From Acidaminococcus timonensis (GTDB lineage Bacteria; Bacillota; Negativicutes; Acidaminococcales; Acidaminococcaceae), in the NCBI RefSeq assembly GCF_900106585.1, contig NZ_FNWH01000006.1:372001-436000 (forward strand): 64,000 nt of DNA, in the 5' to 3' direction. Below the pieces are notes generated by a model. That model ran no database searches. It saw only the letters and a list, made by a program, of their open reading frames with translations, and was not told the DNA's origin. Both the position numbers and the translations under genes were made by a program. Below are positions 1-64,000 of the stretch, piece after piece (position 1 is the first letter of the stretch; each line of letters opens with the position of its first letter).

Positions 1-276
1 GGCATCCCCACCCCTGTGATGGGCGGTGTTTGCATTTTATTGTTCGGGTTTATTGCTGCTTCCGGGCTGCGCATGATGGTGGAACGGAAAGTGGACTTCA
101 CCCGGCCCAAGAACCTGATCCTTACGGCTGTGACCATGATCAGCGGCCTTTCCGGTGCTGCGGTCCACCTGGGTCCCGTCCAGCTCAAAGGCATGGGCCT
201 GGCCACCGTGGTGGCCATCATCGCCAGCCTGGCCTTCCTGATTTTCGAAAAATTGGGGCTGACAAACGAAAAATAA
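1..276 (+). CDS. Uracil/xanthine permease, C-terminal end (5' truncated by window)
   Basis: The reading frame is open from base 1 and ends at TAA 274-276, giving the last 91 residues of a membrane protein. The visible part begins GIPTPVMGGV and continues with FGFIAASGLRMMVE, which fits the conserved C-terminal region of UraA/NCS2 nucleobase:proton symporters. Two hydrophobic segments follow. The family imports uracil or xanthine with protons across the inner membrane. Substrate cannot be fixed from this fragment. The gene lies 78 bp upstream of guaA on the same strand, so a link to nucleobase metabolism is plausible, but a separate promoter for guaA is visible in the gap. Confidence 0.8.
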   Translation, partial: GIPTPVMGGVCILLFGFIAASGLRMMVERKVDFTRPKNLILTAVTMISGLSGAAVHLGPVQLKGMGLATVVAIIASLAFLIFEKLGLTNEK

Positions 277-288
277 TCGGTTTTCCAA

Positions 289-317
289 TTGAAAGAAACC
301 GTAAGTTATGGTATATT
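289..317 (+). promoter_or_regulatory. Predicted promoter of guaA
   Basis: TTGAAA (289-294) and TATATT (312-317) are separated by 17 bp, a good sigma-70-type arrangement. A purine-rich ribosome binding site (AAGGGAGGAAG) follows at 341-351, just before the guaA ATG. No purine riboswitch can be recognised in the short leader. Confidence 0.5.
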
Positions 318-354
318 GTATAAAAGTTTACAAACAAGAAAAGGGAGGAAGAGT

Positions 355-1899
355 ATGGAGAATTTACAGCATGAGGTCGTCCTGGTAGTCGACTTCGGTG
401 CACAGTACAGCCAGCTGATTGCCAGAAGAGTGCGTGAATGTGGCGTTTATTGCGAAATCATTCCTTACAACTACAGCCTGGACAAGATCAAAGCCAAGAA
501 TCCCAAAGCCATCATCCTGTCCGGCGGTCCCAACAGCGTGTATGCCGAGAACACCCCCAGCGTGGATGAGGGTGTGTTCGAACTGGGCATCCCTGTACTG
601 GGCATCTGCTACGGGGATCAGTTCATGACCAAGGCCCTGGGCGGCGTGGTGGCCCATGCCGGCAGCGGTGAATACGGCAAGACCGCTGTGGTCCTGGATA
701 CCGAGACCCGTCTGTTCTCCGGTCTGGAAAAGAACAACGTATGCTGGATGAGCCATCAGGACTATGCGGAAAAAGCGCCTGAAGGCTTTACCGTCATCGC
801 CCATACGGACGAATGTCCCATTGCTGCCATGCAGAACGAAGAGAAGAAACTGTATGGCGTGCAGTTCCATCCTGAAGTGATGCATACGCCTTTCGGCAAG
901 CAGATGTTCAGCAATTTCCTGTTCAATATCTGCAACCTGTCCGGCGACTGGACCATGTCTTCCTTCGCCCAGAACAAGATCCGGGAAATCCGTGAAAAAG
1001 TGGGCAAGGGCAACGTGCTCTGCGCCATGAGCGGTGGGGTGGATTCCTCTGTGGCGGCTGTGCTGGTCCACAAGGCGGTGGGCAAGCAGCTGACCTGCGT
1101 GTTCGTGGACCATGGCCTGCTGCGGAAAGACGAAGGAGACCAGGTGGAACAGGTCTTCAAGCGGGATTTCGATATGAACCTGATCCGGGTCAACGCCCAG
1201 GACCGTTTCCTGAGCAAACTGAAAGGTGTCAGCGACCCTGAAAAGAAACGGAAGATCATTGGGGAAGAATTCATCCGGGTCTTTGAAGAAGAATCCAAAA
1301 AGATCGGTCATGTGGACTTCCTGGTCCAGGGGACCATCTATCCGGACGTGGTGGAATCGGGCGGTACCGGTACCTCTGCCACCATCAAGAGCCACCACAA
1401 TGTAGGCGGCCTGCCCAAAGACATGAAACTGGGCCTGATCGAACCCCTGCGGGAACTGTTCAAGGATGAAGTCCGCGCCGTGGGCGAAGAACTGGGCATC
1501 CCCTCCGAACTGGTATGGCGCCAGCCCTTCCCGGGCCCCGGCCTGGCCATCCGTGTCCTGGGCGAAGTCACCGAAGAGAAGCTGCACATTGTGCGGGAAG
1601 CCGATGCCATCTTCCGGGAAGAAATCGCCAAGGCCGGTCTGGATCGGTCCATCTGGCAGTATTTTGCCTGCCTGCCCAACATCCGCAGTGTGGGTGTCAT
1701 GGGCGACTTCCGGACCTACAGCAACACCATCGCTCTCCGTGCCGTGAACAGCACCGATGGCATGACTTCCGACTGGTCCCATATCCCGTACCATGTACTG
1801 GATATCGTTTCCCGCCGGATCGTCAATGAAGTCCCCGGGGTGAACCGGGTAGTCTATGATATCACCAGCAAGCCGCCGGCGACGATTGAATGGGAGTAA
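355..1899 (+). CDS. guaA: GMP synthase (glutamine-hydrolysing)
   Basis: The 514-residue product matches the usual GuaA length. It converts XMP, ATP and glutamine to GMP in the cytoplasm. An N-terminal class I glutamine amidotransferase domain (about 8-195) has the nucleophile C85 in GICYG and the H172/E174 pair in QFHPEV. The ATP pyrophosphatase domain has the P-loop SGGVDSS at 226-232, and a C-terminal dimerisation domain ends in KPPATIEWE. The ATG at 355 is chosen because a strong GGGAGGAAG site precedes it; the frame is open further upstream without a better start. A family A palindrome follows the stop within 10 bp. Confidence 0.97.
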
Positions 1900-1906
1900 T
1901 TGTAAC

Positions 1907-2155
1907 GGCTAACGCATAACCCAGGCGCACGATATACGCCCATCTGCTTAGTTGGCTAACGCATAACCCAGACGCGGGATATGCACCCATCTACTTTGTC
2001 AGGACGGAGTTTTGACTGTGGCATGTACCATTTAGTACTATGCCCCAGCCAAAACTCCGTCCTTTCGCGTATCTGGGCACATCTCCCGCGTCTGGAAGGA
2101 GTCGGGGAAAGAAGGAAGATGTCAGACACGGCCGGAGGCCTACAGATGTCAGATC
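1907..2155. repeat. Family A palindromic repeat, full copy (A1)
   Basis: This fills the 330-bp gap after guaA. The left boundary motif GGCTAACGCATAACCCAG occurs twice in tandem (1907 and 1954). An outer arm CCAGACGCGGGA (1968-1979) pairs with TCCCGCGTCTGG (2084-2095). An inner 14-bp perfect arm at 2001-2014 pairs with 2050-2063. A central near-palindrome GGCATGTAC/GTACTATGCC lies at 2020-2044. A tail with two AGATGTCAG motifs runs to about 2155. Other copies lie at 3176, 10121 and 15241, with half-copies at 5445 and 7371. No coding potential is convincing here. Confidence 0.85.
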
Positions 2156-2230
2156 GTTGTCATACCAACGGACGGAATCCCAGCATTCCGCTATACTTAA
2201 ACCATCAAACAACTACGGGAGGAATGCTCC

Positions 2231-3181
2231 ATGATTACTGCAAAAAATACTCTGGCGGAAGTGGTACGGGATTATCCCCAAACGATTCCCTTTTTCAATG
2301 AACTGCACCTGGATTACTGCTGCGGCGGCGGGATCCCTCTGGAAGAAGCCGTGAAGGGCACCGACCTTGATGCCAACAAAATTGCGGCCGACCTGAATGA
2401 CTATATTGCGGAACACAATGCCAAACCGGCCAGCCAGAACGATTCTCTGGAACATCTCAAGAGCCTGTCCATCCCTGACATGCTCTCCGACCTGGAAGCC
2501 ACCCACCATGTGGTGGAACGGAAACTGTGGGCCGAAATCGACACGGACCTGAACAAGATCCTCCTGGTCCATTATGCCCATCATGGTGTGATGCTGACGA
2601 AACTGCATCATCTGTTCGGTCTGCTGCGCACCGACCTGGAAGAACACTTCGCCCGGGAAGAAAAACTGGTGTTCCCGCTGATGCGCACCTATCCCCGTCC
2701 CAACCTGGAAATCCTGAACCTGGTCCAGAACCTGATCACGGATCACACCCAGGCCGGCGATGTCATCAAAGAAATCGAAGTACTGACCGACCATTTCACG
2801 GCTCCGGCCGATGCCTGCCCCACGTTCAAACGGACCTATGCTCTGCTGGAAGAACTGTTCAACGACATCTTTGTCCACATCTTCAAAGAGAACTCCATTG
2901 TCTTCCCGGAATATGAAGAAAAAGCAAGCGAAGGGGAACTGGATGCCCAGGTGGAACAATCCCTGCAGCAGGAACAGGGCAGCCGGAACGATGAATGCGG
3001 CTACTGTGCCGGGGAAGAAAACGGCGAAGCCAAGAGCCAGGTGCTGTTCGAATGTGGCGACTGTGGTACCCTGTACTGCAACGACTGCGGCGAAACCGGC
3101 TGCCCCACCTGTGGCGCTCCCTTCAGCCACGCCCATCCCATCGAGTATTCGGGAAGCAGCTGGAATCCCAATCAAGGCTAA
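2231..3181 (+). CDS. ric: Iron-sulfur cluster repair di-iron protein (Ric/ScdA/YtfE type) with C-terminal zinc ribbon
   Basis: The 316-residue protein begins with a ScdA_N (DUF542) domain containing DYCCGGG at 28-34. A hemerythrin-like four-helix domain with spaced histidines (for example HHVVE, HYAHHG, HFAREE) follows at about 80-235. Family members carry a di-iron centre and repair iron-sulfur clusters damaged by nitric oxide or oxidants in the cytoplasm. Usual length is about 220-240 residues; the extra C-terminus carries paired cysteines (CGYC, CGDC, CNDC, CPTC) typical of a zinc ribbon. The ATG at 2231 follows GGGAGG. The stop codon TAA (3179-3181) is made by the left boundary of the next family A repeat. 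Confidence 0.88.
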   Translation: MITAKNTLAEVVRDYPQTIPFFNELHLDYCCGGGIPLEEAVKGTDLDANKIAADLNDYIAEHNAKPASQNDSLEHLKSLSIPDMLSDLEATHHVVERKLWAEIDTDLNKILLVHYAHHGVMLTKLHHLFGLLRTDLEEHFAREEKLVFPLMRTYPRPNLEILNLVQNLITDHTQAGDVIKEIEVLTDHFTAPADACPTFKRTYALLEELFNDIFVHIFKENSIVFPEYEEKASEGELDAQVEQSLQQEQGSRNDECGYCAGEENGEAKSQVLFECGDCGTLYCNDCGETGCPTCGAPFSHAHPIEYSGSSWNPNQG

Positions 3182-3520
3182 CGCATAACCCAGACGCACG
3201 ATATACGCCCATCTGCTTAGTTGGCTAACGCATAACCCAGACGCGGGATATGCACCCATCTACTTTGTCAGGACGGAGTTTTGACTGTGGCATGTACCAT
3301 TTAGTACTATGCCCCAGCCAAAACTCCGTCCTTTCGCGTATCTGATCACCTCTTCCGCGTCTGGAAGAAGTCGGGGGGAGAAGAAAGATGTCAGACACGG
3401 CCGGAGGCCTACAGATGTCAGAAGTCAGCTTGTTGGTGATGAGCAGATCGGTACTGCATCCAAAGCGAACAAAGCTGAAGTCTGACTTCTGAGAGGCCCG
3501 TCAGGGCCGGTCCTGACGTC
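3176..3520. repeat. Family A palindrome (A2) followed by a family B palindrome (B1)
   Basis: The first part repeats A1 almost exactly: duplicated boundary motif, inner arms AGGACGGAGTTTTG / CAAAACTCCGTCCT, and the outer arm at 3355-3363. It begins inside the stop codon of ric. From about 3386 it continues into AGATGTCAG-containing sequence in which AGAAGTCAGCTT (3419-3430) faces AAGCTGAAGTCTGACTTCT (3472-3490). A further GC-rich small hairpin and TGACGTCTTTT follow. With the next 100 bp this explains the 510-bp gap before the ArsR gene; 3521-3620 shows nothing recognisable. Confidence 0.8.
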
Positions 3521-3624
3521 TTTTCAACTATCTGGCCCCTTCTTGTGTGCAGGGAAGATTTCACGCCAACGCTGTAGAGGCGTGGCGCCGTGACCCGCCC
3601 GTCTTTCCATAGTTACACAGAATT

Positions 3625-3679
3625 AATTTAGTATTTACTTAATTAAATGAAAGCGTTATAATTAAGTAAATACTAAATT
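3625..3679 (+). promoter_or_regulatory. Promoter overlapped by a 20-bp perfect inverted repeat (ArsR operator)
   Basis: AATTTAGTATTTACTTAATT (3625-3644) is repeated in exact inverted form at 3660-3679, with a 15-bp spacer. A promoter TTTACT (3634-3639), 17 bp, TATAAT (3657-3662) lies inside the palindrome: the left arm covers the -35 and the right arm the -10. This geometry fits autorepression by the ArsR-family product encoded 16 bp downstream, which would also control the two chromate-transporter genes. Confidence 0.75.
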
Positions 3680-3694
3680 AAAGGAAGCGGCGAT

Positions 3695-4018
3695 ATGGAA
3701 CTTGCCTGCATGCTGAAAGCGCTGGGGGAACCCATGCGGCTGAAAATCTATCAGGCCCTTCTGGAACGGAAGCATTGCGTCCGTTCCCTTTCCAAAAAGC
3801 TGGGTATTTCAGAATCGGCCATTTCCCAGCACCTCAAGATCATGAAAGAAGCCGGCCTGGTCTATGGAGAAAAATATGGCTATCACATGCATTATCTGCC
3901 CTCCCAGGAAGCCATCGATTTTTTGACGGAACAGTTCGAGCAGATGCAGACGGCTTCCCGGACCGTGGATCGGGACAGCAAATCCTGCCAGTGCGAATAC
4001 CGGAAAAAGGAGGGGTAG
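3695..4018 (+). CDS. ArsR-family transcriptional regulator
   Basis: The 107-residue winged-helix protein has the ArsR signature: LGEPMRLKIYQALL followed by the helix-turn-helix SKKLGISESAISQHLKIMKEAG and the wing GYHMHYLP. A C-terminal C98-x-C100 pair, with C5 and C28, could form a metal or thiol sensing site; this is inference. It is the first gene of an operon with two ChrA-type subunits (2-bp gap to the next ATG). A palindromic operator overlaps its promoter, so derepression by an inducer is likely. The inducer is unknown; chromate, another oxyanion or a redox signal are possible. Confidence 0.9.
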   Translation: MELACMLKALGEPMRLKIYQALLERKHCVRSLSKKLGISESAISQHLKIMKEAGLVYGEKYGYHMHYLPSQEAIDFLTEQFEQMQTASRTVDRDSKSCQCEYRKKEG

Positions 4019-4020
4019 CC

Positions 4021-4602
4021 ATGGGGCTGTTGGGAGAGCTGTTCCTCACATTCGCCAAAATCGGTACGTTTACTTTTGGCGGCGGGTATGCCATGATCTC
4101 TATGATCGAAGCCAGCTGTGTGGAAGAAAAACAATGGATCACCCAGGACGAAATGCTGGACATTACGGTACTTGCAGAGTCCACACCCGGCCCAATTGCC
4201 ATAAACTGCGCCACTTTTACCGGATATAAACAGGCAGGCCTTGTGGGGGCCGTCGTTGCCACCCTGGGCATCGTCATTCCACCATTCCTTGTCATATGGC
4301 TGGGATACCCCTTTCTGCAGGAACTTCTATCGTGGAAGGTGCTGGCGTCCGCTTTTCAAGGAATCAAGATCGGAGTGGGGCTCCTGATTCTGGATGCGGC
4401 CGTCATGATGCTGAAAAAGGGCGCCAAGACAGCGTTGCCACGAACTATCATCTTTGGTTCCTGTTTGGCCATGCTTTGCATCGATAGCTTCGGACTGCCA
4501 TTTTCCTCCATCCAACTCATGCTCCTGGCCGCGGGAATCAGTCTTGTGGCGTCCGGACTGAAGAAAAAGCGAAGCGGAGAAAGGGGCAAAACAGGATGGT
4601 GA
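4021..4602 (+). CDS. chrA: Chromate transporter family protein, first half-size subunit
   Basis: The 193-residue membrane protein carries the CHR-family motifs FTFGGGYAMI near residue 20 and ESTPGPIAIN near 56, with about five to six hydrophobic segments. Short ChrA proteins of this size act as pairs of oppositely oriented half-transporters in the inner membrane. The family exports chromate in proteobacteria; in strict anaerobes the true substrate is often untested. The start ATG lies 2 bp after the ArsR stop, and the 3' end overlaps the next subunit by 7 bp, indicating translational coupling. Confidence 0.88.
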   Translation: MGLLGELFLTFAKIGTFTFGGGYAMISMIEASCVEEKQWITQDEMLDITVLAESTPGPIAINCATFTGYKQAGLVGAVVATLGIVIPPFLVIWLGYPFLQELLSWKVLASAFQGIKIGVGLLILDAAVMMLKKGAKTALPRTIIFGSCLAMLCIDSFGLPFSSIQLMLLAAGISLVASGLKKKRSGERGKTGW

Positions 4603-5159
4603 TTCTCGATTTGTTTTTTGGATTCCTGGAAGTTGGCTGTTTTGCCTTTGGTGGTGCTTATGGCGCCATCCCATTGATCCGGGATGTGGTTTTGTCTCAC
4701 GGCTGGCTTAACGACGACCTGCTGACCAACATGATTGCCGTCAGTGAAAGCACACCGGGGCCGATTATGATTAATCTGGCAACCTATGTGGGCTATCACA
4801 AGGGCGGCTTTTTGGGAGCAGTAGTCGCCACAGCCGCAGTCGTCCTACCTTCGTTCTTTATCATTGTCCTGGTCACCGCGCTGCTTCAGCATTTTCTGGA
4901 CAACCGGTACATTCAGGGTATCCTCCAAGGCATGAAGCCCTGCGTGGCAGGTATTGTGCTGGCTACAGGCCTTTATATGGTTGCGACCCGGTGTTTCGGC
5001 ATAGGAGGGGGTCTGAAAGCCGATGTACAGGCTATTCTCGTAACCCTTGCTCTGGTCCTTGTAAAATTTGGCTATCGGCATATTGAGAAAAAGATGCTTT
5101 CCCCGGTACGACTGATCCTGGCTTCTGCTGTTTTGGGAATCCTCATCTATGGGATGTAG
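4596..5159 (+). CDS. chrA: Chromate transporter family protein, second half-size subunit
   Basis: The 187-residue membrane protein is a homologue of the preceding gene, with FAFGGAYGAIPLI near residue 16 and SESTPGPIMINLATYVGY near 50. It has about six hydrophobic stretches and ends LGILIYGM. It overlaps the upstream gene by 7 bp, so the two very probably form one hetero-oligomeric transporter controlled by the ArsR protein. An intrinsic terminator lies about 170 bp downstream. Confidence 0.88.
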   Translation: MVILDLFFGFLEVGCFAFGGAYGAIPLIRDVVLSHGWLNDDLLTNMIAVSESTPGPIMINLATYVGYHKGGFLGAVVATAAVVLPSFFIIVLVTALLQHFLDNRYIQGILQGMKPCVAGIVLATGLYMVATRCFGIGGGLKADVQAILVTLALVLVKFGYRHIEKKMLSPVRLILASAVLGILIYGM

Positions 5160-5330
5160 GAGCGACAGGTGGATCTTTTCTTTTGGGATATACTTTCATG
5201 CATTTATCATGTCCGTTTGCTATACTCTCTGCCGCTTCCGTCACGGACCGGGACCGCGGTTGCAGCAGGGTCAGCAGGGAACCCAGAACGAAGCTCCTCA
5301 GACACCGGAAAAAGCAGAATAACGATGTAG
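5160..5330 (+). other. Non-coding gap with possible degraded 3' end of a secreted-protein gene
   Basis: No intact gene is visible. One frame ending at TAA (5319-5321) reads LQQGQQGTQNEAPQTPEKAE, a low-complexity Q/P/E tail of a kind seen at the ends of secreted proteins. An adjacent frame reads FAILSAASV, which resembles part of a signal peptide. A frameshifted remnant is possible, but the evidence is weak. Confidence 0.2.
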
Positions 5331-5331
5331 A

Positions 5332-5372
5332 AAATCAGGGATTGCCAGCTACTGGCGGTTCCTGATTTTTCT
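5332..5372 (+). terminator. Intrinsic terminator
   Basis: AAATCAGG and CCTGATTT form the outer stem, TTGCCAG and TGGCGG the inner stem with a 4-base loop, followed by a T-rich tract. It would end the ArsR-chrA-chrA transcript. Confidence 0.6.
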
Positions 5373-5444
5373 AATTTGCCTTGTGATCTTATATCCTGGC
5401 AGAGATTCGGGCTGTTCTTACAACGGATGAATCCCCACCATTTC

Positions 5445-5490
5445 TTTCGCATATCTGGGCACATCTCCCGCGTCTGGAAGGAGTCAGGGA
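5445..5490. repeat. Family A repeat, right half only
   Basis: The sequence from TTTCGCATATCTGGGCAC through TCCCGCGTCTGGAAGGAG matches the right arm and boundary of A1 (2063-2101). The left half is absent, so no large hairpin can form. It sits just 3' of the minus-strand amidohydrolase gene. Confidence 0.7.
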
Positions 5491-5530
5491 GAGTGCTGCT
5501 GTCAGAACCCACCAATCACTAGTCACTGCC

Positions 5531-6676
5531 TCACAGCTCCGCCAACCGCAGGAACACCTTTGCCGGCGTCTGCAAAATGTTATCGTTGAAATCATACTGG
5601 GGATGATGGGGTGCCGGCCAGGTCTCCCCGTTGCCCACGTAGAACATGGCTCCGGGGCATACCTTCAGATACCATCCGAAATCCTCCGACGGGCGCCAGG
5701 GTTTTGCCATGGGAACCAGCTGCAGTCCCAGGTCTCTGGCGGCCCGGCGCACCTTTTCCGCACATTCTTTGTGGTTCACTGTGGCCGGGAACGGGTCTGC
5801 CTCAGTGACGGTCCGGCGCAGGCCATATTCCGCTGCCAATTGGTCTGCCTTCCGGCGCAGCCACTGTTCCAGCTCTGCCAGGTCCTTTTCCTCGTCTGCC
5901 CGCAGGGTAAAGGATATCTCTCCTTCACCGGGAGAAATGCCAAAATCCTTCCCGCCCACGTTCAGCCCCACCAGGGTGAGCAGCAGGGTCTTTAAGGGAT
6001 CGGTGGTGACTTTTCTCACCAGGTCCTGGGCGAACAGAGTCAGCTTCGCCAGGGCCGGGGCGGGGTTATTTCCTTCTTCCGGAGTACCGGCGTGGGCCCG
6101 TTTGCCTGTGAACCGAAAGGTCAGACCTTTGGAAGCGCACTGGGTCAGGTCATCCCGGACCATGATGGCGTTTTCCGGGTAGCCGCTCAGATTGTGGAAG
6201 GCGTACACCTCGCCCAGACCGGCGGCTTCCACGAAATCCGCACAAGACTTGCCGCCTTTGCCCGTTTCTTCGGCAGACTGAAAAATCAGATAGACCGGCC
6301 GCAGAATGTTCTCATCTTTTTCCAGCAGCAGGGCCAGCGCCGCCAGAGCGGAGGAGTGTCCGTCGTGGCCGCATTTGTGGGCCACACAGGCTTTTGTAGA
6401 ACCATAGGGCAGGTCCCGGGCCTCGGGCAGGGGCAGAGCATCCATGTCCGCCCGGAACCCGATGGCGGGTTTCCCGTTCCGCTTTTTCGGTTCATACAGG
6501 GCATAGAACCAGCTGCCCCGGTCCACCAGCTGCAAATGGGTATGATGGCAGATGAAATCCATCAGCCGTTTTTTTGTTTCCTGCTCCTCACCGGACAGTT
6601 CCGGATGGGCATGGAGGGTGTGGCGAAGCTCCAGTATGGCTTCCCAGTCGGACTGGGAGAAAAGAGTCGTATCCAT
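5531..6676 (-). CDS. M20D-family amidohydrolase (N-acyl-amino-acid or hippurate hydrolase type)
   Basis: The 381-residue cytoplasmic metallohydrolase starts with the typical LRHTLHAHPELSGEE segment. It has FRADMDALP for the first metal ligand, HKCGHDGHSSAL near 105 and QSAEETGKGGK near 140 carrying the catalytic glutamates. A lid/dimerisation domain sits at about 185-295. The family removes acyl groups from N-acyl amino acids or opens small amide substrates; the exact substrate is unknown. The start at 6676 follows AGGAG by 11 bases, with an out-of-frame ATG in between. The gene is divergent from the C39-like gene. Confidence 0.88.
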   Translation of the reverse strand: MDTTLFSQSDWEAILELRHTLHAHPELSGEEQETKKRLMDFICHHTHLQLVDRGSWFYALYEPKKRNGKPAIGFRADMDALPLPEARDLPYGSTKACVAHKCGHDGHSSALAALALLLEKDENILRPVYLIFQSAEETGKGGKSCADFVEAAGLGEVYAFHNLSGYPENAIMVRDDLTQCASKGLTFRFTGKRAHAGTPEEGNNPAPALAKLTLFAQDLVRKVTTDPLKTLLLTLVGLNVGGKDFGISPGEGEISFTLRADEEKDLAELEQWLRRKADQLAAEYGLRRTVTEADPFPATVNHKECAEKVRRAARDLGLQLVPMAKPWRPSEDFGWYLKVCPGAMFYVGNGETWPAPHHPQYDFNDNILQTPAKVFLRLAEL

Positions 6677-6777
6677 AGGTCATATTGCTCCTTTTTATTT
6701 CGTTTCCCTCCTATCTTACTACAAATCGTCGAAAATATGGTAAACTGATAGGAATATTGGAAAAGGGCGGTGATTCC

Positions 6778-7377
6778 ATGCGGAAGGAACTTCCGTATTT
6801 TCGTGTAGAAGGGGCCTTTGGTGGCAGCCAGGACTGGTTCACCCAGGATCGCTGGATGAAACGGGGCGGCTGTGCGGCCATTACGGCCACCGACTGCAGT
6901 CTGTACTTTTCGTTATACAAAGGAAGAAAGGCAGCCTGTCCCCAGGCGCTGCCGGAGCTCTCCAAAAAAGAATATATATCCCTGGGCATGGAGATGAAAC
7001 CCTACCTGCGGCCCCGGTTTGGCGGTATCGACCGGCTGGAAATCTACCAGGAAGGGTTTGGCAAATATCTTCAGGAGCGGGGCGTCAACGACATCAGGCT
7101 GGATGCCTGGGACGGAGCCAAATCCTATGAAGCGACCCTGGAAGTGGTGAAACAGCAGCTGGATGCGGGGTGGCCCATTCCCGTGCTCACCCTGAAGCAC
7201 CGGAATCCGACCTTCTATGATTATGTATGGCACTGGTACCTGCTCACCGGCTACGATTGCTTCGAGGATGTATGTGCCGTAAAGGTCACCACATACGGCA
7301 CCTGGCGGTGGCTGGATCTGCAAGGGTTGTGGCAGACGGGGTATAGAAGAAGGGGTGGGCTCATTCTCTTCCGATAA
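6778..7377 (+). CDS. C39-like (papain-fold) cysteine peptidase family protein, uncharacterised
   Basis: The 199-residue protein has no signal peptide. W26-M-K-R-G-G-C32 followed by an alanine/threonine-rich helix resembles the nucleophile segment of C39-like papain-fold proteins. H152 in VWHWYLLTGYD fits the catalytic histidine, with an aspartate shortly after. Such proteins act as peptidases or as acyl- or peptidyl-transferases; the role here is unknown. The ATG at 6778 follows GGGCGGTGATTCC. The stop codon TAA lies in the left boundary of a family A half-repeat, so the native C-terminus may have been altered by that element. Confidence 0.6.
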   Translation: MRKELPYFRVEGAFGGSQDWFTQDRWMKRGGCAAITATDCSLYFSLYKGRKAACPQALPELSKKEYISLGMEMKPYLRPRFGGIDRLEIYQEGFGKYLQERGVNDIRLDAWDGAKSYEATLEVVKQQLDAGWPIPVLTLKHRNPTFYDYVWHWYLLTGYDCFEDVCAVKVTTYGTWRWLDLQGLWQTGYRRRGGLILFR

Positions 7378-7450
7378 CCCAGACGCGGGATATGCACCCA
7401 TCTACTTTGTCAGAGAGAATTTTGGAACGCGGCATGTACTATCTGATTTA
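7371..7450. repeat. Family A repeat, left half only
   Basis: GATAACCCAGACGCGGGATA through GGCATGTACT matches the left half of A1, with a diverged inner arm (AGAGAGAATTTTGG). The right half is missing. The element supplies the stop codon of the preceding gene. From 7451 to 7609 only a possible promoter (TTGGTC 7541, TATAGT 7565) was noted. Confidence 0.7.
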
Positions 7451-7609
7451 TTTCTGGTCCAACGAAAACAATGCTGCTGGGCAAGGAAAGCCCTGCAGCT
7501 GGTATAGCCATTCTGTATGATGGATCTTAGATAAAAAGCATTGGTCAAATCCTGTTTTTTTCGATATAGTAAACTGTGCAAAATACAACTCTGAAGGAGA
7601 CGATGCGCA

Positions 7610-8404
7610 ATGGATAAACCATTTATTTTCTGTCATATGGAAATTTCACCGGATGGGAAAATCATGGGTAAGTATCTGTGGCTGCCCTCCACCAGTGAGG
7701 ATCCGGACAGCTTCAGCACCCTCGTGAATGGACCGGATGCCAAATACCACTATCAGGCCATGCTTAACGGACGTACGACGATCGACGATAATTTCACTTT
7801 TTATGCCAAACCGGAACTGGATGAAAACGCGCCTCAGGTCCCGGCCGGCGACTACCTGGCGGAAGGCGTTTCTCTGGGCCAGTTCCTGCTGGCGGTGGAT
7901 GGACACGGCAAACTGGCCTGGCAGGAAAACTTCAATGAATACGACGGCGTCAAGAGCCATATTGTGGAAATCCTCACGGAAGCAGCTTCCAACAGTTACA
8001 AGGCGTTCCTGCGTAAAAAGGGCATCAGCTATCTGATTTGCGGTAAGGACAGTGTAGACCTGCCGCTGCTCTGCGCTAAGATCAAGAATGTCCTGCATGT
8101 GGATTCCGTGATGCTTGGGGGCGGTGCCGTCCTCAACTGGAGCATGGTGCAGGCCGGGCTGGTGGACGAACTGAGCCTGGTCATGGCACCCGCTGCGGAT
8201 GGCAGCACGGAAACCCAGACCCTTTTTATGGCCAAACCAGGCATCACCACCGACCAACCGGTCCTGTTCAAACCGCTGGAAGTGAAAATCATGCCGGATG
8301 ATGCCATCTGGATCCGTTATCAGGTGGGTAAAAAGGTGGACTTTGATTTCGAAAGCGATCCGGAATTCAAAGAAACCATGGAGATGATCCGCTCTCATAG
8401 ATAG
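7610..8404 (+). CDS. RibD C-terminal-domain / dihydrofolate-reductase-like protein
   Basis: The 264-residue protein has the RibD_C fold pattern. It shows an N-terminal strand, SPDGKI and the central NADPH-binding segment SVMLGGGAVLNWSMVQAGLVDELSL, where LGGGA and LVDEL are characteristic. Family members reduce riboflavin precursors or other pteridine-like or carbonyl substrates with NADPH. There is no deaminase domain, and no riboflavin genes are nearby, so this is likely a stand-alone reductase of unknown substrate. The start at ATG 7610 follows AAGGAGACG. Confidence 0.8.
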   Translation: MDKPFIFCHMEISPDGKIMGKYLWLPSTSEDPDSFSTLVNGPDAKYHYQAMLNGRTTIDDNFTFYAKPELDENAPQVPAGDYLAEGVSLGQFLLAVDGHGKLAWQENFNEYDGVKSHIVEILTEAASNSYKAFLRKKGISYLICGKDSVDLPLLCAKIKNVLHVDSVMLGGGAVLNWSMVQAGLVDELSLVMAPAADGSTETQTLFMAKPGITTDQPVLFKPLEVKIMPDDAIWIRYQVGKKVDFDFESDPEFKETMEMIRSHR

Positions 8405-8483
8405 AGACCAGTGCATGATTTGAGGATTTTACTTTTCAGTTGTTCCACAATTCCCTTATCAGACATATATGGGGGGAACCATA

Positions 8484-10118
8484 ATGGGTACTGTTCAATC
8501 ACCGGCCGCCACGACGGGTGGCCGGCGGCTCTTACAAAATCAATACTACCTGTATCTCACGGAATTCTTTGCGGGGATGGCGGTCATGGCTGTGGAAATC
8601 GGAGCCCAGCGCCTGATTTCCCCGTATTTTTCCTCATCCCAGGTGGTCTGGACCATCATCATCGGTATGATCATGATCGCCATGGCGGGAGGCAATGTGT
8701 ATGGCGGCAAAACAGCGGACAAAGATCCCAACCCGGACAAACTGTACGGGCGGATCCTGTTTTCATCCATCTGGCTGGCCCTGATCCCCTTCCTGGGGAA
8801 GTACATCATTGTGGGCATCTCGGCGGTGGGGATTTTTTTCGTAAAGGCCAACTACCTGATCATTGCGGCCATTGTCACCTGTCTGCTGCTTTTTGTGTTC
8901 CCCCTGTTCCTGCTGGGAACGGTGACGCCCTCCCTGGCCAAATACACCATGGATTCCCTTTCCGACAACGGGAAAATCGTGGGGACCCTGGGGGCCATGA
9001 ACACCATCGGCAGCATCCTGGGGACATTCCTGCCCACCTTTGTGACCATCCCGGCCATAGGGACGAATCTCACGTTCCTGATTTTCTCCGGCATCCTGCT
9101 GGTGCTGTCCGCGGTGTACTTCTTCAGCAACGGAAAGAGGCTGCGTAAAGTCGGGGCTGCGGCCATCCTCTTTGTGGCCGCCTGCCTGTTGGGGTACAAA
9201 ACGGATTTCGCCTTCTGGGAATCCCGTGAGGAGCTTTTGTACGAGGGAGAGTCGGTGTACAATTACCTGCGGGTCCAGGACAGCCTGAAGCGGACCGTCC
9301 TTTCCACCAATGTGCTGTTCGGGGTCCAATCGGTGCTGGAAAAAAGCGATGGCCTGACGGGCATATACTACGACTATGCCCTGGCGGCTCCGTTCCTGAC
9401 CAAAAGTGGTACGCAAAAAGCCCAGGATGTGCTGATCCTGGGCATGGGGTCGGGTACATATGCCCGGCAGTTGCTGCGGTACCTGCCGGGGACGAAGGTG
9501 GCCGGGGTGGAAATCGACCGGAAAATCACGGACCTGGCCCACCAGTATTTCCAGCTGCCGGCACAGGTGCCGGTGACGGAGTATGACGGCCGGGCCTACC
9601 TCAACGAGGACCCGCAGAAATATGATGTGATCATGGTGGATGCCTACCAGGACATCACCATCCCGTTCCAGATGTCCTCGGTGGAATTCTTTCAGAGCGT
9701 GCGGCAGCACCTGAAACCCGGCGGTGTCATGGTGGTGAACCTGAACATGCACGGCACGGAGCAGGGGGGCATCGCGGACTGGCTGGCAGACACGGTGGCC
9801 GGCGTGTTCCCGGAGGTCATGACCATCGACGTACCGGGGAACACCAACCGGGAGTTGTTTGCCGGGGAACGGGGCCTGAAGGCCAGCCTGGCTCAGAACA
9901 GCCAACCCGTCCGGGATCCCCAGCTTGCAGACCTGCTGGCGACCATCGGGAATCGGGCCGTCCTGTACCATTCCGGCGGCCGGAAGTTCACCGATGACAA
10001 GGCGCCGGTGGAGTTGCTGGGGATGCAGGAGCTGGACGGGCTGATCAGGCAGGAGGCGGAAAGATATAAGGAAATTTACCGGAAAGAGGGAATTGAGGGG
10101 GTACTCCAGGATCTGTAA
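8484..10118 (+). CDS. Membrane-anchored spermidine-synthase-like protein
   Basis: The protein (544 residues from this start) has an N-terminal half of about seven hydrophobic segments (30-255). It starts with LTEFFAGMAVMAVEIGAQRL and a short GGKTADK loop, as in fused membrane/spermidine synthase-like proteins. The C-terminal half is a Rossmann methyltransferase-like domain: VLILGMGSGTYARQLLRY near 320, then VEIDRKI, YDGRAYL and DVIMVDAYQD. These are the SAM or decarboxy-SAM binding motifs of the polyamine synthase fold. Substrate is unknown. ATG 8484 is preferred over 8469 because GGGGGG precedes it by 7 bases. Confidence 0.8.
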   Translation: MGTVQSPAATTGGRRLLQNQYYLYLTEFFAGMAVMAVEIGAQRLISPYFSSSQVVWTIIIGMIMIAMAGGNVYGGKTADKDPNPDKLYGRILFSSIWLALIPFLGKYIIVGISAVGIFFVKANYLIIAAIVTCLLLFVFPLFLLGTVTPSLAKYTMDSLSDNGKIVGTLGAMNTIGSILGTFLPTFVTIPAIGTNLTFLIFSGILLVLSAVYFFSNGKRLRKVGAAAILFVAACLLGYKTDFAFWESREELLYEGESVYNYLRVQDSLKRTVLSTNVLFGVQSVLEKSDGLTGIYYDYALAAPFLTKSGTQKAQDVLILGMGSGTYARQLLRYLPGTKVAGVEIDRKITDLAHQYFQLPAQVPVTEYDGRAYLNEDPQKYDVIMVDAYQDITIPFQMSSVEFFQSVRQHLKPGGVMVVNLNMHGTEQGGIADWLADTVAGVFPEVMTIDVPGNTNRELFAGERGLKASLAQNSQPVRDPQLADLLATIGNRAVLYHSGGRKFTDDKAPVELLGMQELDGLIRQEAERYKEIYRKEGIEGVLQDL

Positions 10119-10120
10119 AA

Positions 10121-10255
10121 TAACCCAGATGCGGGATATGCACCCATCTACTTTGTCAGGACGGAGTTTTGACTGAGGCATGTACCAATATGTACTATGC
10201 CCCAGCCAAAACTCCGTTTTTTCGGGTATCTGGACACGTCTCGTGTGCCTGGAAA
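10121..10255. repeat. Family A palindromic repeat (A4)
   Basis: One left boundary (TAACCCAGATGCGGGATATG) begins within a few bases of the upstream stop codon. The inner arms AGGACGGAGTTTTG and CAAAACTCCGTTTT pair with only small mismatches around the ATGTACC/GTACTATG core. The right boundary TCTCGTGTGCCTGGAAAG has diverged. Confidence 0.8.
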
Positions 10256-10276
10256 GAAAAATGAAGAAAAAAGCTA

Positions 10277-10304
10277 TTGACATATCGAGAAAAATAGATA
10301 TAAT
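10277..10304 (+). promoter_or_regulatory. Promoter of the second arsR gene with possible operator
   Basis: TTGACA (10277-10282), a 16-bp spacer and TATAAT (10299-10304) make a near-consensus promoter. The start codon at 10312 is only 7 bases after the -10 box, so the message may be leaderless. The spacer holds ATATC-N10-GATAT, and the block CATATCGAnAAnAnTAGA recurs at 10711 upstream of the gene remnant, which suggests a shared operator. Confidence 0.6.
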
Positions 10305-10311
10305 AAGAACC

Positions 10312-10644
10312 ATGAAGAACATCAATAACACCAACATCGTGGATATTTTCAAGGCGTTGTCCAACGAAACCCGACTGAATATCCTGCAATGGCTGAAGGA
10401 TCCGGAACATTGTTTCCCTCCGCAGGGAACCCATATGCCGGAAGGAGAGTCGTTTGCCAATTGCGCCTGCGTAGGATCCATTTGCGACAAGGCAGGAGTA
10501 TCCCAGTCGACCATTTCCAATTACCTGGATATGCTGCAGCGGGTGGATTTGCTGGAATCCCGCCGCTATGGCAAGTGGACGTATTACCGTCGGAATGAAG
10601 AAACCATCCAGCAACTGGCTCGATTCATCGGCCGGGAATTATAA
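10312..10644 (+). CDS. ArsR-family regulator with cysteine-rich insertion
   Basis: The 110-residue winged-helix protein contains IFKALSNETRLNILQWL and the recognition segment KAGVSQSTISNYLDMLQ. An insertion in front of the recognition helix carries C34, C51, C53 and C58, suggesting a metal- or thiol-responsive site; this is inference. ATG 10312 matches the family length, but an in-frame ATG at 10261 with GGAAAG before it is an alternative adding 17 residues. A terminator and then a truncated flavin-oxidoreductase gene follow, the likely former target. Confidence 0.82.
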   Translation: MKNINNTNIVDIFKALSNETRLNILQWLKDPEHCFPPQGTHMPEGESFANCACVGSICDKAGVSQSTISNYLDMLQRVDLLESRRYGKWTYYRRNEETIQQLARFIGREL

Positions 10645-10678
10645 CCGTCAACCCCTTTTTCTCAAGAAACCAACTGCG

Positions 10679-10702
10679 GCAGGCTCTGCCTGCCCTTTTC
10701 TT
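10679..10702 (+). terminator. Intrinsic terminator after arsR
   Basis: GCAGGC-TCT-GCCTGC is a perfect 6-bp stem with a 3-base loop, followed by CCTTTTCTT. Confidence 0.55.
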
Positions 10703-10710
10703 GGGGATAT

Positions 10711-10735
10711 CATATCGATAATATTAGAAATATAA
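10711..10735 (+). promoter_or_regulatory. Putative second ArsR operator
   Basis: CATATCGATAATATTAGA (10711-10728) matches CATATCGAGAAAAATAGA (10281-10298) in the arsR promoter at 15 of 18 positions. It lies 28 bp upstream of the remnant gene at 10756. Confidence 0.4.
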
Positions 10736-10755
10736 ATATGAAAGAGGCGATCATC

Positions 10756-10896
10756 ATGAAACTCACCGAACCTCTGGAGCAGGGACTGCTCCATTGGAAG
10801 ACCCGGTTGGTATTCCCGCCCCTGGCGTCCCAAACGTCCATCCAGGGCGTGCCTGGGCCGGGCCCTGCTGCAGGATTCCCAATGGGCAACCATTGA
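10756..10896 (+). pseudogene. N-terminal remnant of an old-yellow-enzyme family flavin oxidoreductase
   Basis: A 46-codon frame with a ribosome binding site (GAAAGAGGCG) reads MKLTEPLEQGLLHWKTRL then VFPPLASQTS. This strongly resembles the start of NADH:flavin oxidoreductases (EPL..G.L..K.RLV..P.A). After about 34 residues the similarity stops and TGA follows at 10894. No further part of such an enzyme is present, so this is probably a deletion remnant. Regulator-plus-oxidoreductase pairs of this kind are common, and the shared operator supports a former regulatory link. Confidence 0.5.
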
Positions 10897-10938
10897 TGAT
10901 AGAAAATCACTATTGAGAGTATAGAGGAGGAAAAAACA

Positions 10939-11823
10939 ATGCATTTCCATGGTCCGATCATCCGTCCGCCAACTGACGCGGCAAGCTTATTCATCGAAGT
11001 CACTGCAGGGTGCAGCCACAACGCCTGCACGTTCTGCAACTTTTATCAAGATACCCCTTTCATGGTGGCGCCCCTGTCCCAGATCGAAGCTGACCTGAAG
11101 GAAGCGAAACGGGACTGGCCCGATGCGAAGAACATCTGGGCCTCCGGTGGCAACCCCTTCGTGCTGAGCACGGAAAAACAGATCGAGGTCTGGGACCTGA
11201 TCAAACGGTATTATCCCGATGCCCGGATCTCCACCTACGCCATCATTTCCGATTTCAAGAACAAGAGCGTGGAGGACATCAAGAAGATCAAGGAACACGG
11301 CCTGGACGAAATCATGATTGGCATCGAAACCGGCGACGACGAAGTGCTGCGGTTCGTGAACAAGGGCTACACCGCCGCCGACATCCTGGAAGCTGGCCGG
11401 AAGATGGACGAAGCCGGTATCACGTACCGGATGATCTACCTGGGCGGCCTGGCCGGCAAGGGTAAACTGGTGGAAAGCGCCAAACGGTCTGCCAAAATCT
11501 TCAACCAGATCCATCCCTATTACATGATGCTGACCAACGTATCCGTCCTGCCGGGAACGAAGCTGTTCGAACAGATGCAGGCCGGTCAGTGGGTCGAAGC
11601 CTCTGAAAAGGAACGGATCGAAGAAATCCGCACCCTGCTGAATGAACTGCAGATCCCCATTACCGTGAACTCCGGGACCTCCACCTCCACGGTGCGGTTC
11701 GAAGTGAAACTGCCGGAAGAACGGCAGGAAATCCTGGCCCAGCTGGATGGGGTACTGGATAAGTTCGATGACAAGACGGAAAACGCCCTGAGAAGATGGA
11801 GACACAGCCAGAGAGCCGTGTAA
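10939..11823 (+). CDS. Radical SAM protein (first of a tandem pair)
   Basis: The 294-residue protein has a cysteine cluster C25-x4-C30-x2-C33 in GCSHNACTFC, expected to hold a [4Fe-4S] cluster that cleaves SAM. GNPF, IETGDDEVLRFVNKGY and YLGGLAGKG follow as in the Elp3/MiaB-like radical SAM barrel. The cluster spacing differs from the common CX3CX2C but is typical of this GCSHN subgroup. No accessory domain is visible. ATG 10939 follows AGAGGAGG. The gene is 23 bp upstream of a close paralogue, so the two are probably cotranscribed. Function unknown. Confidence 0.85.
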   Translation: MHFHGPIIRPPTDAASLFIEVTAGCSHNACTFCNFYQDTPFMVAPLSQIEADLKEAKRDWPDAKNIWASGGNPFVLSTEKQIEVWDLIKRYYPDARISTYAIISDFKNKSVEDIKKIKEHGLDEIMIGIETGDDEVLRFVNKGYTAADILEAGRKMDEAGITYRMIYLGGLAGKGKLVESAKRSAKIFNQIHPYYMMLTNVSVLPGTKLFEQMQAGQWVEASEKERIEEIRTLLNELQIPITVNSGTSTSTVRFEVKLPEERQEILAQLDGVLDKFDDKTENALRRWRHSQRAV

Positions 11824-11846
11824 ATAGAAAGGAAGAGGATATAATC

Positions 11847-12725
11847 ATGCATTTTGCCAGTAACGTCGTACGGCCTCCCTACGAGGCACGGAGTGCCTAT
11901 CTGCAGGTGACCAGCGGTTGCAGCCACAACGCCTGCCGGTTCTGTACCTATTACAAGGATGCGCCCTTTGCGGTATCCCCTGAAGAGGAAATCGTGGAAG
12001 ACCTGAAGGAAATGGCCAGTTACGGGGTAGCCTTCCCCCGCATCTGGCTCCAGGGCGCCGACCCGTTCCTGTTGAGCTTTGACCGGCTGAAACGGATTGC
12101 CGAACTGATCCACGAATACCTGCCCTTTGTGCAGACCATAGGGGGTTATGGCCGGGTGGACAGCCTGCGGAACAAGAACGTGGAACAACTGAAGAAACTG
12201 AAAGAACTGGGTTACAGCGGCATCGTGTTCGGGGTGGAATCCGGGGACGACAAGATCCTGACCTATATGAACAAGGGTTACCACGCCGATGAGATCGTGC
12301 CCCAGCTGTCCAAACTGGACCGGGCCGGCATGGCCTATGAGGTGATTTTCCTCAGCGGCTTGGGCGGCAAGGGCTACGGCCTGGACCACGCCAAAAAGAC
12401 GGCGGCTGTGTTCAATCAGCTCCATCCCGACCGGATCATCATCGCCGGCCTGACCATCTTCCCGGACACGCCCCTGATGAAAGACGTGCGCAGCGGCGAG
12501 TTCCAGGAAGCCACCGAAGGAGAACGGATTCTGGAACTGAAGGAATTTTTGAAAGACCTGAACATCGACACCCTGATCGACGCCACCAATGCGTCCATCA
12601 TCACGGCCATCTACGGACCCATCCCGGCCCAGAAACAGGCCATGATCGACCGGCTGCAGAAGATTTACGATGTATACGGCGAAACGGGGCTGCGGAGACA
12701 GAGAGATTCCTTAGGTAGGATCTGA
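11847..12725 (+). CDS. Radical SAM protein (second of a tandem pair)
   Basis: The 292-residue paralogue of the preceding gene has C25-x4-C30-x2-C33 in GCSHNACRFC, QGADPFLL, GVESGDDKILTYMNKGY and FLSGLGGKGYG. The near-identical N-terminus (MHF..VVRPPYEAR) shows recent duplication, but the C-terminal parts have diverged (DATNASIITAIYGPIP versus NSGTSTSTVRFEVKLP), suggesting different substrates. ATG 11847 follows AAGGAAGAGGAT; an upstream in-frame start at 11796 would overlap the first gene and is not preferred. Confidence 0.85.
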   Translation: MHFASNVVRPPYEARSAYLQVTSGCSHNACRFCTYYKDAPFAVSPEEEIVEDLKEMASYGVAFPRIWLQGADPFLLSFDRLKRIAELIHEYLPFVQTIGGYGRVDSLRNKNVEQLKKLKELGYSGIVFGVESGDDKILTYMNKGYHADEIVPQLSKLDRAGMAYEVIFLSGLGGKGYGLDHAKKTAAVFNQLHPDRIIIAGLTIFPDTPLMKDVRSGEFQEATEGERILELKEFLKDLNIDTLIDATNASIITAIYGPIPAQKQAMIDRLQKIYDVYGETGLRRQRDSLGRI

Positions 12726-12822
12726 GGATCATTGCAACGCGGTCTGCGGAAGCAACGCCAGGAGAGTGTGTACGCATGCATCTACCCACGTCTGGAACCG
12801 CTATCCATGACCTCCTAAAATA

Positions 12823-12831
12823 TGCTATAAT
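12823..12831 (+). promoter_or_regulatory. Extended -10 promoter of ogt
   Basis: TGC-TATAAT (TATAAT at 12826-12831) is an extended -10 element 37 bp before the ogt start codon. No good -35 box was seen. Confidence 0.45.
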
Positions 12832-12867
12832 AAAACGAAAGAATGTTTACATAAAGGCGGGATAGCA

Positions 12868-13404
12868 ATGGAAGTCTTTGATACCTACGAATCCCCCCTG
12901 GGAACCGTCATCCTGACGGCGGACGACCAGGGGCTGACCCGGCTGTACTTTCAGGGGGCACCCGATGCTCCGGAAGGGCTGGAAAACCAGCTGCCCAAGG
13001 CCCAGGATGACGAATTCATCCAGGAAGGCAAGCACTGGCTGCATGGTTATTTCGAAGGTCGGCATCTGGGCTGGCGGCCGCCCCTGCACCTGAAAGGCTC
13101 TGAATTCCAGAACCAGGTCTGGAAAGCCCTGCTGACCATCCCCTACGGCCAAACGGTCAGCTATGGAGACGTGGCCAAAGAAGTGGCCAGGGAGCGTCAT
13201 ATGGAAAAAATGTCTGCCCGGGCGGTGGGCGGCGCCGTAGGCAGCAATCCGGTGTGCCTGATCGTACCCTGCCATCGGGTGGTGGGAGCCGGGGGCAGCC
13301 TGACCGGGTACGGCGGCGGCCTGCAACGGAAAGTGAAGCTGCTGGAGCTGGAAGGGGTGGACACAAGCCGGTTCACCCTGCCGAAGAAAAGCCGGTTTTT
13401 GTAA
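12868..13404 (+). CDS. ogt: Methylated-DNA-protein cysteine methyltransferase
   Basis: The 178-residue suicide repair protein removes O6-alkyl groups from guanine. The active-site motif IVPCHRVV has acceptor C135, and the helix-turn-helix segment TIPYGQTVSYGDVAKEVA lies before it. GGLQRKVKLLELEGV at the C-terminus is also typical. Length agrees with the Ogt/AdaB group. It is a single gene: an Rrf2-type gene follows with its own promoter. Confidence 0.94.
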   Translation: MEVFDTYESPLGTVILTADDQGLTRLYFQGAPDAPEGLENQLPKAQDDEFIQEGKHWLHGYFEGRHLGWRPPLHLKGSEFQNQVWKALLTIPYGQTVSYGDVAKEVARERHMEKMSARAVGGAVGSNPVCLIVPCHRVVGAGGSLTGYGGGLQRKVKLLELEGVDTSRFTLPKKSRFL

Positions 13405-13421
13405 TTGATGTAATTTAGATT

Positions 13422-13450
13422 TTGACAACTAACTTTTAGCCTGCTATACT
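13422..13450 (+). promoter_or_regulatory. Promoter of the Rrf2-family gene
   Basis: TTGACA (13422-13427), 17 bp, TATACT (13445-13450). The start codon is 35 bp downstream. Confidence 0.6.
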
Positions 13451-13484
13451 ACATTATAAGAACACCAAAAAAAGAGAACCAACC

Positions 13485-13922
13485 ATGCAGGTATCGACGA
13501 AATTCACCATTGCTATCCACATCTTGGCGGCAACGGAATATTTTGGCAAAGACTATAAAGTGACCAGCGACTTTCTGGCCGGCAGCATCGGGTGTAACCC
13601 GGTGATTGTGCGGAATCTGATGAAACAGTTGCGGGAGGCCGGGCTCATCGCCGTGCGCCGGGGCCCCGGGGGTATCCAGATCACCCGGCCCCTGGACCAG
13701 ATTACGTTCTACGACGTGTACGAGGCGGTGGAGACCAGCAAGGACGAGATGTTCCATTTCCACGAGAACCCCAACCCCCAGTGCCCGGTGGGGAGGAACA
13801 TCCATGCGGCCCTGGACGACAAGCTCCGGGACATCCAGAAACAGTTCGAAGACGATCTGCGGCAGCACAACCTGGGAGAGGTAGTAGGGGACCTGGAAAA
13901 GGCCATACAAAAAGAAGCGTGA
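13485..13922 (+). CDS. Rrf2-family transcriptional regulator
   Basis: The 145-residue protein starts with a winged helix typical of Rrf2 proteins: STKFTIAIHILAA, then DFLAGSIGCNPVIVRNLMKQLREAGLI and the wing RRGPGGIQI. The cluster-binding Rrf2 proteins (IscR, NsrR) have three cysteines in the central loop. Here only C98 (NPQCPVG) is seen, so an iron-sulfur cluster is unlikely or differently bound. The target is unknown; no divergent gene is present, so autoregulation or a distant target is likely. A terminator overlaps the stop codon. Confidence 0.88.
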   Translation: MQVSTKFTIAIHILAATEYFGKDYKVTSDFLAGSIGCNPVIVRNLMKQLREAGLIAVRRGPGGIQITRPLDQITFYDVYEAVETSKDEMFHFHENPNPQCPVGRNIHAALDDKLRDIQKQFEDDLRQHNLGEVVGDLEKAIQKEA

Positions 13923-13943
13923 AATTTTTCACGTTCCTTTTTT
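13912..13943 (+). terminator. Intrinsic terminator overlapping the Rrf2 stop codon
   Basis: GCGTGAAA and TTTCACGT form a stem containing the TGA stop, followed by CCTTTTTT. Confidence 0.7.
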
Positions 13944-14080
13944 GTATGCAGGGGCTTGCATCCGTTCCTGGAGCGACTGGCATATTATTTAAGGTTTGTT
14001 GTATAATTATTATAAAATAGTTTTACACAGCTCTTGAATCCATTTCCCTTCATTCTATTATCTTTATAAAGGTGATGCTC

Positions 14081-14866
14081 ATGATCAACAACAAACTCAC
14101 CATTGGCCAGATGGCTAAAATCAACCATACAACGGTTTCCACCCTGCGCCTGTACGAGCGTCTGGGACTGCTGGTACCTGCCACCATCAATCCGGAAAAC
14201 GGCTACCGGTATTACGATATGGAGCAGAGCGCCGTGTTCCACACCATCCAGACCTGCACGCTCCTGGGACTGAGCCTGAAAGAGATAGAGAGCCTGGTCG
14301 AAACGAACAGCTTCAGCATGATCGATAAAATGTACCATGAAAAGCTGGAACAGGTGAAAGCCCAGATCCAGCAGCTTTCCCTGCAGCGCCATATGCTCTA
14401 CAAAGCCCTGAATGGGCTGGAACGGTATCTGAGTCTGCCTCCGGAAGGTACGTTCACATTGCAGTTCCTCCATTCGGAGTATGTGTATTCGGAACCTGCC
14501 GACCGGGATTATTTCCATGAAGATTTCGGCAGTTACCTGTATGGTATATCGTTGTTATACGACCATCTGGAAAGCATCCATATTCCGGCCCGCTATCAGT
14601 TCTTTACCGGTTTCACCATGGGAATGGCCAATTTCTTGGAGCATCGGTACCATGCTTCCCAACTGGAAGCCTATGTGGATGAAATCTATGGAGAACGGCC
14701 CCAGGTGCTGAAACGGAAGGGACGGCTCTGCTTCTGTACGTATGTGGATGATTTTGCCAAACTGGATGGAGCACTGGAGGCCATGGCCGACCATTGCCGG
14801 AAAAACCATCTGCAGGTGGACGGCGATTTGATTTGCCGGCTCCTGAGTAAACATTGCCAGGGATGA
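14081..14866 (+). CDS. MerR-family transcriptional regulator
   Basis: The 261-residue protein has an N-terminal MerR helix-turn-helix (LTIGQMAKINHTTVSTLRLYE, then GYRYYD) and a long linker coiled coil at about 75-125. A 135-residue C-terminal domain may be a ligand-binding fold; no metal-binding cysteines typical of metal MerRs are evident. ATG 14081 is chosen because AAAGGTG sits 6 bases upstream; GTG 14072 and ATG 14075 are in frame but overlap that site. Xre-type gene lies 105 bp downstream. Target unknown. Confidence 0.85.
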   Translation: MINNKLTIGQMAKINHTTVSTLRLYERLGLLVPATINPENGYRYYDMEQSAVFHTIQTCTLLGLSLKEIESLVETNSFSMIDKMYHEKLEQVKAQIQQLSLQRHMLYKALNGLERYLSLPPEGTFTLQFLHSEYVYSEPADRDYFHEDFGSYLYGISLLYDHLESIHIPARYQFFTGFTMGMANFLEHRYHASQLEAYVDEIYGERPQVLKRKGRLCFCTYVDDFAKLDGALEAMADHCRKNHLQVDGDLICRLLSKHCQG

Positions 14867-14971
14867 TTTCCGGCGGCCACAGCCCTTTCTGCGGCTGCAG
14901 ATCCCCGTGCTGGTGGAACCCCAGCAGAAATCGGTCAATGAGCAGCCCAAAGGACGGGAGGAGGAAGTGCA

Positions 14972-15232
14972 ATGACAGATTTTCCTGTTTCGGAGAAGCC
15001 GCAGAAAAATCAGGTCCTTACTCCCTGGGCCCGGAGGCTGAGGTACCTGCGTAAAATCAACAACCTTTCCCAGCAGCAGGTGGCCGATGTGCTCCACTGC
15101 ACCCAGGTTTCCTACGGGATGTACGAACTGGATAAGCGCATGATCCCTCTGGATAAACTGATCCAGATGGCCGATTTTTACCACACTACACTGGATTATC
15201 TGGCGGGGAGGACTGATAAGCCCGGCGAGTAA
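14972..15232 (+). CDS. Small Xre-family helix-turn-helix regulator
   Basis: The 86-residue protein has a single Cro/C1-type helix-turn-helix: LRYLRKINNLSQQQVADVLH, then TQVSYGMYELDKRMIPLDKLIQMADFYHT and the closing TLDYLAGRTD. An RBS (GGAGGAGGAAG) precedes ATG 14972. No phage genes are near, so it is more likely a housekeeping or stress-type repressor. A family A repeat begins 8 bp after the stop. Confidence 0.85.
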   Translation: MTDFPVSEKPQKNQVLTPWARRLRYLRKINNLSQQQVADVLHCTQVSYGMYELDKRMIPLDKLIQMADFYHTTLDYLAGRTDKPGE

Positions 15233-15240
15233 GCTACCGG

Positions 15241-15376
15241 ATAACCCAGACGCGGGATATGCACCCATCTGCTTTGTCAACGCGGGATTGAGTCCGCGGC
15301 ATGTACGCTTTAGTACTATGCCACGAACTCAATTCCGCGTTTTCGCGTATCTGACTCCTTCTTGTGTGCAGGGAAG
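15241..15376. repeat. Family A palindromic repeat with compensatory stem changes (A5)
   Basis: The boundary ATAACCCAGACGCGGGATAT and the loop ATGTACG-TTTAGTACTATG match A1. The inner stem is different in sequence but still pairs: AACGCGGGATTGAGT (15279-15293) faces ACTCAATTCCGCGTT (15327-15341), 14 pairs plus one wobble. The remaining gap to 15584 contains a possible -10 TATAAT (15464-15469) and an untranslated leader of about 110 bases for the adhesin gene, with no recognised element. Confidence 0.85.
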
Positions 15377-15584
15377 TGTTCCAGGTGTCACATCATTGCT
15401 TTTTAAAGTATTTTTATGTCGGAATAATGCAACTTTCATCTTTTATTCACTTTATTCTGATGGTATAATGACAGCTGTATCTACAATCAATTACTTGCGA
15501 CTATTCATATAAAACGGTTTGCTTGCTAGTGGTTGGGTAGCGGTCAGCCGGGTATTTTACTTCGCAAAAGGGGAGAGCGACAAC

Positions 15585-17552
15585 ATGAATAAAATCTATA
15601 AAGTGATTTACAGCAAGGTGCGCCACTGCTATGTAGTGGTTTCGGAAATTGCCCGAAACCAGGGAAAGGCTCATTCCAGCCATACCAGTCTGGCAGGAGG
15701 AACCTGTGTCCTGGCTCTGATCCTGGGCTTCCTGCTGGGAGCACCAGGGACGGTGCAGGCGGCGGATTCTGTGAACCTGTACCATGGCGCTTCCGCTTAT
15801 TACGATGACAAAGGCAACCTGACCATCGGCGATGCGAAGACTGTGGCCGAAGGGAAAAATCAGAATGGCCGGAACAACACCACCATCGGCACCCAGACCG
15901 ATACCCTGCGGAATGTGACGGAGGGCGATACGAAAAAGGATGGCCAGCCTTTGGATGACGACAGCAACACCATATTGGTGGACGGGGAAGGCAAGGCCCA
16001 TGACTTGAATCTTTCCACCGAGGCCGGCGGCTCCACGGCCGTGGGCTACCAGAACAAGGCAGAAGGGGACGATTCCACGGCCATCGGCAATAACGCCAAA
16101 ATTACCAACAAACCGGTAACCTACTACGTGGACGCCGACGGCAAGAAGACCGCATCTGCAGACAATGCCGCCTGGTACAAGGATACCAGCGGCAAGCCGA
16201 CGAAAGTGCCCCAGGTCTTCCGGGATGCTGCCGGCAAGACTACCACTACGCCCCAGTACATCCATACCTATACGGAAAAAGACCCGGATACCAAGGAAGA
16301 AGTGACAAAGACAGAAATCACCAGCGATGCCACGAAGGCCGACAAGGACAGCGGGGGAAATCCGGTATACAATTACAGAAAAGAGGACAACACGGACAAA
16401 CTCTATTCCGTCACCCTCTATCAGGCTGCCAGCAACTCCATTGCCGCCGGTACCCATGTCACTGCCAAGGGCAGCAATGCCGTAGCCGTGGGCTACAACT
16501 CCAGTGCCGACAATTCTGCCGTGGCCATCGGCGATACGGCTACTGCCAAAGAAAATGCCGTGGCCATGGGTAAAGATACCAAAGCGACGGCAGAAGGCTC
16601 CATCGCCCTGGGCAAAGGCTCCGAGGCCACCCGGGATGGGGGCGTCGCCGGCTGGGATCCCAAGACCGGCACGGCCTCTACGAAGAGCGACGTGGCCTGG
16701 AAGTCCGGGGAAGGGGCCCTTTCCATTGGCAATGGCGGTGCCAGCCGTCAGATTACCAACGTGGCCGCCGGCAGTGAAGACAGCGACGCCGTGAACCTGG
16801 CCCAGCTGAAAGAAGCCATGACCCATTACTACAGCGTCAAGACCACATCTGATACTGATGCAGCCGGAGGCAACAACTACCTGAACGACGGCGCCACCGG
16901 CAACAATGCCCTGGCCGCCGGGGTCAGTGCTGTGGCAACAGGAGATAATGCCACGGCCGTGGGTACAAATACCTATGCTTCCGGTACGAACGCTTCTGCG
17001 TATGGATACCGGGCTGTGGCCAGCGGTTCGGGCAGTGTGGCCATCGGTTCCGGGACCAGCGCCCAGCAGGAAGGCTCTGTGGCTATAGGAGGTCATACCC
17101 AAGGATCTCATGCGGTGCAGGTAGGGACAGATTCCACAGCCCAAAGTGCTTATTCGGTAGCTGTTGGTGGTCATGCTAAAGGAGAATATTCTGTAGAAGT
17201 TGGGTACGGATCCACTGCCCAGGGATCTTATTCCACTTCTATAGGCGGCCATGCTATCGGAAAGAATTCCATTGCCATCGGTAGAGATAGCAATCCTGCC
17301 AGTGCTGGAGGGGATAACTCCATTGCCATCGGAGGCCACACCAACAGCACCAACGATATTGCCATCGGGGCCGGTTCCTCGACCAGCGGCGGTCAGGCCA
17401 TCACCGTAGGCGGTTCGGCCACGGGCGGGCAGGCAGTTTCCGTAGGCGGTGTTGCCGGAAGTTTTCAGGCCACGGCCGTAGGCAGTGGTTCTGCAGCTAC
17501 AGGTTCCCAGAGTACGGCTGTGGGTGGCCACGCTGGTAATCTACTGCAGTAG
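15585..17552 (+). CDS. Trimeric autotransporter adhesin, N-terminal part (gene broken by a frameshift)
   Basis: This frame encodes 655 residues. It opens with an extended signal peptide (MNKIYKVIYSKVRHCYVVVS, then a hydrophobic core and cleavage near VQA-AD), the mark of type Vc secretion. YadA-type head repeats follow (AVGYN, AIGDTATAKENAVAMG, SIALGKGSEA), and a HIM-type motif QITNVAAGSEDSDAVNLAQL closes the first head. The frame stops at TAG 17550-17552 because one T is missing near 17540: the expected AAT-TCT-ACT-GCA reads AATCTACTGCA. Restoring it joins the frame to the downstream ORF to give about 2429 residues. ATG 15585 follows AAAGGGGAGAG. Confidence 0.85.
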   Translation: MNKIYKVIYSKVRHCYVVVSEIARNQGKAHSSHTSLAGGTCVLALILGFLLGAPGTVQAADSVNLYHGASAYYDDKGNLTIGDAKTVAEGKNQNGRNNTTIGTQTDTLRNVTEGDTKKDGQPLDDDSNTILVDGEGKAHDLNLSTEAGGSTAVGYQNKAEGDDSTAIGNNAKITNKPVTYYVDADGKKTASADNAAWYKDTSGKPTKVPQVFRDAAGKTTTTPQYIHTYTEKDPDTKEEVTKTEITSDATKADKDSGGNPVYNYRKEDNTDKLYSVTLYQAASNSIAAGTHVTAKGSNAVAVGYNSSADNSAVAIGDTATAKENAVAMGKDTKATAEGSIALGKGSEATRDGGVAGWDPKTGTASTKSDVAWKSGEGALSIGNGGASRQITNVAAGSEDSDAVNLAQLKEAMTHYYSVKTTSDTDAAGGNNYLNDGATGNNALAAGVSAVATGDNATAVGTNTYASGTNASAYGYRAVASGSGSVAIGSGTSAQQEGSVAIGGHTQGSHAVQVGTDSTAQSAYSVAVGGHAKGEYSVEVGYGSTAQGSYSTSIGGHAIGKNSIAIGRDSNPASAGGDNSIAIGGHTNSTNDIAIGAGSSTSGGQAITVGGSATGGQAVSVGGVAGSFQATAVGSGSAATGSQSTAVGGHAGNLLQ

Positions 17553-17833
17553 GCCAGGGGGCCAATGCTACCTATGCCTATACCACGGCGGTAGGCAACA
17601 ACTCGACGGCTTCAGGAGACCATTCCACGGCCCTGGGCTATGGGACTTCTGCCCAGGGAAGTAATACTACGGCCATTGGCGGGGCCAATGCCAATGGGAC
17701 GAATTTAACGGTTATTGGGAATAATTCTACGGCCAGTGCTTCTGATTACTGGGACAATATTTCTAATTCCACTGCCATCGGCGGCGCCCACATCAGTGCC
17801 AGCGATGCGGCAGCCATCGGTTCCAATGCTACT

Positions 17834-20800
17834 GTGAATGGACAATACGGTGTGGCTTTGGGCCACAATTCCAATGTATCCTATGCAAGTACCGGCGTAG
17901 GGGAAGGGACCAAAGCCTCCAATACGGGCACGGCTGTAGGCTATGGGTCCCAGTCTTCCGGCTATCAATCTGCTGCGGTTGGGGCTGGTTCCCAAGCTAC
18001 GGGACAAAATGCAGTCTCTTTGGGCGGGGGCGGAGCCTGGGGTGATTACAGCATTGCCCTGGGATCTGGCGCCGGGACCAATGCTCACGCCATTGCTCTG
18101 GGCCAGAACAGCGGGGCCTGGGGAGAAAACGCCATTGCCATCGGGGAAGGAACCAATGCCTGGCGGGCCAATTCCATTGTATTGGGAAAAAATTCCAAAT
18201 CCGGTGCTGATAAAAATATAGAAGGCTATGATCCGCGGACCGGGGTGGCTTCTATGGACGATACATCAACCTGGTATTCCACGGATGAAGCTGTTTCCAT
18301 CGGCCGGGCAGAAGAACGGAATGACGAGGGTAATATCACAGTCTCCGCCATTACCCGTCAGCTGAACAATCTGGCTGCTGGTACTCTCGATACGGATGCT
18401 GTCAACGTGGCCCAGCTGAAAGCCGCTACCCAGAAGGTCAATATGCATGACTACAGCGTCTGGTCTCCTGATACGGAAACAGATACCAACTACACCAATG
18501 GAGGCGCTGTAGCCAAGAATTCCATGGCAGCTGGGGTCAGCGCATCTACAACGGAGGATGCGGAAAACGCCGTAGCCATCGGCTATGGCGCCCAGGCGGA
18601 AGGTTATGGCGCCACGGTCATCGGCCAGTATGGCAAAGCCACCGGCCGCTATGCCCTGGCCTTTGGCGGTCAGCAGACCGATACCACCGCCGAGCAGGCC
18701 GACAATGTGGCCAGCGGGGATAATGCCCTGTCCTTCGGCGAACGGACCACGGCGTCCGGTACGAACGCTACTGCTTTTGGCCAGGAAACAAAAGCTTTGG
18801 AAAAACGGGCAACGGCCTTTGGACAGAGAACCCAGGCCACCCAGTCCAATGCCACGGCTTTCGGCATCGATACCACGGCTTCCGGGCAGAATGCTACGGT
18901 CTTTGGCAATCTGACCCAGGCAACCGCGATCGGCGCCACGGCTTTTGGCAACAAGAATCAGGCCACCGGCCAGTATGCCACGGCCTGGGGCGGCGGGGAT
19001 AAAGTCATCTCCAATGAGGATGGTACTACAACGAAAATCGGTACTGTAGCCAGCGGCACCTATGCCACCGCCTTTGGGGAACGGACCACCGCCAGCGGAG
19101 AAAGTGCCACGGCCTTCGGCAGCGATTCCACGGCCAGTGGGAAAAATTCCCTGGCTTTCGGGGAAAACTCCACGGCTGCGGCAGAAAATTCATTGGCTGC
19201 TTTGGGCGGCACAGTCGCAGCGTCGGCCACCAATGCCGCCGCCATCGGCAGCGGTGCTAAGGCGACCCTGGAGGACAGTGTAGCTCTGGGCAGCGGGGCA
19301 GTGGCAGACCGCAAGAGCGGAGCCAAGGGCTATGATCTGCTGACGAAGGGAGATACCACCAATACGACTGCGGCGTGGGTTTCCAATGCCAATGCCATCG
19401 CTGTCGGAAACGGCAGCACCCTGACCCGTCAGATTACCGGCGTAGCAGCAGGCTCCCAGGATACAGATGCCGTCAACGTCGCCCAGCTCAAAGCAGCGGG
19501 CTTCAAGGTCACCACCCAGAACGATGGCAGTATTTCCAGCTCCATCCTCAACGGCGATACCCTGGATTTTGAAGGCAGGGACAACGCCATTGTCTCCACG
19601 TCCAAGGACAGCAAGACCATTACTGTGGCCGTCAGCAAGACTCCGACCTTTGACAGTGCTGTCTTCTACAATCCCAATCCATCCGCAGGACAGAACAACG
19701 AAAAAGTGACCATTGCCAATGGACAGGTCACCGCCGGTACTGCCCAGATCGGCAGGGCTCCGGCTGATACGCTGAAGCTCACTGAAAATGGCAAAGAAAC
19801 GGAAAAGGCAGCTCCCGCCGGCAGCTATGTGACAGGCCTTTCCAACAAGGACTGGAATACCACGAATCCGTCCTACGTCAGCGGCCGGGCGGCTACGGAA
19901 GACCAGCTGGCCAAGGTCAGCGAAGCCATTGGCAATGCCACCACTGCCGCCGGCAAGCGCACCGTGGTCACAGTCAACGACAAGTTCAACCCCGCCGAAG
20001 CTACTCCAAGCGCCACGGCCGGTGCATACGGTGACTATGATTCCAACGGCGGCAACCTGATGATTGCAGCCAAGAAAGACAGCGATGGCGTGCTGACCTA
20101 CAACATCAAGCTCAACGACCAGTTGGCTATCGGCCAGAAGGGCGAGCCGGGTGTGGCCGGTAAAGACGGCAAGGACGGTAAAGTCACTGTGGAAACCAAG
20201 GGCGGCACCACCGTTGTCATCGGCCATGATGGCGAGCCGGGCAAAGATGGCAAAGACGGTCTCTTCGTCACCGGTAAGGATGGCGCAGACGGTGTTTCCG
20301 TCACCGGCCCGAACGGCGCTGACGGAACTGACGGCAAAGTTGGCATTTCCGGAACGGACGGCAAAGATGCGGTTTCGATTGCTGGCAAGGACGGCGTGGG
20401 CCATATCGGCCTGACCGGTCCGAAAGGTGAGAAGGGCAAGGATGGCATCTCCATCGACATCACGACGGATCTCAAGTCGGCTACGCTGGATGATGGCAAG
20501 AATGTCAAGACAGTCATCAAAGACAAGGAAGGCAAAGAAACGACCATCGAGCAGGCTCCGCGCATCCAGTACCAGAGTGATGGCAAAAACTACGAAGTGG
20601 CTACCATGGACGATGGCCTGAAGTTCGTGGGCAATGACGGCAAAGAAGTCAGCAAGAAGCTCAATTCGACTCTGTCGCTTACGGGCGGCATCACCGATGG
20701 GGATGCACTGAAAAAGGCATCCAGCAAGAATCTGGGCGTCCGCAGCAATGAAAAGGGCGATGGCCTGGAAATCGTCATGACCGATACGCCGGACTTTACC

Positions 20801-22873
20801 AAAGTCACGGTGGGCGAAGGAAATGACACGACCGGGAAAATCACCATCGGGAAGCAGACCGTTACCGGCAAGAAATCGGATGGCAGTGACGGAGCAGCCC
20901 AGACCGGCAACTACATCACCGGCTTGGACAACAAGGCCTGGGACAAAGACAATGTGGTGGAAAACCGTGCCGCTACGGAAGGCCAGCTGAAGGACGCCAT
21001 CCAGCAGATTTCCGGTAAGGCACAGGGCGGTTTCGGCCTGGCAGATGAAACGGGTAACACCGTGAAGCAAGACCTGGGCGGTACCATTGCCGTCAAGGGC
21101 GATGGAAAGAACATCCAGACGAAAGTCAAGGACGGTGGTCTGGAAATTTCCCTGAACAAAGATGTGGACCTGGGGACCGATGGCAGTGTGAAAGCCGGGA
21201 ACACCACCATCGATCAAGATGGAGTGGATACCAACCAGGTGAAAGTGGGTGGTATCACCATTACGGACCAGGGCATCAACGGCGGGGCCAAGCAGATCAC
21301 CAACATCGCCAGCGGCATCGACGGCAACCAGTATAAAACTGCCGGCGACAACAACGCCGCCAGCATCGGAGATGTGAAGCAGCTGGCCCAGCAGGAAGCT
21401 CAGGCTTCTGAGGCCAGGAGCGGCAAGAACATCACCGTGAAAGACCATACGGTGAACCTGAATGATGATATCAACTTAGGCAATGATCCCACCAAACAGG
21501 TCACTGTCAAAGGCTCTGAAGGTCAGGTGACCATCGGTTCCGGAGACAAGCCCCTGACCCTGGGCCAGCAGGCCAATGGGGCTGGGGACAAGAACCCGGC
21601 CACCGGCAACTTCCTGAACGGCCTGGACAACAGGAACTGGGATGGTGAACACATCCAGAACGGCCGGGCCGCCACGGAAGACCAGCTGAAGACCGTCAGC
21701 GACAAGGTGAAGAGCGGCCGGGTCTTCCAGGGTGATGATGGCCAGAAGGTCACCGTAGGCCTGGGCGATACCTTGAAGATCCAGGGCGGTGCCAAAGATG
21801 TGAGCAGTGATAACAATATTGGCATCGTCAAAGGTGCCGCTGATACGCTGCAGGTCCGTCTGGCCAAGGACCTGACCGGCCTCAACAGCGTCACCACGGG
21901 CAACACGACTATTAACAACGGTGGCCTCACCATCAAAACCGGCGATGCCAACCGCACCATTACCGTGCAGGACGGCAACGTCAACATGGGCGGCAATACC
22001 ATCAGCGGCGTGGCGCCCGGAAAGGTATCTCCTGATTCCACGGAGGCCGTGAACGGCAGCCAGCTCTATGCCCGGGATCAGGCCATCGGCAAACTGGGCA
22101 ATACGGTTAACCATCTGGATAACAAGATCAACCGGGCCGGTGCCGGTGCGGCCGCTTTGGCAGCCCTCCATCCCCAGGACTTCGATCCGGATGACAAATG
22201 GGATTTTGCCGCTGGGTACGGCAACTACCATGGAGCCAGTGCAGCGGCCATCGGGGCCTTCTACCGGCCTACGGAAGATGTGATGGTCAGTGTGGGCGGC
22301 AGCATGGGCGGCGGTGAGAACATGGTGAATGCCGGCGTCACCTTCAAGCTGGGCCAGCACAACCATGTGTCCAACAGCCGGGTGGCCATGGCCAAGGAAA
22401 TCCGGGATCTGAAAGCCACCGTGGGCCAGCTGACCCAGATGGTGAATCAGCTGACCGGCAATGGCGGCGGCAGGACCCTGCCCCTGCGGAAAGGGGATAC
22501 CCTGTTCCCGGATGTACCTAAGAACCACTGGGCCTACGACTATGTGACCAAACTGGCTCAGGCCGGGCTGCTGGAAGGGTACCCGGACGGAGAATTCAAG
22601 GGGAACCGGATGATGACCCGCTACGAATTCGCCACCCTGGTGTACCGGGCCATTATGGGCGGTGCGGCAGCCGATCCCAAACTGAACCAGGGAGGGACCC
22701 TGGACAGACTGGTGGATGAATTTGGCGACGAACTGCAATATATCCGCATTGTGGTCATCGATCGGGATAAGGACGGAAAGCCCACCATTGAGCGGGTGCG
22801 GACGGTGGAAGATGACCGGAAGCACCACCATGGGAAAGAAAGAGAGCAGCAGCCTCTGGAGCAGGGACTGTGA
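17834..22873 (+). CDS. Trimeric autotransporter adhesin, C-terminal part with YadA anchor and SLH segment
   Basis: The frame is open from 17540; the first ATG is 17834 (1679 residues), but it has no signal peptide of its own and belongs to the upstream gene. In order it shows more YadA-type head repeats, HIM-like motifs (QLNNLAAGTLDTDAVNVAQL; QITGVAAGSQDTDAVNVAQL), and a collagen-like glycine-rich GKDGKDG/GEPG stretch at about 767-871. Coiled-coil stalk units with GRAATEDQL connectors follow, then a YadA-like membrane anchor at about 1426-1508, a short coiled coil and one SLH motif (LFPDVPKNHWAYDYV to YEFATLVYRAI) at about 1553-1606. A charged tail of about 70 residues ends the protein. The SLH part should lie in the periplasm and bind cell wall polymer. 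Confidence 0.88.
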   Translation: MNGQYGVALGHNSNVSYASTGVGEGTKASNTGTAVGYGSQSSGYQSAAVGAGSQATGQNAVSLGGGGAWGDYSIALGSGAGTNAHAIALGQNSGAWGENAIAIGEGTNAWRANSIVLGKNSKSGADKNIEGYDPRTGVASMDDTSTWYSTDEAVSIGRAEERNDEGNITVSAITRQLNNLAAGTLDTDAVNVAQLKAATQKVNMHDYSVWSPDTETDTNYTNGGAVAKNSMAAGVSASTTEDAENAVAIGYGAQAEGYGATVIGQYGKATGRYALAFGGQQTDTTAEQADNVASGDNALSFGERTTASGTNATAFGQETKALEKRATAFGQRTQATQSNATAFGIDTTASGQNATVFGNLTQATAIGATAFGNKNQATGQYATAWGGGDKVISNEDGTTTKIGTVASGTYATAFGERTTASGESATAFGSDSTASGKNSLAFGENSTAAAENSLAALGGTVAASATNAAAIGSGAKATLEDSVALGSGAVADRKSGAKGYDLLTKGDTTNTTAAWVSNANAIAVGNGSTLTRQITGVAAGSQDTDAVNVAQLKAAGFKVTTQNDGSISSSILNGDTLDFEGRDNAIVSTSKDSKTITVAVSKTPTFDSAVFYNPNPSAGQNNEKVTIANGQVTAGTAQIGRAPADTLKLTENGKETEKAAPAGSYVTGLSNKDWNTTNPSYVSGRAATEDQLAKVSEAIGNATTAAGKRTVVTVNDKFNPAEATPSATAGAYGDYDSNGGNLMIAAKKDSDGVLTYNIKLNDQLAIGQKGEPGVAGKDGKDGKVTVETKGGTTVVIGHDGEPGKDGKDGLFVTGKDGADGVSVTGPNGADGTDGKVGISGTDGKDAVSIAGKDGVGHIGLTGPKGEKGKDGISIDITTDLKSATLDDGKNVKTVIKDKEGKETTIEQAPRIQYQSDGKNYEVATMDDGLKFVGNDGKEVSKKLNSTLSLTGGITDGDALKKASSKNLGVRSNEKGDGLEIVMTDTPDFTKVTVGEGNDTTGKITIGKQTVTGKKSDGSDGAAQTGNYITGLDNKAWDKDNVVENRAATEGQLKDAIQQISGKAQGGFGLADETGNTVKQDLGGTIAVKGDGKNIQTKVKDGGLEISLNKDVDLGTDGSVKAGNTTIDQDGVDTNQVKVGGITITDQGINGGAKQITNIASGIDGNQYKTAGDNNAASIGDVKQLAQQEAQASEARSGKNITVKDHTVNLNDDINLGNDPTKQVTVKGSEGQVTIGSGDKPLTLGQQANGAGDKNPATGNFLNGLDNRNWDGEHIQNGRAATEDQLKTVSDKVKSGRVFQGDDGQKVTVGLGDTLKIQGGAKDVSSDNNIGIVKGAADTLQVRLAKDLTGLNSVTTGNTTINNGGLTIKTGDANRTITVQDGNVNMGGNTISGVAPGKVSPDSTEAVNGSQLYARDQAIGKLGNTVNHLDNKINRAGAGAAALAALHPQDFDPDDKWDFAAGYGNYHGASAAAIGAFYRPTEDVMVSVGGSMGGGENMVNAGVTFKLGQHNHVSNSRVAMAKEIRDLKATVGQLTQMVNQLTGNGGGRTLPLRKGDTLFPDVPKNHWAYDYVTKLAQAGLLEGYPDGEFKGNRMMTRYEFATLVYRAIMGGAAADPKLNQGGTLDRLVDEFGDELQYIRIVVIDRDKDGKPTIERVRTVEDDRKHHHGKEREQQPLEQGL

Positions 22874-22893
22874 GCCACAAAGGAAAAGAGGGA

Positions 22894-23010
22894 GGTGTGA
22901 AAAAATGCTTTTTCACACCCCGTCACGAGTCACTAGTTACTGGCCGATGGAAGTCAGCTGACGCTAGCGAAATAAAGGCGCTGTGGATGATTTTTTCACA
23001 GCGCCTTTTT
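22894..23010. repeat. Family C element with a hairpin at each end (C1)
   Basis: GGTGTGAAAAAA-TGC-TTTTTCACACC (22894-22919) is the first hairpin. The spacer has CACTAGT motifs and CCGATGGAAGTCAGCTGACG. The second hairpin GGCGCTGTGGATGA / TTCACAGCGCC (22977-23005) ends in TTTTT. Both ends resemble intrinsic terminators, so the element would stop the adhesin transcript. Copies lie at 33577, 38171 (partial), 49163 (inverted) and 59900 (core only). Confidence 0.85.
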
Positions 23011-23094
23011 CTTGCAAGAGGCTTCGCCATGGAGTATAATGACTTTATTGTGACTTTATCGTAGTAAAGAAGAAAAGAAGCGAGGGAAAGTGTT

Positions 23095-24264
23095 ATGGGG
23101 AGTATTGGAGCATTAACCGTTTTGTTCTGCATTTATGCGGTCAGTGAACTGATTGCAGTGAAGACCCGGGCCATTTTATCCACGGTGCTGGGGATTTCGG
23201 TGATCCTGCTGGCCGGGTTCTGGTCGGGGATCCTGCCCAGGACCATCATGAAGGATGCCCAGGTGTCGGGCATCGGCATGGCAGTGGTGGGCATGCTGAT
23301 CGTGGCCCTGGGCACCACCATCGACTTTGCGGAACTGAAACGGGAATGGAAAGTGGTGGTTACGTCCGTGCTGTGCGTGGTGTTTGCCGTGGCGGCCATC
23401 ATCCTGGTGGGGCAGTTTGTCATGGATCCCAAGATCGCCGTTGCCGGTTCCCCCATATTCGCCGGGGGCAACGCCGCCACGCTGATCATGCTGGCTGCTG
23501 CCAGAGAAAAGGGGCTGGAGTATGTGGGCACCTTCTGCCTGGTGCTCCTGGTGACCCAGAAATTCTTCGGGATTCCCATTGCTTCTGTGGCTCTGCGCCG
23601 TCTGGCACGGCAGCTGCGGCAGGATGATGCCTTTGTGGGCACCTACTGCGCCGCCGGGGAGGAAGCCGCGGAACTGGCCAAAAAGAAGCCTGTGCGGCTG
23701 CCCTCCCTGTTCGACAAGCCTTCCGTGTATCTGGCCAAGCTGGGCCTGGTGGCCACGCTGGCTTTCTATGCAGCCAGGCTGACCCACGGCCACATCCACT
23801 ATCTGGTCATGTGCCTGATCCTGGGGGTGATTTTCTATGCCCTGGGGTTCCTGGACAGGGGCATCCTGGGCAAGACCCAGTCCAGCGGGCTGATCATCTT
23901 CTTCGTGACCATCGTGATCTTCTCCAACCTGGGAGCCACCACGCCCCGGCAGGTGGTATCTGTGCTGCCGCCGCTGCTCTGGTCGGCGGTTCTGGGCGTG
24001 GCCGGGCTGTGTGTGGCGGCGGCCCTGTGCAGCAGGGTGTTTAAAATGCCCTTCACCCTGGCGGTGTCCCTGGGCATCACCTGCACCTTCGGGTTCCCCA
24101 CCACCATGCTGATTTCCCAGGAAGTGGCCAGCGCCATGGGGGAAACGGAAGACCAGCGGAAAGCCCTGGAAAACTACCTGCTGCCCAAGATGCTGGTGGC
24201 CGGCTTCGTCACTGTGACCATCACGTCCGTGGTGCTGGCAGGGTTTGTGGTGAATATTCTGTGA
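23095..24264 (+). CDS. Multi-pass membrane transporter of unknown substrate
   Basis: The 389-residue protein has about ten to eleven hydrophobic segments. It contains a glycine-rich AGSPIFAGGNAATLIMLAAA region near 120 and a second re-entrant-like GITCTFGFPTTMLISQEVAS near 330. Paired half-structures of this kind resemble glutamate:sodium (GltS-like) or related carboxylate permeases, but family assignment is not certain. A charged cytoplasmic loop lies at about 180-205. The following gene is an M20 peptidase, so import of a small peptide or acylated amino acid is possible. ATG 23095 follows GAGGGAAAG. Confidence 0.65.
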   Translation: MGSIGALTVLFCIYAVSELIAVKTRAILSTVLGISVILLAGFWSGILPRTIMKDAQVSGIGMAVVGMLIVALGTTIDFAELKREWKVVVTSVLCVVFAVAAIILVGQFVMDPKIAVAGSPIFAGGNAATLIMLAAAREKGLEYVGTFCLVLLVTQKFFGIPIASVALRRLARQLRQDDAFVGTYCAAGEEAAELAKKKPVRLPSLFDKPSVYLAKLGLVATLAFYAARLTHGHIHYLVMCLILGVIFYALGFLDRGILGKTQSSGLIIFFVTIVIFSNLGATTPRQVVSVLPPLLWSAVLGVAGLCVAAALCSRVFKMPFTLAVSLGITCTFGFPTTMLISQEVASAMGETEDQRKALENYLLPKMLVAGFVTVTITSVVLAGFVVNIL

Positions 24265-24275
24265 TAAAATAAAGA

Positions 24276-24416
24276 AGTCAGACCGCCCCCTGAAGGGGGC
24301 TGAAAGATGTCAGATGCCAGCTAGTGTAGCGATAAGCCCTACTACCATTCTGCTTATCGTAATAAGCTGACATCTTTAAGGCCCGAAGGGCCGCTCTGAT
24401 TTCTGACATCTCAACA
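24276..24416. repeat. Family B palindromic element (B2)
   Basis: AAAGATGTCAG (24302-24312) faces CTGACATCTTT (24368-24378), with an inner GCGATAAGC / GCTTATCGT pair around a non-pairing loop. Flanking GC-rich mini-hairpins CCCCCTGAAGGGGG and GGCCCGAAGGGCC stand on each side. It fills the gap between the permease and the peptidase. Confidence 0.75.
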
Positions 24417-24431
24417 AAGGAGCGCAGCGTC

Positions 24432-25583
24432 ATGCAAAATCTCATCCATCAATACATTTCTGATCACCGTCAGGCCATGCTGGACCTCTGGAAGGAAATC
24501 GTCAATACGGAAAGCGGGACCCGGCAGCTGGACGGGGTGAACGCCGTGGGGGCCATCCTCACCCGTGAACTGGAACAGGCCGGGGCCGTGGTGCATCGGG
24601 TACCGGTGAAAAATGCCGGGGAAATGATCGTGGGCGATTGGAATTGGGAGGCCGGCGGGGCGCCCGTGGTATTCATGGGCCATATGGACACGGTGTTCCC
24701 GGCGGGGGAAGCGGAACGCAATCCTTTTCGAATCGATGGGGAAGGGTTTGCCCACGGTCCCGGCGTCACAGATATGAAGGCCGGGCTGGTGATCGGGGTG
24801 TATGCCCTGAAGGCACTGGCAGCCTGCGGCTGGAAAAAGCGTCCCATCCGGTTCATCGGGGTGCCCGACGAGGAAAATCTGCATATGCTTTCCAACGCCA
24901 AGGAGCTGATTCCCCGGGAGGCCCAGGGAGCCCTGGCCGCCTTCAACTTTGAACCGGGGCCCCTGGATGACAGCCTGGTGATCGGGCGCTACGGCGGCGG
25001 TCCGGTTTCCATTACGGTCCATGGGGTGGCGGCTCACTCCGGCAGCGCACCGGAAAAGGGCCGGTCGGCCATCCTGGAAGCCGCTCACAAGATCCTGGCC
25101 CTGGAGGCGGCCAATGACATTCCCCGGGGCAAGCTGATCAACTGCGGGGCCATCGAAGGGGGCATCGGGGAGAACACCGTCCCGGCCTGTTGCAGGATCC
25201 GCATCGGTATCCGCTACAAAAATGAAGCCATCGGCAAAGAGATCTATGACTTGCTGGACCAGGTGGTGGCTGCCCATACGGTGCCTGACACCACGGCGGA
25301 ACTGGATGTGAGCCGGGTGATGCACTGCATGGAGACCACCGACGGGGTGCGGAAACTGTACGAGCATGTGGCAGCCACGGCAGAAAAACTGGGGTACCAC
25401 CGTCCGGAAGGCATCCAGGTGGGCGGACTGTCCGATGCAGGCCTTCTGGTGGCAGCGGGCATCCCCACCCTGTGCGGCATGGGGGTACGGGGCGAAGGGT
25501 CCCATACACCCGGGGAACGGGCGGAAGTGGAATCCCTGTTCCAGCGTTGCGAACTGGCAGCCTGTGCAGCAGCGGAGTTGTAG
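24432..25583 (+). CDS. M20-family metallopeptidase (glutamate carboxypeptidase / ArgE-like)
   Basis: The 383-residue cytoplasmic zinc hydrolase has GHMDTVFP near 88 for the first metal ligand, GPGVTDMKAG near 112 with the bridging aspartate, and VPDEEN near 140 with the catalytic glutamate pair. A lid domain (YGGGPVSITVHGVAAHSGSA) at about 190-300 carries the dimer histidine. The C-terminal GMGVRGEGSHTPGE holds a further metal ligand. It releases C-terminal amino acids from small substrates; the specific one is unknown. The preceding permease may supply substrate. ATG 24432 follows AAAGGAGCG. Confidence 0.88.
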   Translation: MQNLIHQYISDHRQAMLDLWKEIVNTESGTRQLDGVNAVGAILTRELEQAGAVVHRVPVKNAGEMIVGDWNWEAGGAPVVFMGHMDTVFPAGEAERNPFRIDGEGFAHGPGVTDMKAGLVIGVYALKALAACGWKKRPIRFIGVPDEENLHMLSNAKELIPREAQGALAAFNFEPGPLDDSLVIGRYGGGPVSITVHGVAAHSGSAPEKGRSAILEAAHKILALEAANDIPRGKLINCGAIEGGIGENTVPACCRIRIGIRYKNEAIGKEIYDLLDQVVAAHTVPDTTAELDVSRVMHCMETTDGVRKLYEHVAATAEKLGYHRPEGIQVGGLSDAGLLVAAGIPTLCGMGVRGEGSHTPGERAEVESLFQRCELAACAAAEL

Positions 25584-25587
25584 GATT

Positions 25588-25622
25588 TGTGTCCCCCTCC
25601 CCTTTCAGGGGAGGACAACGAG
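25588..25622. repeat. Short family D palindrome
   Basis: TCCCCCTCCCCTTTC and AGGGGAGGACA form a small GC-rich hairpin like the stems of the larger D elements. An extended -10 TGC-TACAAT (25640-25645) follows as the likely promoter of the next gene. Confidence 0.45.
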
Positions 25623-25688
25623 TGCTTGACATCCTGTGCTACAATAGAAATGTAGCAAAAAAAAATACAATTCAAAGGAGCTTTACCC

Positions 25689-26270
25689 ATGAAAGTATTG
25701 TTGTTGAACGGCAGCCGCCGGGAAAAAGGCTGCACCTATACGGCTCTGTCCCTGGTGGCCAAAGAGCTGGAAGCCGCGGGTATCGACACGGAAATCATCT
25801 ACATCGGCCTGAATACAGTGAACGGCAAACTGGACGCTCTGGTGAAGGACGTGGCCGCCAAAATGAAAGAGGCCGATGGCCTGGTGGTAGGGTCTCCGGT
25901 GTATTATGCATCTCCCACCGGTGAGATCCAGGTGTTCCTGGATCGGTTCGCCGGTGTGGCCGGCGCCGATCTGCGTCACAAACCGGCTGCTGCCATTGCT
26001 TCTGCCCGGAGAGCCGGCACCAGCACCACCCTGGATGTGCTGAACAAGTATCTGATGTACAACGAAATGCCCGTTGTTTCCAGCAACTACTGGAACATGG
26101 TCCATGGCAACACGCCGGAAGAAGTGCTGCAGGACAAAGAAGGGGTCCAGATCATGGAAACCCTGGGCAGGAACATGGCCTGGCTGCTGAAGAGCATCGA
26201 AGCCGGTAAAAAAGCGGGGGTAGCAGAACCGGCCAAACCGGTGAAAGTCATGACGAATTTCATCCGGTAA
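25689..26270 (+). CDS. NADPH-dependent FMN reductase / flavodoxin-fold oxidoreductase
   Basis: The 193-residue flavodoxin-like protein starts KVLLLNGSRREKGCTYTAL, the FMN phosphate loop. It continues with DGLVVGSPVYYASPTGEIQVFLDRF near 60-85, typical of iron-sulfur-flavoprotein-like reductases, and lacks the CX2C region of true iron-sulfur flavoproteins. It probably reduces flavins or quinones with NAD(P)H in the cytoplasm. It is a single gene ending at a terminator. Confidence 0.88.
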   Translation: MKVLLLNGSRREKGCTYTALSLVAKELEAAGIDTEIIYIGLNTVNGKLDALVKDVAAKMKEADGLVVGSPVYYASPTGEIQVFLDRFAGVAGADLRHKPAAAIASARRAGTSTTLDVLNKYLMYNEMPVVSSNYWNMVHGNTPEEVLQDKEGVQIMETLGRNMAWLLKSIEAGKKAGVAEPAKPVKVMTNFIR

Positions 26271-26307
26271 AAAAGAAGGGGCTGTGAATGATCACAGTCC
26301 TTTTTTG
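26271..26307 (+). terminator. Intrinsic terminator
   Basis: GGGCTGTGA-ATGA-TCACAGTCC followed by TTTTTT. Confidence 0.75.
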
Positions 26308-26308
26308 G

Positions 26309-26825
26309 TGGGAACCCACCACCATTGCGCTGACGCGCAACGGTCCCCCGCCCTTGGAAAGGGCGGATATGCCGGGGGAGAGAATCATTGAAATTGGGAC
26401 CGGAAATAGCGAAGAGTGAAGTTTTGTGTCCCCCGTGACGGAGACGACAAGCAGGAGTCTCCTAGTCCCGTGGAATATTGTGTCCCCCTGAAAGGGGGAA
26501 GGGGCCCGCCTTTGGCGGGTAGGGGGTTTTTAGTAGCGTCTTACGATAACAGAGGAAACTTTGAACGGATGGTGGGGGACTTCGATCGTTTGTACGACGA
26601 AGGCGAGAGTGTAGTGCTGGACCTATCCACCGTGCATACGCACGGTCCCCCTTCCCTTCCAGGGAAGGACAAAAACATTGTGTCCCCCGCGACGGAGACG
26701 ACGAGCAGGAGTCTCCTAGTCCTTTGGAAAAGGGGGAAAGGACCCGCAGGGGGTCTTACACCCGATCTTGGACCCATCCACCGTCCATATGGACGGTCCC
26801 CCTTCCCTTTCAGGGAAGGACATAA
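26309..26825. repeat. Family D mosaic of GC-rich palindromes, longest copy
   Basis: This fills the 580-bp gap before the reductase gene. Units seen: GAACCCACCACCATTGCGC with CGCCCTTGG/AAAGGGCGGATA; two copies of GACGGAGACGAC..AGCAGGAGTCTCCTAGTCC (26440 and 26694); CCCTGAAAGGGGGAAGG; CCGCCTTTGGCGGG; and GACGGTCCCCCTTCCCTTT/CAGGGAAGGA. Hairpin tips vary while the flanks are kept. An open frame runs through it but no protein is recognisable. Confidence 0.75.
26386..26433 (+). pseudogene. Duplicated 3' end of an ABC transporter gene
   Basis: About 43 bases here match 31345-31389 at all but a few positions. The frame reads ERIIEIGTGNSEE then stop, identical from RIIEIGTGNSEE onwards to the end of the ABC subunit ending at 31380. 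The differences inside the codons are silent (ACC/ACT, AGC/AGT), as expected for a former coding copy. It is embedded in family D sequence. Confidence 0.65.
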
Positions 26826-26850
26826 AAAAATGCAGGAGGACTTGATTCCA

Positions 26851-27777
26851 ATGAAAATCGCAGTGTTCGGCGTCGGGGGGACCGGCGGCGTATTGGGCGG
26901 CTATCTGGCCGCCGCGGGGAATGATGTGACGTTCCTGGCCCGGGGACGACACCTGGAAGCCATGCAGCAGAACGGCCTGCGCATCCATACAAAGCATCGG
27001 GGCGACATCCTGGTGCGTCCGGTGCAGGCCACCACGGCGGAAGCCTATGACGACACGCCCGACGTGCTGCTGGTGTGTGTGAAATACTACAATTTGGAGG
27101 ATGCCATTGCCCTGGCCAGACGGGTAGCCGGCCCCGATACCCTGGTGGTGCCCGTACTGAACGTTTTCGGCACCGGCGGTGTCATGCAGAAACAGCTGCC
27201 GGATACCACGGTACTGGATGGCTGTATGTACGTGTTCGCCCGCATCGGTGGTCCGGGCATCATCGAACAGCCCCAGAAGACCCTGCGTTGCTTCTTCGGC
27301 TTCCGGCCGGGACAGGAGGAACGACTGGCGCCCAAGGCTCGGGAACTGGAACAGCGGATGCAGGAGACGGGCATCCAGGCCCATTTCACGGACCAGATCC
27401 AGCGGGACGCCCTGGTGAAGTTCAGCTTTGTGTCGCCCATGGGAGCGGCCGGGCTGTACCTGGATGCGGTCAGCGACGATTTCCAGAAACCGGGGGAGGC
27501 CCGGGACCTGTTCGTGGGCCTGGTGAAGGAAGTTATCGCTTTGGGGACGGCTATGGGCATCACCTTCGAGAATGACCTGCTGGAAAAAGACCTGCAGCTC
27601 ATGGACGGTTCGGAAAAGGGCATGACCACCTCCATGCAGCGGGACGTGGCGAAAGGCGGCAAATCGGAATTCGCCGGCCTGGTGACCCGCATTGCAGAAA
27701 TGGGGAAGGAGTACGGCGTCCCCACGCCTCTGTACGACAAAATTGCAGCCTGGGGCCGGGAGCGAGGAATCCGATAA
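26851..27777 (+). CDS. panE: Ketopantoate reductase-family (ApbA/PanE) oxidoreductase
   Basis: The 308-residue NADPH enzyme has the N-terminal Rossmann motif VFGVGGTGGVLGGYLA with FLARGRHLEAM. LVCVKYYNLEDAI and the central KFSFVSP follow, where a lysine (DALVKFSF) corresponds to the family active-site lysine, and an all-helical C-terminal domain completes it. Such enzymes reduce 2-dehydropantoate in coenzyme A synthesis, but many paralogues have other substrates; no pan genes are adjacent. ATG 26851 follows GCAGGAGGA; the frame is open further upstream through repeats, which is judged accidental. Confidence 0.8.
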   Translation: MKIAVFGVGGTGGVLGGYLAAAGNDVTFLARGRHLEAMQQNGLRIHTKHRGDILVRPVQATTAEAYDDTPDVLLVCVKYYNLEDAIALARRVAGPDTLVVPVLNVFGTGGVMQKQLPDTTVLDGCMYVFARIGGPGIIEQPQKTLRCFFGFRPGQEERLAPKARELEQRMQETGIQAHFTDQIQRDALVKFSFVSPMGAAGLYLDAVSDDFQKPGEARDLFVGLVKEVIALGTAMGITFENDLLEKDLQLMDGSEKGMTTSMQRDVAKGGKSEFAGLVTRIAEMGKEYGVPTPLYDKIAAWGRERGIR

Positions 27778-27967
27778 AAGAAGGCAGAGCGCTGGCACGG
27801 CTCGCTTTGAGATGCCAGATGTCAGACGGGTAAGGCGGACCAGAGACCCATTTAGAAAACAAATCGTAAACAATCAACTCAATATATTTTCTATACCTTC
27901 AATTGTGGTATCCTTTATAGATAAAACGGGAGGGCTCCCTGCCCTCTGCAGAAAGGGGCTGCAATGG

Positions 27968-29732
27968 ATGTTGGAACGGAAAATCAAGGAAGTGGAGCGG
28001 CCTGACCAGGTCCGCTCCTATTTCCGTTTGGAGGCACCGGTGCTGGCAGTGGTCACGGTCACCGGCATCCTGTATAACATCGGCATGGGCGCCGGCCCCT
28101 ATTTCGAGGGGCAGCTGGCCCAGTGCCTGTATGATATCTACCAGGGTGAGGCACCTGTTTCGGCCATGGCCCAACTGGCGGCTCTTTATGTGCTGGTGAT
28201 CCTGCTGGTGCAGGTGGCCCGGGCGGGCAAACGGTACAGCACCCGGTTCTTCGGCAATGAGGTCAGCCGCACCCTGCGCCATACCCTGTACCACAGCCTG
28301 GTGCACCTGGATGCCCGGGCCCTGGGGGAAGAGAACATGGGCAGTTTGATGACCAAGGCCATGGGGGACGTGGACGCCTGTGCGGAAGGCATGCGGAAAT
28401 TCACCACGGAAGTGTTCGACACCGGTGTGGTCATGGTAGTGTACCTGGTGCTGCTCATGGCCTACGACTGGAAACTGACCCTGCTTTCCTGCAGCTTCAC
28501 GCCCCTGGCCTACTGGATCGCCAACCGGCTGAAAAAACAGGTGGCCGAGGCCAACGGCATCTACAAGGCTGCGGAAGCCCGGCTGAACGCCCTGACCCTG
28601 GACCGGGTGAGCCATGCCCTGACCTACCGGATCTACGGGGAGGAAACCCGCCGGGACAGGGCCTATGAAGAGCAGCTCACCGCCTACGAAAAGGCCAGTG
28701 CCCGGGCCAACCTGTTCGAGGGGAGCCTGCAGCCCCTGTACGACGCCATTGCCATGGCCGGTACGGTGGTCATCTTCATCCTGGGGTCCCGGAACGTGCA
28801 GGGCACCGGCTGGGAGGAGTGGAATATCGCCAGCTTCACCACCTTTCTGGCCTGTTTCACCAAACTGGCGGTGAAGACCAGCCATGCGGCCAAATTGTTC
28901 AATGCCGTGCAGAAGGCCCAGGTTTCCTGGAAGCGGATCCGGCCTCTGCTGCAGCAGGCGGTGAAGGTGGAGGCTGCGGCGCCGGCCGGACCGGTGGTGC
29001 CGGTGACCGTGGAGGCTCGGGACCTTGCCTGCCATTATGAGGGACAGGAACAGGGACTGACGGGGCTGACGTTCACGGCCAGACCCGGGGACATCATCGG
29101 TGTCACGGGACCTGTGGCTTGCGGCAAGAGCCTTCTGGGCAGGGTGTTCCTGGGCGAAGTGCCATGGGAAGGCAGCCTGACCCTGAACGGACAGGATTTC
29201 CGCACCCTGACTCCAGGGCAGCGCCATTCCCTGATTTCCTATCTGGGGCACGATCCGGAGCTGTTGAGTACGTCCATCCGGGAGAACATCGCCCTGGGGG
29301 ACGACATGGATGTGGACTCCATGCTGGCCATGACCCACCTGGACCGGGAAGTGGCAGCCATGCCCGACGGGGCGGATACCCTGGTGGGCAGCGGCGGCGC
29401 CCGGCTTTCCGGCGGCCAGCAGGCCCGGATGGATCGCCCTGGCCCGGACCCTGGCCCATGCCCGGTCCGTGCTGGTGCTGGACGACCCCTTTGCGGCCGT
29501 GGACCGGCAGGGGGAAACGAAGATCCTGGAGGCCATGGCCCGGGCATTCCCGGACCGGGTGATCTTTCTGATCTCCCACCGGCTGACCCATTTCCCGGAA
29601 TTTGCGGGAGTGCTCTATCTCGACGGGGGCACCGGCCATTTCGGGACCCATGAGGAACTGATGGCCCGGGAGCCGGGTTACGCCAAACTGTACAACCTGC
29701 AGCAGGAGGGGGTGGATCTGGATGAACGGTAG
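27968..29732 (+). pseudogene. ABC exporter half-transporter, frameshifted by a 4-bp duplication
   Basis: With the frame restored the product is 586 residues: six membrane segments (about 35-325), then an ATPase domain with Walker A GPVACGKS near 382, signature LSGGQQ near 483, Walker B VLVLDDP and H-loop ISHR. The sequence GGAT is tandemly repeated at 29427-29434 between signature and Walker B. As read, the frame continues to 29653 with unrelated residues and loses Walker B. The true C-terminus is found in another frame ending at TAG 29730-29732. It overlaps the next ABC gene by 11 bp, so the pair formed a heterodimer. ATG 27968 follows AGAAAGGGG. Confidence 0.82.
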
Positions 29733-31380
29733 GAATCCCATCTGGGAAAGTGTCAAAAGGACGTTCCGGCGCCACCGCCGTTCTGCCGGCCTGGTGCTGC
29801 TGCTGGTGGTGCTTTCGGTGACTACGTCGCTATTGCCGCCCCTGGTGCTGGAGCGGGCCGTGGACAGCCTGACGGAAGGGAAGGGCATCCCCTGGCAGCT
29901 GGCGTTTTTGTACCTGGGCCTCACCGCCCTTTCGGACTTTTTCGAAACAGCCCAGAACGGGGCCATCACCCTTTTCGGCCAGAAAGTGACCCATGGTCTT
30001 CGCTCCACCCTGTGCGCCAAGCTGGACCGGCTGCCGGCCAGGTACTTTACCAGCCATCCCGGTGGTCAGATCACCTCTGTGTTCGTCAACGACGGGGATA
30101 CCATCGACACCCTGTATTCCGACGGGGTGGTGGGCATGGTGGCAGATGCCTGCAAACTGGTGGGCATCCTGGGAATCCTGTGGAGCCGCAGCCGGGGTCT
30201 GTTCGGGCTGCTGTGCCTGGTGCTGCCGCTGCTGTTTGTGCTGACCCGGCACTTCCAGAAGGGGACCCTGGCGGCCCAGCGGGAGAACCGGCGAGCCATC
30301 GGCCGGGTGAATAACCATGTGCCGGAGACCATCCAAAATATCCGCACCATCCACAGCCTGGGCAAGGAAGCGTACATGGAACAGAAGTATGACAGACTGA
30401 TCACGGACAGCTTCCGGGCCATCAACAGGGCCAATGTGTTCGACGGCCTCTATTCGCCCATCATCCTGGTAACCCAGGCCCTGGTGGTGGCGGTGATGAT
30501 GACCGGAGCGGCCCGGGGACCGGCCTGGCAGGCCCTGTTCGGGGTCAGCGTGGGCAGTGCCGTGGCGGCCATCGCCTATGTGGGCAAGATCTTTGCCCCC
30601 CTGGAGAGCATCGGTATGGAGATCCAGAGCATCCAGAGCGCCATGGCAGGGATCCAGCATATCGGAGAATTCCTGGCAGAGCCGGAGGAACCCCTGGGGA
30701 CGGCTGCCGGGCCTGGGGACGCAAAAGGGGAAGCGATGGTGGCCTTCGATCATGTGACTTTCGGATATGCGCCGGACCGGCCCATCCTTCGGGACTTTTC
30801 CCTGACCCTGCAGCCCGGGGAGCAGGCCATTTTGATGGGGCCCAGCGGTAGCGGCAAGAGTACGATCTTCAAACTGCTGCTGGGGCTCTATGCCCCGGAC
30901 CGGGGACAGGTGACCCTGGCAGGCTGGCAGGCGGGAACCATTCCGGAACAGGAGAAACGAACCCTGTACGGCTGTGTGGAACAGGAATTTTCCCCGGTGC
31001 CGGGGACGGTGGCCGACCAGGTGACCCTGTTCGATTCCACCATCAGCCGGGAGCAGGTAGAGCGGGCCCTGGAACTGGTGCAGCTGAAAGAGACCGTAGA
31101 GCAGCTGCCCCAGGGGCTTTTGACACCCATGGAGGAGGGGCTGTTTTCCCAGGGGGAACTGCAGCTGCTGTCCATCGCCCGGGCCCTGGTGATGGAACCA
31201 AAGCTGCTGCTTCTGGATGAAATCACGGCCAGCCTGGACAGCCACACGGAAGAACGGATCCTCCAGGCCCTGGAGCGGGCCAGTCAGGGCCGCACGGTGC
31301 TCAGCATTTCCCACCGGTTCTCCCGGGCGCTGGCAGGGCAGCGGATCATTGAAATTGGGACTGGAAATAGTGAAGAGTGA
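29722..31380 (+). CDS. ABC exporter half-transporter (partner of the frameshifted gene)
   Basis: The 552-residue protein has six membrane segments (about 20-310) and an ATPase domain with Walker A GPSGSGKST near 374. The signature is degenerate (FSQGE where LSGGQ is usual), but Walker B LLLLDEIT with the catalytic glutamate and ISHR are kept. The end after the H-loop is short: GQRIIEIGTGNSEE replaces the usual tail. The export substrate is unknown. With its partner broken it may be inactive or work alone. Confidence 0.85.
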   Translation: MNGRNPIWESVKRTFRRHRRSAGLVLLLVVLSVTTSLLPPLVLERAVDSLTEGKGIPWQLAFLYLGLTALSDFFETAQNGAITLFGQKVTHGLRSTLCAKLDRLPARYFTSHPGGQITSVFVNDGDTIDTLYSDGVVGMVADACKLVGILGILWSRSRGLFGLLCLVLPLLFVLTRHFQKGTLAAQRENRRAIGRVNNHVPETIQNIRTIHSLGKEAYMEQKYDRLITDSFRAINRANVFDGLYSPIILVTQALVVAVMMTGAARGPAWQALFGVSVGSAVAAIAYVGKIFAPLESIGMEIQSIQSAMAGIQHIGEFLAEPEEPLGTAAGPGDAKGEAMVAFDHVTFGYAPDRPILRDFSLTLQPGEQAILMGPSGSGKSTIFKLLLGLYAPDRGQVTLAGWQAGTIPEQEKRTLYGCVEQEFSPVPGTVADQVTLFDSTISREQVERALELVQLKETVEQLPQGLLTPMEEGLFSQGELQLLSIARALVMEPKLLLLDEITASLDSHTEERILQALERASQGRTVLSISHRFSRALAGQRIIEIGTGNSEE

Positions 31381-31489
31381 AGTTTTGTGGGAGGACAAGG
31401 ATTCACTCGTTTTTTCATTTCCCTCTCATTTCCCTTGTGCTATACTATATGCCAGTTGTATACTTTTCAGATAAGGAGATTGTCATATT

Positions 31490-32530
31490 ATGCCTAACCG
31501 TCCACTGACCTGGGCCATGCTCATGGAAGAATTCCAGCATGGAGGTCCTCATGTCCACTTTCTGGCCTTCATCTTGTTCAACATCCTCGGTATCGTCATT
31601 TTGCACTATGTGTTCAAAGGCTTGATCCATCTGCTGACCCGCTATACCCATGTACGGAGGGAAGACTGGGAAAGCACCTTCCGGTTCATGCCGGTGCTGC
31701 TGGGGATGCAGCTGGGCAGCCAGCTGACCAAGGACATCCTGGACCTGCCCGGTTTTGTACGGCATATCCTCAGTGCCCATTTCCACAGCCTGGTGATCTT
31801 TACGGTGACCCTGTTCGTGGCCCATCTGACCTCTTCCTACCTGAAAAGCCGGCTGTCCCGCAGCGAAGAACGGTCTTCCTCCATGTCCATCCTGTCCACG
31901 GTGGTGGATATCGGGGTGTACATGGTGGGCTTCCTGTTCATCCTGAACTCCTACGGGATTTCCATTTCCCCCCTGCTCACTGCTCTGGGCGCCGGCGGAC
32001 TGGCTTCCGCCCTGGCGCTGCAGGATACCCTGGCCAATCTGTTCAGCGGCATCACCACCATCTTTTCCAAACAGGTGCGGATGGGGGATTACATCAAGCT
32101 GGCCAGCGGGGAAGCGGGCCGTGTGGTGGATATGAACTGGCGGAATACCACCATCCGGACGGCCACCGGCAATATGATCATCGTCCCCAACAAGAACATT
32201 GCGGCCTCCAATGTGATGAACTATGAACAGCCCCTGGCCGAATGTACCATTTCCATCCCCATTACGATCACCTATGACAACGATCTGCAGAAGGTGGAAC
32301 AGGTCACCCTGGACGTGGCCCGGTACATCCTGAAGCGCAGTGAGTATGGGGTCAGCGGCTTCGAACCTCTGGTGTGGTATGACCAGCTGGGGGAATATGG
32401 CATCCGGTTCCAGGTGGTGCTGCGGATCAGGAACATCCTGGACGAGGCCACGTTGAAGCACCAGTTCATCAAGAGGATCTTCAACCGGTACAGGGAGGAG
32501 AACATCCAGCTGCTGGTGCGGCACGACTGA
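31490..32530 (+). CDS. mscS: MscS-family mechanosensitive ion channel
   Basis: The 346-residue inner membrane protein has four hydrophobic segments. The pore-lining helix LLTALGAGGLASALALQDTL near 163 shows the glycine/alanine pattern of MscS TM3, followed by LFSGITTIFSKQ and the beta domain (GDYIKLASGEAGRVVDMNWR, then IIVPNKNI). It opens under membrane tension to release solutes. A long C-terminal alpha/beta domain completes the fold. The start at ATG 31490 has a weak AAGGAG upstream. The next gene begins 25 bp after its stop. Confidence 0.92.
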   Translation: MPNRPLTWAMLMEEFQHGGPHVHFLAFILFNILGIVILHYVFKGLIHLLTRYTHVRREDWESTFRFMPVLLGMQLGSQLTKDILDLPGFVRHILSAHFHSLVIFTVTLFVAHLTSSYLKSRLSRSEERSSSMSILSTVVDIGVYMVGFLFILNSYGISISPLLTALGAGGLASALALQDTLANLFSGITTIFSKQVRMGDYIKLASGEAGRVVDMNWRNTTIRTATGNMIIVPNKNIAASNVMNYEQPLAECTISIPITITYDNDLQKVEQVTLDVARYILKRSEYGVSGFEPLVWYDQLGEYGIRFQVVLRIRNILDEATLKHQFIKRIFNRYREENIQLLVRHD

Positions 32531-32554
32531 ATCATTTGATGTGAGGTGATGGGG

Positions 32555-33568
32555 ATGAAACTGGGGTTCATGGGGTCAGGGGCCATCATGCCCGTGGCTC
32601 TGGCGGCAGTGAACCAGGTGCCTTTCTGGGAAAAGGAGGCTCTCTGGGTCCGGCCGCACAGTGCAGCGCGGGGCCATGCCCTGGCGGAACACTATGGCAT
32701 CCGGAAAGTCTATACGGATCTGGATGGCTTTTTGGAAGACCCGGAAATCGAGACGGTGTACATCGCCCTGATCAATCCGGTCCATGGGGTGTATGCGCGG
32801 AAAGCTCTGCTCCACGGGAAGAATGTGCTGCTGGAAAAGCCGTTTACCACCAGCTGGAAAGAAGCCCGGGAACTGGCGGCCCTGGCCCGGGTAAAAGGGC
32901 TGTATCTGCTGGAGGCCATGCCCTTGTGGCACAGCCCTGTCTTTGCCCGGGTGAAGGAACTGGTGCCCACGCTGGGGAAACTGCGGCTCATCCAGTGCAA
33001 CTATTCCCAGTATTCCAGCCGGTATGATGCCTATCGAAAGGGACAGGTGCTGCCGGCCTTTGACCCGGCACTGTACGGGGGCGCCCTGTACGACCTGAAC
33101 GTGTACAACCTGGACTTTGCCCTGGCCCTCCTGGGCAGGCCGGAGGCGGTCTGTTACCATGCCAACCGGGGCTGGAATGGGGTGGATACCTCGGGGGTCC
33201 TGGTGCTGGACTACCTGGACTGCCGGGCGGAGCTGACGGCGGCCAAGGATTCGGACAGCCCCGGCTTCCTGCAGGTCCAGGGAGAAAAAGGATGGCTCCG
33301 GGTGGAGGGAAAGCCCATCCACATGGAGAATGTGACCTGGCAGTATACCCAGGGACCGGACAAAGACCAGTTTGCAACGGGGCAACCTGCCGGACCGGTG
33401 CCGGAACGGCAGTCGGTCCATGCTCCGAAGGAAACCAACCGCATGGTCCCCGAGTTCCGGGAATATGCCCGGATCATCGGAGGGGAATGGAGCGGAGAGG
33501 CCCAGGAATGTCTGGAGTGGTCGCTCTGGGAAGCGGAGATCCTGGAAAAAATTGGAAAAAGGCAATAA
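32555..33568 (+). CDS. Gfo/Idh/MocA-family oxidoreductase
   Basis: The 337-residue NAD(P)-dependent enzyme starts KLGFMGSGAIMPVALAAV (dinucleotide loop) and has VYIALINPVHGVYARKALLHGKNVLLEKPFTTS, where LEKP carries the conserved lysine. The C-terminal beta-sheet domain contains GGALYDLNVYNLDFAL. It probably oxidises or reduces a sugar, inositol or related polyol; the substrate is unknown. ATG 32555 is selected because GAGGTG lies 6 bases before it; GTG 32546 and ATG 32549 are in frame but overlap that site. Confidence 0.88.
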   Translation: MKLGFMGSGAIMPVALAAVNQVPFWEKEALWVRPHSAARGHALAEHYGIRKVYTDLDGFLEDPEIETVYIALINPVHGVYARKALLHGKNVLLEKPFTTSWKEARELAALARVKGLYLLEAMPLWHSPVFARVKELVPTLGKLRLIQCNYSQYSSRYDAYRKGQVLPAFDPALYGGALYDLNVYNLDFALALLGRPEAVCYHANRGWNGVDTSGVLVLDYLDCRAELTAAKDSDSPGFLQVQGEKGWLRVEGKPIHMENVTWQYTQGPDKDQFATGQPAGPVPERQSVHAPKETNRMVPEFREYARIIGGEWSGEAQECLEWSLWEAEILEKIGKRQ

Positions 33569-33576
33569 AAAAAGGG

Positions 33577-33694
33577 GGTGTGAAAAAATGCTTTTTCACA
33601 CCCCGTCACTAGTCACTAGTCACTAGCCGATGGAAGCCAGCTGACGCTGGCGAAATAAAGGCGCTGTGGATGATTTTTTCACAGCGCCTTTTTT
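33577..33694. repeat. Family C element (C2) between convergent genes
   Basis: First hairpin GGTGTGAAAAAATGC/TTTTTCACACC at 33577-33602, CACTAGTCACTAGTCACTAG spacer, and second hairpin GGCGCTGTG / CACAGCGCC at 33660-33688 with TTTTTT running into the stop codon of the minus-strand gene. It can serve as terminator for both converging genes. Confidence 0.85.
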
Positions 33695-34716
33695 CAGTAC
33701 CCCAGCTGTTTCTTCAAGGCTTCCATGTCTTTTTCGCTGAGGAACGGGTGCAGGATATCCAGGTAGTACCGGGCACCCTGTTCGTTGCCCTGCCCATGGA
33801 GGTACTGGGCATTGCCGGCGGCGATCCGCAGCACATCCACATTGGGCCCCAGGGGCAGCTGGTACTTTTCGGCAAAGGCCTTCAGCTGGTCATGGGTGGG
33901 TGGTTCAGGCTTCCGGCCCAGCTTCTGCTCGATGGCCTTCATGGCGTCGTCCATTTCTGCCCGGGGCTGTCCAAAATTCAGGCTCAGGTAGTACGCATTG
34001 GCCGAAGCTTCATAATCATCCTTCAGGAACAGGTACAGGCCGATGTTCTGGTAGCAGGTGGCCAGATCCTCCGGATGGCAGGCCAGACCCAGGGCTTCCA
34101 GGGTGGTCTGGTGGAAATCCTCCACCTGGGATTCGGCCAGCTGGACCTGGGCCAGGACAATCAGCACGGGCACACTGGCCGGATCCCACTGCCGGGCCTT
34201 TTCCAGGTACTTCCGGGCCTTTTTCGTGTTGCCCCGGCTCAGCTCGATGCTGCCCAGCAGCAGGTACACAGCGTGGAAGGGGAAGGGAGCCTGCTGCAGT
34301 TTCCTGCCCTTCCGGGCAAAGAAAAAGTTGTACAGGCTCATTTCCATGGGTTCGGCGAAGGAATGGAAATCCGTTTCTTCATCGGACCGGTACAGGCTGG
34401 AATTTTCCGCATCTGCTTTCATGGGTTCCAGCAGGGCGATGGCCTTGTCATATTCCTGTTTCTCCTGGAGTTCCCGGGCTTCGTGCAGCTTCTGCTGGAA
34501 ATCGGCAAAGGCCCTGCTGAACATGTCGGCAACATGCTGCCGGCTTTCTTCCGGCATGAGCTTGTACAGCAGTTCGCCGCAGGCTTTGGTGATTTCCCTG
34601 TGCAGGGGGTGGTCCCGGTACAGGGTCATGCAGTTTTTCAGGTAATCGATGTCCTTCTGGCTGTTGCCGGTCAGGCCATCGGTAATGGATTTGATGATTT
34701 GATCCAGGTCTTCCAT
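33694..34716 (-). CDS. TPR-repeat protein of unknown function
   Basis: The 340-residue soluble protein is mainly helical. Repeats of the TPR type are visible around 85-110 (ARELQEKQEYDKAIALLEPM), 145-175 (AVYLLLGSIELSRGNTKKARKYLEKARQWDP) and 215-240 (LATCYQNIGLYLFLKDDYEASANAYY). The C-terminal part ends in a further helical pair. No signal peptide or catalytic motif is seen. It is a single gene, convergent with the Gfo/Idh gene, and probably mediates protein contacts. Confidence 0.75.
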   Translation of the reverse strand: MEDLDQIIKSITDGLTGNSQKDIDYLKNCMTLYRDHPLHREITKACGELLYKLMPEESRQHVADMFSRAFADFQQKLHEARELQEKQEYDKAIALLEPMKADAENSSLYRSDEETDFHSFAEPMEMSLYNFFFARKGRKLQQAPFPFHAVYLLLGSIELSRGNTKKARKYLEKARQWDPASVPVLIVLAQVQLAESQVEDFHQTTLEALGLACHPEDLATCYQNIGLYLFLKDDYEASANAYYLSLNFGQPRAEMDDAMKAIEQKLGRKPEPPTHDQLKAFAEKYQLPLGPNVDVLRIAAGNAQYLHGQGNEQGARYYLDILHPFLSEKDMEALKKQLGY

Positions 34717-34796
34717 GGTTATTCCTCCGATTGTAGTCGTATGGGAATATTATAGCGGATTATGGGGGAAGAGTACAGAGAAAAGGGAATGGGGGG

Positions 34797-35045
34797 TAGA
34801 ACCCACCACCATTGCGCTGACGCGCAACGGTCCCCCGCCCTTGAAAAGGGCGGATATCCCTGTTGTTAGTTGTTTCTGTGTATCCGCCCTTTCTAAGGGC
34901 GGGGGACCAGCCGTCAGGCTGGTGGTGGGTTCTCTACCCCAGCCATTTGGCTTTTGAAACGGATATCCCTGTTGTCCTTTGTTTTCTGTGTATCCGCCCT
35001 TTCTAAGGGCGGGGGACCAGCCACAGGCTGGTGGTGGGTTCGTTG
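34797..35045. repeat. Family D palindromes, two variable-tip units
   Basis: GAACCCACCACCATTGCGC..CCCCGCCCTT faces AAGGGCGGGGGACCAGCC..GGTGGTGGGTTC. A second unit repeats TATCCGCCCTTTCTAAGGGC and ends GGTGGTGGGTTC. The flanks are conserved while the tip differs (TTGCGCTGACGCGCAA versus CCAGCCGTCAGGCTGG). It occupies most of the gap between two divergent genes; a promoter could lie in the remaining 35046-35110. Confidence 0.75.
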
Positions 35046-35126
35046 CCCACTAACCACTCTTTTCTCTTCCCTCCTTATGATTTATAATAAGCACATACCC
35101 TTGAAACGGAGAAAGAGGCGCAGAGC

Positions 35127-36515
35127 ATGGAATACTGGGATATTTATGATCGGAACAAACAGGTGACGGGACGGAAGATGGAGCGGAACGACTGGCATAT
35201 GCAGCCGGGGGACTATCATCTGACGGTGCTGGCTCTGGTCTGCGATGCCGCAGGCCGGATCCTGATCACCCAGCGGAAAGCGGACAAGGAATGGGCTCCC
35301 CTGAAATGGGAGATCCCGGGAGGCGGTGTCCGGGCCGGAGAAACCTCTCAGCAAGCTGTACTGCGGGAAGTGGCGGAGGAAACGGGCCTGACCTTTACGG
35401 CAGCGCAGGGCCGGCTGATCCATACGTACCGCAGCGACAGCCCGGCAGAACAGAACAATTATTTTGTGGATATCTACCGGTTCCAGGCACCTTTTGCGGA
35501 AAAGGACGTGACCATCCAGGAAAAGGAAGTGGAAAGCTTCAAGCTGGCCACCCCGGATGAGATCCGTGCCCTGGGGGCCAAGGACGACTTCCTGCACTTC
35601 AAACGGCTGGAAGGGCTGCTGCCCGGGGCCATCCGGAAGATCACCATTGCCGGGGCGGGCACCATGGGCTATTCCATGGCGGACATCTTCGCCCAGCAGG
35701 GCTATGAGGTGACGCTGTGGAACCACCGCCAGGCCACCCTGGACAGGGCAAAGACGAAGATTTCTGCCGGGGCTGTGGACAAGATCACCTATACCACCAG
35801 CCTGGATGCCTTCAGGGGCCGGGATCTGATCGTGGAAAGCATTGTGGAAGATCTGGACAGCAAACTGGCTTTCTACCAAGAGATGACGCCGCTGGCGGAC
35901 GCCCGTACCCTGATCGCCACCAATACGTCCGGCCTGTCCATCAACAAACTGGCGGAAGCTGTCACCGGACCGGACCGGTTCCTAGGGATGCACTGGTTCA
36001 ACCCGCCCACCCTGGTCCCCCTCATCGAGATCATCAAGAACGACCACACCCGTCCGGAGGTGGCCACGGCCATTTATGACCTGAGCCTTGCCATCGGCAA
36101 GAAACCGGTGGTGCTGGAACAGGATGTCCCCGGATTTGCGGCCAACCGGATCCAGCTGGCGGTGCTGCGGGAGGCCCTGAGCCTGGTGCAGAAGGGCGTG
36201 GTCAGCGTGGAAGGCATCGACGCGGTGATGAAATACGGCCTGGGCTTCCGCTGGGCCTGCCTGGGGCCTTTGGAGACCATCGACTTCGGTGGCCTGGATG
36301 TGTTCGAGCACATCAGCGAATACCTGATGCCCGACCTGGAGGATTCCCATGAGGTACCGCCGCTTCTGGCGGAAAAGGTGAAGAACGGCTGCCTGGGCGT
36401 GAAGAGCGGAAAGGGGTTCTATGACTACAGCGGGGACAAGGCCAAAGAGGCTACCCGGGCCCGGGATGCCAAGTTCCAGGCGGTCTATGAAGCCCTGTAT
36501 GGAGAGCAGAAATGA
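35127..36515 (+). CDS. Nudix hydrolase / 3-hydroxyacyl-CoA dehydrogenase fusion
   Basis: The 462-residue protein joins two enzymes without a break. Residues 1-165 are a Nudix domain with a full Nudix box, GGVRAGETSQQAVLREVAEE then TGL, as in isopentenyl-diphosphate isomerase-like or mutT-like hydrolases. From about 170 a 3-hydroxyacyl-CoA dehydrogenase follows: NAD loop ITIAGAGTMGYSMADIFAQQG, then ATNTSGLSI, catalytic GMHWFNPP near 286 and the helical domain ending GVKSGKGFYDY. The dehydrogenase resembles 3-hydroxybutyryl-CoA dehydrogenases of butyrate producers. The stop codon overlaps the start of the FNR-like gene (ATGA), indicating coupling. Confidence 0.88.
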   Translation: MEYWDIYDRNKQVTGRKMERNDWHMQPGDYHLTVLALVCDAAGRILITQRKADKEWAPLKWEIPGGGVRAGETSQQAVLREVAEETGLTFTAAQGRLIHTYRSDSPAEQNNYFVDIYRFQAPFAEKDVTIQEKEVESFKLATPDEIRALGAKDDFLHFKRLEGLLPGAIRKITIAGAGTMGYSMADIFAQQGYEVTLWNHRQATLDRAKTKISAGAVDKITYTTSLDAFRGRDLIVESIVEDLDSKLAFYQEMTPLADARTLIATNTSGLSINKLAEAVTGPDRFLGMHWFNPPTLVPLIEIIKNDHTRPEVATAIYDLSLAIGKKPVVLEQDVPGFAANRIQLAVLREALSLVQKGVVSVEGIDAVMKYGLGFRWACLGPLETIDFGGLDVFEHISEYLMPDLEDSHEVPPLLAEKVKNGCLGVKSGKGFYDYSGDKAKEATRARDAKFQAVYEALYGEQK

Positions 36516-37204
36516 AGCCTCAGGTCCCTGACCACTGCAAAAAATGCGGGGGTGAATGTTTGAAGAATGTGGAATTCCTCATCGGGCTGCCTCCGGAAAA
36601 GGTGGCCACCCTGCTGCAGCGGGCCCAGCGGCTGCACCTGCGGAAGGGGGAATACCTGTTCCGGGAAGGGGACCCCTGCAATGCCATCTATATCATCCAC
36701 AGGGGACGGGTGAAGCTGAGCGCCTATGACCAGGACGGGCTGGAGCGGATCGCCGGCATCTTTGTGGAGCACGATACCATGTGGGAAGGGGTGCTGGTAC
36801 CCAACAGCCAGTATTCGGCTTCCGCCATCGCCATGACGGAGGTAGACTGCTGCAGGCTGGCCCGGAGAGACTTTGAGGAAGCCATCCATGAGCCGGAGGT
36901 GGCCCTGCGCATCATCGGCATGCTCAGCAAGAAGCTCCATGACGCCAACCGGCGGAACCTGCTGAAGAGCATCGCCGATCCCAAGGAACGGGTGGCCGGC
37001 CTGCTGCTGTACCGGTATCGCCGCCAGACTGGGGACGTGGTGACCCTGCGCCTGGAGGAAATGGCCGGGCTCATCGCCCTGCGCCCGGAAACCATCAGCC
37101 GCAAGCTGAAGGAGCTGGAACGGGAAGGCTACGTAAAAAAGACCGGCCAGAGCAGCATCCAGATCCTGGATCCGGATGGGCTGATGGAGATGGTGAATTA
37201 TTGA
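36512..37204 (+). CDS. fnr: FNR-like Crp-family transcriptional regulator
   Basis: The 230-residue protein has N-terminal cysteines C9-x2-C12-x3-C16 plus C113/C114, resembling the cluster ligands of oxygen-sensing FNR proteins. The cyclic-nucleotide-like beta-barrel (GEYLFREGDPCNAIYIIHRG) spans about 35-125. A dimerisation helix and a Crp helix-turn-helix follow; the recognition helix has E193-T-I-S196-R197, the residues that read TTGA half-sites in E. coli FNR. It overlaps the upstream gene by 4 bp. Two matching boxes lie at 37335 and 38289 in front of pflA and pflB, the probable targets. Confidence 0.85.
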   Translation: MKPQVPDHCKKCGGECLKNVEFLIGLPPEKVATLLQRAQRLHLRKGEYLFREGDPCNAIYIIHRGRVKLSAYDQDGLERIAGIFVEHDTMWEGVLVPNSQYSASAIAMTEVDCCRLARRDFEEAIHEPEVALRIIGMLSKKLHDANRRNLLKSIADPKERVAGLLLYRYRRQTGDVVTLRLEEMAGLIALRPETISRKLKELEREGYVKKTGQSSIQILDPDGLMEMVNY

Positions 37205-37330
37205 GAAGCCAGACCGCTCGCTACGCTCGCTGAAAGACGTCAGACATCAGCTTGTCCGGCGATGAGATGGCCGGCCGGACTGCTTCGTCGAACAAAGCTG
37301 ACATCTGACATCTGGATTCTGACATCTTGA
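37205..37330. repeat. Family B palindromic element (B3)
   Basis: AGACGTCAGACATCAGCTTGT faces ACAAAGCTGACATCTGACATCT with a variable GGCCGGCC-rich middle; CGCTCGCTACGCTCGC forms a small flanking hairpin. It begins immediately after the regulator stop codon. Confidence 0.7.
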
Positions 37331-37334
37331 ATCT

Positions 37335-37376
37335 TTGACCCCAGTCAAAGATTTCTTCCGGCAAAAATCATACAAT
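37335..37376 (+). promoter_or_regulatory. FNR-dependent promoter of pflA
   Basis: TTGAC-CCCA-GTCAA (37335-37348) is a perfect palindrome, extended by one or two paired bases each side. The -10 TACAAT is at 37371-37376. The predicted start near 37383 puts the box centre at -41.5, the class II FNR position. Confidence 0.7.
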
Positions 37377-37425
37377 GACCCTGTCAAAAGGTTCGGGTTC
37401 GACCCCTTTGACGGGGTCTTTTTTT
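37377..37425 (+). terminator. Strong intrinsic terminator in front of pflA
   Basis: GACCC-T-GTCAAA (37377-37388) pairs with TTTGAC-G-GGGTC (37407-37418), followed by TTTTTTT. It starts directly after the pflA -10 box, so it should stop transcripts from the upstream operon, whereas transcripts starting near 37383 lack the outer part of the left arm. Confidence 0.7.
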
Positions 37426-37441
37426 GTAGAGGAGGTTTGCG

Positions 37442-38167
37442 ATGCAAGGACGTATCCATTCCATTGAATCCTTCGGGTCCGTGGACGGACCGGGGACACG
37501 ATTCATCATCTTCGTGCAGGGGTGCAACATGCGCTGCCTGTACTGCCATAATGTGGACACCTGGGACTGCCACAAGGGCCAGCTGCGCAGCACCGACGAC
37601 CTGCTGGACCAGGCAGAGCGGTACCGGCCCTACTGGGGACCGGAGGGAGGCATCACCGTCAGCGGCGGGGAACCCCTGCTGCAGATCGATTTCCTGCTGG
37701 AGCTGTTCCAGAAGGCCAAGGCCCGGGGCATCCACACCTGCATCGATACGGCAGGACAGCCTTTTACCCGGAAAGAGCCCTTCTTCAGCAAGTTCCGGCA
37801 GCTGATGGAAGTGACGGACATCCTGCTTCTCGATGTGAAGCACATCGACCTGGAAGCCCACAAAAAGCTGACCGGGTGGGGGAACGAAAACATCCTGGAC
37901 CTGTTCCGGTACCTGTCGGACATCCACAAGCCCATCTGGGTACGCCAGGTGCTGGTACCCGGGTATACGGATGATCCGGCCAGCCTGCAGCGGACCCGGG
38001 AATTCCTGGATACCCTGACCAATGTACAGCGGGTGGAGGTACTGCCCTACCACAACATGGGGCTGTACAAGTGGGAAGAGCTGGGCATCCCCAACCAGCT
38101 GAAGGATGTGGAGCCGCCCACGGAGGAACAGGTGGATGCCGCCCGGAAAATTTTGAGAGCGGTATAG
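37442..38167 (+). CDS. pflA: Pyruvate formate-lyase activating enzyme
   Basis: The 241-residue radical SAM activase has the cluster motif C28-x3-C32-x2-C35 in QGCNMRCLYC. It also carries GSVDGPGTRFI, SGGEPLLQ for SAM binding and DVKHID. It generates the glycyl radical on PflB. Length agrees with PflA of Firmicutes. ATG 37442 follows AGAGGAGG. It has its own FNR-type promoter and lies 212 bp upstream of pflB, reversed from the frequent pflB-pflA order. Confidence 0.95.
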   Translation: MQGRIHSIESFGSVDGPGTRFIIFVQGCNMRCLYCHNVDTWDCHKGQLRSTDDLLDQAERYRPYWGPEGGITVSGGEPLLQIDFLLELFQKAKARGIHTCIDTAGQPFTRKEPFFSKFRQLMEVTDILLLDVKHIDLEAHKKLTGWGNENILDLFRYLSDIHKPIWVRQVLVPGYTDDPASLQRTREFLDTLTNVQRVEVLPYHNMGLYKWEELGIPNQLKDVEPPTEEQVDAARKILRAV

Positions 38168-38170
38168 CAG

Positions 38171-38245
38171 GGGTGTGAAAAAATGATTTTCCACACCCTG
38201 TCACCAGTCACTCGCCGATGGAAGCCAGCTGACGCTGGCCAACGG
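38171..38245. repeat. Family C element lacking its second hairpin (C3)
   Basis: GGGTGTGAAAA / TTTTCCACACCC (38171-38198) forms the first hairpin; the core CCGATGGAAGCCAGCTGACG is kept, then the sequence diverges. It probably ends pflA transcription. Confidence 0.7.
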
Positions 38246-38288
38246 AATCCTATTGATGGATGGAGTAAAAATAGTTAGTTAAACCAAA

Positions 38289-38330
38289 CTTGACTGGAAT
38301 CAAGGTTTCCAAATCCCCAATCGGGTATGA
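38289..38330 (+). promoter_or_regulatory. FNR-dependent promoter of pflB
   Basis: TTGAC-TGGA-ATCAA (38289-38302) differs from the FNR consensus TTGAT-N4-ATCAA at one position. The -10 TATGAT is at 38325-38330, so the box centre is about 41.5 bp before the predicted start, as at pflA. No -35 box is seen, as expected for an activator-dependent promoter. Confidence 0.7.
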
Positions 38331-38379
38331 TGGAGCCATCGAAAGCGGAAGATTCAAGAACTGATAAGGAGGATCTTTT

Positions 38380-40659
38380 ATGAACAAGCTGACTGAAAGC
38401 GTTGCCTGGAGAGGTTTCAAAGGTGTGAAATGGACGGATGATGTGAACGTCCGTGATTTCATCCAGAACAACTATACCCCCTATGACGGCGACGAAAGTT
38501 TCCTGACGGGGCCCACGGAAGCCACCAATAAACTGTGGGGCCGGGTCCAGGAACTGCAGAAGGAAGAACGGGCCAAGGGCGGCGTGCTGGATTGTGAAAC
38601 GGAAGTGGTCTCCAGCCTGACCGCCTACGGCCCTGGCTATATCGATGAAAAACTGAAGGACCTGGAACAGGTGGTGGGCCTGCAGACGGACAAACCCCTG
38701 AAACGGGCGTTCATGCCCTACGGTGGCATCAAGATGGCAGAAGAAGCGGCCGAAACCTACGGGTACAAAGTGAACCCCAAGTTCCACAAGATCTTCACCG
38801 ACTACCACAAGACCCACAACCAGGCGGTGTTCGATGCCTATACCAACGAAATGCGCAAAGCCCGTCACAGCCATATCGTGACCGGCCTGCCTGACACCTA
38901 CGGCCGGGGCCGTATCGTGGGGGACTACCGCCGGGTGGCCCTGTACGGCATTGACTTCCTGATCGACAAGAAACAGGAAGACCTGGACAACTGCGGCTGC
39001 GGCGTCATGACCGACGACGTCATCCGGCAGCGGGAAGAGCTGGCGGAACAGATCCGGGCCCTGAAGCAGATGAAGGAAATGGCCAAGGTGTACGGCTATG
39101 ACATCTCCGCTCCGGCCAAGAACGCCAAGGAAGCTGTGCAATGGCTGTACTTCGGCTACCTGGCTGCGGTAAAGACCCAGAACGGCGCGGCCATGAGCGT
39201 GGGCCGTATCTCCACCTTCCTGGATATCTACATCAGCCGTGACCTGGCGGAAGGGACCCTGACCGAACAGCAGGCCCAGGAACTGATCGACCACCTGACC
39301 CTGAAATTCCGCATGGTGAAATTCGCCCGGATCCCGTCCTACAACCAGCTGTTCTCCGGAGACCCGGTATGGGCCACCCTGGAAATGGCCGGCATCGGCA
39401 TGGACGGCCGCCATATGGTCACCCGCAACGACTACCGGTTCCTGCACACCCTGGAAAACATGGGGCCTTCTCCGGAACCGAACCTGACGGTGCTGTATTC
39501 CTCCGCACTGCCGGAAAACTTCAAGAAGTATGCGGCCCACATCTCCATCACCACGTCCTCCATCCAGTATGAAAACGACGATGTGATGAAACCGGTATGG
39601 GGCGATGACTACAGCATCTGCTGCTGCGTGTCCGCCACCCAGACCGGTAAGGAAATGCAGTTCTTCGGCGCCCGTGCCAACCTGGGCAAATGCCTGCTGT
39701 ATGCCATCAACGGCGGCAAGGATGAAAAATTCCTGACCAAGGACGGCAAACATATGCAGGTGGGACCGGAATACGCACCCATCACCTCCGACGTGCTGGA
39801 CTACGGCGAAGTGATGCACAAATTCGACCTGATGATGGACTGGCTGGCCGGACTGTACGTGAACATCCTGAACCTGATCCAGTACATGCATGACAAGTAC
39901 TACTACGAAGCGGCTGAAATGGCTCTGATCGATACCGATGTGCGCCGGACCTTCGCAACGGGCATTGCCGGGTTCTCCCATGTGGTGGACTCCCTGTGCG
40001 CCATCAAATACGCCAAGGTTTCCACCGTCCGCGATGACTCCGGTCTGGTGGTGGACTACAAGGTGGAAGGGGACTTCCCCAAATACGGCAACGATGATCC
40101 CCGGGCCGATGAAATCGCCGTATGGCTGCTGAAGACCTTCATGACCAAACTGCGGAAACATCATACCTACCGGAACTCTGAACCCACCACTTCCATCCTG
40201 ACCATTACCTCCAACGTGGTGTACGGCGGTGCCACCGGCGCCCTGCCTGACGGACGCAAAGCCTACACCCCCTTTGCTCCGGGTGCCAACCCTGCGTACG
40301 GCGCTGAACAGAACGGCCTGCTGGCTTCTCTGAACTCTGTGGCCAAGCTGCCCTACGAATACGCACTGGACGGCATTTCCAACACCCAGACCATCGCTCC
40401 GGAAACCCTGGGCCACAACGAAGAGGAACAGAAGGCAACGCTGGTCCGTGTGATGGACGGCTACTTCGACCAGGGGGCCCACCACCTGAACGTGAATGTG
40501 TTCGGGGTGGACAAGCTGATCGACTGCATGGAACATCCGGAAAAACCGGAATACGCCAACTTCACCATCCGGGTATCCGGGTATGCGGTGAAATTCATCG
40601 ACCTGACCCGGGAACAGCAGCTGGACGTAATCGCCCGCCGCGCCCATCAGAAGATGTAA
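38380..40659 (+). CDS. pflB: Formate C-acetyltransferase (pyruvate formate-lyase)
   Basis: The 759-residue glycyl radical enzyme splits pyruvate with CoA to acetyl-CoA and formate. The catalytic cysteine pair is in [10 protein letters not shown] (C415/C416, with C414 preceding). The radical glycine is G734 in RVSGYAVKF near the C-terminus. Length matches E. coli PflB (760). It is essential for anaerobic pyruvate use and is oxygen-sensitive, consistent with its FNR-type promoter. ATG 38380 follows AAGGAGGA. A strong terminator follows. Confidence 0.97.
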
Positions 40660-40670
40660 CCGATTTCGGA

Positions 40671-40695
40671 AAGACCGCCTGCGGGCGGTCTTTTT
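40671..40695 (+). terminator. Intrinsic terminator after pflB
   Basis: GACCGCC-TGC-GGGCGGTC followed by TTTTT. Confidence 0.85.
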
Positions 40696-40795
40696 CCTTG
40701 TGGAGCTCTGCAAGGAGATCGTTGGAAAAATATGGAGGAAAAGAGGAGCTGCTGCGGGCCATGGGCAGCCGTCCTCTGTTGCAAAGGAGGAATCT

Positions 40796-41716
40796 ATGGA
40801 ACTGCGTTACCAGGTGGACCGGGATCATGCCGGGTGCTGTGTGCGCCAGGCAGCCCGAGGACCGCTGCACCTTTCGGAAAAGCTGTGGAGGAGGATCAAA
40901 TGGAACGGCACAATCACCGTGAACGGATCCCTGGTCAGGAACCCCTCACACAGGCTGGAAGCGGGAGATCGTCTGGTCCTCCGCTGGGAAGAAAAGGCAG
41001 CAGTGATACCGGTCCATCTGCCCCTTTCCATTTTGTATGAGGACGAAGATCTGCTGGCTGTGGACAAACCGGCGGGCATGCTGATCCATCCCACCTGGTC
41101 CGGGGCCCGGGATACCCTGGTCCAGGCGGTGGGAGGCTATTTCCACAGGACGGGACAGGCCTGCGGCATCCATCCTCTGTACCGGCTGGATCGGGACACC
41201 ACCGGCATCCTGCTGGTGGCCAAATCTGCCTTTGCCAAACATGCCCTGACCAGGAGCCACAGCCAGATTTACCGGGAATATCTGGCCATCTGTGAAGGCC
41301 ATCTGGAACATCCCCGGGGCCGGATCGTTCATCCTGTGGGACGGGTGGGAGAAGGGGTGGACCGGTGGACCGTGCGTCCCGACGGTCGGCCTGCGGTGAC
41401 GGACTATGAAATTCTGGCAGAGGGGGAGGGACGGACGGTGCTCCGGATCCATCTCCTCACCGGCCGCACCCACCAGATCCGGGTCCATTTCGCCCACGAA
41501 GGGCATCCCCTTCTGGGGGATCCCCTGTATGGGAACATGCACCCCACCCTGCGGCGCCAGGCCCTCCACGCCTGGACCGTCCGATTCTGCCATCCCCGGA
41601 CTGGAAAAGAACTGTTCCTCCAGGCACCGGTGCCGGAGGATATGAGAAAAGAGGGCTGTGCACACATCGCCTCCTTTTCCCCAGGCCAGGGATCCTCCCG
41701 CTTTCTCAGGATATAA
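40796..41716 (+). CDS. RluA-family RNA pseudouridine synthase
   Basis: The 306-residue enzyme has a short S4-like N-terminus (LSEKLWRRIKWNGTITVNGS) and the RluA catalytic motif HPLYRLDRDTTG with catalytic D132; the usual HRLD is YRLD here. LLTGRTHQIRVHFAHEGHPLLGDPLYG near 225-250 is the second signature. It converts uridine to pseudouridine in rRNA or tRNA; the site cannot be told. ATG 40796 follows AAAGGAGG. The C-terminus past 295 is poorly conserved. Confidence 0.9.
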   Translation: MELRYQVDRDHAGCCVRQAARGPLHLSEKLWRRIKWNGTITVNGSLVRNPSHRLEAGDRLVLRWEEKAAVIPVHLPLSILYEDEDLLAVDKPAGMLIHPTWSGARDTLVQAVGGYFHRTGQACGIHPLYRLDRDTTGILLVAKSAFAKHALTRSHSQIYREYLAICEGHLEHPRGRIVHPVGRVGEGVDRWTVRPDGRPAVTDYEILAEGEGRTVLRIHLLTGRTHQIRVHFAHEGHPLLGDPLYGNMHPTLRRQALHAWTVRFCHPRTGKELFLQAPVPEDMRKEGCAHIASFSPGQGSSRFLRI

Positions 41717-41835
41717 CCTGAAGTTAGGCAATCCAATCCCCGGGCTCTGGTCCGGTCCGCCAAATGGACACCGGCCTACTGAGGGCCGGAAAAGGTTCCC
41801 ATCCAAACTGTTTTCATATCGGTTACAAAAAGTCC

Positions 41836-41864
41836 TTGACAATCCTACCAACCTACTATACAAT
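41836..41864 (+). promoter_or_regulatory. Promoter of the SAM-riboswitch operon
   Basis: TTGACA (41836-41841), 17 bp, TACAAT (41859-41864); the riboswitch begins about 20 bp downstream. Confidence 0.6.
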
Positions 41865-41884
41865 GTGACCATAACAGAATAACC

Positions 41885-41986
41885 TTCATCGAGAGCAGCT
41901 GAGGGATTTGGCCCTATGACGCTGCGGCAACCCCCTTTGACGGGAAGGTGCCAATTCCAACGGGAACCGGTTTCCTGGCAGATGAA
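41885..41986 (+). promoter_or_regulatory. SAM-I (S-box) riboswitch aptamer
   Basis: P1 is TTCATC (41885-41890) with GATGAA (41981-41986). Conserved S-box segments are present in order: GAGAGCAG, GAGGGATTTGGCCCTATGA, GCGGCAACC, GAAGGTGCCAATTCC and AACGGG. SAM binding should favour the terminator at 42004 and shut off metQ and the peptidase when methionine is plentiful. Confidence 0.92.
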
Positions 41987-42003
41987 TGCGAGCCCAGTCA
42001 TCA

Positions 42004-42042
42004 AAAAGCGCCATCTGCGGAAAGCAGGTGGCGCTTTTCTTT
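42004..42042 (+). terminator. Riboswitch expression-platform terminator
   Basis: AAAAGCGCCATCTGC and GCAGGTGGCGCTTTT form a long stem with a GAAA-type loop and T tract. It sits between the S-box aptamer and metQ. Confidence 0.85.
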
Positions 42043-42083
42043 TGGTCTGCACTCCCTGAAGGAAAACAAAGGAGAGATGAACA

Positions 42084-42908
42084 ATGAAATTGAAAAAATG
42101 GATCGCCGGTGCGGTAGCCGTACTGGCACTGGCCGGCCTTACCGCCGGCTGCGGCAGCAGCGACAAGAAGGCAGCAGCGCCTGCGGAGAAGAAGTCCATC
42201 ACCGTGGGCATTACCCCGGGGTATTCGGAAGAAGTCATGGAAGTGGTGAAAAAGGAAGCCGCCAAACAGGGGCTGACGGTGGAAATCAAGACCTTCAGCG
42301 ACTATGTGACCCCGGACCAGGCCCTGGCCCAGAAGGATATCGACCTGAACTCCTTCCAGCATGAACCCTTCCTGCTGGCCTTCAACAAAAAGAACGGGAC
42401 CAAACTGGTGAGCATCGGCAAGACCTATCTGGCCCCTCTGAAACTGTATTCCACCAAGATCAAGGACATCAAGGACATCCCGGACGGTGCCAAGATCGCC
42501 ATCCCCAATGATCCTTCCAACGGTGGCCGGGCCATCCTGATGCTGAGCAAACTGGGCCTGCTGAAAGTGAACCCGGATGTGAAAGCCACGGAACTGACCG
42601 TGAATGACATCACCGAAAACCCGAAACACCTGCAGATCCTGGAACTGGAAGCGGCGCAGCTGCCCCGCAGCCTGGATGATACCACGGCCTCCGTCATCAA
42701 CGCTGGCTATGCCAACAGCGCCAAACTGGCTCCGGAACTGGCCATTGCCAAGGAAGACAACACCAGCCCGTACGTGAACATCATCGCCGCCCGGGAAGAA
42801 GACAAGGACAACCCCACCTATCAGAAATTCGTGAAGATCTTCCAGAGCCAGCCTGTGAAGGACTGGATCGAAAAGAACGCCAAGGGCAGCCTGGAACCGG
42901 CCTGGTAA
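42084..42908 (+). CDS. metQ: MetQ-type methionine-binding lipoprotein
   Basis: The 274-residue NlpA-family protein has a lipoprotein signal with lipobox LTAGC (C23). The binding domain includes ITVGITPGYSEEVMEVVKKEA, DLNSFQHEPFL and IPNDPSNGGRAILML, hallmarks of MetQ. It binds methionine or derivatives outside the inner membrane for an MetNI ABC importer. The metN and metI genes are not adjacent; instead an M20 peptidase gene follows 17 bp downstream under the same SAM riboswitch. Confidence 0.93.
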   Translation: MKLKKWIAGAVAVLALAGLTAGCGSSDKKAAAPAEKKSITVGITPGYSEEVMEVVKKEAAKQGLTVEIKTFSDYVTPDQALAQKDIDLNSFQHEPFLLAFNKKNGTKLVSIGKTYLAPLKLYSTKIKDIKDIPDGAKIAIPNDPSNGGRAILMLSKLGLLKVNPDVKATELTVNDITENPKHLQILELEAAQLPRSLDDTTASVINAGYANSAKLAPELAIAKEDNTSPYVNIIAAREEDKDNPTYQKFVKIFQSQPVKDWIEKNAKGSLEPAW

Positions 42909-42925
42909 GGAAGAAGGTCTGAGCC

Positions 42926-44257
42926 ATGGCACTGACAGAAGAAGACAAGAAATACGCAGCCCATCTCCAGCGGTTCATCCAGTGCGCCACCGTGAGCAAT
43001 GCCAACGTGGACAAGGTGGACTGGAAACAGTTCGACAGGCTGCACCAGGCTTTCCGGGAATTCTATCCCCACATCTTTTCGGAGATGGAACTGGAGGAAG
43101 TGGGGCAGGCCGGACTGCAGTTCCATCTGAAGGGGACCAGCAGTGAAAAGAAACCCCTGCTCCTGATGAGCCATCAGGATGTGGTGGAAATCGGGGACCG
43201 CAGCCAGTGGTCCTTCGACCCCTTCGGGGGTGAGATCAAAGACGGCTGCATCTGCGGCCGGGGCACCACCGACTGCAAGCACCTGCTGCTCAGCGAACTG
43301 GAGGCAGTGGAAGCCCTGCTGGCTGAGGGCTGGCGTCCCAGCTACGACCTGTACCTGTCTCTGGGCTACTCGGAAGAGGTGTACCTGGAAAACGATGTGG
43401 ACGGGGCCGAAAAACTGGCCGGGAACCTGCAGCGCAAAGGGGTGCACCTGGGGACCGTGGTGGACGAAGGGGGCGGCCTGTTCCCGGCAGGGGAAAAATT
43501 GGAAGCCCGCATCGGCCTGGCGGAAAAATCCCCGGTGAACTTTGAGATTTCCGTCCGTTCCGCAGGCGGTCATTCCAGCCGTCCGGGCAGAGGTACGGCC
43601 CTGGGCACCCTGGCCAAAGCCATCGTTGCCATCGAAGGCCATCCTTTCCCCTATCGCCTGACCCCTCTGGCCAAAGCCCAGCTGGCCGGCGAAGCGCCTC
43701 TGAAAACAGGGGAAGAACGGGAAATCTTTGCCGATCCCGAAGGACACTGGGAACAGCTGTGCGCACTGGCCCAGGAGGATCCCCGGCTGGATGCCCTGCT
43801 GCACACCACCATCGCCTTCACCATGGCCGGTGCCAGCCAGCAGCCCAACGTGCTGCCCAGCCTGGCCACCGCCCAGATGAGTGTCCGGGTGCTGCAGGGA
43901 GATACCATTGCAGGCGTTACGGAATATTTCAAACAGTTCCTGCCGGAGGGCGTGGCCATCCGCCACGTGTCCGGACGGGATCCGCTGCCCGCTTCCGATC
44001 CCAACGGGTATGGGGTACAGGTGGCGGAAAAAGTGCTGGCCGACCTGTACGGGAACCGGGTACAGACAGTGCCCTTCCTGATGCTGGGAGGGACGGACAG
44101 CCACTACTACCGGAACATTACGGACAACATCCTGCTGTTTTCCGGCCATGTGCGGGATGACCGCTGGGGCGCAGCCCACCAGGTGGATGAAAAGATCCCG
44201 GTGGATGCCCTGCGGCCCAGTGTGGAATTCTTCAAACGGTTTTTACAGACTTACTGA
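42926..44257 (+). CDS. M20-family metallopeptidase in a methionine-controlled operon
   Basis: The 443-residue zinc hydrolase is of the carboxypeptidase S type: LLLMSHQDVVEI near 76 (metal ligand H), FGGEIKDGCICGRGTTDCK with the bridging aspartate near 113, and GYSEEVY near 148 with the catalytic glutamates. A lid domain contains RSAGGHSSRPG near 212 and the C-terminal GGTDSHYYR supplies another ligand. Length and the EEVY variant fit dipeptidase/N-acyl hydrolases. Cotranscription with metQ suggests it releases methionine from a peptide or N-acyl form. The 3' end overlaps the convergent LysR gene by 7 bp. Confidence 0.88.
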   Translation: MALTEEDKKYAAHLQRFIQCATVSNANVDKVDWKQFDRLHQAFREFYPHIFSEMELEEVGQAGLQFHLKGTSSEKKPLLLMSHQDVVEIGDRSQWSFDPFGGEIKDGCICGRGTTDCKHLLLSELEAVEALLAEGWRPSYDLYLSLGYSEEVYLENDVDGAEKLAGNLQRKGVHLGTVVDEGGGLFPAGEKLEARIGLAEKSPVNFEISVRSAGGHSSRPGRGTALGTLAKAIVAIEGHPFPYRLTPLAKAQLAGEAPLKTGEEREIFADPEGHWEQLCALAQEDPRLDALLHTTIAFTMAGASQQPNVLPSLATAQMSVRVLQGDTIAGVTEYFKQFLPEGVAIRHVSGRDPLPASDPNGYGVQVAEKVLADLYGNRVQTVPFLMLGGTDSHYYRNITDNILLFSGHVRDDRWGAAHQVDEKIPVDALRPSVEFFKRFLQTY

Positions 44258-45114
44258 GCATTGTCCCAGAATCGACGGGCGGCCTCCTGGAGGGGCCGTC
44301 CTTTTTTGCGCACCAGGCATACCTGGCTGGTAAGGGTTTCTTCTGCCAGAGGGATGGCAACCAGATCGTGGCTGAGAGAGAGCACACTTTCCGGAATCAG
44401 GGCAATGCCCAGCCCGGCCTGGGCCCATTGGAGGCAGCTGCGGGCATCATCGGCGGTGCAGCGGAAAAACAGGGGAAGGGACCGTTTCTCGCAGAGCTGA
44501 CGGAGGATGGCTTCCCATCGCCGATACCTCAGCAGGGGCTTTTCCACAAGCTGATCCAGGGCCAGAGATTCCGGCAGAGGATCCGGGAACCAGCTGGGGG
44601 TACCGGTGGCCACGAAGTTTTCCCGGCAGAGAACCTGGACGTCCAGCTCCTGGGGGGAGAAAGGGGTACGGACCACGGCCAGGTCCAGGGTTTCCTTATG
44701 GAGAGCGTCCAGAAGCTGGTAGGTGTTGCCCTCATGGAGCTGGATGGGGATATCCGGGTTCTGCTGGAAGAAATAGGCAAGGCCCTTGAAAAATGTGTTG
44801 CCCGTGCCGGAGGAGATCATGCCCAGGTGCAGGCTGCCCTTTTTGCCCAGACGGAAATTCAGCATATCCTGCCGGGCGGACTGGGCCAGGTCCTGCATCC
44901 GTTTGGCAGTGTCGTACAGGCTCTTGCCGGCTTCCGTCAGGTGGATGCGGCGGCTGCCGATGCTGCGCTCCAGCAGACGTACTCCACAGCGCTTTTCCAG
45001 GTTCTTCAGCTGCAGGGAAACGGGGGGCTGGGTCAGGTTCAGGCGCCGGGCCCCGGCGGAGATGGAGCCTTCCTCCACCACAGCAATGAAGCAGTTCAGT
45101 TGTTCCAGGTTCAT
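44251..45114 (-). CDS. LysR-family transcriptional regulator
   Basis: The 287-residue regulator has the N-terminal helix-turn-helix (LNCFIAVVEEGSISAGARRL, then NLTQPPVSLQLKNLE) and a substrate-binding co-inducer domain from about 90 (LHLGMISSGTGNTFFKGLA). It is divergent from the ABC exporter operon starting at 45224, with an AT-rich 110-bp shared region, so that operon is the natural candidate target. The effector is unknown. Confidence 0.9.
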   Translation of the reverse strand: MNLEQLNCFIAVVEEGSISAGARRLNLTQPPVSLQLKNLEKRCGVRLLERSIGSRRIHLTEAGKSLYDTAKRMQDLAQSARQDMLNFRLGKKGSLHLGMISSGTGNTFFKGLAYFFQQNPDIPIQLHEGNTYQLLDALHKETLDLAVVRTPFSPQELDVQVLCRENFVATGTPSWFPDPLPESLALDQLVEKPLLRYRRWEAILRQLCEKRSLPLFFRCTADDARSCLQWAQAGLGIALIPESVLSLSHDLVAIPLAEETLTSQVCLVRKKGRPLQEAARRFWDNAQ

Positions 45115-45223
45115 AGATGGGCCTCCTATATGAGAATTATATAACTTGTTATAAAAGCAATATCAAGTAAATAGCAATATCTATGATACCATAAGAGTAT
45201 GAAAAAGACATGAGGTGAAACAG

Positions 45224-46987
45224 ATGAAATCATTTCTTCCATACTTTCAAGGCTATACCCGGGACTGTCTGCTGGCACCGGCTTTTAAACTGCTGGAAGC
45301 CCTGATGGACCTGGCGGTGCCCCTGGTGATCGCCGCCATGATCGACCGGGGCCTGGGGAATGGGGATGAAACGTTCCTGCTGGAATGTTTCGGAGCCCTG
45401 ATCGCCCTGATGATCCTGGGCATGGGCTTTTCCTTTACGGCCCAGTACTTTGCCGCCCGGGGCAGTGTGGGGTTTACCACGAAACTGCGCCAGGCCCTGT
45501 TTGACCATGTGCAGGGCCTTTCCTACAAAGAGCTGGACACCCTGGGGACGGATACCCTGATCACCCGGCTGACCAGTGACATCAACCAGGTGCAGACCGG
45601 ACTGAACATGGGGCTCCGGCTTCTTCTGCGGAGCCCGTTCATCGTGTTCGGAGCCATGCTCCTGGCCTTCACCATCGACGTGCCCAGTGCCCTGGTGTTT
45701 GTTGTGGCGGTCCCGCTGCTATTGGCCGTGGTGGTGGGCATCATGGTCCGCAGCGTGCCGCTGTTCACCCGGGTCCAGGGGGCCCTGGACAAGTTGCTCC
45801 AGACCACCCGGGAGAACCTGACCGGGGTGCGGGTGATCCGGGCCTTCTGCCGGGAAGCCGATGAAGTAAAGGAATTCGATGACCGGAACGAGACCGTGAC
45901 CCGCAGGAATCTGCAGGTGGGCCGCTGGTCGGCGGTGATGACTCCCGCCACGTACCTGCTGGTGAACCTGGCCACGGTGGTATTGATCCGCCAGGGGGCC
46001 CTGCGGGTCCAGCTGGGCTATCTGGCCCAGGGGGATGTGGTGGCTCTGTACAACTACATGGCCCAGATGATCATCGAACTGGTGAAACTGGGCAGCCTGG
46101 TTGTGACCATGAATAAATCCGTTGCCTGTGCAAGGCGGATCCGGGATATCCTGGCTATCCGCAGCACCATGGCCTACCCCCGCCCCGACGGTACCCTTCA
46201 ACCGGTAGGGGTGGAGGCACCGGCTGTGGTTTTCCGCAATGTGACGTTCCAATATACTGACGATGGGGCTCCGGCCCTGAGCCATATTGATTTTTCCGCA
46301 TCCCGGGGGAGCACGGTGGGGATCATCGGCGGCACCGGCAGCGGAAAATCCACCCTGGTGGATCTGATCCCCCGCTTCTACGATGTGACGAAGGGCCGGG
46401 TCGAAGTATTCGGTCGGGATGTGCGGGAGTATCCAGAGGGAGAACTGCTGGATCACATCGCCCTGGTGCCCCAGAAGGCCATGCTCTTCGAAGGGACCAT
46501 TCGGGACAACCTGCGCTGGGGGAACGAAAATGCCACGGACCAGGACCTGTGGAAGGCCCTGGAAGTGGCCCAGGCCAAAGACGTGGTGCTGGGCAGGGAG
46601 GGACAGCTGGACGCCCTGGTGGAACAGGGGGGCCGGAACCTGTCCGGGGGACAGAAACAGCGGCTGACCATTGCCCGGGCCCTGGTGAAACGGCCGGACA
46701 TCCTGATCCTGGATGATTCGGCCAGTGCCCTGGACTTTGCCACGGACCTCCACCTGCGCCAGGCCATCAAGGCCCTGGAAGGGGAGCTGACCGTGTTCAT
46801 CGTATCCCAGCGCACCAGCAGCGTGCGGTATGCGGATACCATCCTGGTGCTGGACGACGGCAGGCTGGTGGGACAGGGCACCCATGACCAGTTGTTGGAA
46901 ACCTGCCCGGTGTACCAGGAAATCTTCGACTCCCAGTATCCGGGAGAGCGGCGGAAGAACAGGCAGAACGGAAAGGAGGTGGGCTGA
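45224..46987 (+). CDS. Heterodimeric ABC multidrug exporter, degenerate-site subunit
   Basis: The 587-residue half-transporter has six membrane segments (about 15-300) and an ATPase domain: Walker A GGTGSGKST near 368, signature LSGGQKQ and Walker B LILDDSAS. The catalytic glutamate is replaced by aspartate and the H-loop histidine by glutamine (VSQRTSS). These changes are typical of the inactive site in exporters such as BmrC/D or TM287/288. ATG 45224 follows GAGGTGA. The second subunit starts 1 bp after the stop. Confidence 0.9.
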   Translation: MKSFLPYFQGYTRDCLLAPAFKLLEALMDLAVPLVIAAMIDRGLGNGDETFLLECFGALIALMILGMGFSFTAQYFAARGSVGFTTKLRQALFDHVQGLSYKELDTLGTDTLITRLTSDINQVQTGLNMGLRLLLRSPFIVFGAMLLAFTIDVPSALVFVVAVPLLLAVVVGIMVRSVPLFTRVQGALDKLLQTTRENLTGVRVIRAFCREADEVKEFDDRNETVTRRNLQVGRWSAVMTPATYLLVNLATVVLIRQGALRVQLGYLAQGDVVALYNYMAQMIIELVKLGSLVVTMNKSVACARRIRDILAIRSTMAYPRPDGTLQPVGVEAPAVVFRNVTFQYTDDGAPALSHIDFSASRGSTVGIIGGTGSGKSTLVDLIPRFYDVTKGRVEVFGRDVREYPEGELLDHIALVPQKAMLFEGTIRDNLRWGNENATDQDLWKALEVAQAKDVVLGREGQLDALVEQGGRNLSGGQKQRLTIARALVKRPDILILDDSASALDFATDLHLRQAIKALEGELTVFIVSQRTSSVRYADTILVLDDGRLVGQGTHDQLLETCPVYQEIFDSQYPGERRKNRQNGKEVG

Positions 46988-46988
46988 G

Positions 46989-48728
46989 ATGGCGGTGAAA
47001 CAGGAATCCAGTATGGCGACCCTGAAAAAGGTGTGGCAGGTCATCGACGCTTACCGTCATCTCCTGCTTGAAAGCATCGTCCTGGCCGGGCTTTCCGTGG
47101 CCCTGCAGCTGTATGTGCCCGTATTGTTCGGCCGGGCCATCGACGGCATCCTGGGCCCGGGAAAGGTGGACTTTGCCCAGGTAGGGCGCACCACTTCCCT
47201 GATCCTCCTGCTGGTGGTGCTGTCGGCCCTGGCCACCTGGGCCATGAACCGGATCAACAACCTTTTGGCCTACCGGACCGTGCGGGATATCCGCAGCAGG
47301 GCCATCCGGCAGGTGCAGCAACTGCCCCTGTCGTACCTGGACAGCCACAGTTCCGGGGATCTGGTGCAGCGGATGATCGCCGATGTGGACCAGTTGTCCG
47401 ACGGCCTGCTGCTGGGCTTCACCCAGCTGTTTTCCGGGGGCATCACCATTGTTTTGACCCTGTACTTCATGTTCGCCACCCACTGGGAAATTTCTCTCAT
47501 GGTCATGGTGCTGACCCCGCTGAGTTTTGTGGTGGCCCGGTTCATCGCCCGCCGCTCCTACCAGCTGTTCCGGGATCAGACCGCCATCCGGGGCCGGCAG
47601 ACCGCCCTCATCAACGAAATGGTGGGCGGCGAGAAGGTGGTGAAGGCCTTCCGGCACGAGGCAAAAGCCTCCGCCGACTTCAAGGGGCTGAATGAGCAGC
47701 TGCAGGAGGCCACCCAGGGGGCCCTGTTCTACAGCAGCCTGACCAACCCCTCCACCCGGGCGGTGAACAACCTGATCTACGCCCTGGTGGCCCTGGTGGG
47801 CTGCTGGCGGATCCTCAGCGGCGGGCTTACCGTAGGCGGGCTTACGGTACTGTTGTACTACGCCAACCAGTATATGAAGCCCTTTACGGATATCAGCTCC
47901 GTGGTCACCGAACTGCAGAACGCACTGGCCTGCGCCGCCCGGGTGTTCGCCCTGATTGAAGAGACCCCCCAGAGCCCGGAACCGGACCGGCAGCTGCAGT
48001 TCAAGGCGGGCCGTGTGGAGATCCGGGAGGTGGCGTTTTCCTATGACAAGAAGAAACCCCTGATCGAAGGATTCAACTTCCAGGTGGAACCGGGGCAGAC
48101 CACGGCCATTGTGGGGCCCACCGGCTGTGGCAAGAGCACGTTCATCAACCTGCTCATGCGGTTTTACGATGTGGATCAGGGGACCATTGCCATCGACGGC
48201 CAGGATACGGCCAGGGTGGACCGGCACTCCCTGCGCCGGACCTACGGCATGGTGCTGCAGGAGACCTGGCTGAAGCAGGGAACTGTGCGGGAGAACATCG
48301 CATTCGGCAAGCCGGAGGCCACGGAGCAGGAAATCATCCAGGCCGCCCGGGAGGCCCACAGCTGGGCGTTCATCCAACAACTGCCCAAAGGGCTGGATAC
48401 GGTGGTGAATGATGACAGCCTGAGCGCCGGGCAGAAGCAGCTCCTGTGCATCACCCGGGTGATGCTGGCCCTGCCGCCCATGCTGATCCTGGACGAAGCC
48501 ACGTCCAACATCGATACCCGGACGGAAGTGAAGATCCAGAACGCCTTTGCCAAACTGATGAAGGGGCGTACCAGCTTCATCGTGGCCCACCGGCTGTCCA
48601 CCATCCGCAACGCAGACCGGATCCTGGTGATGAAGGACGGGAAGATCATCGAACAGGGCACCCACGAAAGCCTGATGGCCCAGGGCGGGTTCTACAAAGA
48701 GCTGTACAACAGCCAGTTCGCAGGGTGA
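46989..48728 (+). CDS. Heterodimeric ABC multidrug exporter, active-site subunit
   Basis: The 579-residue partner has six membrane segments, Walker A GPTGCGKST near 379, signature LSAGQKQ, Walker B MLILDEATS with the catalytic glutamate, and H-loop VAHRLS. The kept residues complement the degenerate subunit upstream. Export of drugs, lipids or peptides is possible; substrate unknown. ATG 46989 overlaps the ribosome binding region within the upstream gene's end (GGAGGTGGGCTGAG). Confidence 0.92.
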   Translation: MAVKQESSMATLKKVWQVIDAYRHLLLESIVLAGLSVALQLYVPVLFGRAIDGILGPGKVDFAQVGRTTSLILLLVVLSALATWAMNRINNLLAYRTVRDIRSRAIRQVQQLPLSYLDSHSSGDLVQRMIADVDQLSDGLLLGFTQLFSGGITIVLTLYFMFATHWEISLMVMVLTPLSFVVARFIARRSYQLFRDQTAIRGRQTALINEMVGGEKVVKAFRHEAKASADFKGLNEQLQEATQGALFYSSLTNPSTRAVNNLIYALVALVGCWRILSGGLTVGGLTVLLYYANQYMKPFTDISSVVTELQNALACAARVFALIEETPQSPEPDRQLQFKAGRVEIREVAFSYDKKKPLIEGFNFQVEPGQTTAIVGPTGCGKSTFINLLMRFYDVDQGTIAIDGQDTARVDRHSLRRTYGMVLQETWLKQGTVRENIAFGKPEATEQEIIQAAREAHSWAFIQQLPKGLDTVVNDDSLSAGQKQLLCITRVMLALPPMLILDEATSNIDTRTEVKIQNAFAKLMKGRTSFIVAHRLSTIRNADRILVMKDGKIIEQGTHESLMAQGGFYKELYNSQFAG

Positions 48729-48734
48729 ATTCCA

Positions 48735-48802
48735 TTGACTTTTCCTCCCCATATGCTACAATGGTGCAAATCCGGTTTTTGGATCTGCACCATTTTGCTT
48801 TT
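48735..48802 (+). promoter_or_regulatory. Promoter overlapping a terminator hairpin
   Basis: TTGACT (48735-48740), 16 bp, TACAAT (48757-48762). Hairpin AATGGTGCA..ATCC / GGAT..TGCACCATT runs from 48760 to 48793 and is followed by TTTGCTTTT. It can terminate the exporter operon, while transcripts starting near 48769 lack most of the left arm. Confidence 0.6.
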
Positions 48803-48820
48803 GGGAAGGAGTACCCTGCC

Positions 48821-49156
48821 ATGACGAAATTCCAGAAAATCCTGATTGCGCTGCTGGGCCTGAACCTCATCTGTACCGTTGGCCTGTACCTGCGCCTGGA
48901 CAGCCAGCAGCTGTTATTGGAAAAAGAAGTTCGCAGCATGAAACGGGATATCGTGGGGACCCGCTATGACGATACGAACCTGAAAAACAGCCTGGCCAGC
49001 CTGGAAAAACAGGTGGGAAAGCTGGATGCCAATACGAGAAAAGCCAACGAACAGAAGGAAGCCCAGGAAACCGTTCCGGCACCCCAGCCCCAGCCCCAGC
49101 CAAAGCATAGCAGTCTGGGAAGTCTGCTGGATCGGCTGCTGACAGGGAAACCGTGA
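48821..49156 (+). CDS. Small membrane-anchored coiled-coil protein, unknown function
   Basis: The 111-residue protein has one N-terminal membrane segment (ILIALLGLNLICTVGLYLRL) followed by a heptad-rich helix (QQLLLEKEVRSMKRDI, then LKNSLASLEKQVGKLDANTR). A proline/glutamine linker (PAPQPQPQP) and a short C-terminal helix SLGSLLDRLLTGK follow. This shape suits a periplasmic spacer or a partner of an envelope complex. No family was recognised. An own promoter lies upstream and ATG 48821 follows GGGAAGGAG. Confidence 0.65.
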   Translation: MTKFQKILIALLGLNLICTVGLYLRLDSQQLLLEKEVRSMKRDIVGTRYDDTNLKNSLASLEKQVGKLDANTRKANEQKEAQETVPAPQPQPQPKHSSLGSLLDRLLTGKP

Positions 49157-49162
49157 GTGAGA

Positions 49163-49282
49163 GGCTGGGAAAAAATCATCCACAGCGCCTTTATTTCGCT
49201 AGCGTCAGCTAGCTTCCATCGGCTAGTGACTAGAGACTAGTGACGGGGTGTGAAAAAGCATTTTTTCACACCTCCTTTTTTA
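49163..49282. repeat. Family C element in inverted orientation (C4)
   Basis: Read on the minus strand it matches C1: AAAGGCGCTGTGGATGATTT at the left, ACTAGT spacer, core CCGATGGAAGC, and the hairpin GGTGTGAAAAAGCA/TTTTTTCACACC (49248-49273). The second hairpin is partly degraded here (GGCTGGG). Confidence 0.8.
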
Positions 49283-49337
49283 TGCGGCCCTCCGGGCGAC
49301 CCGGGTCACGTCCCTCATGGGCCGTCCCTGCGAAGAG

Positions 49338-49590
49338 CGAACCCACCACCATTGCGCGGGGCGCAACGGTCCTCCGCCCTTGAAAAGGGCGGATATCCCT
49401 GTTGACGAAGGATGGGTGCAGTCAGTTCCCCGCCCTTGAAAAGGGCGGATATCCTTATTGACGAAAGTTGGGGCAGCTGTCAGTCCAACCTCTTTGAAAG
49501 GAGGGGATCCTTTGTCCTTCCCTGGAAGGGAAGGGGGACCGTTGCGCATTTGCGCAATGGTGGATAGGTCCAGCATGGGACAAACGATTT
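49338..49590. repeat. Family D mosaic palindromes
   Basis: GAACCCACCACCATTGCGCG, CCGCCCTTGAAAAGGGCGGA (twice, 49375 and 49431), and CCTTCCCTGGAAGGGAAGGG with GACCGTTGCGCATTTGCGC. With C4 it explains the 590-bp gap before the large fusion gene. Confidence 0.7.
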
Positions 49591-49672
49591 CCCCTCTATG
49601 TGAAACCTCCTGCGTGCAAAAAATATTTTTCCAACCACTCCCCACCAGCCAATGAAAAGGGGTCACATGATT

Positions 49673-49701
49673 TTTCCACACTTCTTTTTCCATGGTATAA
49701 T
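49673..49701 (+). promoter_or_regulatory. Promoter of the three-gene fusion operon
   Basis: TTTCCA (49673-49678), 17 bp, TATAAT (49696-49701), 44 bp before the start codon; TATAGGAGAA supplies the ribosome binding site. Confidence 0.5.
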
Positions 49702-49745
49702 AGAACCAGTATTGACAGAATAGTATTTTTTATAGGAGAACTTTC

Positions 49746-52700
49746 ATGAAAGAAATGGAAAATACCATCCGTTTGTGGGAATGCATCCAGGAAGCCATGG
49801 TGGCACCGGCCTTCTGCAGGTCCCTGGGCCTTGCTCCGGAGCAGATGCGCCAGCAACTCAGGGACTGGGAGATGGAGAAAGCCTGCGCCCTGCTGGAAAG
49901 CGCCGCCGACCCCCAGGGCCGGTTTCCCGGGGCCGCCGTGCTGGAAATCCTCCGGGGATTTTTGCCGGTCCTGGCCGATGAACCGCCCCAGGGCTGGCTG
50001 AAGGACTGCTATCAGGCTCTGCTGCGGAACCTTTTCCCGGAAACCACGGAACCGGAACCATCCCCGGAGGCAGACCGATATGGAACCGGACGGCGGATCC
50101 TGCTGCAGATCCTCCGGGGCCTGTACCATTATGAAAAGCTTCGCTGCGTCTTTGATCCCCGGAGGAATATCGCCCTCCTGCCGGTGAAGGAAATCCGGAA
50201 GGAACATTATACCCGGGAGTACCTGCGGTTCTGCACCCTGGTCCGGGACCGGTATCTGTATGAATTCATGCGCCTGGGGACGGAAGTGACCCCCTTCAAT
50301 ACCCTGGGCCATATTGGCGGGGTGGCCTATGTGGCAGTGTTCATGGCTCGGCAGCTGCACGAACGGGGCGTTCCGGTGGATGTGGCCCTGATCGCCGGAG
50401 CGGCGGCCATCCACGATATCGGGAAGTACGGCTGCCGGAAGGGGGAAGAGAAGCGGGTCCCCTATCTCCATTATTATTACACGGACCTTTTCTGTGAACG
50501 GGAAGGGCTTCCCCAGATGGGACACATTGCCGCCAACCATTCGGTGTGGGATCTGGAACTGGAGAATCTGTCCGTGGAATCCCTGCTGCTGATTTATGCG
50601 GATTTCCGGGTGAAAAGCACCCGGGACCGGCAGGGCAGGGAAGTGATCCACTTCTACACCCTGGAGGAGGCTTTCGATGTGATCCTCCAGAAATTGGACC
50701 AGGTGGATGGAGCCAAACGGAAACGCTACCAGAAGGTCTACCGGAAACTGGCGGATTTCGAAGCCTATATGGAGGAACTGGGGGTCACCCTGGAGCTGCC
50801 GGAAGATTTCTCCCCTGTGCCAAGCCAGCAGCGGGTCCGCCCTGCCCGGGAATACGCCCTGCTGGAGGGACAGGAGGTGGTCCGGCAGCTGAAATACGCC
50901 GCCATCGCCCACAACATCCGGCTCATGAGCCTTTTCCGCAGTGAAAGGGATTTCGGCAATCTGATCGAAGGGGCCCGCAGCCAGACAAACTGGAAGAATC
51001 TCCGGGCCTACATCAGCATCTTCGAAGAATATTCCACCTATATGACGGAGCGGCAGAAGCTGATGACCCTCCAGTTCCTGTACGAACAGCTGAGCCACCA
51101 GGAAGAGGATATCCGGGTCCAGGCGGCCGCCCTGATGGGGAAGATCACCGCCAATTTCAATGAACGGTATACCAAGGAACTGCCCAGGGGGGTGCGGCTG
51201 CCCCGGAAGAAAATTACCAACCAGATCCTGTTCCGGCACTATCTGGAGATGATCATCGAGCCGGAACGGCGCTACACCCAGCAGCATAAGAACCGGATCG
51301 GGGCCTGTCTGGGGCCTTTTCTCCGAGCGGTGCTGTCCACCCGGTACCAGCGGGTGGGGACGGCTCTGGCCAATATTGCGGAGGAACGGCATCCCACCGC
51401 CCTGTATCTGGAGATCCTCCGGACCTGGTACGAAAAACCGGACCTGACGGCCGAGCAGCGGATGATCCTGCTCCAGGCTCTCCTGTATCTGCGGCCGGAG
51501 GACCTGACCGAAACCTTCTGCCGCCAGGTGGGGCGGACCCTGGAAAAGATGGGAGAGGATGACCGTCTCATTGTACGGATCGGGGCCCTGTATGCCACCC
51601 ACCATCTCTTTGGGGAGAAGGAGGGGAAAGAGGCTCTGTTCAGCCGGCTGCGCCGGACCATGGAACTGCCGGAAGCGCCGGGGGAATTTGCGGAAAAAGA
51701 AAGCAGCCTGTTCCTGGAGGACCTGAAATCCGGGGTCCACTGGATCATCAAAATGGCCAATATCCATCTCATGTGCCATGCCCTGCTGCAGGGCCGGGAA
51801 CGGGGCAATGTCATGCATCTGGGGATGCACCTGTGCAATCTGGTAAAGGTCAGTGAGTATCTGGCCGTGCGCCAGACCGCCGGGGAGGCGCTTCTGGACA
51901 TCGCCGATTCCATGACCTATGCCCAGCGAAACGAGATGGCGGTGGAACTGTTCAACGGCCTGGAAATCGGAGACCAGCAGATCACCAAATACGTACCGGA
52001 ATATTTGGGCCGGATGATCCTGAAACTGCTGCCGGAGGAACTGGATGAATTCCTGAATTCCCTGCAGGAAGACATGGACTCCACCAATTTTCAGCTGGCC
52101 GGTGCGGCGGTGGACACCATGGGCGTGGTGCTGGAAAATTTCCAGGATTTTGCCCGGCGGTTTCCTGAACAGGAAAAACAGAACGGGGAACGCCAGCTCC
52201 GGCTGCTGTACGCCATCCTCCGGGCCTTTGCCCATTACAACCGGGAGCTGAGCCGGGATGCCTTCCGCAGCCTGGCTGCCTACGTGTTCCACAGTTCCCA
52301 GATGCCGGAAGCACGGAAGGAGTTCCTGTTCCTCCACAGCTGCAAGAAGATCTGGGTGCTGCTCCAGGAAAACACGGAATCCAAACTGGACTTTTACAGC
52401 AATGCGGCGGTGCTGAACCACATCTACCGGTACATCAGCCAGGTGGAAGCCGCTGCCGGCGGCTTTGCCTTTCCCCGGAAGCAGAAAGTCTGTTTCTATC
52501 CCGGCACCTTCGATCCCTTCAGCAGCGGACACAAGGCGGTGGCCCGGCGGATCCGGGACATGGGATTCGTGGTCTACCTGGCCCTGGATGAATTCTCCTG
52601 GTCCAAGCACACCCAGCCCCGGCTCATGCGCCGGAAGATCATGAACATGTCCGTGGCGGATCTGGAGGACATCTATCCCTTCTCGGAAAACCTGCCGGTG

Positions 52701-54683
52701 AACATTGCCAATCCGGAGGATATCCGGAAACTGCGGAACATCTTCCGGGACAAGGAACTGTACCTGGCCGTGGGATCCGATGTGGTGGAGAATGCCTCGG
52801 CGTACCGGCTGGCGCCGGCCGAAGATTCCATCCATTCTCTCAACCACATCATCTTTGAACGGGAGACCCGGGAGAACAGCAACTGGTATACGGATGCACC
52901 GGCCGGGAAGGAGAAGGAACGGACGGCGGAAAAACAGATCCGGGGGAAGATCCTCCATTTGAAGCTGGACAAATTCTACGAAGATGTGAGTTCCACCCGG
53001 ATCCGGGAAAACATTGACCAGAACCGGGATGTTTCTGCCCTGATGGATCCGGTGGCCCAGAATTTCATCTATGCCAACAATCTGTACCTGCGGGAACCGG
53101 CCTATAAACATGTGCTGGAAGCCCGGGAAATCGGCATCGGAGAGTTCCGGCCCCGGAAATGGACCGACCTGCCCCAGCTGCGGTCCCTGCTGGAGGAACA
53201 GGGGGAGGGGTCCCTGCTGGTGCAGCGGTACCTGGCCTGGGAAAGGGAAGATGGACGGCCCCGGGTCTTCACCCAATATGTGGACGGGGGAGAAAAGGGA
53301 GGCCATCTGGCAGCTTTTGGCGCCGTCCACCAGGTCCCGGTCCAGGAACTCCTGATGGAATTCCGGGATCCCCGGGTGGCAGAGCATGTACGGGAGGAAG
53401 CCTCCGGAAGGATCGCGGCCCTGGGCTGTTTTGCCGTCAGCGGGAACAGCTCCATTTCCCATCCGGGGCAGATCCTTCTCACCGAAATCATGACAGAACT
53501 GATCAACCGGGATTTCACCTATGTGGTCTACCATCCGGTGGATCCATCCGGGTACCGGGAAGAGACGGTGGAAATCCTGATCCGGCAGGGATTTGTGGAT
53601 ATTGCGCCGGAAGGGGCACCCCATCCGGTCTATGCGGTCCAGATCAAATCCCCGGTGGTGCTGTTCCGGGATGTGGAGACCACCATCAAGAATCCCTTCA
53701 ACAAGAACCGCCGTGTCCGCAGTGCCCTGGACCGGGCCCATAACAATCTGCTGCGGGTGCTCCGGCAGCTCTATCCCGGAAAGCTGCTCCTCTGTTTCAA
53801 TCCCAGTGCCATGCATTACCGGATCATCCAGAAAGTGGCCCGGCTGAATGGGGTGTCCACCCTGGAAGATCCCAAAAAGCGCCGGGGGCCCTATATGTCC
53901 GTTCCCTTTGGGAAGGCCCTCAGTGATGTGCTGGTCCCCAATACGGTGACCAAGGCCCTCCATATCGAAAAATATTTCAACCGGTCCGTGAAGGGGTTCA
54001 CCCTGGCGGAAGCCCACCATTATGCCACGGTGGACAACCAGGTGAAGACCATCCGCTCTTTTGGCCGGCCGGTGATCCTCATTGACGACCTTCTGGAAAA
54101 AGGCCACCGGATGCGGATGCTGACCCCCTATCTGAAAAAGAACGATGTACCGGTCCTGGAAGTACTGGTGGGGGTCATGACCGGCTGCGGCATGGATTTG
54201 ATGGCCCAGCAGGGATTCCGGTGCCAGTGTGCCTATTTCCTGCCCTCTCTGGAGCTGTGGCTCAACGAACGGGACTGCTACCCCTTCATCGGCGGGGACA
54301 GCATCGACAATGCCAACAACTACAGCGGCTATGACAGGAATCCTTCCGTGAACCTGATCCTGCCCTATGTGAAACCGGAATTCATCTGCCAGGGCAATGG
54401 AGACGCGGCCTACCTGTATTCGCTCACCTGTCTCCAGAATGCCAAACTGATCATGGAGACCCTGCAGGACGAATACCAGGCCCTGTACGAAAAACGGCTG
54501 ACCCTGAAACGGCTGGGAGAAGTGATTTCCGTCCTGCGGATCCCGGATGTGGACATCGGGGTGAAATTCGATTCCAATATGGATCCCACCCGTTTCATTG
54601 AAAATGATATGGAACGACTGATCCGGCTGCGCTGGGGAGAAGCAGGCCCCCGGCTGTATGACCGGAACCGGGGCGGCGAGTGA
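49746..54683 (+). CDS. 1645-residue multidomain protein: HD hydrolase, helical repeats, NadD-like nucleotidyltransferase, GNAT, phosphoribosyltransferase
   Basis: No single known enzyme has this layout in my knowledge. An HD phosphohydrolase domain lies at about 180-330 (H189 in TLGHIGG, H223-D224 in AAIHDIGKYG, H265, D286). A long helical-repeat region follows at about 340-890. A nucleotidyltransferase of the NadD/CoaD fold starts near 912 with YPGTFDPFSSGH (H929) and has the second motif SSTRIREN at 1082. A GNAT-like acetyltransferase lies at about 1120-1300. A phosphoribosyltransferase-like domain from about 1310 has the PRPP loop VILIDDLLEKGHRM (D1447-D1448). It is cytoplasmic. A nucleotide-based product or cofactor is suggested. 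It is first in an operon with an LDH-like and a flavoprotein gene. Confidence 0.8.
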   Translation: MKEMENTIRLWECIQEAMVAPAFCRSLGLAPEQMRQQLRDWEMEKACALLESAADPQGRFPGAAVLEILRGFLPVLADEPPQGWLKDCYQALLRNLFPETTEPEPSPEADRYGTGRRILLQILRGLYHYEKLRCVFDPRRNIALLPVKEIRKEHYTREYLRFCTLVRDRYLYEFMRLGTEVTPFNTLGHIGGVAYVAVFMARQLHERGVPVDVALIAGAAAIHDIGKYGCRKGEEKRVPYLHYYYTDLFCEREGLPQMGHIAANHSVWDLELENLSVESLLLIYADFRVKSTRDRQGREVIHFYTLEEAFDVILQKLDQVDGAKRKRYQKVYRKLADFEAYMEELGVTLELPEDFSPVPSQQRVRPAREYALLEGQEVVRQLKYAAIAHNIRLMSLFRSERDFGNLIEGARSQTNWKNLRAYISIFEEYSTYMTERQKLMTLQFLYEQLSHQEEDIRVQAAALMGKITANFNERYTKELPRGVRLPRKKITNQILFRHYLEMIIEPERRYTQQHKNRIGACLGPFLRAVLSTRYQRVGTALANIAEERHPTALYLEILRTWYEKPDLTAEQRMILLQALLYLRPEDLTETFCRQVGRTLEKMGEDDRLIVRIGALYATHHLFGEKEGKEALFSRLRRTMELPEAPGEFAEKESSLFLEDLKSGVHWIIKMANIHLMCHALLQGRERGNVMHLGMHLCNLVKVSEYLAVRQTAGEALLDIADSMTYAQRNEMAVELFNGLEIGDQQITKYVPEYLGRMILKLLPEELDEFLNSLQEDMDSTNFQLAGAAVDTMGVVLENFQDFARRFPEQEKQNGERQLRLLYAILRAFAHYNRELSRDAFRSLAAYVFHSSQMPEARKEFLFLHSCKKIWVLLQENTESKLDFYSNAAVLNHIYRYISQVEAAAGGFAFPRKQKVCFYPGTFDPFSSGHKAVARRIRDMGFVVYLALDEFSWSKHTQPRLMRRKIMNMSVADLEDIYPFSENLPVNIANPEDIRKLRNIFRDKELYLAVGSDVVENASAYRLAPAEDSIHSLNHIIFERETRENSNWYTDAPAGKEKERTAEKQIRGKILHLKLDKFYEDVSSTRIRENIDQNRDVSALMDPVAQNFIYANNLYLREPAYKHVLEAREIGIGEFRPRKWTDLPQLRSLLEEQGEGSLLVQRYLAWEREDGRPRVFTQYVDGGEKGGHLAAFGAVHQVPVQELLMEFRDPRVAEHVREEASGRIAALGCFAVSGNSSISHPGQILLTEIMTELINRDFTYVVYHPVDPSGYREETVEILIRQGFVDIAPEGAPHPVYAVQIKSPVVLFRDVETTIKNPFNKNRRVRSALDRAHNNLLRVLRQLYPGKLLLCFNPSAMHYRIIQKVARLNGVSTLEDPKKRRGPYMSVPFGKALSDVLVPNTVTKALHIEKYFNRSVKGFTLAEAHHYATVDNQVKTIRSFGRPVILIDDLLEKGHRMRMLTPYLKKNDVPVLEVLVGVMTGCGMDLMAQQGFRCQCAYFLPSLELWLNERDCYPFIGGDSIDNANNYSGYDRNPSVNLILPYVKPEFICQGNGDAAYLYSLTCLQNAKLIMETLQDEYQALYEKRLTLKRLGEVISVLRIPDVDIGVKFDSNMDPTRFIENDMERLIRLRWGEAGPRLYDRNRGGE

Positions 54684-54711
54684 GCCGTCCCCTGGAAAGG
54701 AGAACTGCATT

Positions 54712-55698
54712 ATGGAAAACAACTGGCTTCATCTCAGTGATCTGCCCCGGGAAGCAGGGGTAACCAGACCTTTGTCCCTGGCCGGACGGCCGGCCCTCCG
54801 GGACAAGAACCGGGTCCATATCCTGGCCCTGGGGGATGTGGGACGGACCATGCTCATCGGGCTCCGGCTCCTGGGAGCGGATTCCATTGCCTCCCTGGGA
54901 TTGTGTGACCTGAACCGGAAGAACCTGGAACGGCTGGAAATCGAAATCAACCAGATCCGGTATCCTTTTCCCAAGGGAGACCAGGTGCTGCCGCCAGTGG
55001 ATCTGGTGGACGAGGACCATCTCTTTGCCTGTGATGTGTTCATTTTCTGTGCCACCAAAGGAACGCCGCCCATAGGGGCCAAAGGGGACATGCGGATGGT
55101 CCAGCTGGAAGCCAACCGGGAACTGGTCCGCCATTTCGGGGAACTGGCCCGGAAGGCGAAGTTCCGGGGTCTGGCCTGCATCGTTTCCGATCCGGTGGAC
55201 AACCTGTGCCGGGCCTTCCTGGAAAGTTCGGGCCTTGCTCCCTGGCAGGTCCAGGGCTATGGGCTGGGCGTCATGCACGCCCGGGCCTGCTACTATGCGG
55301 AAAAAGATCCCCGGCTGGTCCATTACCTGACAGAGGGACGGGCTTTCGGCCCCCATGGCCAGGATCTGGTGATCGCCGACAGCCTGGACCATTACGACGA
55401 TGCCCTGTCCCGGGAATTGACCCGGAAAACCGTCACCTGCAATCTGGCGGTGCGGGAACTGGGCTACAAACCGTACCTGGCGCCGGCCCTTTCCAGCGCG
55501 GCCCTGTCCATCCTGCTGACTCTCCGGGGGGAGTGGCACTACGGGTCCCTGTACCTGGGCGACGAAACAGAGGGCGCTTTCCTGGGCATGAAGAACCGTC
55601 TCACGGAAAAGGGCTTTGAATATGAGGACGCGGCGCTTTGTCCGGAACTGTACGACCGGGTCCGCCACGCCTATCTGAATCTGTGCCGGATGAAGTAA
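54712..55698 (+). CDS. Lactate/malate-dehydrogenase-like protein of the fusion operon
   Basis: The 328-residue protein starts with a Rossmann motif (VHILALGDVGRTMLIGLRLLG), an acidic strand end (LCDLN) for NAD ribose and DVFIFCATKGTPPIGAKG, all as in the LDH/MDH family. IVSDPVDNLCRAF parallels the NPVD motif. The catalytic histidine motif is GPHGQD (usual GEHGDS). The usual LDSAR becomes VMHAR: the arginine is kept but the catalytic aspartate is replaced, so activity may differ. ATG 54712 follows GAAAGGAGAA, 28 bp after the giant gene. Confidence 0.75.
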   Translation: MENNWLHLSDLPREAGVTRPLSLAGRPALRDKNRVHILALGDVGRTMLIGLRLLGADSIASLGLCDLNRKNLERLEIEINQIRYPFPKGDQVLPPVDLVDEDHLFACDVFIFCATKGTPPIGAKGDMRMVQLEANRELVRHFGELARKAKFRGLACIVSDPVDNLCRAFLESSGLAPWQVQGYGLGVMHARACYYAEKDPRLVHYLTEGRAFGPHGQDLVIADSLDHYDDALSRELTRKTVTCNLAVRELGYKPYLAPALSSAALSILLTLRGEWHYGSLYLGDETEGAFLGMKNRLTEKGFEYEDAALCPELYDRVRHAYLNLCRMK

Positions 55699-55721
55699 CC
55701 GGCCAGGCAGAGAAGGGATGG

Positions 55722-56813
55722 ATGATGTTTTACGTAATTAAAATGGGCTGGCAGGAAGAGGGAGCCACCCGGCGGGTGGACGGGGCACTGGCCTGTGCCC
55801 TGGCAGGCCATCCCCATCAGGTGGTGGACCGGTTCAGTGAGTTCGTTCGGCTGTTTCCGGAAACCGGTCCCCGGGAGCCCGGTCCCCATCGGCTGCTGTT
55901 TGCCGTGAACCTGTCCCGGGGCGGCATCAGCGTGGGATTTGCCCGGGTCATCGCCTATATTTCCCTCCATCTCCACTGTCTGGAAAACTGTGCCGGCAGC
56001 GTGGTGGTGGACGGGGAGGATGAGCTGTTCACCAAAAAGGCCGGCCGGGAAATGATCTTCATTGCCAACCGGTCAGGCTGTGCCTTTCCGGGGGCGCCCC
56101 TGGTGGAAGCCACCGGCTCTCTGTACAACTTCAACATCCAGGCCCGGATCCAGGGCATCAGCAATCCGGAGGCCTACGAAAAGGCCCTGGCCCGCCTGGT
56201 GGACCAGCTGCTGTCTTTTCCCGGTACCCCGGAAACAGGCAGCCGCCGGATCGCCCTGTTCCATGCCAGCAGCCGGGAGACTTCCAATACTCTGCTGCTG
56301 TGGAACCTGATCCGAAAGGACCTGGAGGGCCGGGCCCGGATCCGGGAAGTGAACCTGCGGAACGGGACTTTGGTGGATTGCCGGGGGTGCAGCTACGAAG
56401 CCTGTCTCCATTTTGGGGAACAGGGGGATTGTTTTTATGGCGGGGTGATGGTGGAAGAAGGGTATCCGGCCATCCGGGAAAGTGATACCCTGGTCTTTGC
56501 CTGTCCCAACTACAATGATGCAGTCAGCGCCAATCTCATGGCCTTTTTCAACCGGATGACGGCCCTGTACCGGACCGACTTCCGGGAATTCGCCAAAAAG
56601 CGGATCTTTGCGCTGGTGGTCAGCGGGTACAGTGGAGGAGACATTGTAGCAGAGCAGGTGATCGATGCCCTGAACTGCAACAAGCATTTCCTCCTGCCCC
56701 CTCATTTTGCCCTGATGGAGACCGCCAATGATCCGGGGAGCATCCTGAGGAATCCGGGACTGGAAGCGCGGGCGGCGGAAATGGCCGGCAGGATCCTGGG
56801 GGAGGAAATATAA
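55722..56813 (+). CDS. Flavodoxin-fold NAD(P)H-dependent reductase-like protein of the fusion operon
   Basis: The 363-residue protein has two parts. Residues 1-185 are of unknown fold (HRLLFAVNLSRGGISVGFAR and GCAFPGAPLVEATGSLYNFN). Residues 190-363 look like an FMN reductase: RRIALFHASSRETSNTLLLW at the FMN phosphate loop and SDTLVFACPNYNDAVSANL then MAFFNRMTALY at the flavin-binding loop. A CRGCSYEACLHFGEQGDC cysteine cluster between them may hold a metal or iron-sulfur centre, as in iron-sulfur flavoproteins. ATG 55722 or 55725 follows AGAAGGG, 23 bp after the LDH-like gene, so this is the third operon member. Confidence 0.7.
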   Translation: MMFYVIKMGWQEEGATRRVDGALACALAGHPHQVVDRFSEFVRLFPETGPREPGPHRLLFAVNLSRGGISVGFARVIAYISLHLHCLENCAGSVVVDGEDELFTKKAGREMIFIANRSGCAFPGAPLVEATGSLYNFNIQARIQGISNPEAYEKALARLVDQLLSFPGTPETGSRRIALFHASSRETSNTLLLWNLIRKDLEGRARIREVNLRNGTLVDCRGCSYEACLHFGEQGDCFYGGVMVEEGYPAIRESDTLVFACPNYNDAVSANLMAFFNRMTALYRTDFREFAKKRIFALVVSGYSGGDIVAEQVIDALNCNKHFLLPPHFALMETANDPGSILRNPGLEARAAEMAGRILGEEI

Positions 56814-56823
56814 ATTTTTCTCT

Positions 56824-56890
56824 TTTTAAAACAATTTAGATGTTGTACAATAAGAAGCTGTAACCGACTGTTGCGGAAAGGCTTCTTTTT
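56824..56890 (+). promoter_or_regulatory. Promoter followed at once by a terminator hairpin
   Basis: TTTAAA (56824-56829), 16 bp, TACAAT (56846-56851). Hairpin AGAAGC..GCTTCT with TTTTTG occupies 56853-56890. The left arm is upstream of the predicted start near 56858, so the hairpin should stop only read-through from the fusion operon. Confidence 0.55.
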
Positions 56891-56935
56891 GTCTATTCCG
56901 CGACAGCTACTTTTCCAGAAAGAAGGCTTTCCACC

Positions 56936-58348
56936 GTGACCCTTTCCAAAAAATGGCAACAACTGATTTTCTGCGGCATCCTGGGTGCACTGTTTTTCCT
57001 GGTGCCGCCTCCGGGCGACCTGGCACCTGCAGGCTGGCACGTTTTTGGCGTCTTTGCCGCCACCATCCTGGGCCTGATCCTGAAACCCATGCCCATGGGG
57101 GTCATGGCCCTTTTGGGCATGGTGAGCCTGTGCCTGACCCGGACCCTGACCCTGAAAGAGGCCCTCAGCGGCTTCAGCATTCCCACCATCTGGCTGGTGG
57201 TGGTGGCTTTTTTCATTTCCCGGGGCATCGTGAAGACCGGGCTGGGGGAGCGCATCGCCTATCTGTTCGTGGAGCGGTTCGGCAGGAAGCCTCTGTTTTT
57301 GGCCTATTCTCTGGTGGCCAGCGACCTGGTGATTGCACCGGCCATGCCCAGCAATACCGCCCGGGCCGGCGGCATCCTGGCCCCCATTGTCCAGTCCCTG
57401 AACCTGACCTTCGGCTCCGATCCCCGGAAGGGGACGGAAAAGAAGCTGGGAAGCTTCCTGATCCCGGTGGTATTCCAGTGTGACGTGGTGATTTCCGCCG
57501 TGTTCCTGACCTCCATGGCTGCCAATCCCATGGCTGTCAGCTTTGCCGGTGATCTGCTGGGGGTGAACATGACCTGGGGCGGCTGGCTGGCGGCTTCCTG
57601 CGTGCCGGCGGTGCTCTCCCTGGTCCTGTATCCCCTGGTGATCTATAAGCTGGATCCGCCGGAGCTGAAGGAGACCCCGGAAGCACCGGCCCTGGCCCGG
57701 AAAAAACTGGATGCCATGGGAGCCATGAAACGGTCGGAAAAAGCCATGGCTGCCATTTTCTTCCTGCTGATCGTCCTGTGGGCCGGGGGCCGCTACATCG
57801 GCCTGTCCGAAACCCTGACAGCTTTCATCGGGCTGGGCCTTTTGCTGCTGTCCGGGGTGCTCACCTGGGATGACGTGAAAAGCGAGAAAGGGGCCTGGGA
57901 CGCCCTGGTCTGGTTCGCCATCCTGGTGATGATGGCCAATTTCCTGAATGCCAAGGGCATGATCTCCTGGTTCAGCCGGGAAATGGGCAGTCTGGTGGCC
58001 GGGGATAACGGGGTGGTGGCCATGGGCATCCTGGCGGTGGTGTATTTCTATTCCCATTACCTGTTTGCCAGCAGTACGGCCCATGTCAGCGCCATGTACG
58101 CGGCCTTCCTCAGCATCATGGCCAGCGCCGGGGCACCGCCCACCATGGCGGCCTATGTGCTGGCCTGGTTCAGCAGCCTGTTCGGCTGCCTGACCCATTA
58201 CGGCTCCGGCCCGGCACCCATTTTCTTTGGAGCGGGATATGTATCCCAGAATCGATGGTGGGAAATCGGGTTCCTTCTGTCGGTGCTGTCCATCCTGATC
58301 TGGGGTGGTGTGGGCTGTCTGTGGGGCAAAGTGCTGGGCATGTGGTAA
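56936..58348 (+). CDS. DASS-family anion:sodium symporter (dicarboxylate/citrate type)
   Basis: The 470-residue inner membrane protein has about 11-12 hydrophobic segments. Family motifs include SNTARAGGILAPIV near 143 (usually SNTATAA), TWDDVKSEKGAWDALVWFAIL near 298, and SSTAHVSAMYAAFLSI near 384. It probably imports malate, fumarate, 2-oxoglutarate or citrate, which suits an amino-acid/dicarboxylate fermenter. The start is GTG 56936; AGAAAGAAGG lies 8-17 bases before it. No ATG gives a better start without losing the first membrane segment. Confidence 0.88.
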   Translation: MTLSKKWQQLIFCGILGALFFLVPPPGDLAPAGWHVFGVFAATILGLILKPMPMGVMALLGMVSLCLTRTLTLKEALSGFSIPTIWLVVVAFFISRGIVKTGLGERIAYLFVERFGRKPLFLAYSLVASDLVIAPAMPSNTARAGGILAPIVQSLNLTFGSDPRKGTEKKLGSFLIPVVFQCDVVISAVFLTSMAANPMAVSFAGDLLGVNMTWGGWLAASCVPAVLSLVLYPLVIYKLDPPELKETPEAPALARKKLDAMGAMKRSEKAMAAIFFLLIVLWAGGRYIGLSETLTAFIGLGLLLLSGVLTWDDVKSEKGAWDALVWFAILVMMANFLNAKGMISWFSREMGSLVAGDNGVVAMGILAVVYFYSHYLFASSTAHVSAMYAAFLSIMASAGAPPTMAAYVLAWFSSLFGCLTHYGSGPAPIFFGAGYVSQNRWWEIGFLLSVLSILIWGGVGCLWGKVLGMW

Positions 58349-58434
58349 GACCGGTGACAAAAATTGTATTTTCCGAAAACGGTGGATTGTGATAGAATAA
58401 TAAGCAAATATTGTACCTGGAAAGGCGGAGAAAG

Positions 58435-59895
58435 ATGAAACAGTTTGATGCACGAAATCTGTCCATGGTTTTCGATCTGTACGAGATGACCATGGCCAAC
58501 GGGTATTTTGAAGACAGAAAACGGGATCAGGATGATTACGTTTCTTTCGATGTATTTTACCGGAACAATCCGGACGGAGGCGGTTTTGCCATTTTTGCCG
58601 GTCTGGAACAGGTGCTGGACTACCTGGAAAATATGCACTTCTCCACAGAGGACATCTCCTATCTGCGCAGCCTTCATGTGTTCAGCGAACCCTTTCTGCA
58701 GTGGCTGGAAACCTACCAGTTCCGGGGCAATGTGTACGCCATGCCGGAAGGCAGCATCATCTACCCGGATGAACCCCTGCTGACGGTCTATGCGCCCCTG
58801 ATCGATGCCCAGCTGGTGGAAACAGCCATCCTGTGCCAGGTTAACCACCAGTCCCTGATTGCCACCAAGGCCCAGCGGATCGTGAAAGCGGCCCAGGGAC
58901 GGGGTGTTTCCGACTTCGGTGCCCGCCGGGCCCACAATATGGATGCTGCCGTCTACGGCGCTCGGGCGGCCTATATCGGCGGAGCGGACAGCACGGCCAC
59001 CGTATTGGCCGGCCAGATGTTCAACATCCCGGTGAGCGGTACCATGGCCCACAGCTGGGTGATGTACTACGACGATGAATATACGGCGTTCAAACGGTTT
59101 GCCGAAATCTATCCGGATAACGCCATCCTGCTGGTGGATACCTACGATGTGCTGGATTCCGGTGTACCCAATGCCATCCGGGTGGCCAAAGAGGTGCTGG
59201 AACCCATGGGCAAACGGCTGAAGGGCATCCGCATCGACTCCGGCGACCTGGCCTACCTGTCCAAGCGGGCCCGGAAGATGCTGGACGATGCCGGACTGAC
59301 CGATGCCATCATCGTCATGAGCAACTCCCTGGATGAATATACCATCAGCTCCATCCTGGAACAGGGCGGCTGTGTGGATTCTTTCGGGGTGGGCGAACGG
59401 CTGATCACGGCCAAGAGCGATCCGGTATTCGGCGCCGTGTATAAGCTGGTGGCCGTGCACAAGGATAAGGCCATCATCCCCAAGATCAAGATCTCCGAAA
59501 CCTTTGAGAAAATCACCAACCCGGGCCGGAAACGGGCCTGGAGGGTGTATGACAGGACGGGTCACGCCATTGCGGATCTGTTGACCATGCTGGACGAGGA
59601 TCCCCGCAAAGAGGCGGAATTCCCCTTTGTGGATACCCAGCGGCCCTGGAAGAAGATGAGCTTCCGGGATTGCACGTTCCGGGAACTGCAGGAACTGGTG
59701 CTGGAAAAGGGGAAACGGGTCCATCCGTCCCCGTCCCTGGAGGAAATCCGCCGCTACGTGCATCAGCAGCTGACCAATGAGATCTGGCCGGAAGAGCAGC
59801 GGTTCAGCAATCCCCATGCCCATTTCCTGGATATGAGTCCCAAATACTATGGGATGAAGATGCAGCTGCTGGAAGATGCGAAGAAGGGATTGTAA
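58435..59895 (+). CDS. pncB: Nicotinate phosphoribosyltransferase
   Basis: The 486-residue enzyme makes nicotinate mononucleotide from nicotinate, PRPP and ATP, in the NAD salvage path. Motifs are LYEMTMANGYF at the N-terminus, VSDFGARRAHNMDAA near 160, GTMAHSWVM with the phosphohistidine H206, and IRIDSGDLAYLSKRARKMLD near 264. Length fits the Firmicute type. ATG 58435 follows GGCGGAGAAAG. The nearby giant protein has NadD-like and phosphoribosyltransferase domains, so a link to NAD-like chemistry is worth noting, but the symporter gene intervenes. Confidence 0.95.
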   Translation: MKQFDARNLSMVFDLYEMTMANGYFEDRKRDQDDYVSFDVFYRNNPDGGGFAIFAGLEQVLDYLENMHFSTEDISYLRSLHVFSEPFLQWLETYQFRGNVYAMPEGSIIYPDEPLLTVYAPLIDAQLVETAILCQVNHQSLIATKAQRIVKAAQGRGVSDFGARRAHNMDAAVYGARAAYIGGADSTATVLAGQMFNIPVSGTMAHSWVMYYDDEYTAFKRFAEIYPDNAILLVDTYDVLDSGVPNAIRVAKEVLEPMGKRLKGIRIDSGDLAYLSKRARKMLDDAGLTDAIIVMSNSLDEYTISSILEQGGCVDSFGVGERLITAKSDPVFGAVYKLVAVHKDKAIIPKIKISETFEKITNPGRKRAWRVYDRTGHAIADLLTMLDEDPRKEAEFPFVDTQRPWKKMSFRDCTFRELQELVLEKGKRVHPSPSLEEIRRYVHQQLTNEIWPEEQRFSNPHAHFLDMSPKYYGMKMQLLEDAKKGL

Positions 59896-59899
59896 AAAT

Positions 59900-59975
59900 C
59901 AGTAGTCACTAGTATGCAGTCACTAGTCTCTAGCCGATGGAGAGAACCCGCCCTGGAAACAGGACGGGTTCTTTT
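59900..59975. terminator. Family C core fragment plus terminator after pncB
   Basis: AGTCACTAGT repeats and TAGCCGATGGA (59900-59941) match the middle of family C without its hairpins. They are followed by GAACCCGCCCTG/CAGGACGGGTTC (59944-59971) and TTTTG, an independent intrinsic terminator. Confidence 0.7.
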
Positions 59976-60070
59976 GATGGTAAAAAATATGTTCACTTTC
60001 TTGTCACTGTTTTTGAAACGTGCTACAATGAGTTTGCAGTTATTTTTAAATATTCAGAGGAGGGGTTTTC

Positions 60071-60574
60071 ATGCAATTGAAAAAACTGGCTGTGCTGTTG
60101 ACTCTGGGAGCTACGCTGCTGACGGGGACGGCTTTTGCCGCCGGATCTCCGGCATCTCCTTTCAAAGAGGGAGAACAGGTCTATCCCAAAGGGGAACTGT
60201 TCACCTATGATAAGCAGGATGTAGCCAAGGGCAAGGGGACGGCCTATGGCAAGTTCGCTTTTGCCCGGGATAAAGCTACCCCGGATTCCGCCATCAAGGA
60301 AATGTGCTATCTGACCCTGAAGAAGGGGGCCTCCATCGGCACCCATAAACATGCTTTCAACGAAGATGCCTACATCATCATCTCCGGGGAAGGGATCTTT
60401 ACGGACGGAACCGGCAAGGAAACCGTGGTGAAGGCAGGGGATATCACCATTGCCCGTCCGGGCCAGTCCCATGGGCTGAAAAACGTGAAGAAGACGCCCC
60501 TGGTGTTCCTGGATATCATTGCCCAGAACGACACCTTCCTGAAGAACCATCCGGAAGCCGCACCCAAGAAATGA
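60071..60574 (+). CDS. Secreted cupin-domain protein
   Basis: The 167-residue protein has a clear signal peptide (KKLAVLLTLGATLLTGTAFA, cleavage near residue 23) and one cupin barrel. Motif 1 is GTHKHAFNEDAYIIISGEG with two histidines and a glutamate for a metal. Motif 2 is ITIARPGQSHGLKN with the last histidine. It should act in the periplasm; the role (sugar binding, oxidation or sensing) is unknown. A promoter TTGTCA (60001), 17 bp, TACAAT (60024) precedes it and a terminator follows, so it is monocistronic. Confidence 0.85.
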   Translation: MQLKKLAVLLTLGATLLTGTAFAAGSPASPFKEGEQVYPKGELFTYDKQDVAKGKGTAYGKFAFARDKATPDSAIKEMCYLTLKKGASIGTHKHAFNEDAYIIISGEGIFTDGTGKETVVKAGDITIARPGQSHGLKNVKKTPLVFLDIIAQNDTFLKNHPEAAPKK

Positions 60575-60584
60575 GATCAGTAGG

Positions 60585-60620
60585 AAAAAGGACTGCTGCT
60601 GTGCGCGCAGTCCTTTTTTT
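60585..60620 (+). terminator. Intrinsic terminator after the cupin gene
   Basis: AAAAAGGACTGC..GCAGTCC followed by seven T. Confidence 0.8.
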
Positions 60621-60678
60621 GATAAGAACTTTCTAATAATTGGAATAACGGACATTATATTACCCCCTGCATGGTTTG

Positions 60679-60689
60679 TATGATATAAT
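60679..60689 (+). promoter_or_regulatory. Extended -10 promoter of the carboxyltransferase gene
   Basis: TATGA-TATAAT (TATAAT at 60684-60689) is an extended -10 element about 50 bp before the start codon; TAGGAGGTTG is the ribosome binding site. Confidence 0.55.
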
Positions 60690-60739
60690 ATACATTATAT
60701 GAACCATAAGCTTGTTTCTTACTTATAGGAGGTTGAGCA

Positions 60740-62116
60740 ATGAACAATCCGAACCCCGTTAAAATCGTGGAAACGGTTCTGCGTGATGGACATCAGTCCC
60801 TCTGTGCAACCCGTATGCGCACCAGCGATATGCTGCCCGTACTGGAACAACTGGATGACTGCGGTTTTTATGCCCTGGAAGCCTGGGGCGGTGCCACTTT
60901 CGATTCCTGCCTGCGGTTCCTGAATGAAGATCCCTGGGAACGGCTGCGTACCATTCGGAAACATGTAAAGAAAACCAAGCTGCAAATGCTGCTCCGTGGC
61001 CAGAACATCCTGGGTTACAACCATTATGCAGATGATGTTGTGACGGAATTCGTCAAACGGTCCGTTGACAACGGGATTGATATCATCCGTATTTTCGATG
61101 CCTTCAACGATGTCCGGAACCTGGAAACGGCCATGAAGGCCACCAAGGATGCCGGCGCCCATGCCCAGGGCACCCTGGTATATACCATCAGCCCGTATCA
61201 TAAAGACAGCGACTACCTGAAGCTGGCCAAGGAACTGGAAGAAATGGGTGCTGACTCCATCTGCATCAAAGATATGTCCGGCCTGCTGGCTCCCTATGCC
61301 TGCGCTTCTCTGGTGACGGCCCTGAAGAAAGAACTGAGCATTCCTGTGAATGTCCATTCCCACTGCACCAGCGGCATGGCTTCCATGACCCTGCTGAAAG
61401 CCGTGGAATCCGGTGCGGACATTGTGGATACGGCCCTGTCTCCCTTTGCGGAAACCACCAGCCATCCCTGCACCGAATCCCTGGTCTACACCCTGAAGGG
61501 GACTCCCAGAGATACCGGCATCGACATGGACAAACTGGGGCCCATTGCGGACCACTTCAAGAAAGTCCGTGCTGATCTGGTGAAGACCTTCCATCTGCCC
61601 AGCAACATCAGCATCAACCCCAAGGTCCTGAGCTTCCAGATCCCTGGCGGCATGCTGTCCAACATGCTGAACCAGCTGACCGAAATGGGCATGGCCGACA
61701 AGTACGAAGAAGTGCTGAAGGAAGTGCCCAAAGTCCGTGCCGACCTGGGGTATCCTCCGCTGGTGACTCCTTCCAGCCAGATCGTAGGCACTATGGCGAC
61801 CATGAATGTGATGATGGGACGGTACAAGATGATCCCCAACGAAATCCAGGATATTGTCATGGGCAAATACGGAAAGACTCCGGGACCCATCAGCGAAGAT
61901 CTGAAGAAACTGGTGCGCCGCTGGATCGTCAAGAAGACGGGCAAGACCATGATCGCGCCCATTACCCACAGACCGGCCGACGACATCCCGCCGCAAATGG
62001 ACAAGATGAAAGCCGACCTGGCTGCCAAAGGGTATCCCAACGCTTCTGTGGAAGATGTGCTGAGCTATGCACTGTTCCCGGAAGTTGCTCTGGCTTTCTT
62101 CAAGAACAACCGCTAA
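60740..62116 (+). CDS. oadA: Oxaloacetate decarboxylase alpha / pyruvate carboxylase subunit B-type carboxyltransferase, no biotin domain
   Basis: The 458-residue TIM-barrel enzyme belongs to the 5S/OadA/PycB carboxyltransferases. TVLRDGHQSLCATRM carries the metal-ligand aspartate, AWGGATFDSC and MLLRGQNILGY follow, CIKDMSGLL holds the lysine, and NVHSHCTSGMASM provides the metal histidines. It moves CO2 between biotin and oxaloacetate/pyruvate. The family's C-terminal biotinyl domain (AMKM) is absent, so a separate biotin carrier is required. The C-terminal helical domain (IPNEIQDIVMGKYGKTPGPIS) is intact. It is monocistronic with its own terminator. Confidence 0.92.
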   Translation: MNNPNPVKIVETVLRDGHQSLCATRMRTSDMLPVLEQLDDCGFYALEAWGGATFDSCLRFLNEDPWERLRTIRKHVKKTKLQMLLRGQNILGYNHYADDVVTEFVKRSVDNGIDIIRIFDAFNDVRNLETAMKATKDAGAHAQGTLVYTISPYHKDSDYLKLAKELEEMGADSICIKDMSGLLAPYACASLVTALKKELSIPVNVHSHCTSGMASMTLLKAVESGADIVDTALSPFAETTSHPCTESLVYTLKGTPRDTGIDMDKLGPIADHFKKVRADLVKTFHLPSNISINPKVLSFQIPGGMLSNMLNQLTEMGMADKYEEVLKEVPKVRADLGYPPLVTPSSQIVGTMATMNVMMGRYKMIPNEIQDIVMGKYGKTPGPISEDLKKLVRRWIVKKTGKTMIAPITHRPADDIPPQMDKMKADLAAKGYPNASVEDVLSYALFPEVALAFFKNNR

Positions 62117-62124
62117 GTTCAAGC

Positions 62125-62161
62125 AAAAAGAGGTGCTCCTCGCTGAGCACCTCTTTTTTTG
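62125..62161 (+). terminator. Intrinsic terminator after the carboxyltransferase gene
   Basis: GAGGTGCTC / GAGCACCTC stem followed by TTTTTTT. Confidence 0.85.
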
Positions 62162-62163
62162 TA

Positions 62164-62282
62164 TTTGTCCTTCCCTGAAAGGGAAGGGGGACCGTCCGTA
62201 TGGACGGTGGATAGGTCTTACACCCAATGTGAGACCTCCTACCCGCAAGCGGGTCCTTCCCCCTTTCAGGGGGATACTGGTT
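62164..62282. repeat. Family D palindromes
   Basis: TCCTTCCCTGAAAGGGAAGG, GACCGTCCGTATGGACGGT, CCCGCAAGCGGG and CCCCCTTTCAGGGGG follow in tandem, the same building blocks as at 26750-26825. Confidence 0.75.
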
Positions 62283-62295
62283 TGTGCGTGGTACT

Positions 62296-62330
62296 AAAAA
62301 TCCCCTCGGGTTCAACCCGAGGGGATTTTT
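62296..62330. terminator. Bidirectional intrinsic terminator
   Basis: AAAAATCCCCTCGGG-TTCAA-CCCGAGGGGATTTTT is a perfect stem with A and T tracts on either side, placed just before the stop of the minus-strand PBP gene. Confidence 0.9.
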
Positions 62331-62332
62331 CA

Positions 62333-64000
62333 TCACTGTTTCGGCGGCCGTACCGGCGGAGGCGTGGAGCTCTTGCCGGAGGAACGGGGCGGCTGGGGTA
62401 CATTGCCATCTCCCGGCAATGCATCTGCCTTGCTCTTGCTGCTCTTCTTGGTGTCAGCGGCTTTCTTGCTGCTGGAACTGCTGGACGATTTCTTGGGCGC
62501 TTCATATTTTGGCGCCGGCATCTTGAAGCCATCGGGCTTGTCGAAGTCCGAGGCGGGCGTATCGGCCAGGGCGTTGCTCATGAACGTACGCCACAGGGTA
62601 GCGGGTTCGCCACCACCGGTCATGCCGCCCAGGGATTCGTTGTTGTCGTCCCCGATCCAGACGGCGCAGGCCAGGTCGGGGGTGAAGCCTACGAACCAGG
62701 CGTCATGGTAATTGTCAGTGGTCCCGGATTTCCCGGCGCAGGGCCGGTTAATGGCGGCACCACGGCCGGTGCCCCGGGTCATGACGTCTTCCATCATGGA
62801 GATCATCATATAGGCGCTTTCCGGTTTTACAACCTGGGTGGGGTTGGCTTTGTGTTCATAGAGCACCTTGCCGTTCCGGTCCAGGATCTTGATGATGGGG
62901 GTGGGCTTATTGAATTTGCCCATATTGGCGATGCCCGCATAGGCACCGGCCATCTCCAGAGGCGTCACCCCATGGGTCAGGCCGCCTACAGCCATGGCCG
63001 GATTGTCGTCATCCTCCACCAGGGTGCTGATGCCCAGGCGCTTGGCCAGCTTCAGGGTCTTTTCCGTTCCGTACTTCATGGCCACCTTGATGGCAGGTAC
63101 GTTATAGGAATAGGTGAGGGCCGTCCGATACGAGACCGTGCCATGGAAGCTGCGGTCGTAGTTCTGGGGGTTCCAGTCACCCGGGATGGGGGAATCCTGC
63201 ACCGTATCGCTGGGGGTGGCACCCTGTTCCAGGGCGTTCAGGTAGACAAAGGGTTTCATGGAGGAACCGGGCTGCCGTTCCGCCATGACGGCACGGTTGA
63301 ACTGGTCGGTACCCCGGCCGCCGATCATAGCCTTAATGTAGCCGGTCTTGGGATCTACGGCCACAATGGAGGACTGGGGCTGTTTCAGCTTGTTGCTGTC
63401 GGTGTAGTAGGTGGGAGTGAGGGCGGCGGCTTTTTCTGCCGCTTTCTGCATATCGGGATCCAGGGTGGTGTAGACTTTCAGGCCCTGCTTGTAGACGGCA
63501 TCGGGACCAAATTTGTCCACCAGAAGCTGGATGCAGTAATCGATGAAGTATTTCTTGGAGCCGGGAGATTCGTTCAGGCTCTTGTAGGTCAGAGGCTCTG
63601 CATAGGCTTCGTCCGCCTGTTCCTTGGTGATGAACCCGTACTTGGTCATCTGTTCCAGCACCGTCTTCTGCCGTTCCTTGGCAGCCTTGGGGTTGGACAG
63701 AGGGGAGTAGTAGTTGGGGCTCTTGGGGATGCCGGCGATCATGGCACACTGGGCCAGGTCCAGATCCTGCACGTGCTTGCCGAAATACGTATTGGCGGCG
63801 GTCTCCACACCGTAGGAACCCTGGCCGAAGTAGATCTGGTTCATGTACATTTCCAGGATTTCGTTCTTGGTGTACTTCTGCTCGATCTGCAGGGCGATGA
63901 AGGCTTCGTGCAGCTTCCGGCTCAAGGTCTGTTCCTGGGTCAGGAAGTAGTTCTTGGCCAGCTGCTGGGTAATGGTACTGCCGCCCTGGACTTCGCCCCA
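62333..64000 (-). CDS. Class A penicillin-binding protein (PBP1A type), 5' end beyond the window
   Basis: The frame is open to base 64000, so at least 555 residues are present and the N-terminus is missing. The edge starts in the glycosyltransferase domain with GGSTITQQLAKNYFL. The transpeptidase domain has SxxK in PGSSMKPFVYLNA (catalytic serine), SYN in TYSYNVPAIK and KTG-type AGKSGTTDN. It builds and cross-links peptidoglycan at the inner membrane outer face. The C-terminus is a low-complexity Ser/Lys/Pro tail (KKSSSSSSSKKAADTKK to PPPVRPPKQ), probably flexible. Stop at 62333-62335. Confidence 0.95.
   Translation of the reverse strand, partial: WGEVQGGSTITQQLAKNYFLTQEQTLSRKLHEAFIALQIEQKYTKNEILEMYMNQIYFGQGSYGVETAANTYFGKHVQDLDLAQCAMIAGIPKSPNYYSPLSNPKAAKERQKTVLEQMTKYGFITKEQADEAYAEPLTYKSLNESPGSKKYFIDYCIQLLVDKFGPDAVYKQGLKVYTTLDPDMQKAAEKAAALTPTYYTDSNKLKQPQSSIVAVDPKTGYIKAMIGGRGTDQFNRAVMAERQPGSSMKPFVYLNALEQGATPSDTVQDSPIPGDWNPQNYDRSFHGTVSYRTALTYSYNVPAIKVAMKYGTEKTLKLAKRLGISTLVEDDDNPAMAVGGLTHGVTPLEMAGAYAGIANMGKFNKPTPIIKILDRNGKVLYEHKANPTQVVKPESAYMMISMMEDVMTRGTGRGAAINRPCAGKSGTTDNYHDAWFVGFTPDLACAVWIGDDNNESLGGMTGGGEPATLWRTFMSNALADTPASDFDKPDGFKMPAPKYEAPKKSSSSSSSKKAADTKKSSKSKADALPGDGNVPQPPRSSGKSSTPPPVRPPKQ

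Follow-up and report, generated by a model that had tools for sequence, protein, structure and literature searches.

What is the role of an operon whose lead gene joins a hydrolase-like, a nucleotidyltransferase and a phosphoribosyltransferase-like domain in one chain? This question is raised by a locus of Acidaminococcus timonensis, found in a 64,000-nucleotide stretch of contig NZ_FNWH01000006.1 (positions 372,001 to 436,000), hereafter the window. The initial annotation had described five domain types in a single 1645-residue chain, followed by a lactate/malate dehydrogenase (LDH/MDH)-like gene and a two-part flavodoxin-fold gene, and knew of no pathway with this set. It proposed that a nucleotide-type cofactor or signal is built, modified or salvaged by the operon and that the fused chain channels intermediates; both proposals are still inferences. 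The lead gene is confirmed as a single open reading frame (Table 1), and the motifs originally quoted (H223-D224, GTFDPFSSGH, SSTRIREN and VILIDDLLEKGH) are all present. The chain runs from a helical cap through an HD domain, a HEAT-type solenoid, a NadD-like nucleotidyltransferase and a GNAT fold to a type I phosphoribosyltransferase (PRTase)-like domain. The LDH-like gene begins 28 bp after the fusion stop codon and the flavoprotein gene 23 bp further on, as originally noted.

Table 1. Coordinates of the three genes and of the domains of the fusion protein, in positions of the window.
Feature	Residues	Position	Strand	Product	Basis
Fusion gene		49746–54683	+	1645 aa	ORF and full-length relatives
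Helical N-terminal cap, poorly conserved	1–149	49746–50192	+		Structure model, conservation
HD hydrolase-like domain	150–350	50193–50795	+		Conservation, profile matches
HEAT/ARM-type solenoid	380–904	50883–52457	+		Conservation, structure model
NadD-like nucleotidyltransferase	912–1121	52479–53108	+		Profiles, conservation, fold, hhalign
GNAT-fold domain, weakly conserved	1128–1301	53127–53648	+		Fold, conservation
Type I PRTase-like domain	1305–1540	53658–54365	+		Pfam PF00156, conservation
LDH/MDH-like dehydrogenase gene		54712–55698	+	328 aa from ATG at 54712
Flavoprotein gene		55722–56813	+	363 aa; N-terminal half and FMN-reductase domain

The architecture is not a product of chance, since the full-length chain recurs in relatives at 31–85% identity. 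No model in Pfam or NCBIfam spans the whole chain, and a literature search, judged by titles and abstract openings, yielded no description of the fusion or of the three-gene unit. A characterised orthologue was looked for and not found, and the relatives preserve gene order and active sites. Each domain has some support of its own: the NadD-like and GNAT domains are assigned by fold, whereas the profile scores of the PRTase-like and HD domains fall under curated cut-offs. The structure matches were filled by NadD and GNAT folds for the model of residues 905–1645 and, for that of residues 1–904, by HEAT-like repeats, so the PRTase-like and HD folds are assigned from sequence.

It is near certain that these genes are inherited together, as one unit of three. 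Among 199 genomes of one order, the fusion was found in 87, the LDH-like gene in 84 and the flavoprotein in 83; all 84 carriers of the LDH-like gene and 82 of the 83 flavoprotein carriers also have the fusion. In these searches, the fusion, with an alignment as query, was called at E 1e-15 or 1e-20, and the partners at 1e-30; 11 of the 199 genomes gave two fusion matches, partly across contigs. A fusion lacks an LDH-like match in G515 and G611 (fusion matches cut short) and in G579, and lacks a flavoprotein in G515, G567, G579, G585 and G637; G560 has a 76-position flavoprotein fragment and no fusion. The unit also occurs in Negativicutes, for example in Acidaminococcus and Megasphaera. In a phylum sample of 398 genomes (fusion at 1e-10), covering the fusion and the LDH-like gene, both were found in the identical eight. 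Within the genus, a search for the same two genes (LDH-like at 1e-15) found a full-length fusion in six of nine genomes and both genes missing in three; in one of these three, a fusion remnant persists. With the same LDH-like threshold, G483, an assembly that is 79% complete, gave a fusion with intact sites (L058) and no LDH-like match.

Gene order is conserved as well. With gene presence taken from tblastn, the three genes are adjacent in 37 of 40 loci hand-chosen among the matches and in 22 of 24 other loci, a set in which two genomes appear twice. The LDH-like and flavoprotein frames overlap in 34 of 49 loci, with starts as called here. In G384, G484 and G485, the fusion stands alone, and the LDH-like gene and the adjoining flavoprotein gene occupy another part of the genome. 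A DHFR-like gene, recognised by eye, directly follows this pair in G484 and G485; it was dropped as a clue because the pair in G384, which belongs to the same genus, is not followed by such a gene. Pairwise distances of the fusion correlate with those of the LDH-like protein (0.87) and the flavoprotein (0.93) over 39 loci, a correlation expected of any co-inherited operon and therefore not counted as evidence. As the fusion, in the anaerobic bacteria that carry it, hardly ever occurs without these two partners, the unit probably belongs to an as yet undescribed pathway.

Conservation was scored over 79 non-identical sequences (the window and 78 others) drawn from 120 open reading frames longer than 1400 residues, a filter that excludes split or truncated copies. 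In the nucleotidyltransferase, the motifs PGxFDPFSxxH, SWSK and SSTxIR are present, and their sites are invariant in all 79 sequences. Its fold matches NadD (VIA-align Z 18.8 over 188 aligned residues, 2.6 Å, 18% identity to 4ymi_B), as does the profile comparison (hhalign probability 98.6, E 7e-16). The domain nevertheless scores far below both NadD equivalog models of NCBIfam (35.0 against a cut-off of 150 bits and 33.6 against 112.45 bits). H20 and W122 of NadD (numbering of A10) are replaced by S/T926 and Y1020; the latter, aligned with the conserved pocket tryptophan of NadD, is tyrosine in 79/79 fusions. A proposed correspondence between the PPHK motif of NadD and the fusion's SWSK was not borne out by the hhalign alignment.

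For the HD domain, H189, H223, D224, H242, H265 and D286 are present in 79/79 sequences and include the metal-ligand pattern H...HD...D (H189, H223, D224, D286). The PF01966 score of 21.2 bits lies just under the cut-off of 22, and NCBIfam models containing HD domains also match this region. The best curated match is the DVU_1551 family NTP transferase (NF045665), which matches the HD domain of all 47 fusion members searched (best E 6.6e-9, profile positions 214–350 of 359). By its name, this family also pairs a nucleotidyltransferase with an HD domain; however, the window's HD domain reaches 28.7 bits where the cut-off is 315, and the remainder of the fusion chain has no counterpart there. 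The H, HD, H and D positions align with those of YqeK, the HD protein associated with NadD, at an hhalign probability of 12.8 (E 0.0022), and the YqeK model TIGR00488 is absent from the 13 families listed at E ≤ 0.1 for the 47 members. By these two profile comparisons, the fused HD domain is not YqeK.

PRPP-binding PRTases usually carry the motif DDxxxTGxT, in which two aspartates precede a T-G-x-T loop. In the fusion family, the motif reads DDLLxKGxR; D1447 and D1448 are each kept in 78 of 79 sequences, and the loop is mostly K-G-x-R, so the domain may bind rather than transfer. PF00156 matches 30 of 47 fusion members at E ≤ 1 (best 2.6e-4) and gives 16.0 bits for the window, under the cut-off of 26.3. 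The segment first called helical resembles HEAT/ARM-type solenoids by structure comparison; it contains an invariant polar set (W666, K669, H695, N698, K701, N729, E734 and E768). The GNAT fold is clear (Z 14.1 to 2r7h_A over 141 aligned residues, 2.8 Å, positions 224–397 of the model), and the domain is among the least conserved regions of the fusion. Acetyltransferases of this fold usually bind the acetyl-CoA phosphates through an R/Q-x-x-G-x-G/A loop. Inspection of 47 sequences by eye revealed no conserved loop of this kind, and only R1216, G1282, F1283 and P1303 are invariant. Judged from these sequences, the domain is probably not an acetyltransferase, and the acyl chemistry suggested by the initial annotation is unsupported.

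The two partners also depart from their nearest relatives. The LDH-like protein resembles the L-lactate/malate dehydrogenase superfamily in its Rossmann NAD-binding half and in the alignment of the active-site residues R128, R191 and H215; Ldh_1_N scores 21.9, below the cut-off of 27. An N-terminal extension of about 85 residues is found in most of the relatives that do not belong to the window's class. D160, which turns the NPVD motif into DPVD, and M188, in place of the aspartate that partners the active-site histidine in LDH/MDH, are invariant in 50 sequences. An ordinary LDH/MDH is therefore unsupported. The flavodoxin-type assignment of the flavoprotein held only for its C-terminal half, which matches PF03358 (64.4 bits, cut-off 24; 49/49 members at E ≤ 0.1). 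Unlike NADPH-dependent FMN reductases and iron-sulfur flavoproteins of that family, the protein has additional sequence of about 170 residues, its N-terminal half, to which no family could be matched. Four cysteines (C-x2-C-x4-C-x8-C), invariant in 49 sequences, form a set that resembles that of iron-sulfur flavoproteins and is a candidate site for an Fe-S cluster. A profile search found no solved-structure relative of the flavoprotein at E ≤ 0.01.

A single genome offers a natural variant. In G579 (one contig, 98% complete), the fusion frame is intact at 1597 residues, and neither the LDH-like gene nor the flavoprotein was found. All six HD positions (H189, H223, D224, H242, H265 and D286) are changed, as are P919, G920, D923, S1082, S1083 and R1087 of the nucleotidyltransferase, in which H929 and K954 are kept. 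Decay confined to these two domains was ruled out: the PRTase-like domain keeps both aspartates, but its phosphate loop is altered, with changes at K1452, R1455, G1476 and D1518 of the domain. The nine HEAT positions examined are all retained, and median identities (HEAT 31, GNAT 29, PRTase-like 45 and C-terminal region 40%) are close to those of the same regions in Acetoanaerobium noterae (32, 25, 51 and 40%). The link between loss of the partners and decay of the sites rests on this one genome.

Taken together, the reading that we favour, with a probability of roughly 0.4, is that the three genes encode an undescribed module for making and breaking a nucleotide, presumably adenylylated and NAD-like. 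The PRTase-like domain would form or bind a 5'-phosphoribosyl nucleotide, which the NadD-like domain would adenylylate with ATP to give a dinucleotide that resembles NAD and is distinct from the housekeeping product. By analogy with YqeK and NadD, the HD domain would hydrolyse wrong, used or excess dinucleotide. The solenoid and the GNAT fold may hold domains or partners together, and the altered LDH-like enzyme and the cysteine-rich flavoprotein would catalyse redox reactions in which that nucleotide is acted on or takes part. Counted in favour are the co-occurrence, the gene order, the sites invariant in 79/79 sequences, G579, the NadD fold, the presence of a separate NadD (below) and the NadD-YqeK precedent (PMC9426524). 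Counted against it are the K-G-x-R loop and sub-threshold Pfam score of the PRTase-like domain, the distinctness of the HD domain from YqeK, the reliance on G579 as a single case and the missing LDH-like match in G483. Two further negative results weigh on the same side: by eye, no NAD-related gene was recognised among the neighbour families common to at least 4 of 54 chosen loci, and in eight loci no riboswitch that reached the gathering score lies where the operon begins. Between positions 48000 and 60500 of the window, no riboswitch was found at E ≤ 1; L097 alone has a cobalamin riboswitch, located downstream of its flavoprotein gene.

The same domains could instead serve metabolite repair, in which the module would remove or mend damaged NAD(P)(H) or its precursors: the HD domain would cut aberrant dinucleotides, the NadD-like domain would rebuild them, and the partners would re-oxidise or reduce damaged nicotinamide forms. 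PMC9426524 establishes YqeK-NadD as a proofreading pair, encoded as a fusion or gene pair in mycoplasma and other Gram-positives, and demonstrates cleavage of aberrant NadD products by the fused HD domain (YqeK). The fusion described here likewise combines a NadD-type adenylyltransferase and an HD hydrolase as a candidate one-chain make-and-proofread pair. In contrast to NadD-YqeK, its HD domain is N-terminal and not YqeK by profile, a solenoid of about 500 residues intervenes, a GNAT and a PRTase-like domain extend the chain, and two redox partners accompany it. Repair would suit the redox fold families of both partners and the dispensability of the unit within the genus. However, it has no obvious need for the PRTase-like domain, and such a pair already exists: a separate canonical NadD scores over the cut-off in 28/28 genomes, of which 21 have a full-length fusion and 7 do not, and an HD-containing frame lies directly 3' of nadD in 16 of 18 loci (of 20, with L154 and L162, whose nadD frames are about 390 residues long, excluded). 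The window's genome retains its own nadD-yqeK pair, and its YqeK scores 158.5 bits with TIGR00488. We consider repair unlikely.

Just as doubtful is a role as a sensor or regulator, in which the HEAT, GNAT and PRTase-like parts would bind a nucleotide of the PRPP or NAD type together with partner proteins, and the HD and nucleotidyltransferase domains would set or erase a modification such as AMP on a target, for example the partner enzymes. The near-normal conservation of the HEAT, GNAT, PRTase-like and C-terminal parts of G579 despite the damaged motifs suggests that these parts have a role of their own, and the polar set of the solenoid could be a binding surface. Yet the NadD-type entries in the structure lists are, by name, small-molecule enzymes, and no constant fourth gene that might be a target lies nearby. 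When neighbours in the 54 chosen loci were clustered, the families of the unit itself occurred in 54, 51 and 49 loci, and the next sense-strand families in at most 15. Read by eye, upstream families include L-serine dehydratase subunits (15/54 and 13/54) and an UppS-like protein (14/54), which are taken as clade synteny.

Ordinary NAD salvage, in which the fusion would be a combined NadD and PRTase isozyme that supplies the usual pool of NAD, is improbable, although the nucleotidyltransferase is closest to NadD and pncB lies about 1.6 kb downstream in the window, as originally pointed out. The housekeeping NadD excludes the fusion as the organism's sole NadD, two NadD residues are replaced as described above, and the two partners would be left unexplained. 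The position of pncB is not conserved: in 66 stretches reaching some kilobases to each side, the gene stands beside an intact operon in only two (the window's own and L046) and next to a remnant in a third, L049, so it offers no clue and was set aside as local synteny. RNA or tRNA chemistry or defence, in which the solenoid would bind RNA or protein while the catalytic domains add or remove end nucleotides, is the least probable reading: HEAT-type solenoids often bind macromolecules and the polar set at 666–768 is invariant, but PADLOC has no model matching the fusion or the flavoprotein and one weak match to the LDH-like protein (E 0.078), no relative was found in phage records or in viral contigs, a phage or defence origin was discarded, and the near-strict partners are two redox-family proteins. 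The sole plasmid match was a 2.63-Mb record of A. noterae that looks like a chromosome.

Returning to the make-and-break module, a more specific version, slightly less probable than either repair or sensing, is that the unit produces an NAD-like dinucleotide cofactor that was not known before. In this scheme, PRPP would receive an unusual base through the PRTase-like domain; adenylylation of the resulting nucleotide would fall to the NadD-like domain and cutting back of the product to the HD domain, while the altered LDH-like enzyme and the flavoprotein would finish, reduce or use the dinucleotide in anaerobic metabolism. New cofactors of the redox or nucleotide kind are seldom found, and the near-strict co-inheritance that ties an altered dehydrogenase and a flavoprotein to a NadD paralogue, an HD hydrolase-like domain and a PRTase-like domain points to chemistry that is missing from current maps. 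If the product is instead a known nucleotide, the built-in proofreading of NadD-YqeK would be extended to a five-domain machine. The presence and absence of the unit within one genus, the degenerate solo copy and point mutants make the module directly testable.

The three genes of the unit follow one another on the same strand (see table). The reading frame of the first encodes both the 1645-residue chain and the motifs quoted in the initial annotation, and both intergenic spacings described there are present. We regard the frame opposite the fusion as a shadow cast by the GC-rich coding strand. The whole fusion is spanned by two AlphaFold2 models based on 73 sequences each (residues 1-904, mean pLDDT 89.0, pTM 0.87; residues 905-1645, mean pLDDT 85.9, pTM 0.85). 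The best curated matches of the HD domain (E<=0.1) are DVU_1551 (47/47 members), TIGR00295 (44/47), and HDIG (33/47). The best structural match of the solenoid is the plant Spiral2 microtubule-binding domain (Z 16.2, 259 aligned, 4.7 Å), a score that helical repeats easily reach. The NadD-like domain matches a profile of 18 NadD proteins of these genomes at E 7e-16, while the PRTase-like domain reaches a best E of 2.6e-4 with PF00156 among 47 members and weakly matches adenine and hypoxanthine PRTase models.

Features of the window and domains of the fusion (domain positions in residues of the fusion)
Feature	Position	Strand	Basis or remark
Fusion gene, 1645 aa	49746-54683	+	ORF with quoted motifs
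LDH-like gene	54712-55698	+	28 bp past fusion
Flavodoxin-type (flavoprotein) gene	55722-56813	+	23 bp past LDH-like gene
1708-residue ORF opposite fusion	49596-54722	-	Taken as shadow of coding strand
Small cupin gene	60071-60571		Beyond pncB
Carboxylase-type gene	60740-62113		HMGL-like and PYC_OADA domains; beyond pncB
HD domain	150-350		Curated family matches
HEAT/ARM-type solenoid	380-904		Structure comparison of model
NadD-fold nucleotidyltransferase	912-1121		Structure comparison of model, Z 18.8
GNAT fold	1128-1301		Structure comparison of model, Z 14.1
PRTase-like domain	1305-1540		Sequence only, PF00156

The three genes almost certainly form a near-strictly co-inherited unit. Whether they occur together across genomes had been raised earlier; among 199 genomes of one order, 87 match the fusion (partial copies counted), and all 84 with the LDH-like gene and 82 of the 83 with the flavoprotein also carry it, the exception being a 76-position fragment. 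Across the phylum, 8 of 398 genomes match the fusion, and the LDH-like gene is found in the same 8; two further orders gave 5/35 and 8/21 genomes with fusion matches. The three genes sit side by side in 37 of the 40 loci retrieved (L106 stops at a contig end; L114 and L129 hold the fusion alone) and in 22 of 24 loci of a second set, in which two genomes are represented twice. In three genomes (G384, G484, and G485), the LDH-like/flavoprotein pair does not adjoin the fusion but lies elsewhere in the genome, which is co-retention without linkage. At the pair loci of two of them (L137 and L138, from G484 and G485), a dihydrofolate reductase-like gene, recognized by eye, overlaps the flavoprotein gene end by 4 bp; such a gene was not observed behind the pair of G384, a genome from their genus. 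Genes resembling L-serine dehydratase subunits (15/54 and 13/54 loci) and a short UppS-like homologue (14/54) were also noted by eye approximately 1-2.4 kb ahead of the fusion. The chain appears as two adjoining frames in G607 and G640, which belong to one genus, with the split inside the solenoid near profile positions 812 and 795, respectively; these are either frameshifts or genuine two-subunit versions.

Closer to the window, a search of 61 genomes recovered full-length fusions in six of nine genomes of the genus, including G003 at 85% identity, and in one more of the family; seven further matches comprised one 45-residue remnant and six short NadD-type hits. Neither the fusion nor the LDH-like gene was matched in two genomes of the genus (G004 and G008). 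In another, G006, a remnant of the first 50 fusion codons (L049, ~8321-8470, minus strand) adjoins a sodium:sulfate-type transporter-pncB pair and is a scar of operon loss inside the genus. Named carriers include Megasphaera, Anaeroglobus, Colibacter, Eubacterium pyruvativorans, and, among the Clostridia, Acetoanaerobium noterae; a 2.63-Mb record labelled as a plasmid of the last (NZ_CP154629.1, from a plasmid collection) looks like a chromosome. Most fusions outside the window's class are 31-41% identical to that of the window. The Eubacterium pyruvativorans i6 copy (L023, 7704-14795) is 58% identical, Megasphaera copies being ~59%, and its LDH-like gene lacks the long N-terminal extension; this identity and the short N-terminus suggest horizontal transfer.

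Loss of active-site residues in relatives had been named as a possible objection, yet the HD and nucleotidyltransferase sites are kept throughout 79 non-identical full-length fusions (that of the window plus 78 more, which are 31-85% identical to it). Residues H189, H223, D224, H242, H265, and D286 of the HD domain and P919, G920, F922, D923, H929, S951-K954, Y1020, S1082, S1083, and R1087 of the nucleotidyltransferase occur in 79/79; in the PRTase-like domain, D1447 and D1448 are each present in 78/79. In the solenoid, W666, K669, H695, N698, K701, N729, E734, and E768 are invariant, as would be expected of a binding surface. The GNAT domain is weakly conserved, with R1216, G1282, F1283, and P1303 alone invariant in 47 sequences, and inspection of these by eye revealed no conserved CoA-phosphate loop. 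For these reasons, acyl transfer is left out of its likely functions.

In 50 LDH-like sequences, D160, M188, R191, and H215 are invariant and R128 nearly so. Both active-site arginines (R128 and R191) and the histidine (H215) are thus kept, whereas M188 replaces the aspartate that partners this histidine in LDH and DPVD (D160) replaces NPVD. Because the change is uniform, it does not look like decay. Outside the window's class, most members carry ~85 additional N-terminal residues. All 49 flavoproteins match PF03358 (FMN_red) in one half, the N-terminal half having no family assignment; together with four invariant cysteines, the PF03358 match suggests an iron-sulfur flavoprotein.

Compared with housekeeping NadD, the fusion family has Ser/Thr in place of the first His of HxGH, Tyr in place of a conserved Trp, and an invariant SWSK stretch that is peculiar to it. 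Canonical NadD occurs in 28/28 genomes tested (21 with a full-length fusion, 7 without), and the window's genome retains its own nadD-yqeK pair. These differences and the presence of canonical NadD in every genome tested mark the NadD-like domain as a dedicated paralogue, probably with a different pocket. In two other genomes (G384, L154; G573, L162), the housekeeping nadD ORF is ~390 aa, the length expected of a nadD-yqeK fusion. A NadD-YqeK fusion likewise joins NadD-type and HD domains in one chain, and its HD part has been demonstrated to cleave wrong NadD products (PMC9426524). The HD domain of the present fusion is not YqeK, aligning with it at an hhalign probability of only 12.8, although its histidines and aspartates line up. 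By this analogy, we tentatively propose, at a probability of about 0.4, that the fusion makes and breaks an adenylylated nucleotide: the PRTase-like domain would supply or bind a mononucleotide, the NadD-like domain would adenylylate it, and the HD domain would take the product away again, with the LDH-like enzyme and flavoprotein contributing redox chemistry. Synthesis of a new NAD-like cofactor by the unit seems rather unlikely.

One genome offers a view of the fusion on its own. G579 (single contig, 98% complete) has an intact 1597-residue frame (L140, 5647-10440, minus strand) that neither partner adjoins; the LDH-like gene was not found at E limits of 1e-30 and 1e-15, nor the flavoprotein at 1e-30. 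All six HD positions are altered, and the nucleotidyltransferase reads FFSNIFNPFS and EIVNNI versus FFPGTFDPFS and DISSTxIR in relatives, with H929 and K954 kept. Median identity to relatives is 27% for the HD domain and 34% for the nucleotidyltransferase, versus 53% and 48% for A. noterae treated identically. The HEAT (31/32% for G579/A. noterae), GNAT (29/25%), PRTase-like (45/51%), and C-terminal (40/40%) parts are near normal. Of the PRTase-like residues, D1447 and D1448 are still present, but the loop residues K1452 and R1455 have been lost. Thus, with the redox partners gone, damage in this single case is greatest in the HD and nucleotidyltransferase domains. Since the remainder is conserved near-normally despite this damage, it seems to serve a separate role, and the G579 protein is possibly a repurposed scaffold or ligand-binding protein. 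A weaker case, G483, points the opposite way: its fusion sites are intact, and the 79%-complete assembly yielded no LDH-like gene.

Pfam and NCBIfam hold no model spanning the whole chain, the NadD part alone gave matches to solved structures (E<=0.001) when fusion profiles and the single fusion sequence were searched, and no PADLOC defence model matched the unit convincingly. The initial annotation knew of no described pathway, and we found no description of the unit, judged by title and start of abstract, in an open paper library that covers only a minority of subscription papers and no bioRxiv preprints. Within that scope, the novelty lies in the combined system, since each domain taken singly falls within or just outside a known superfamily.
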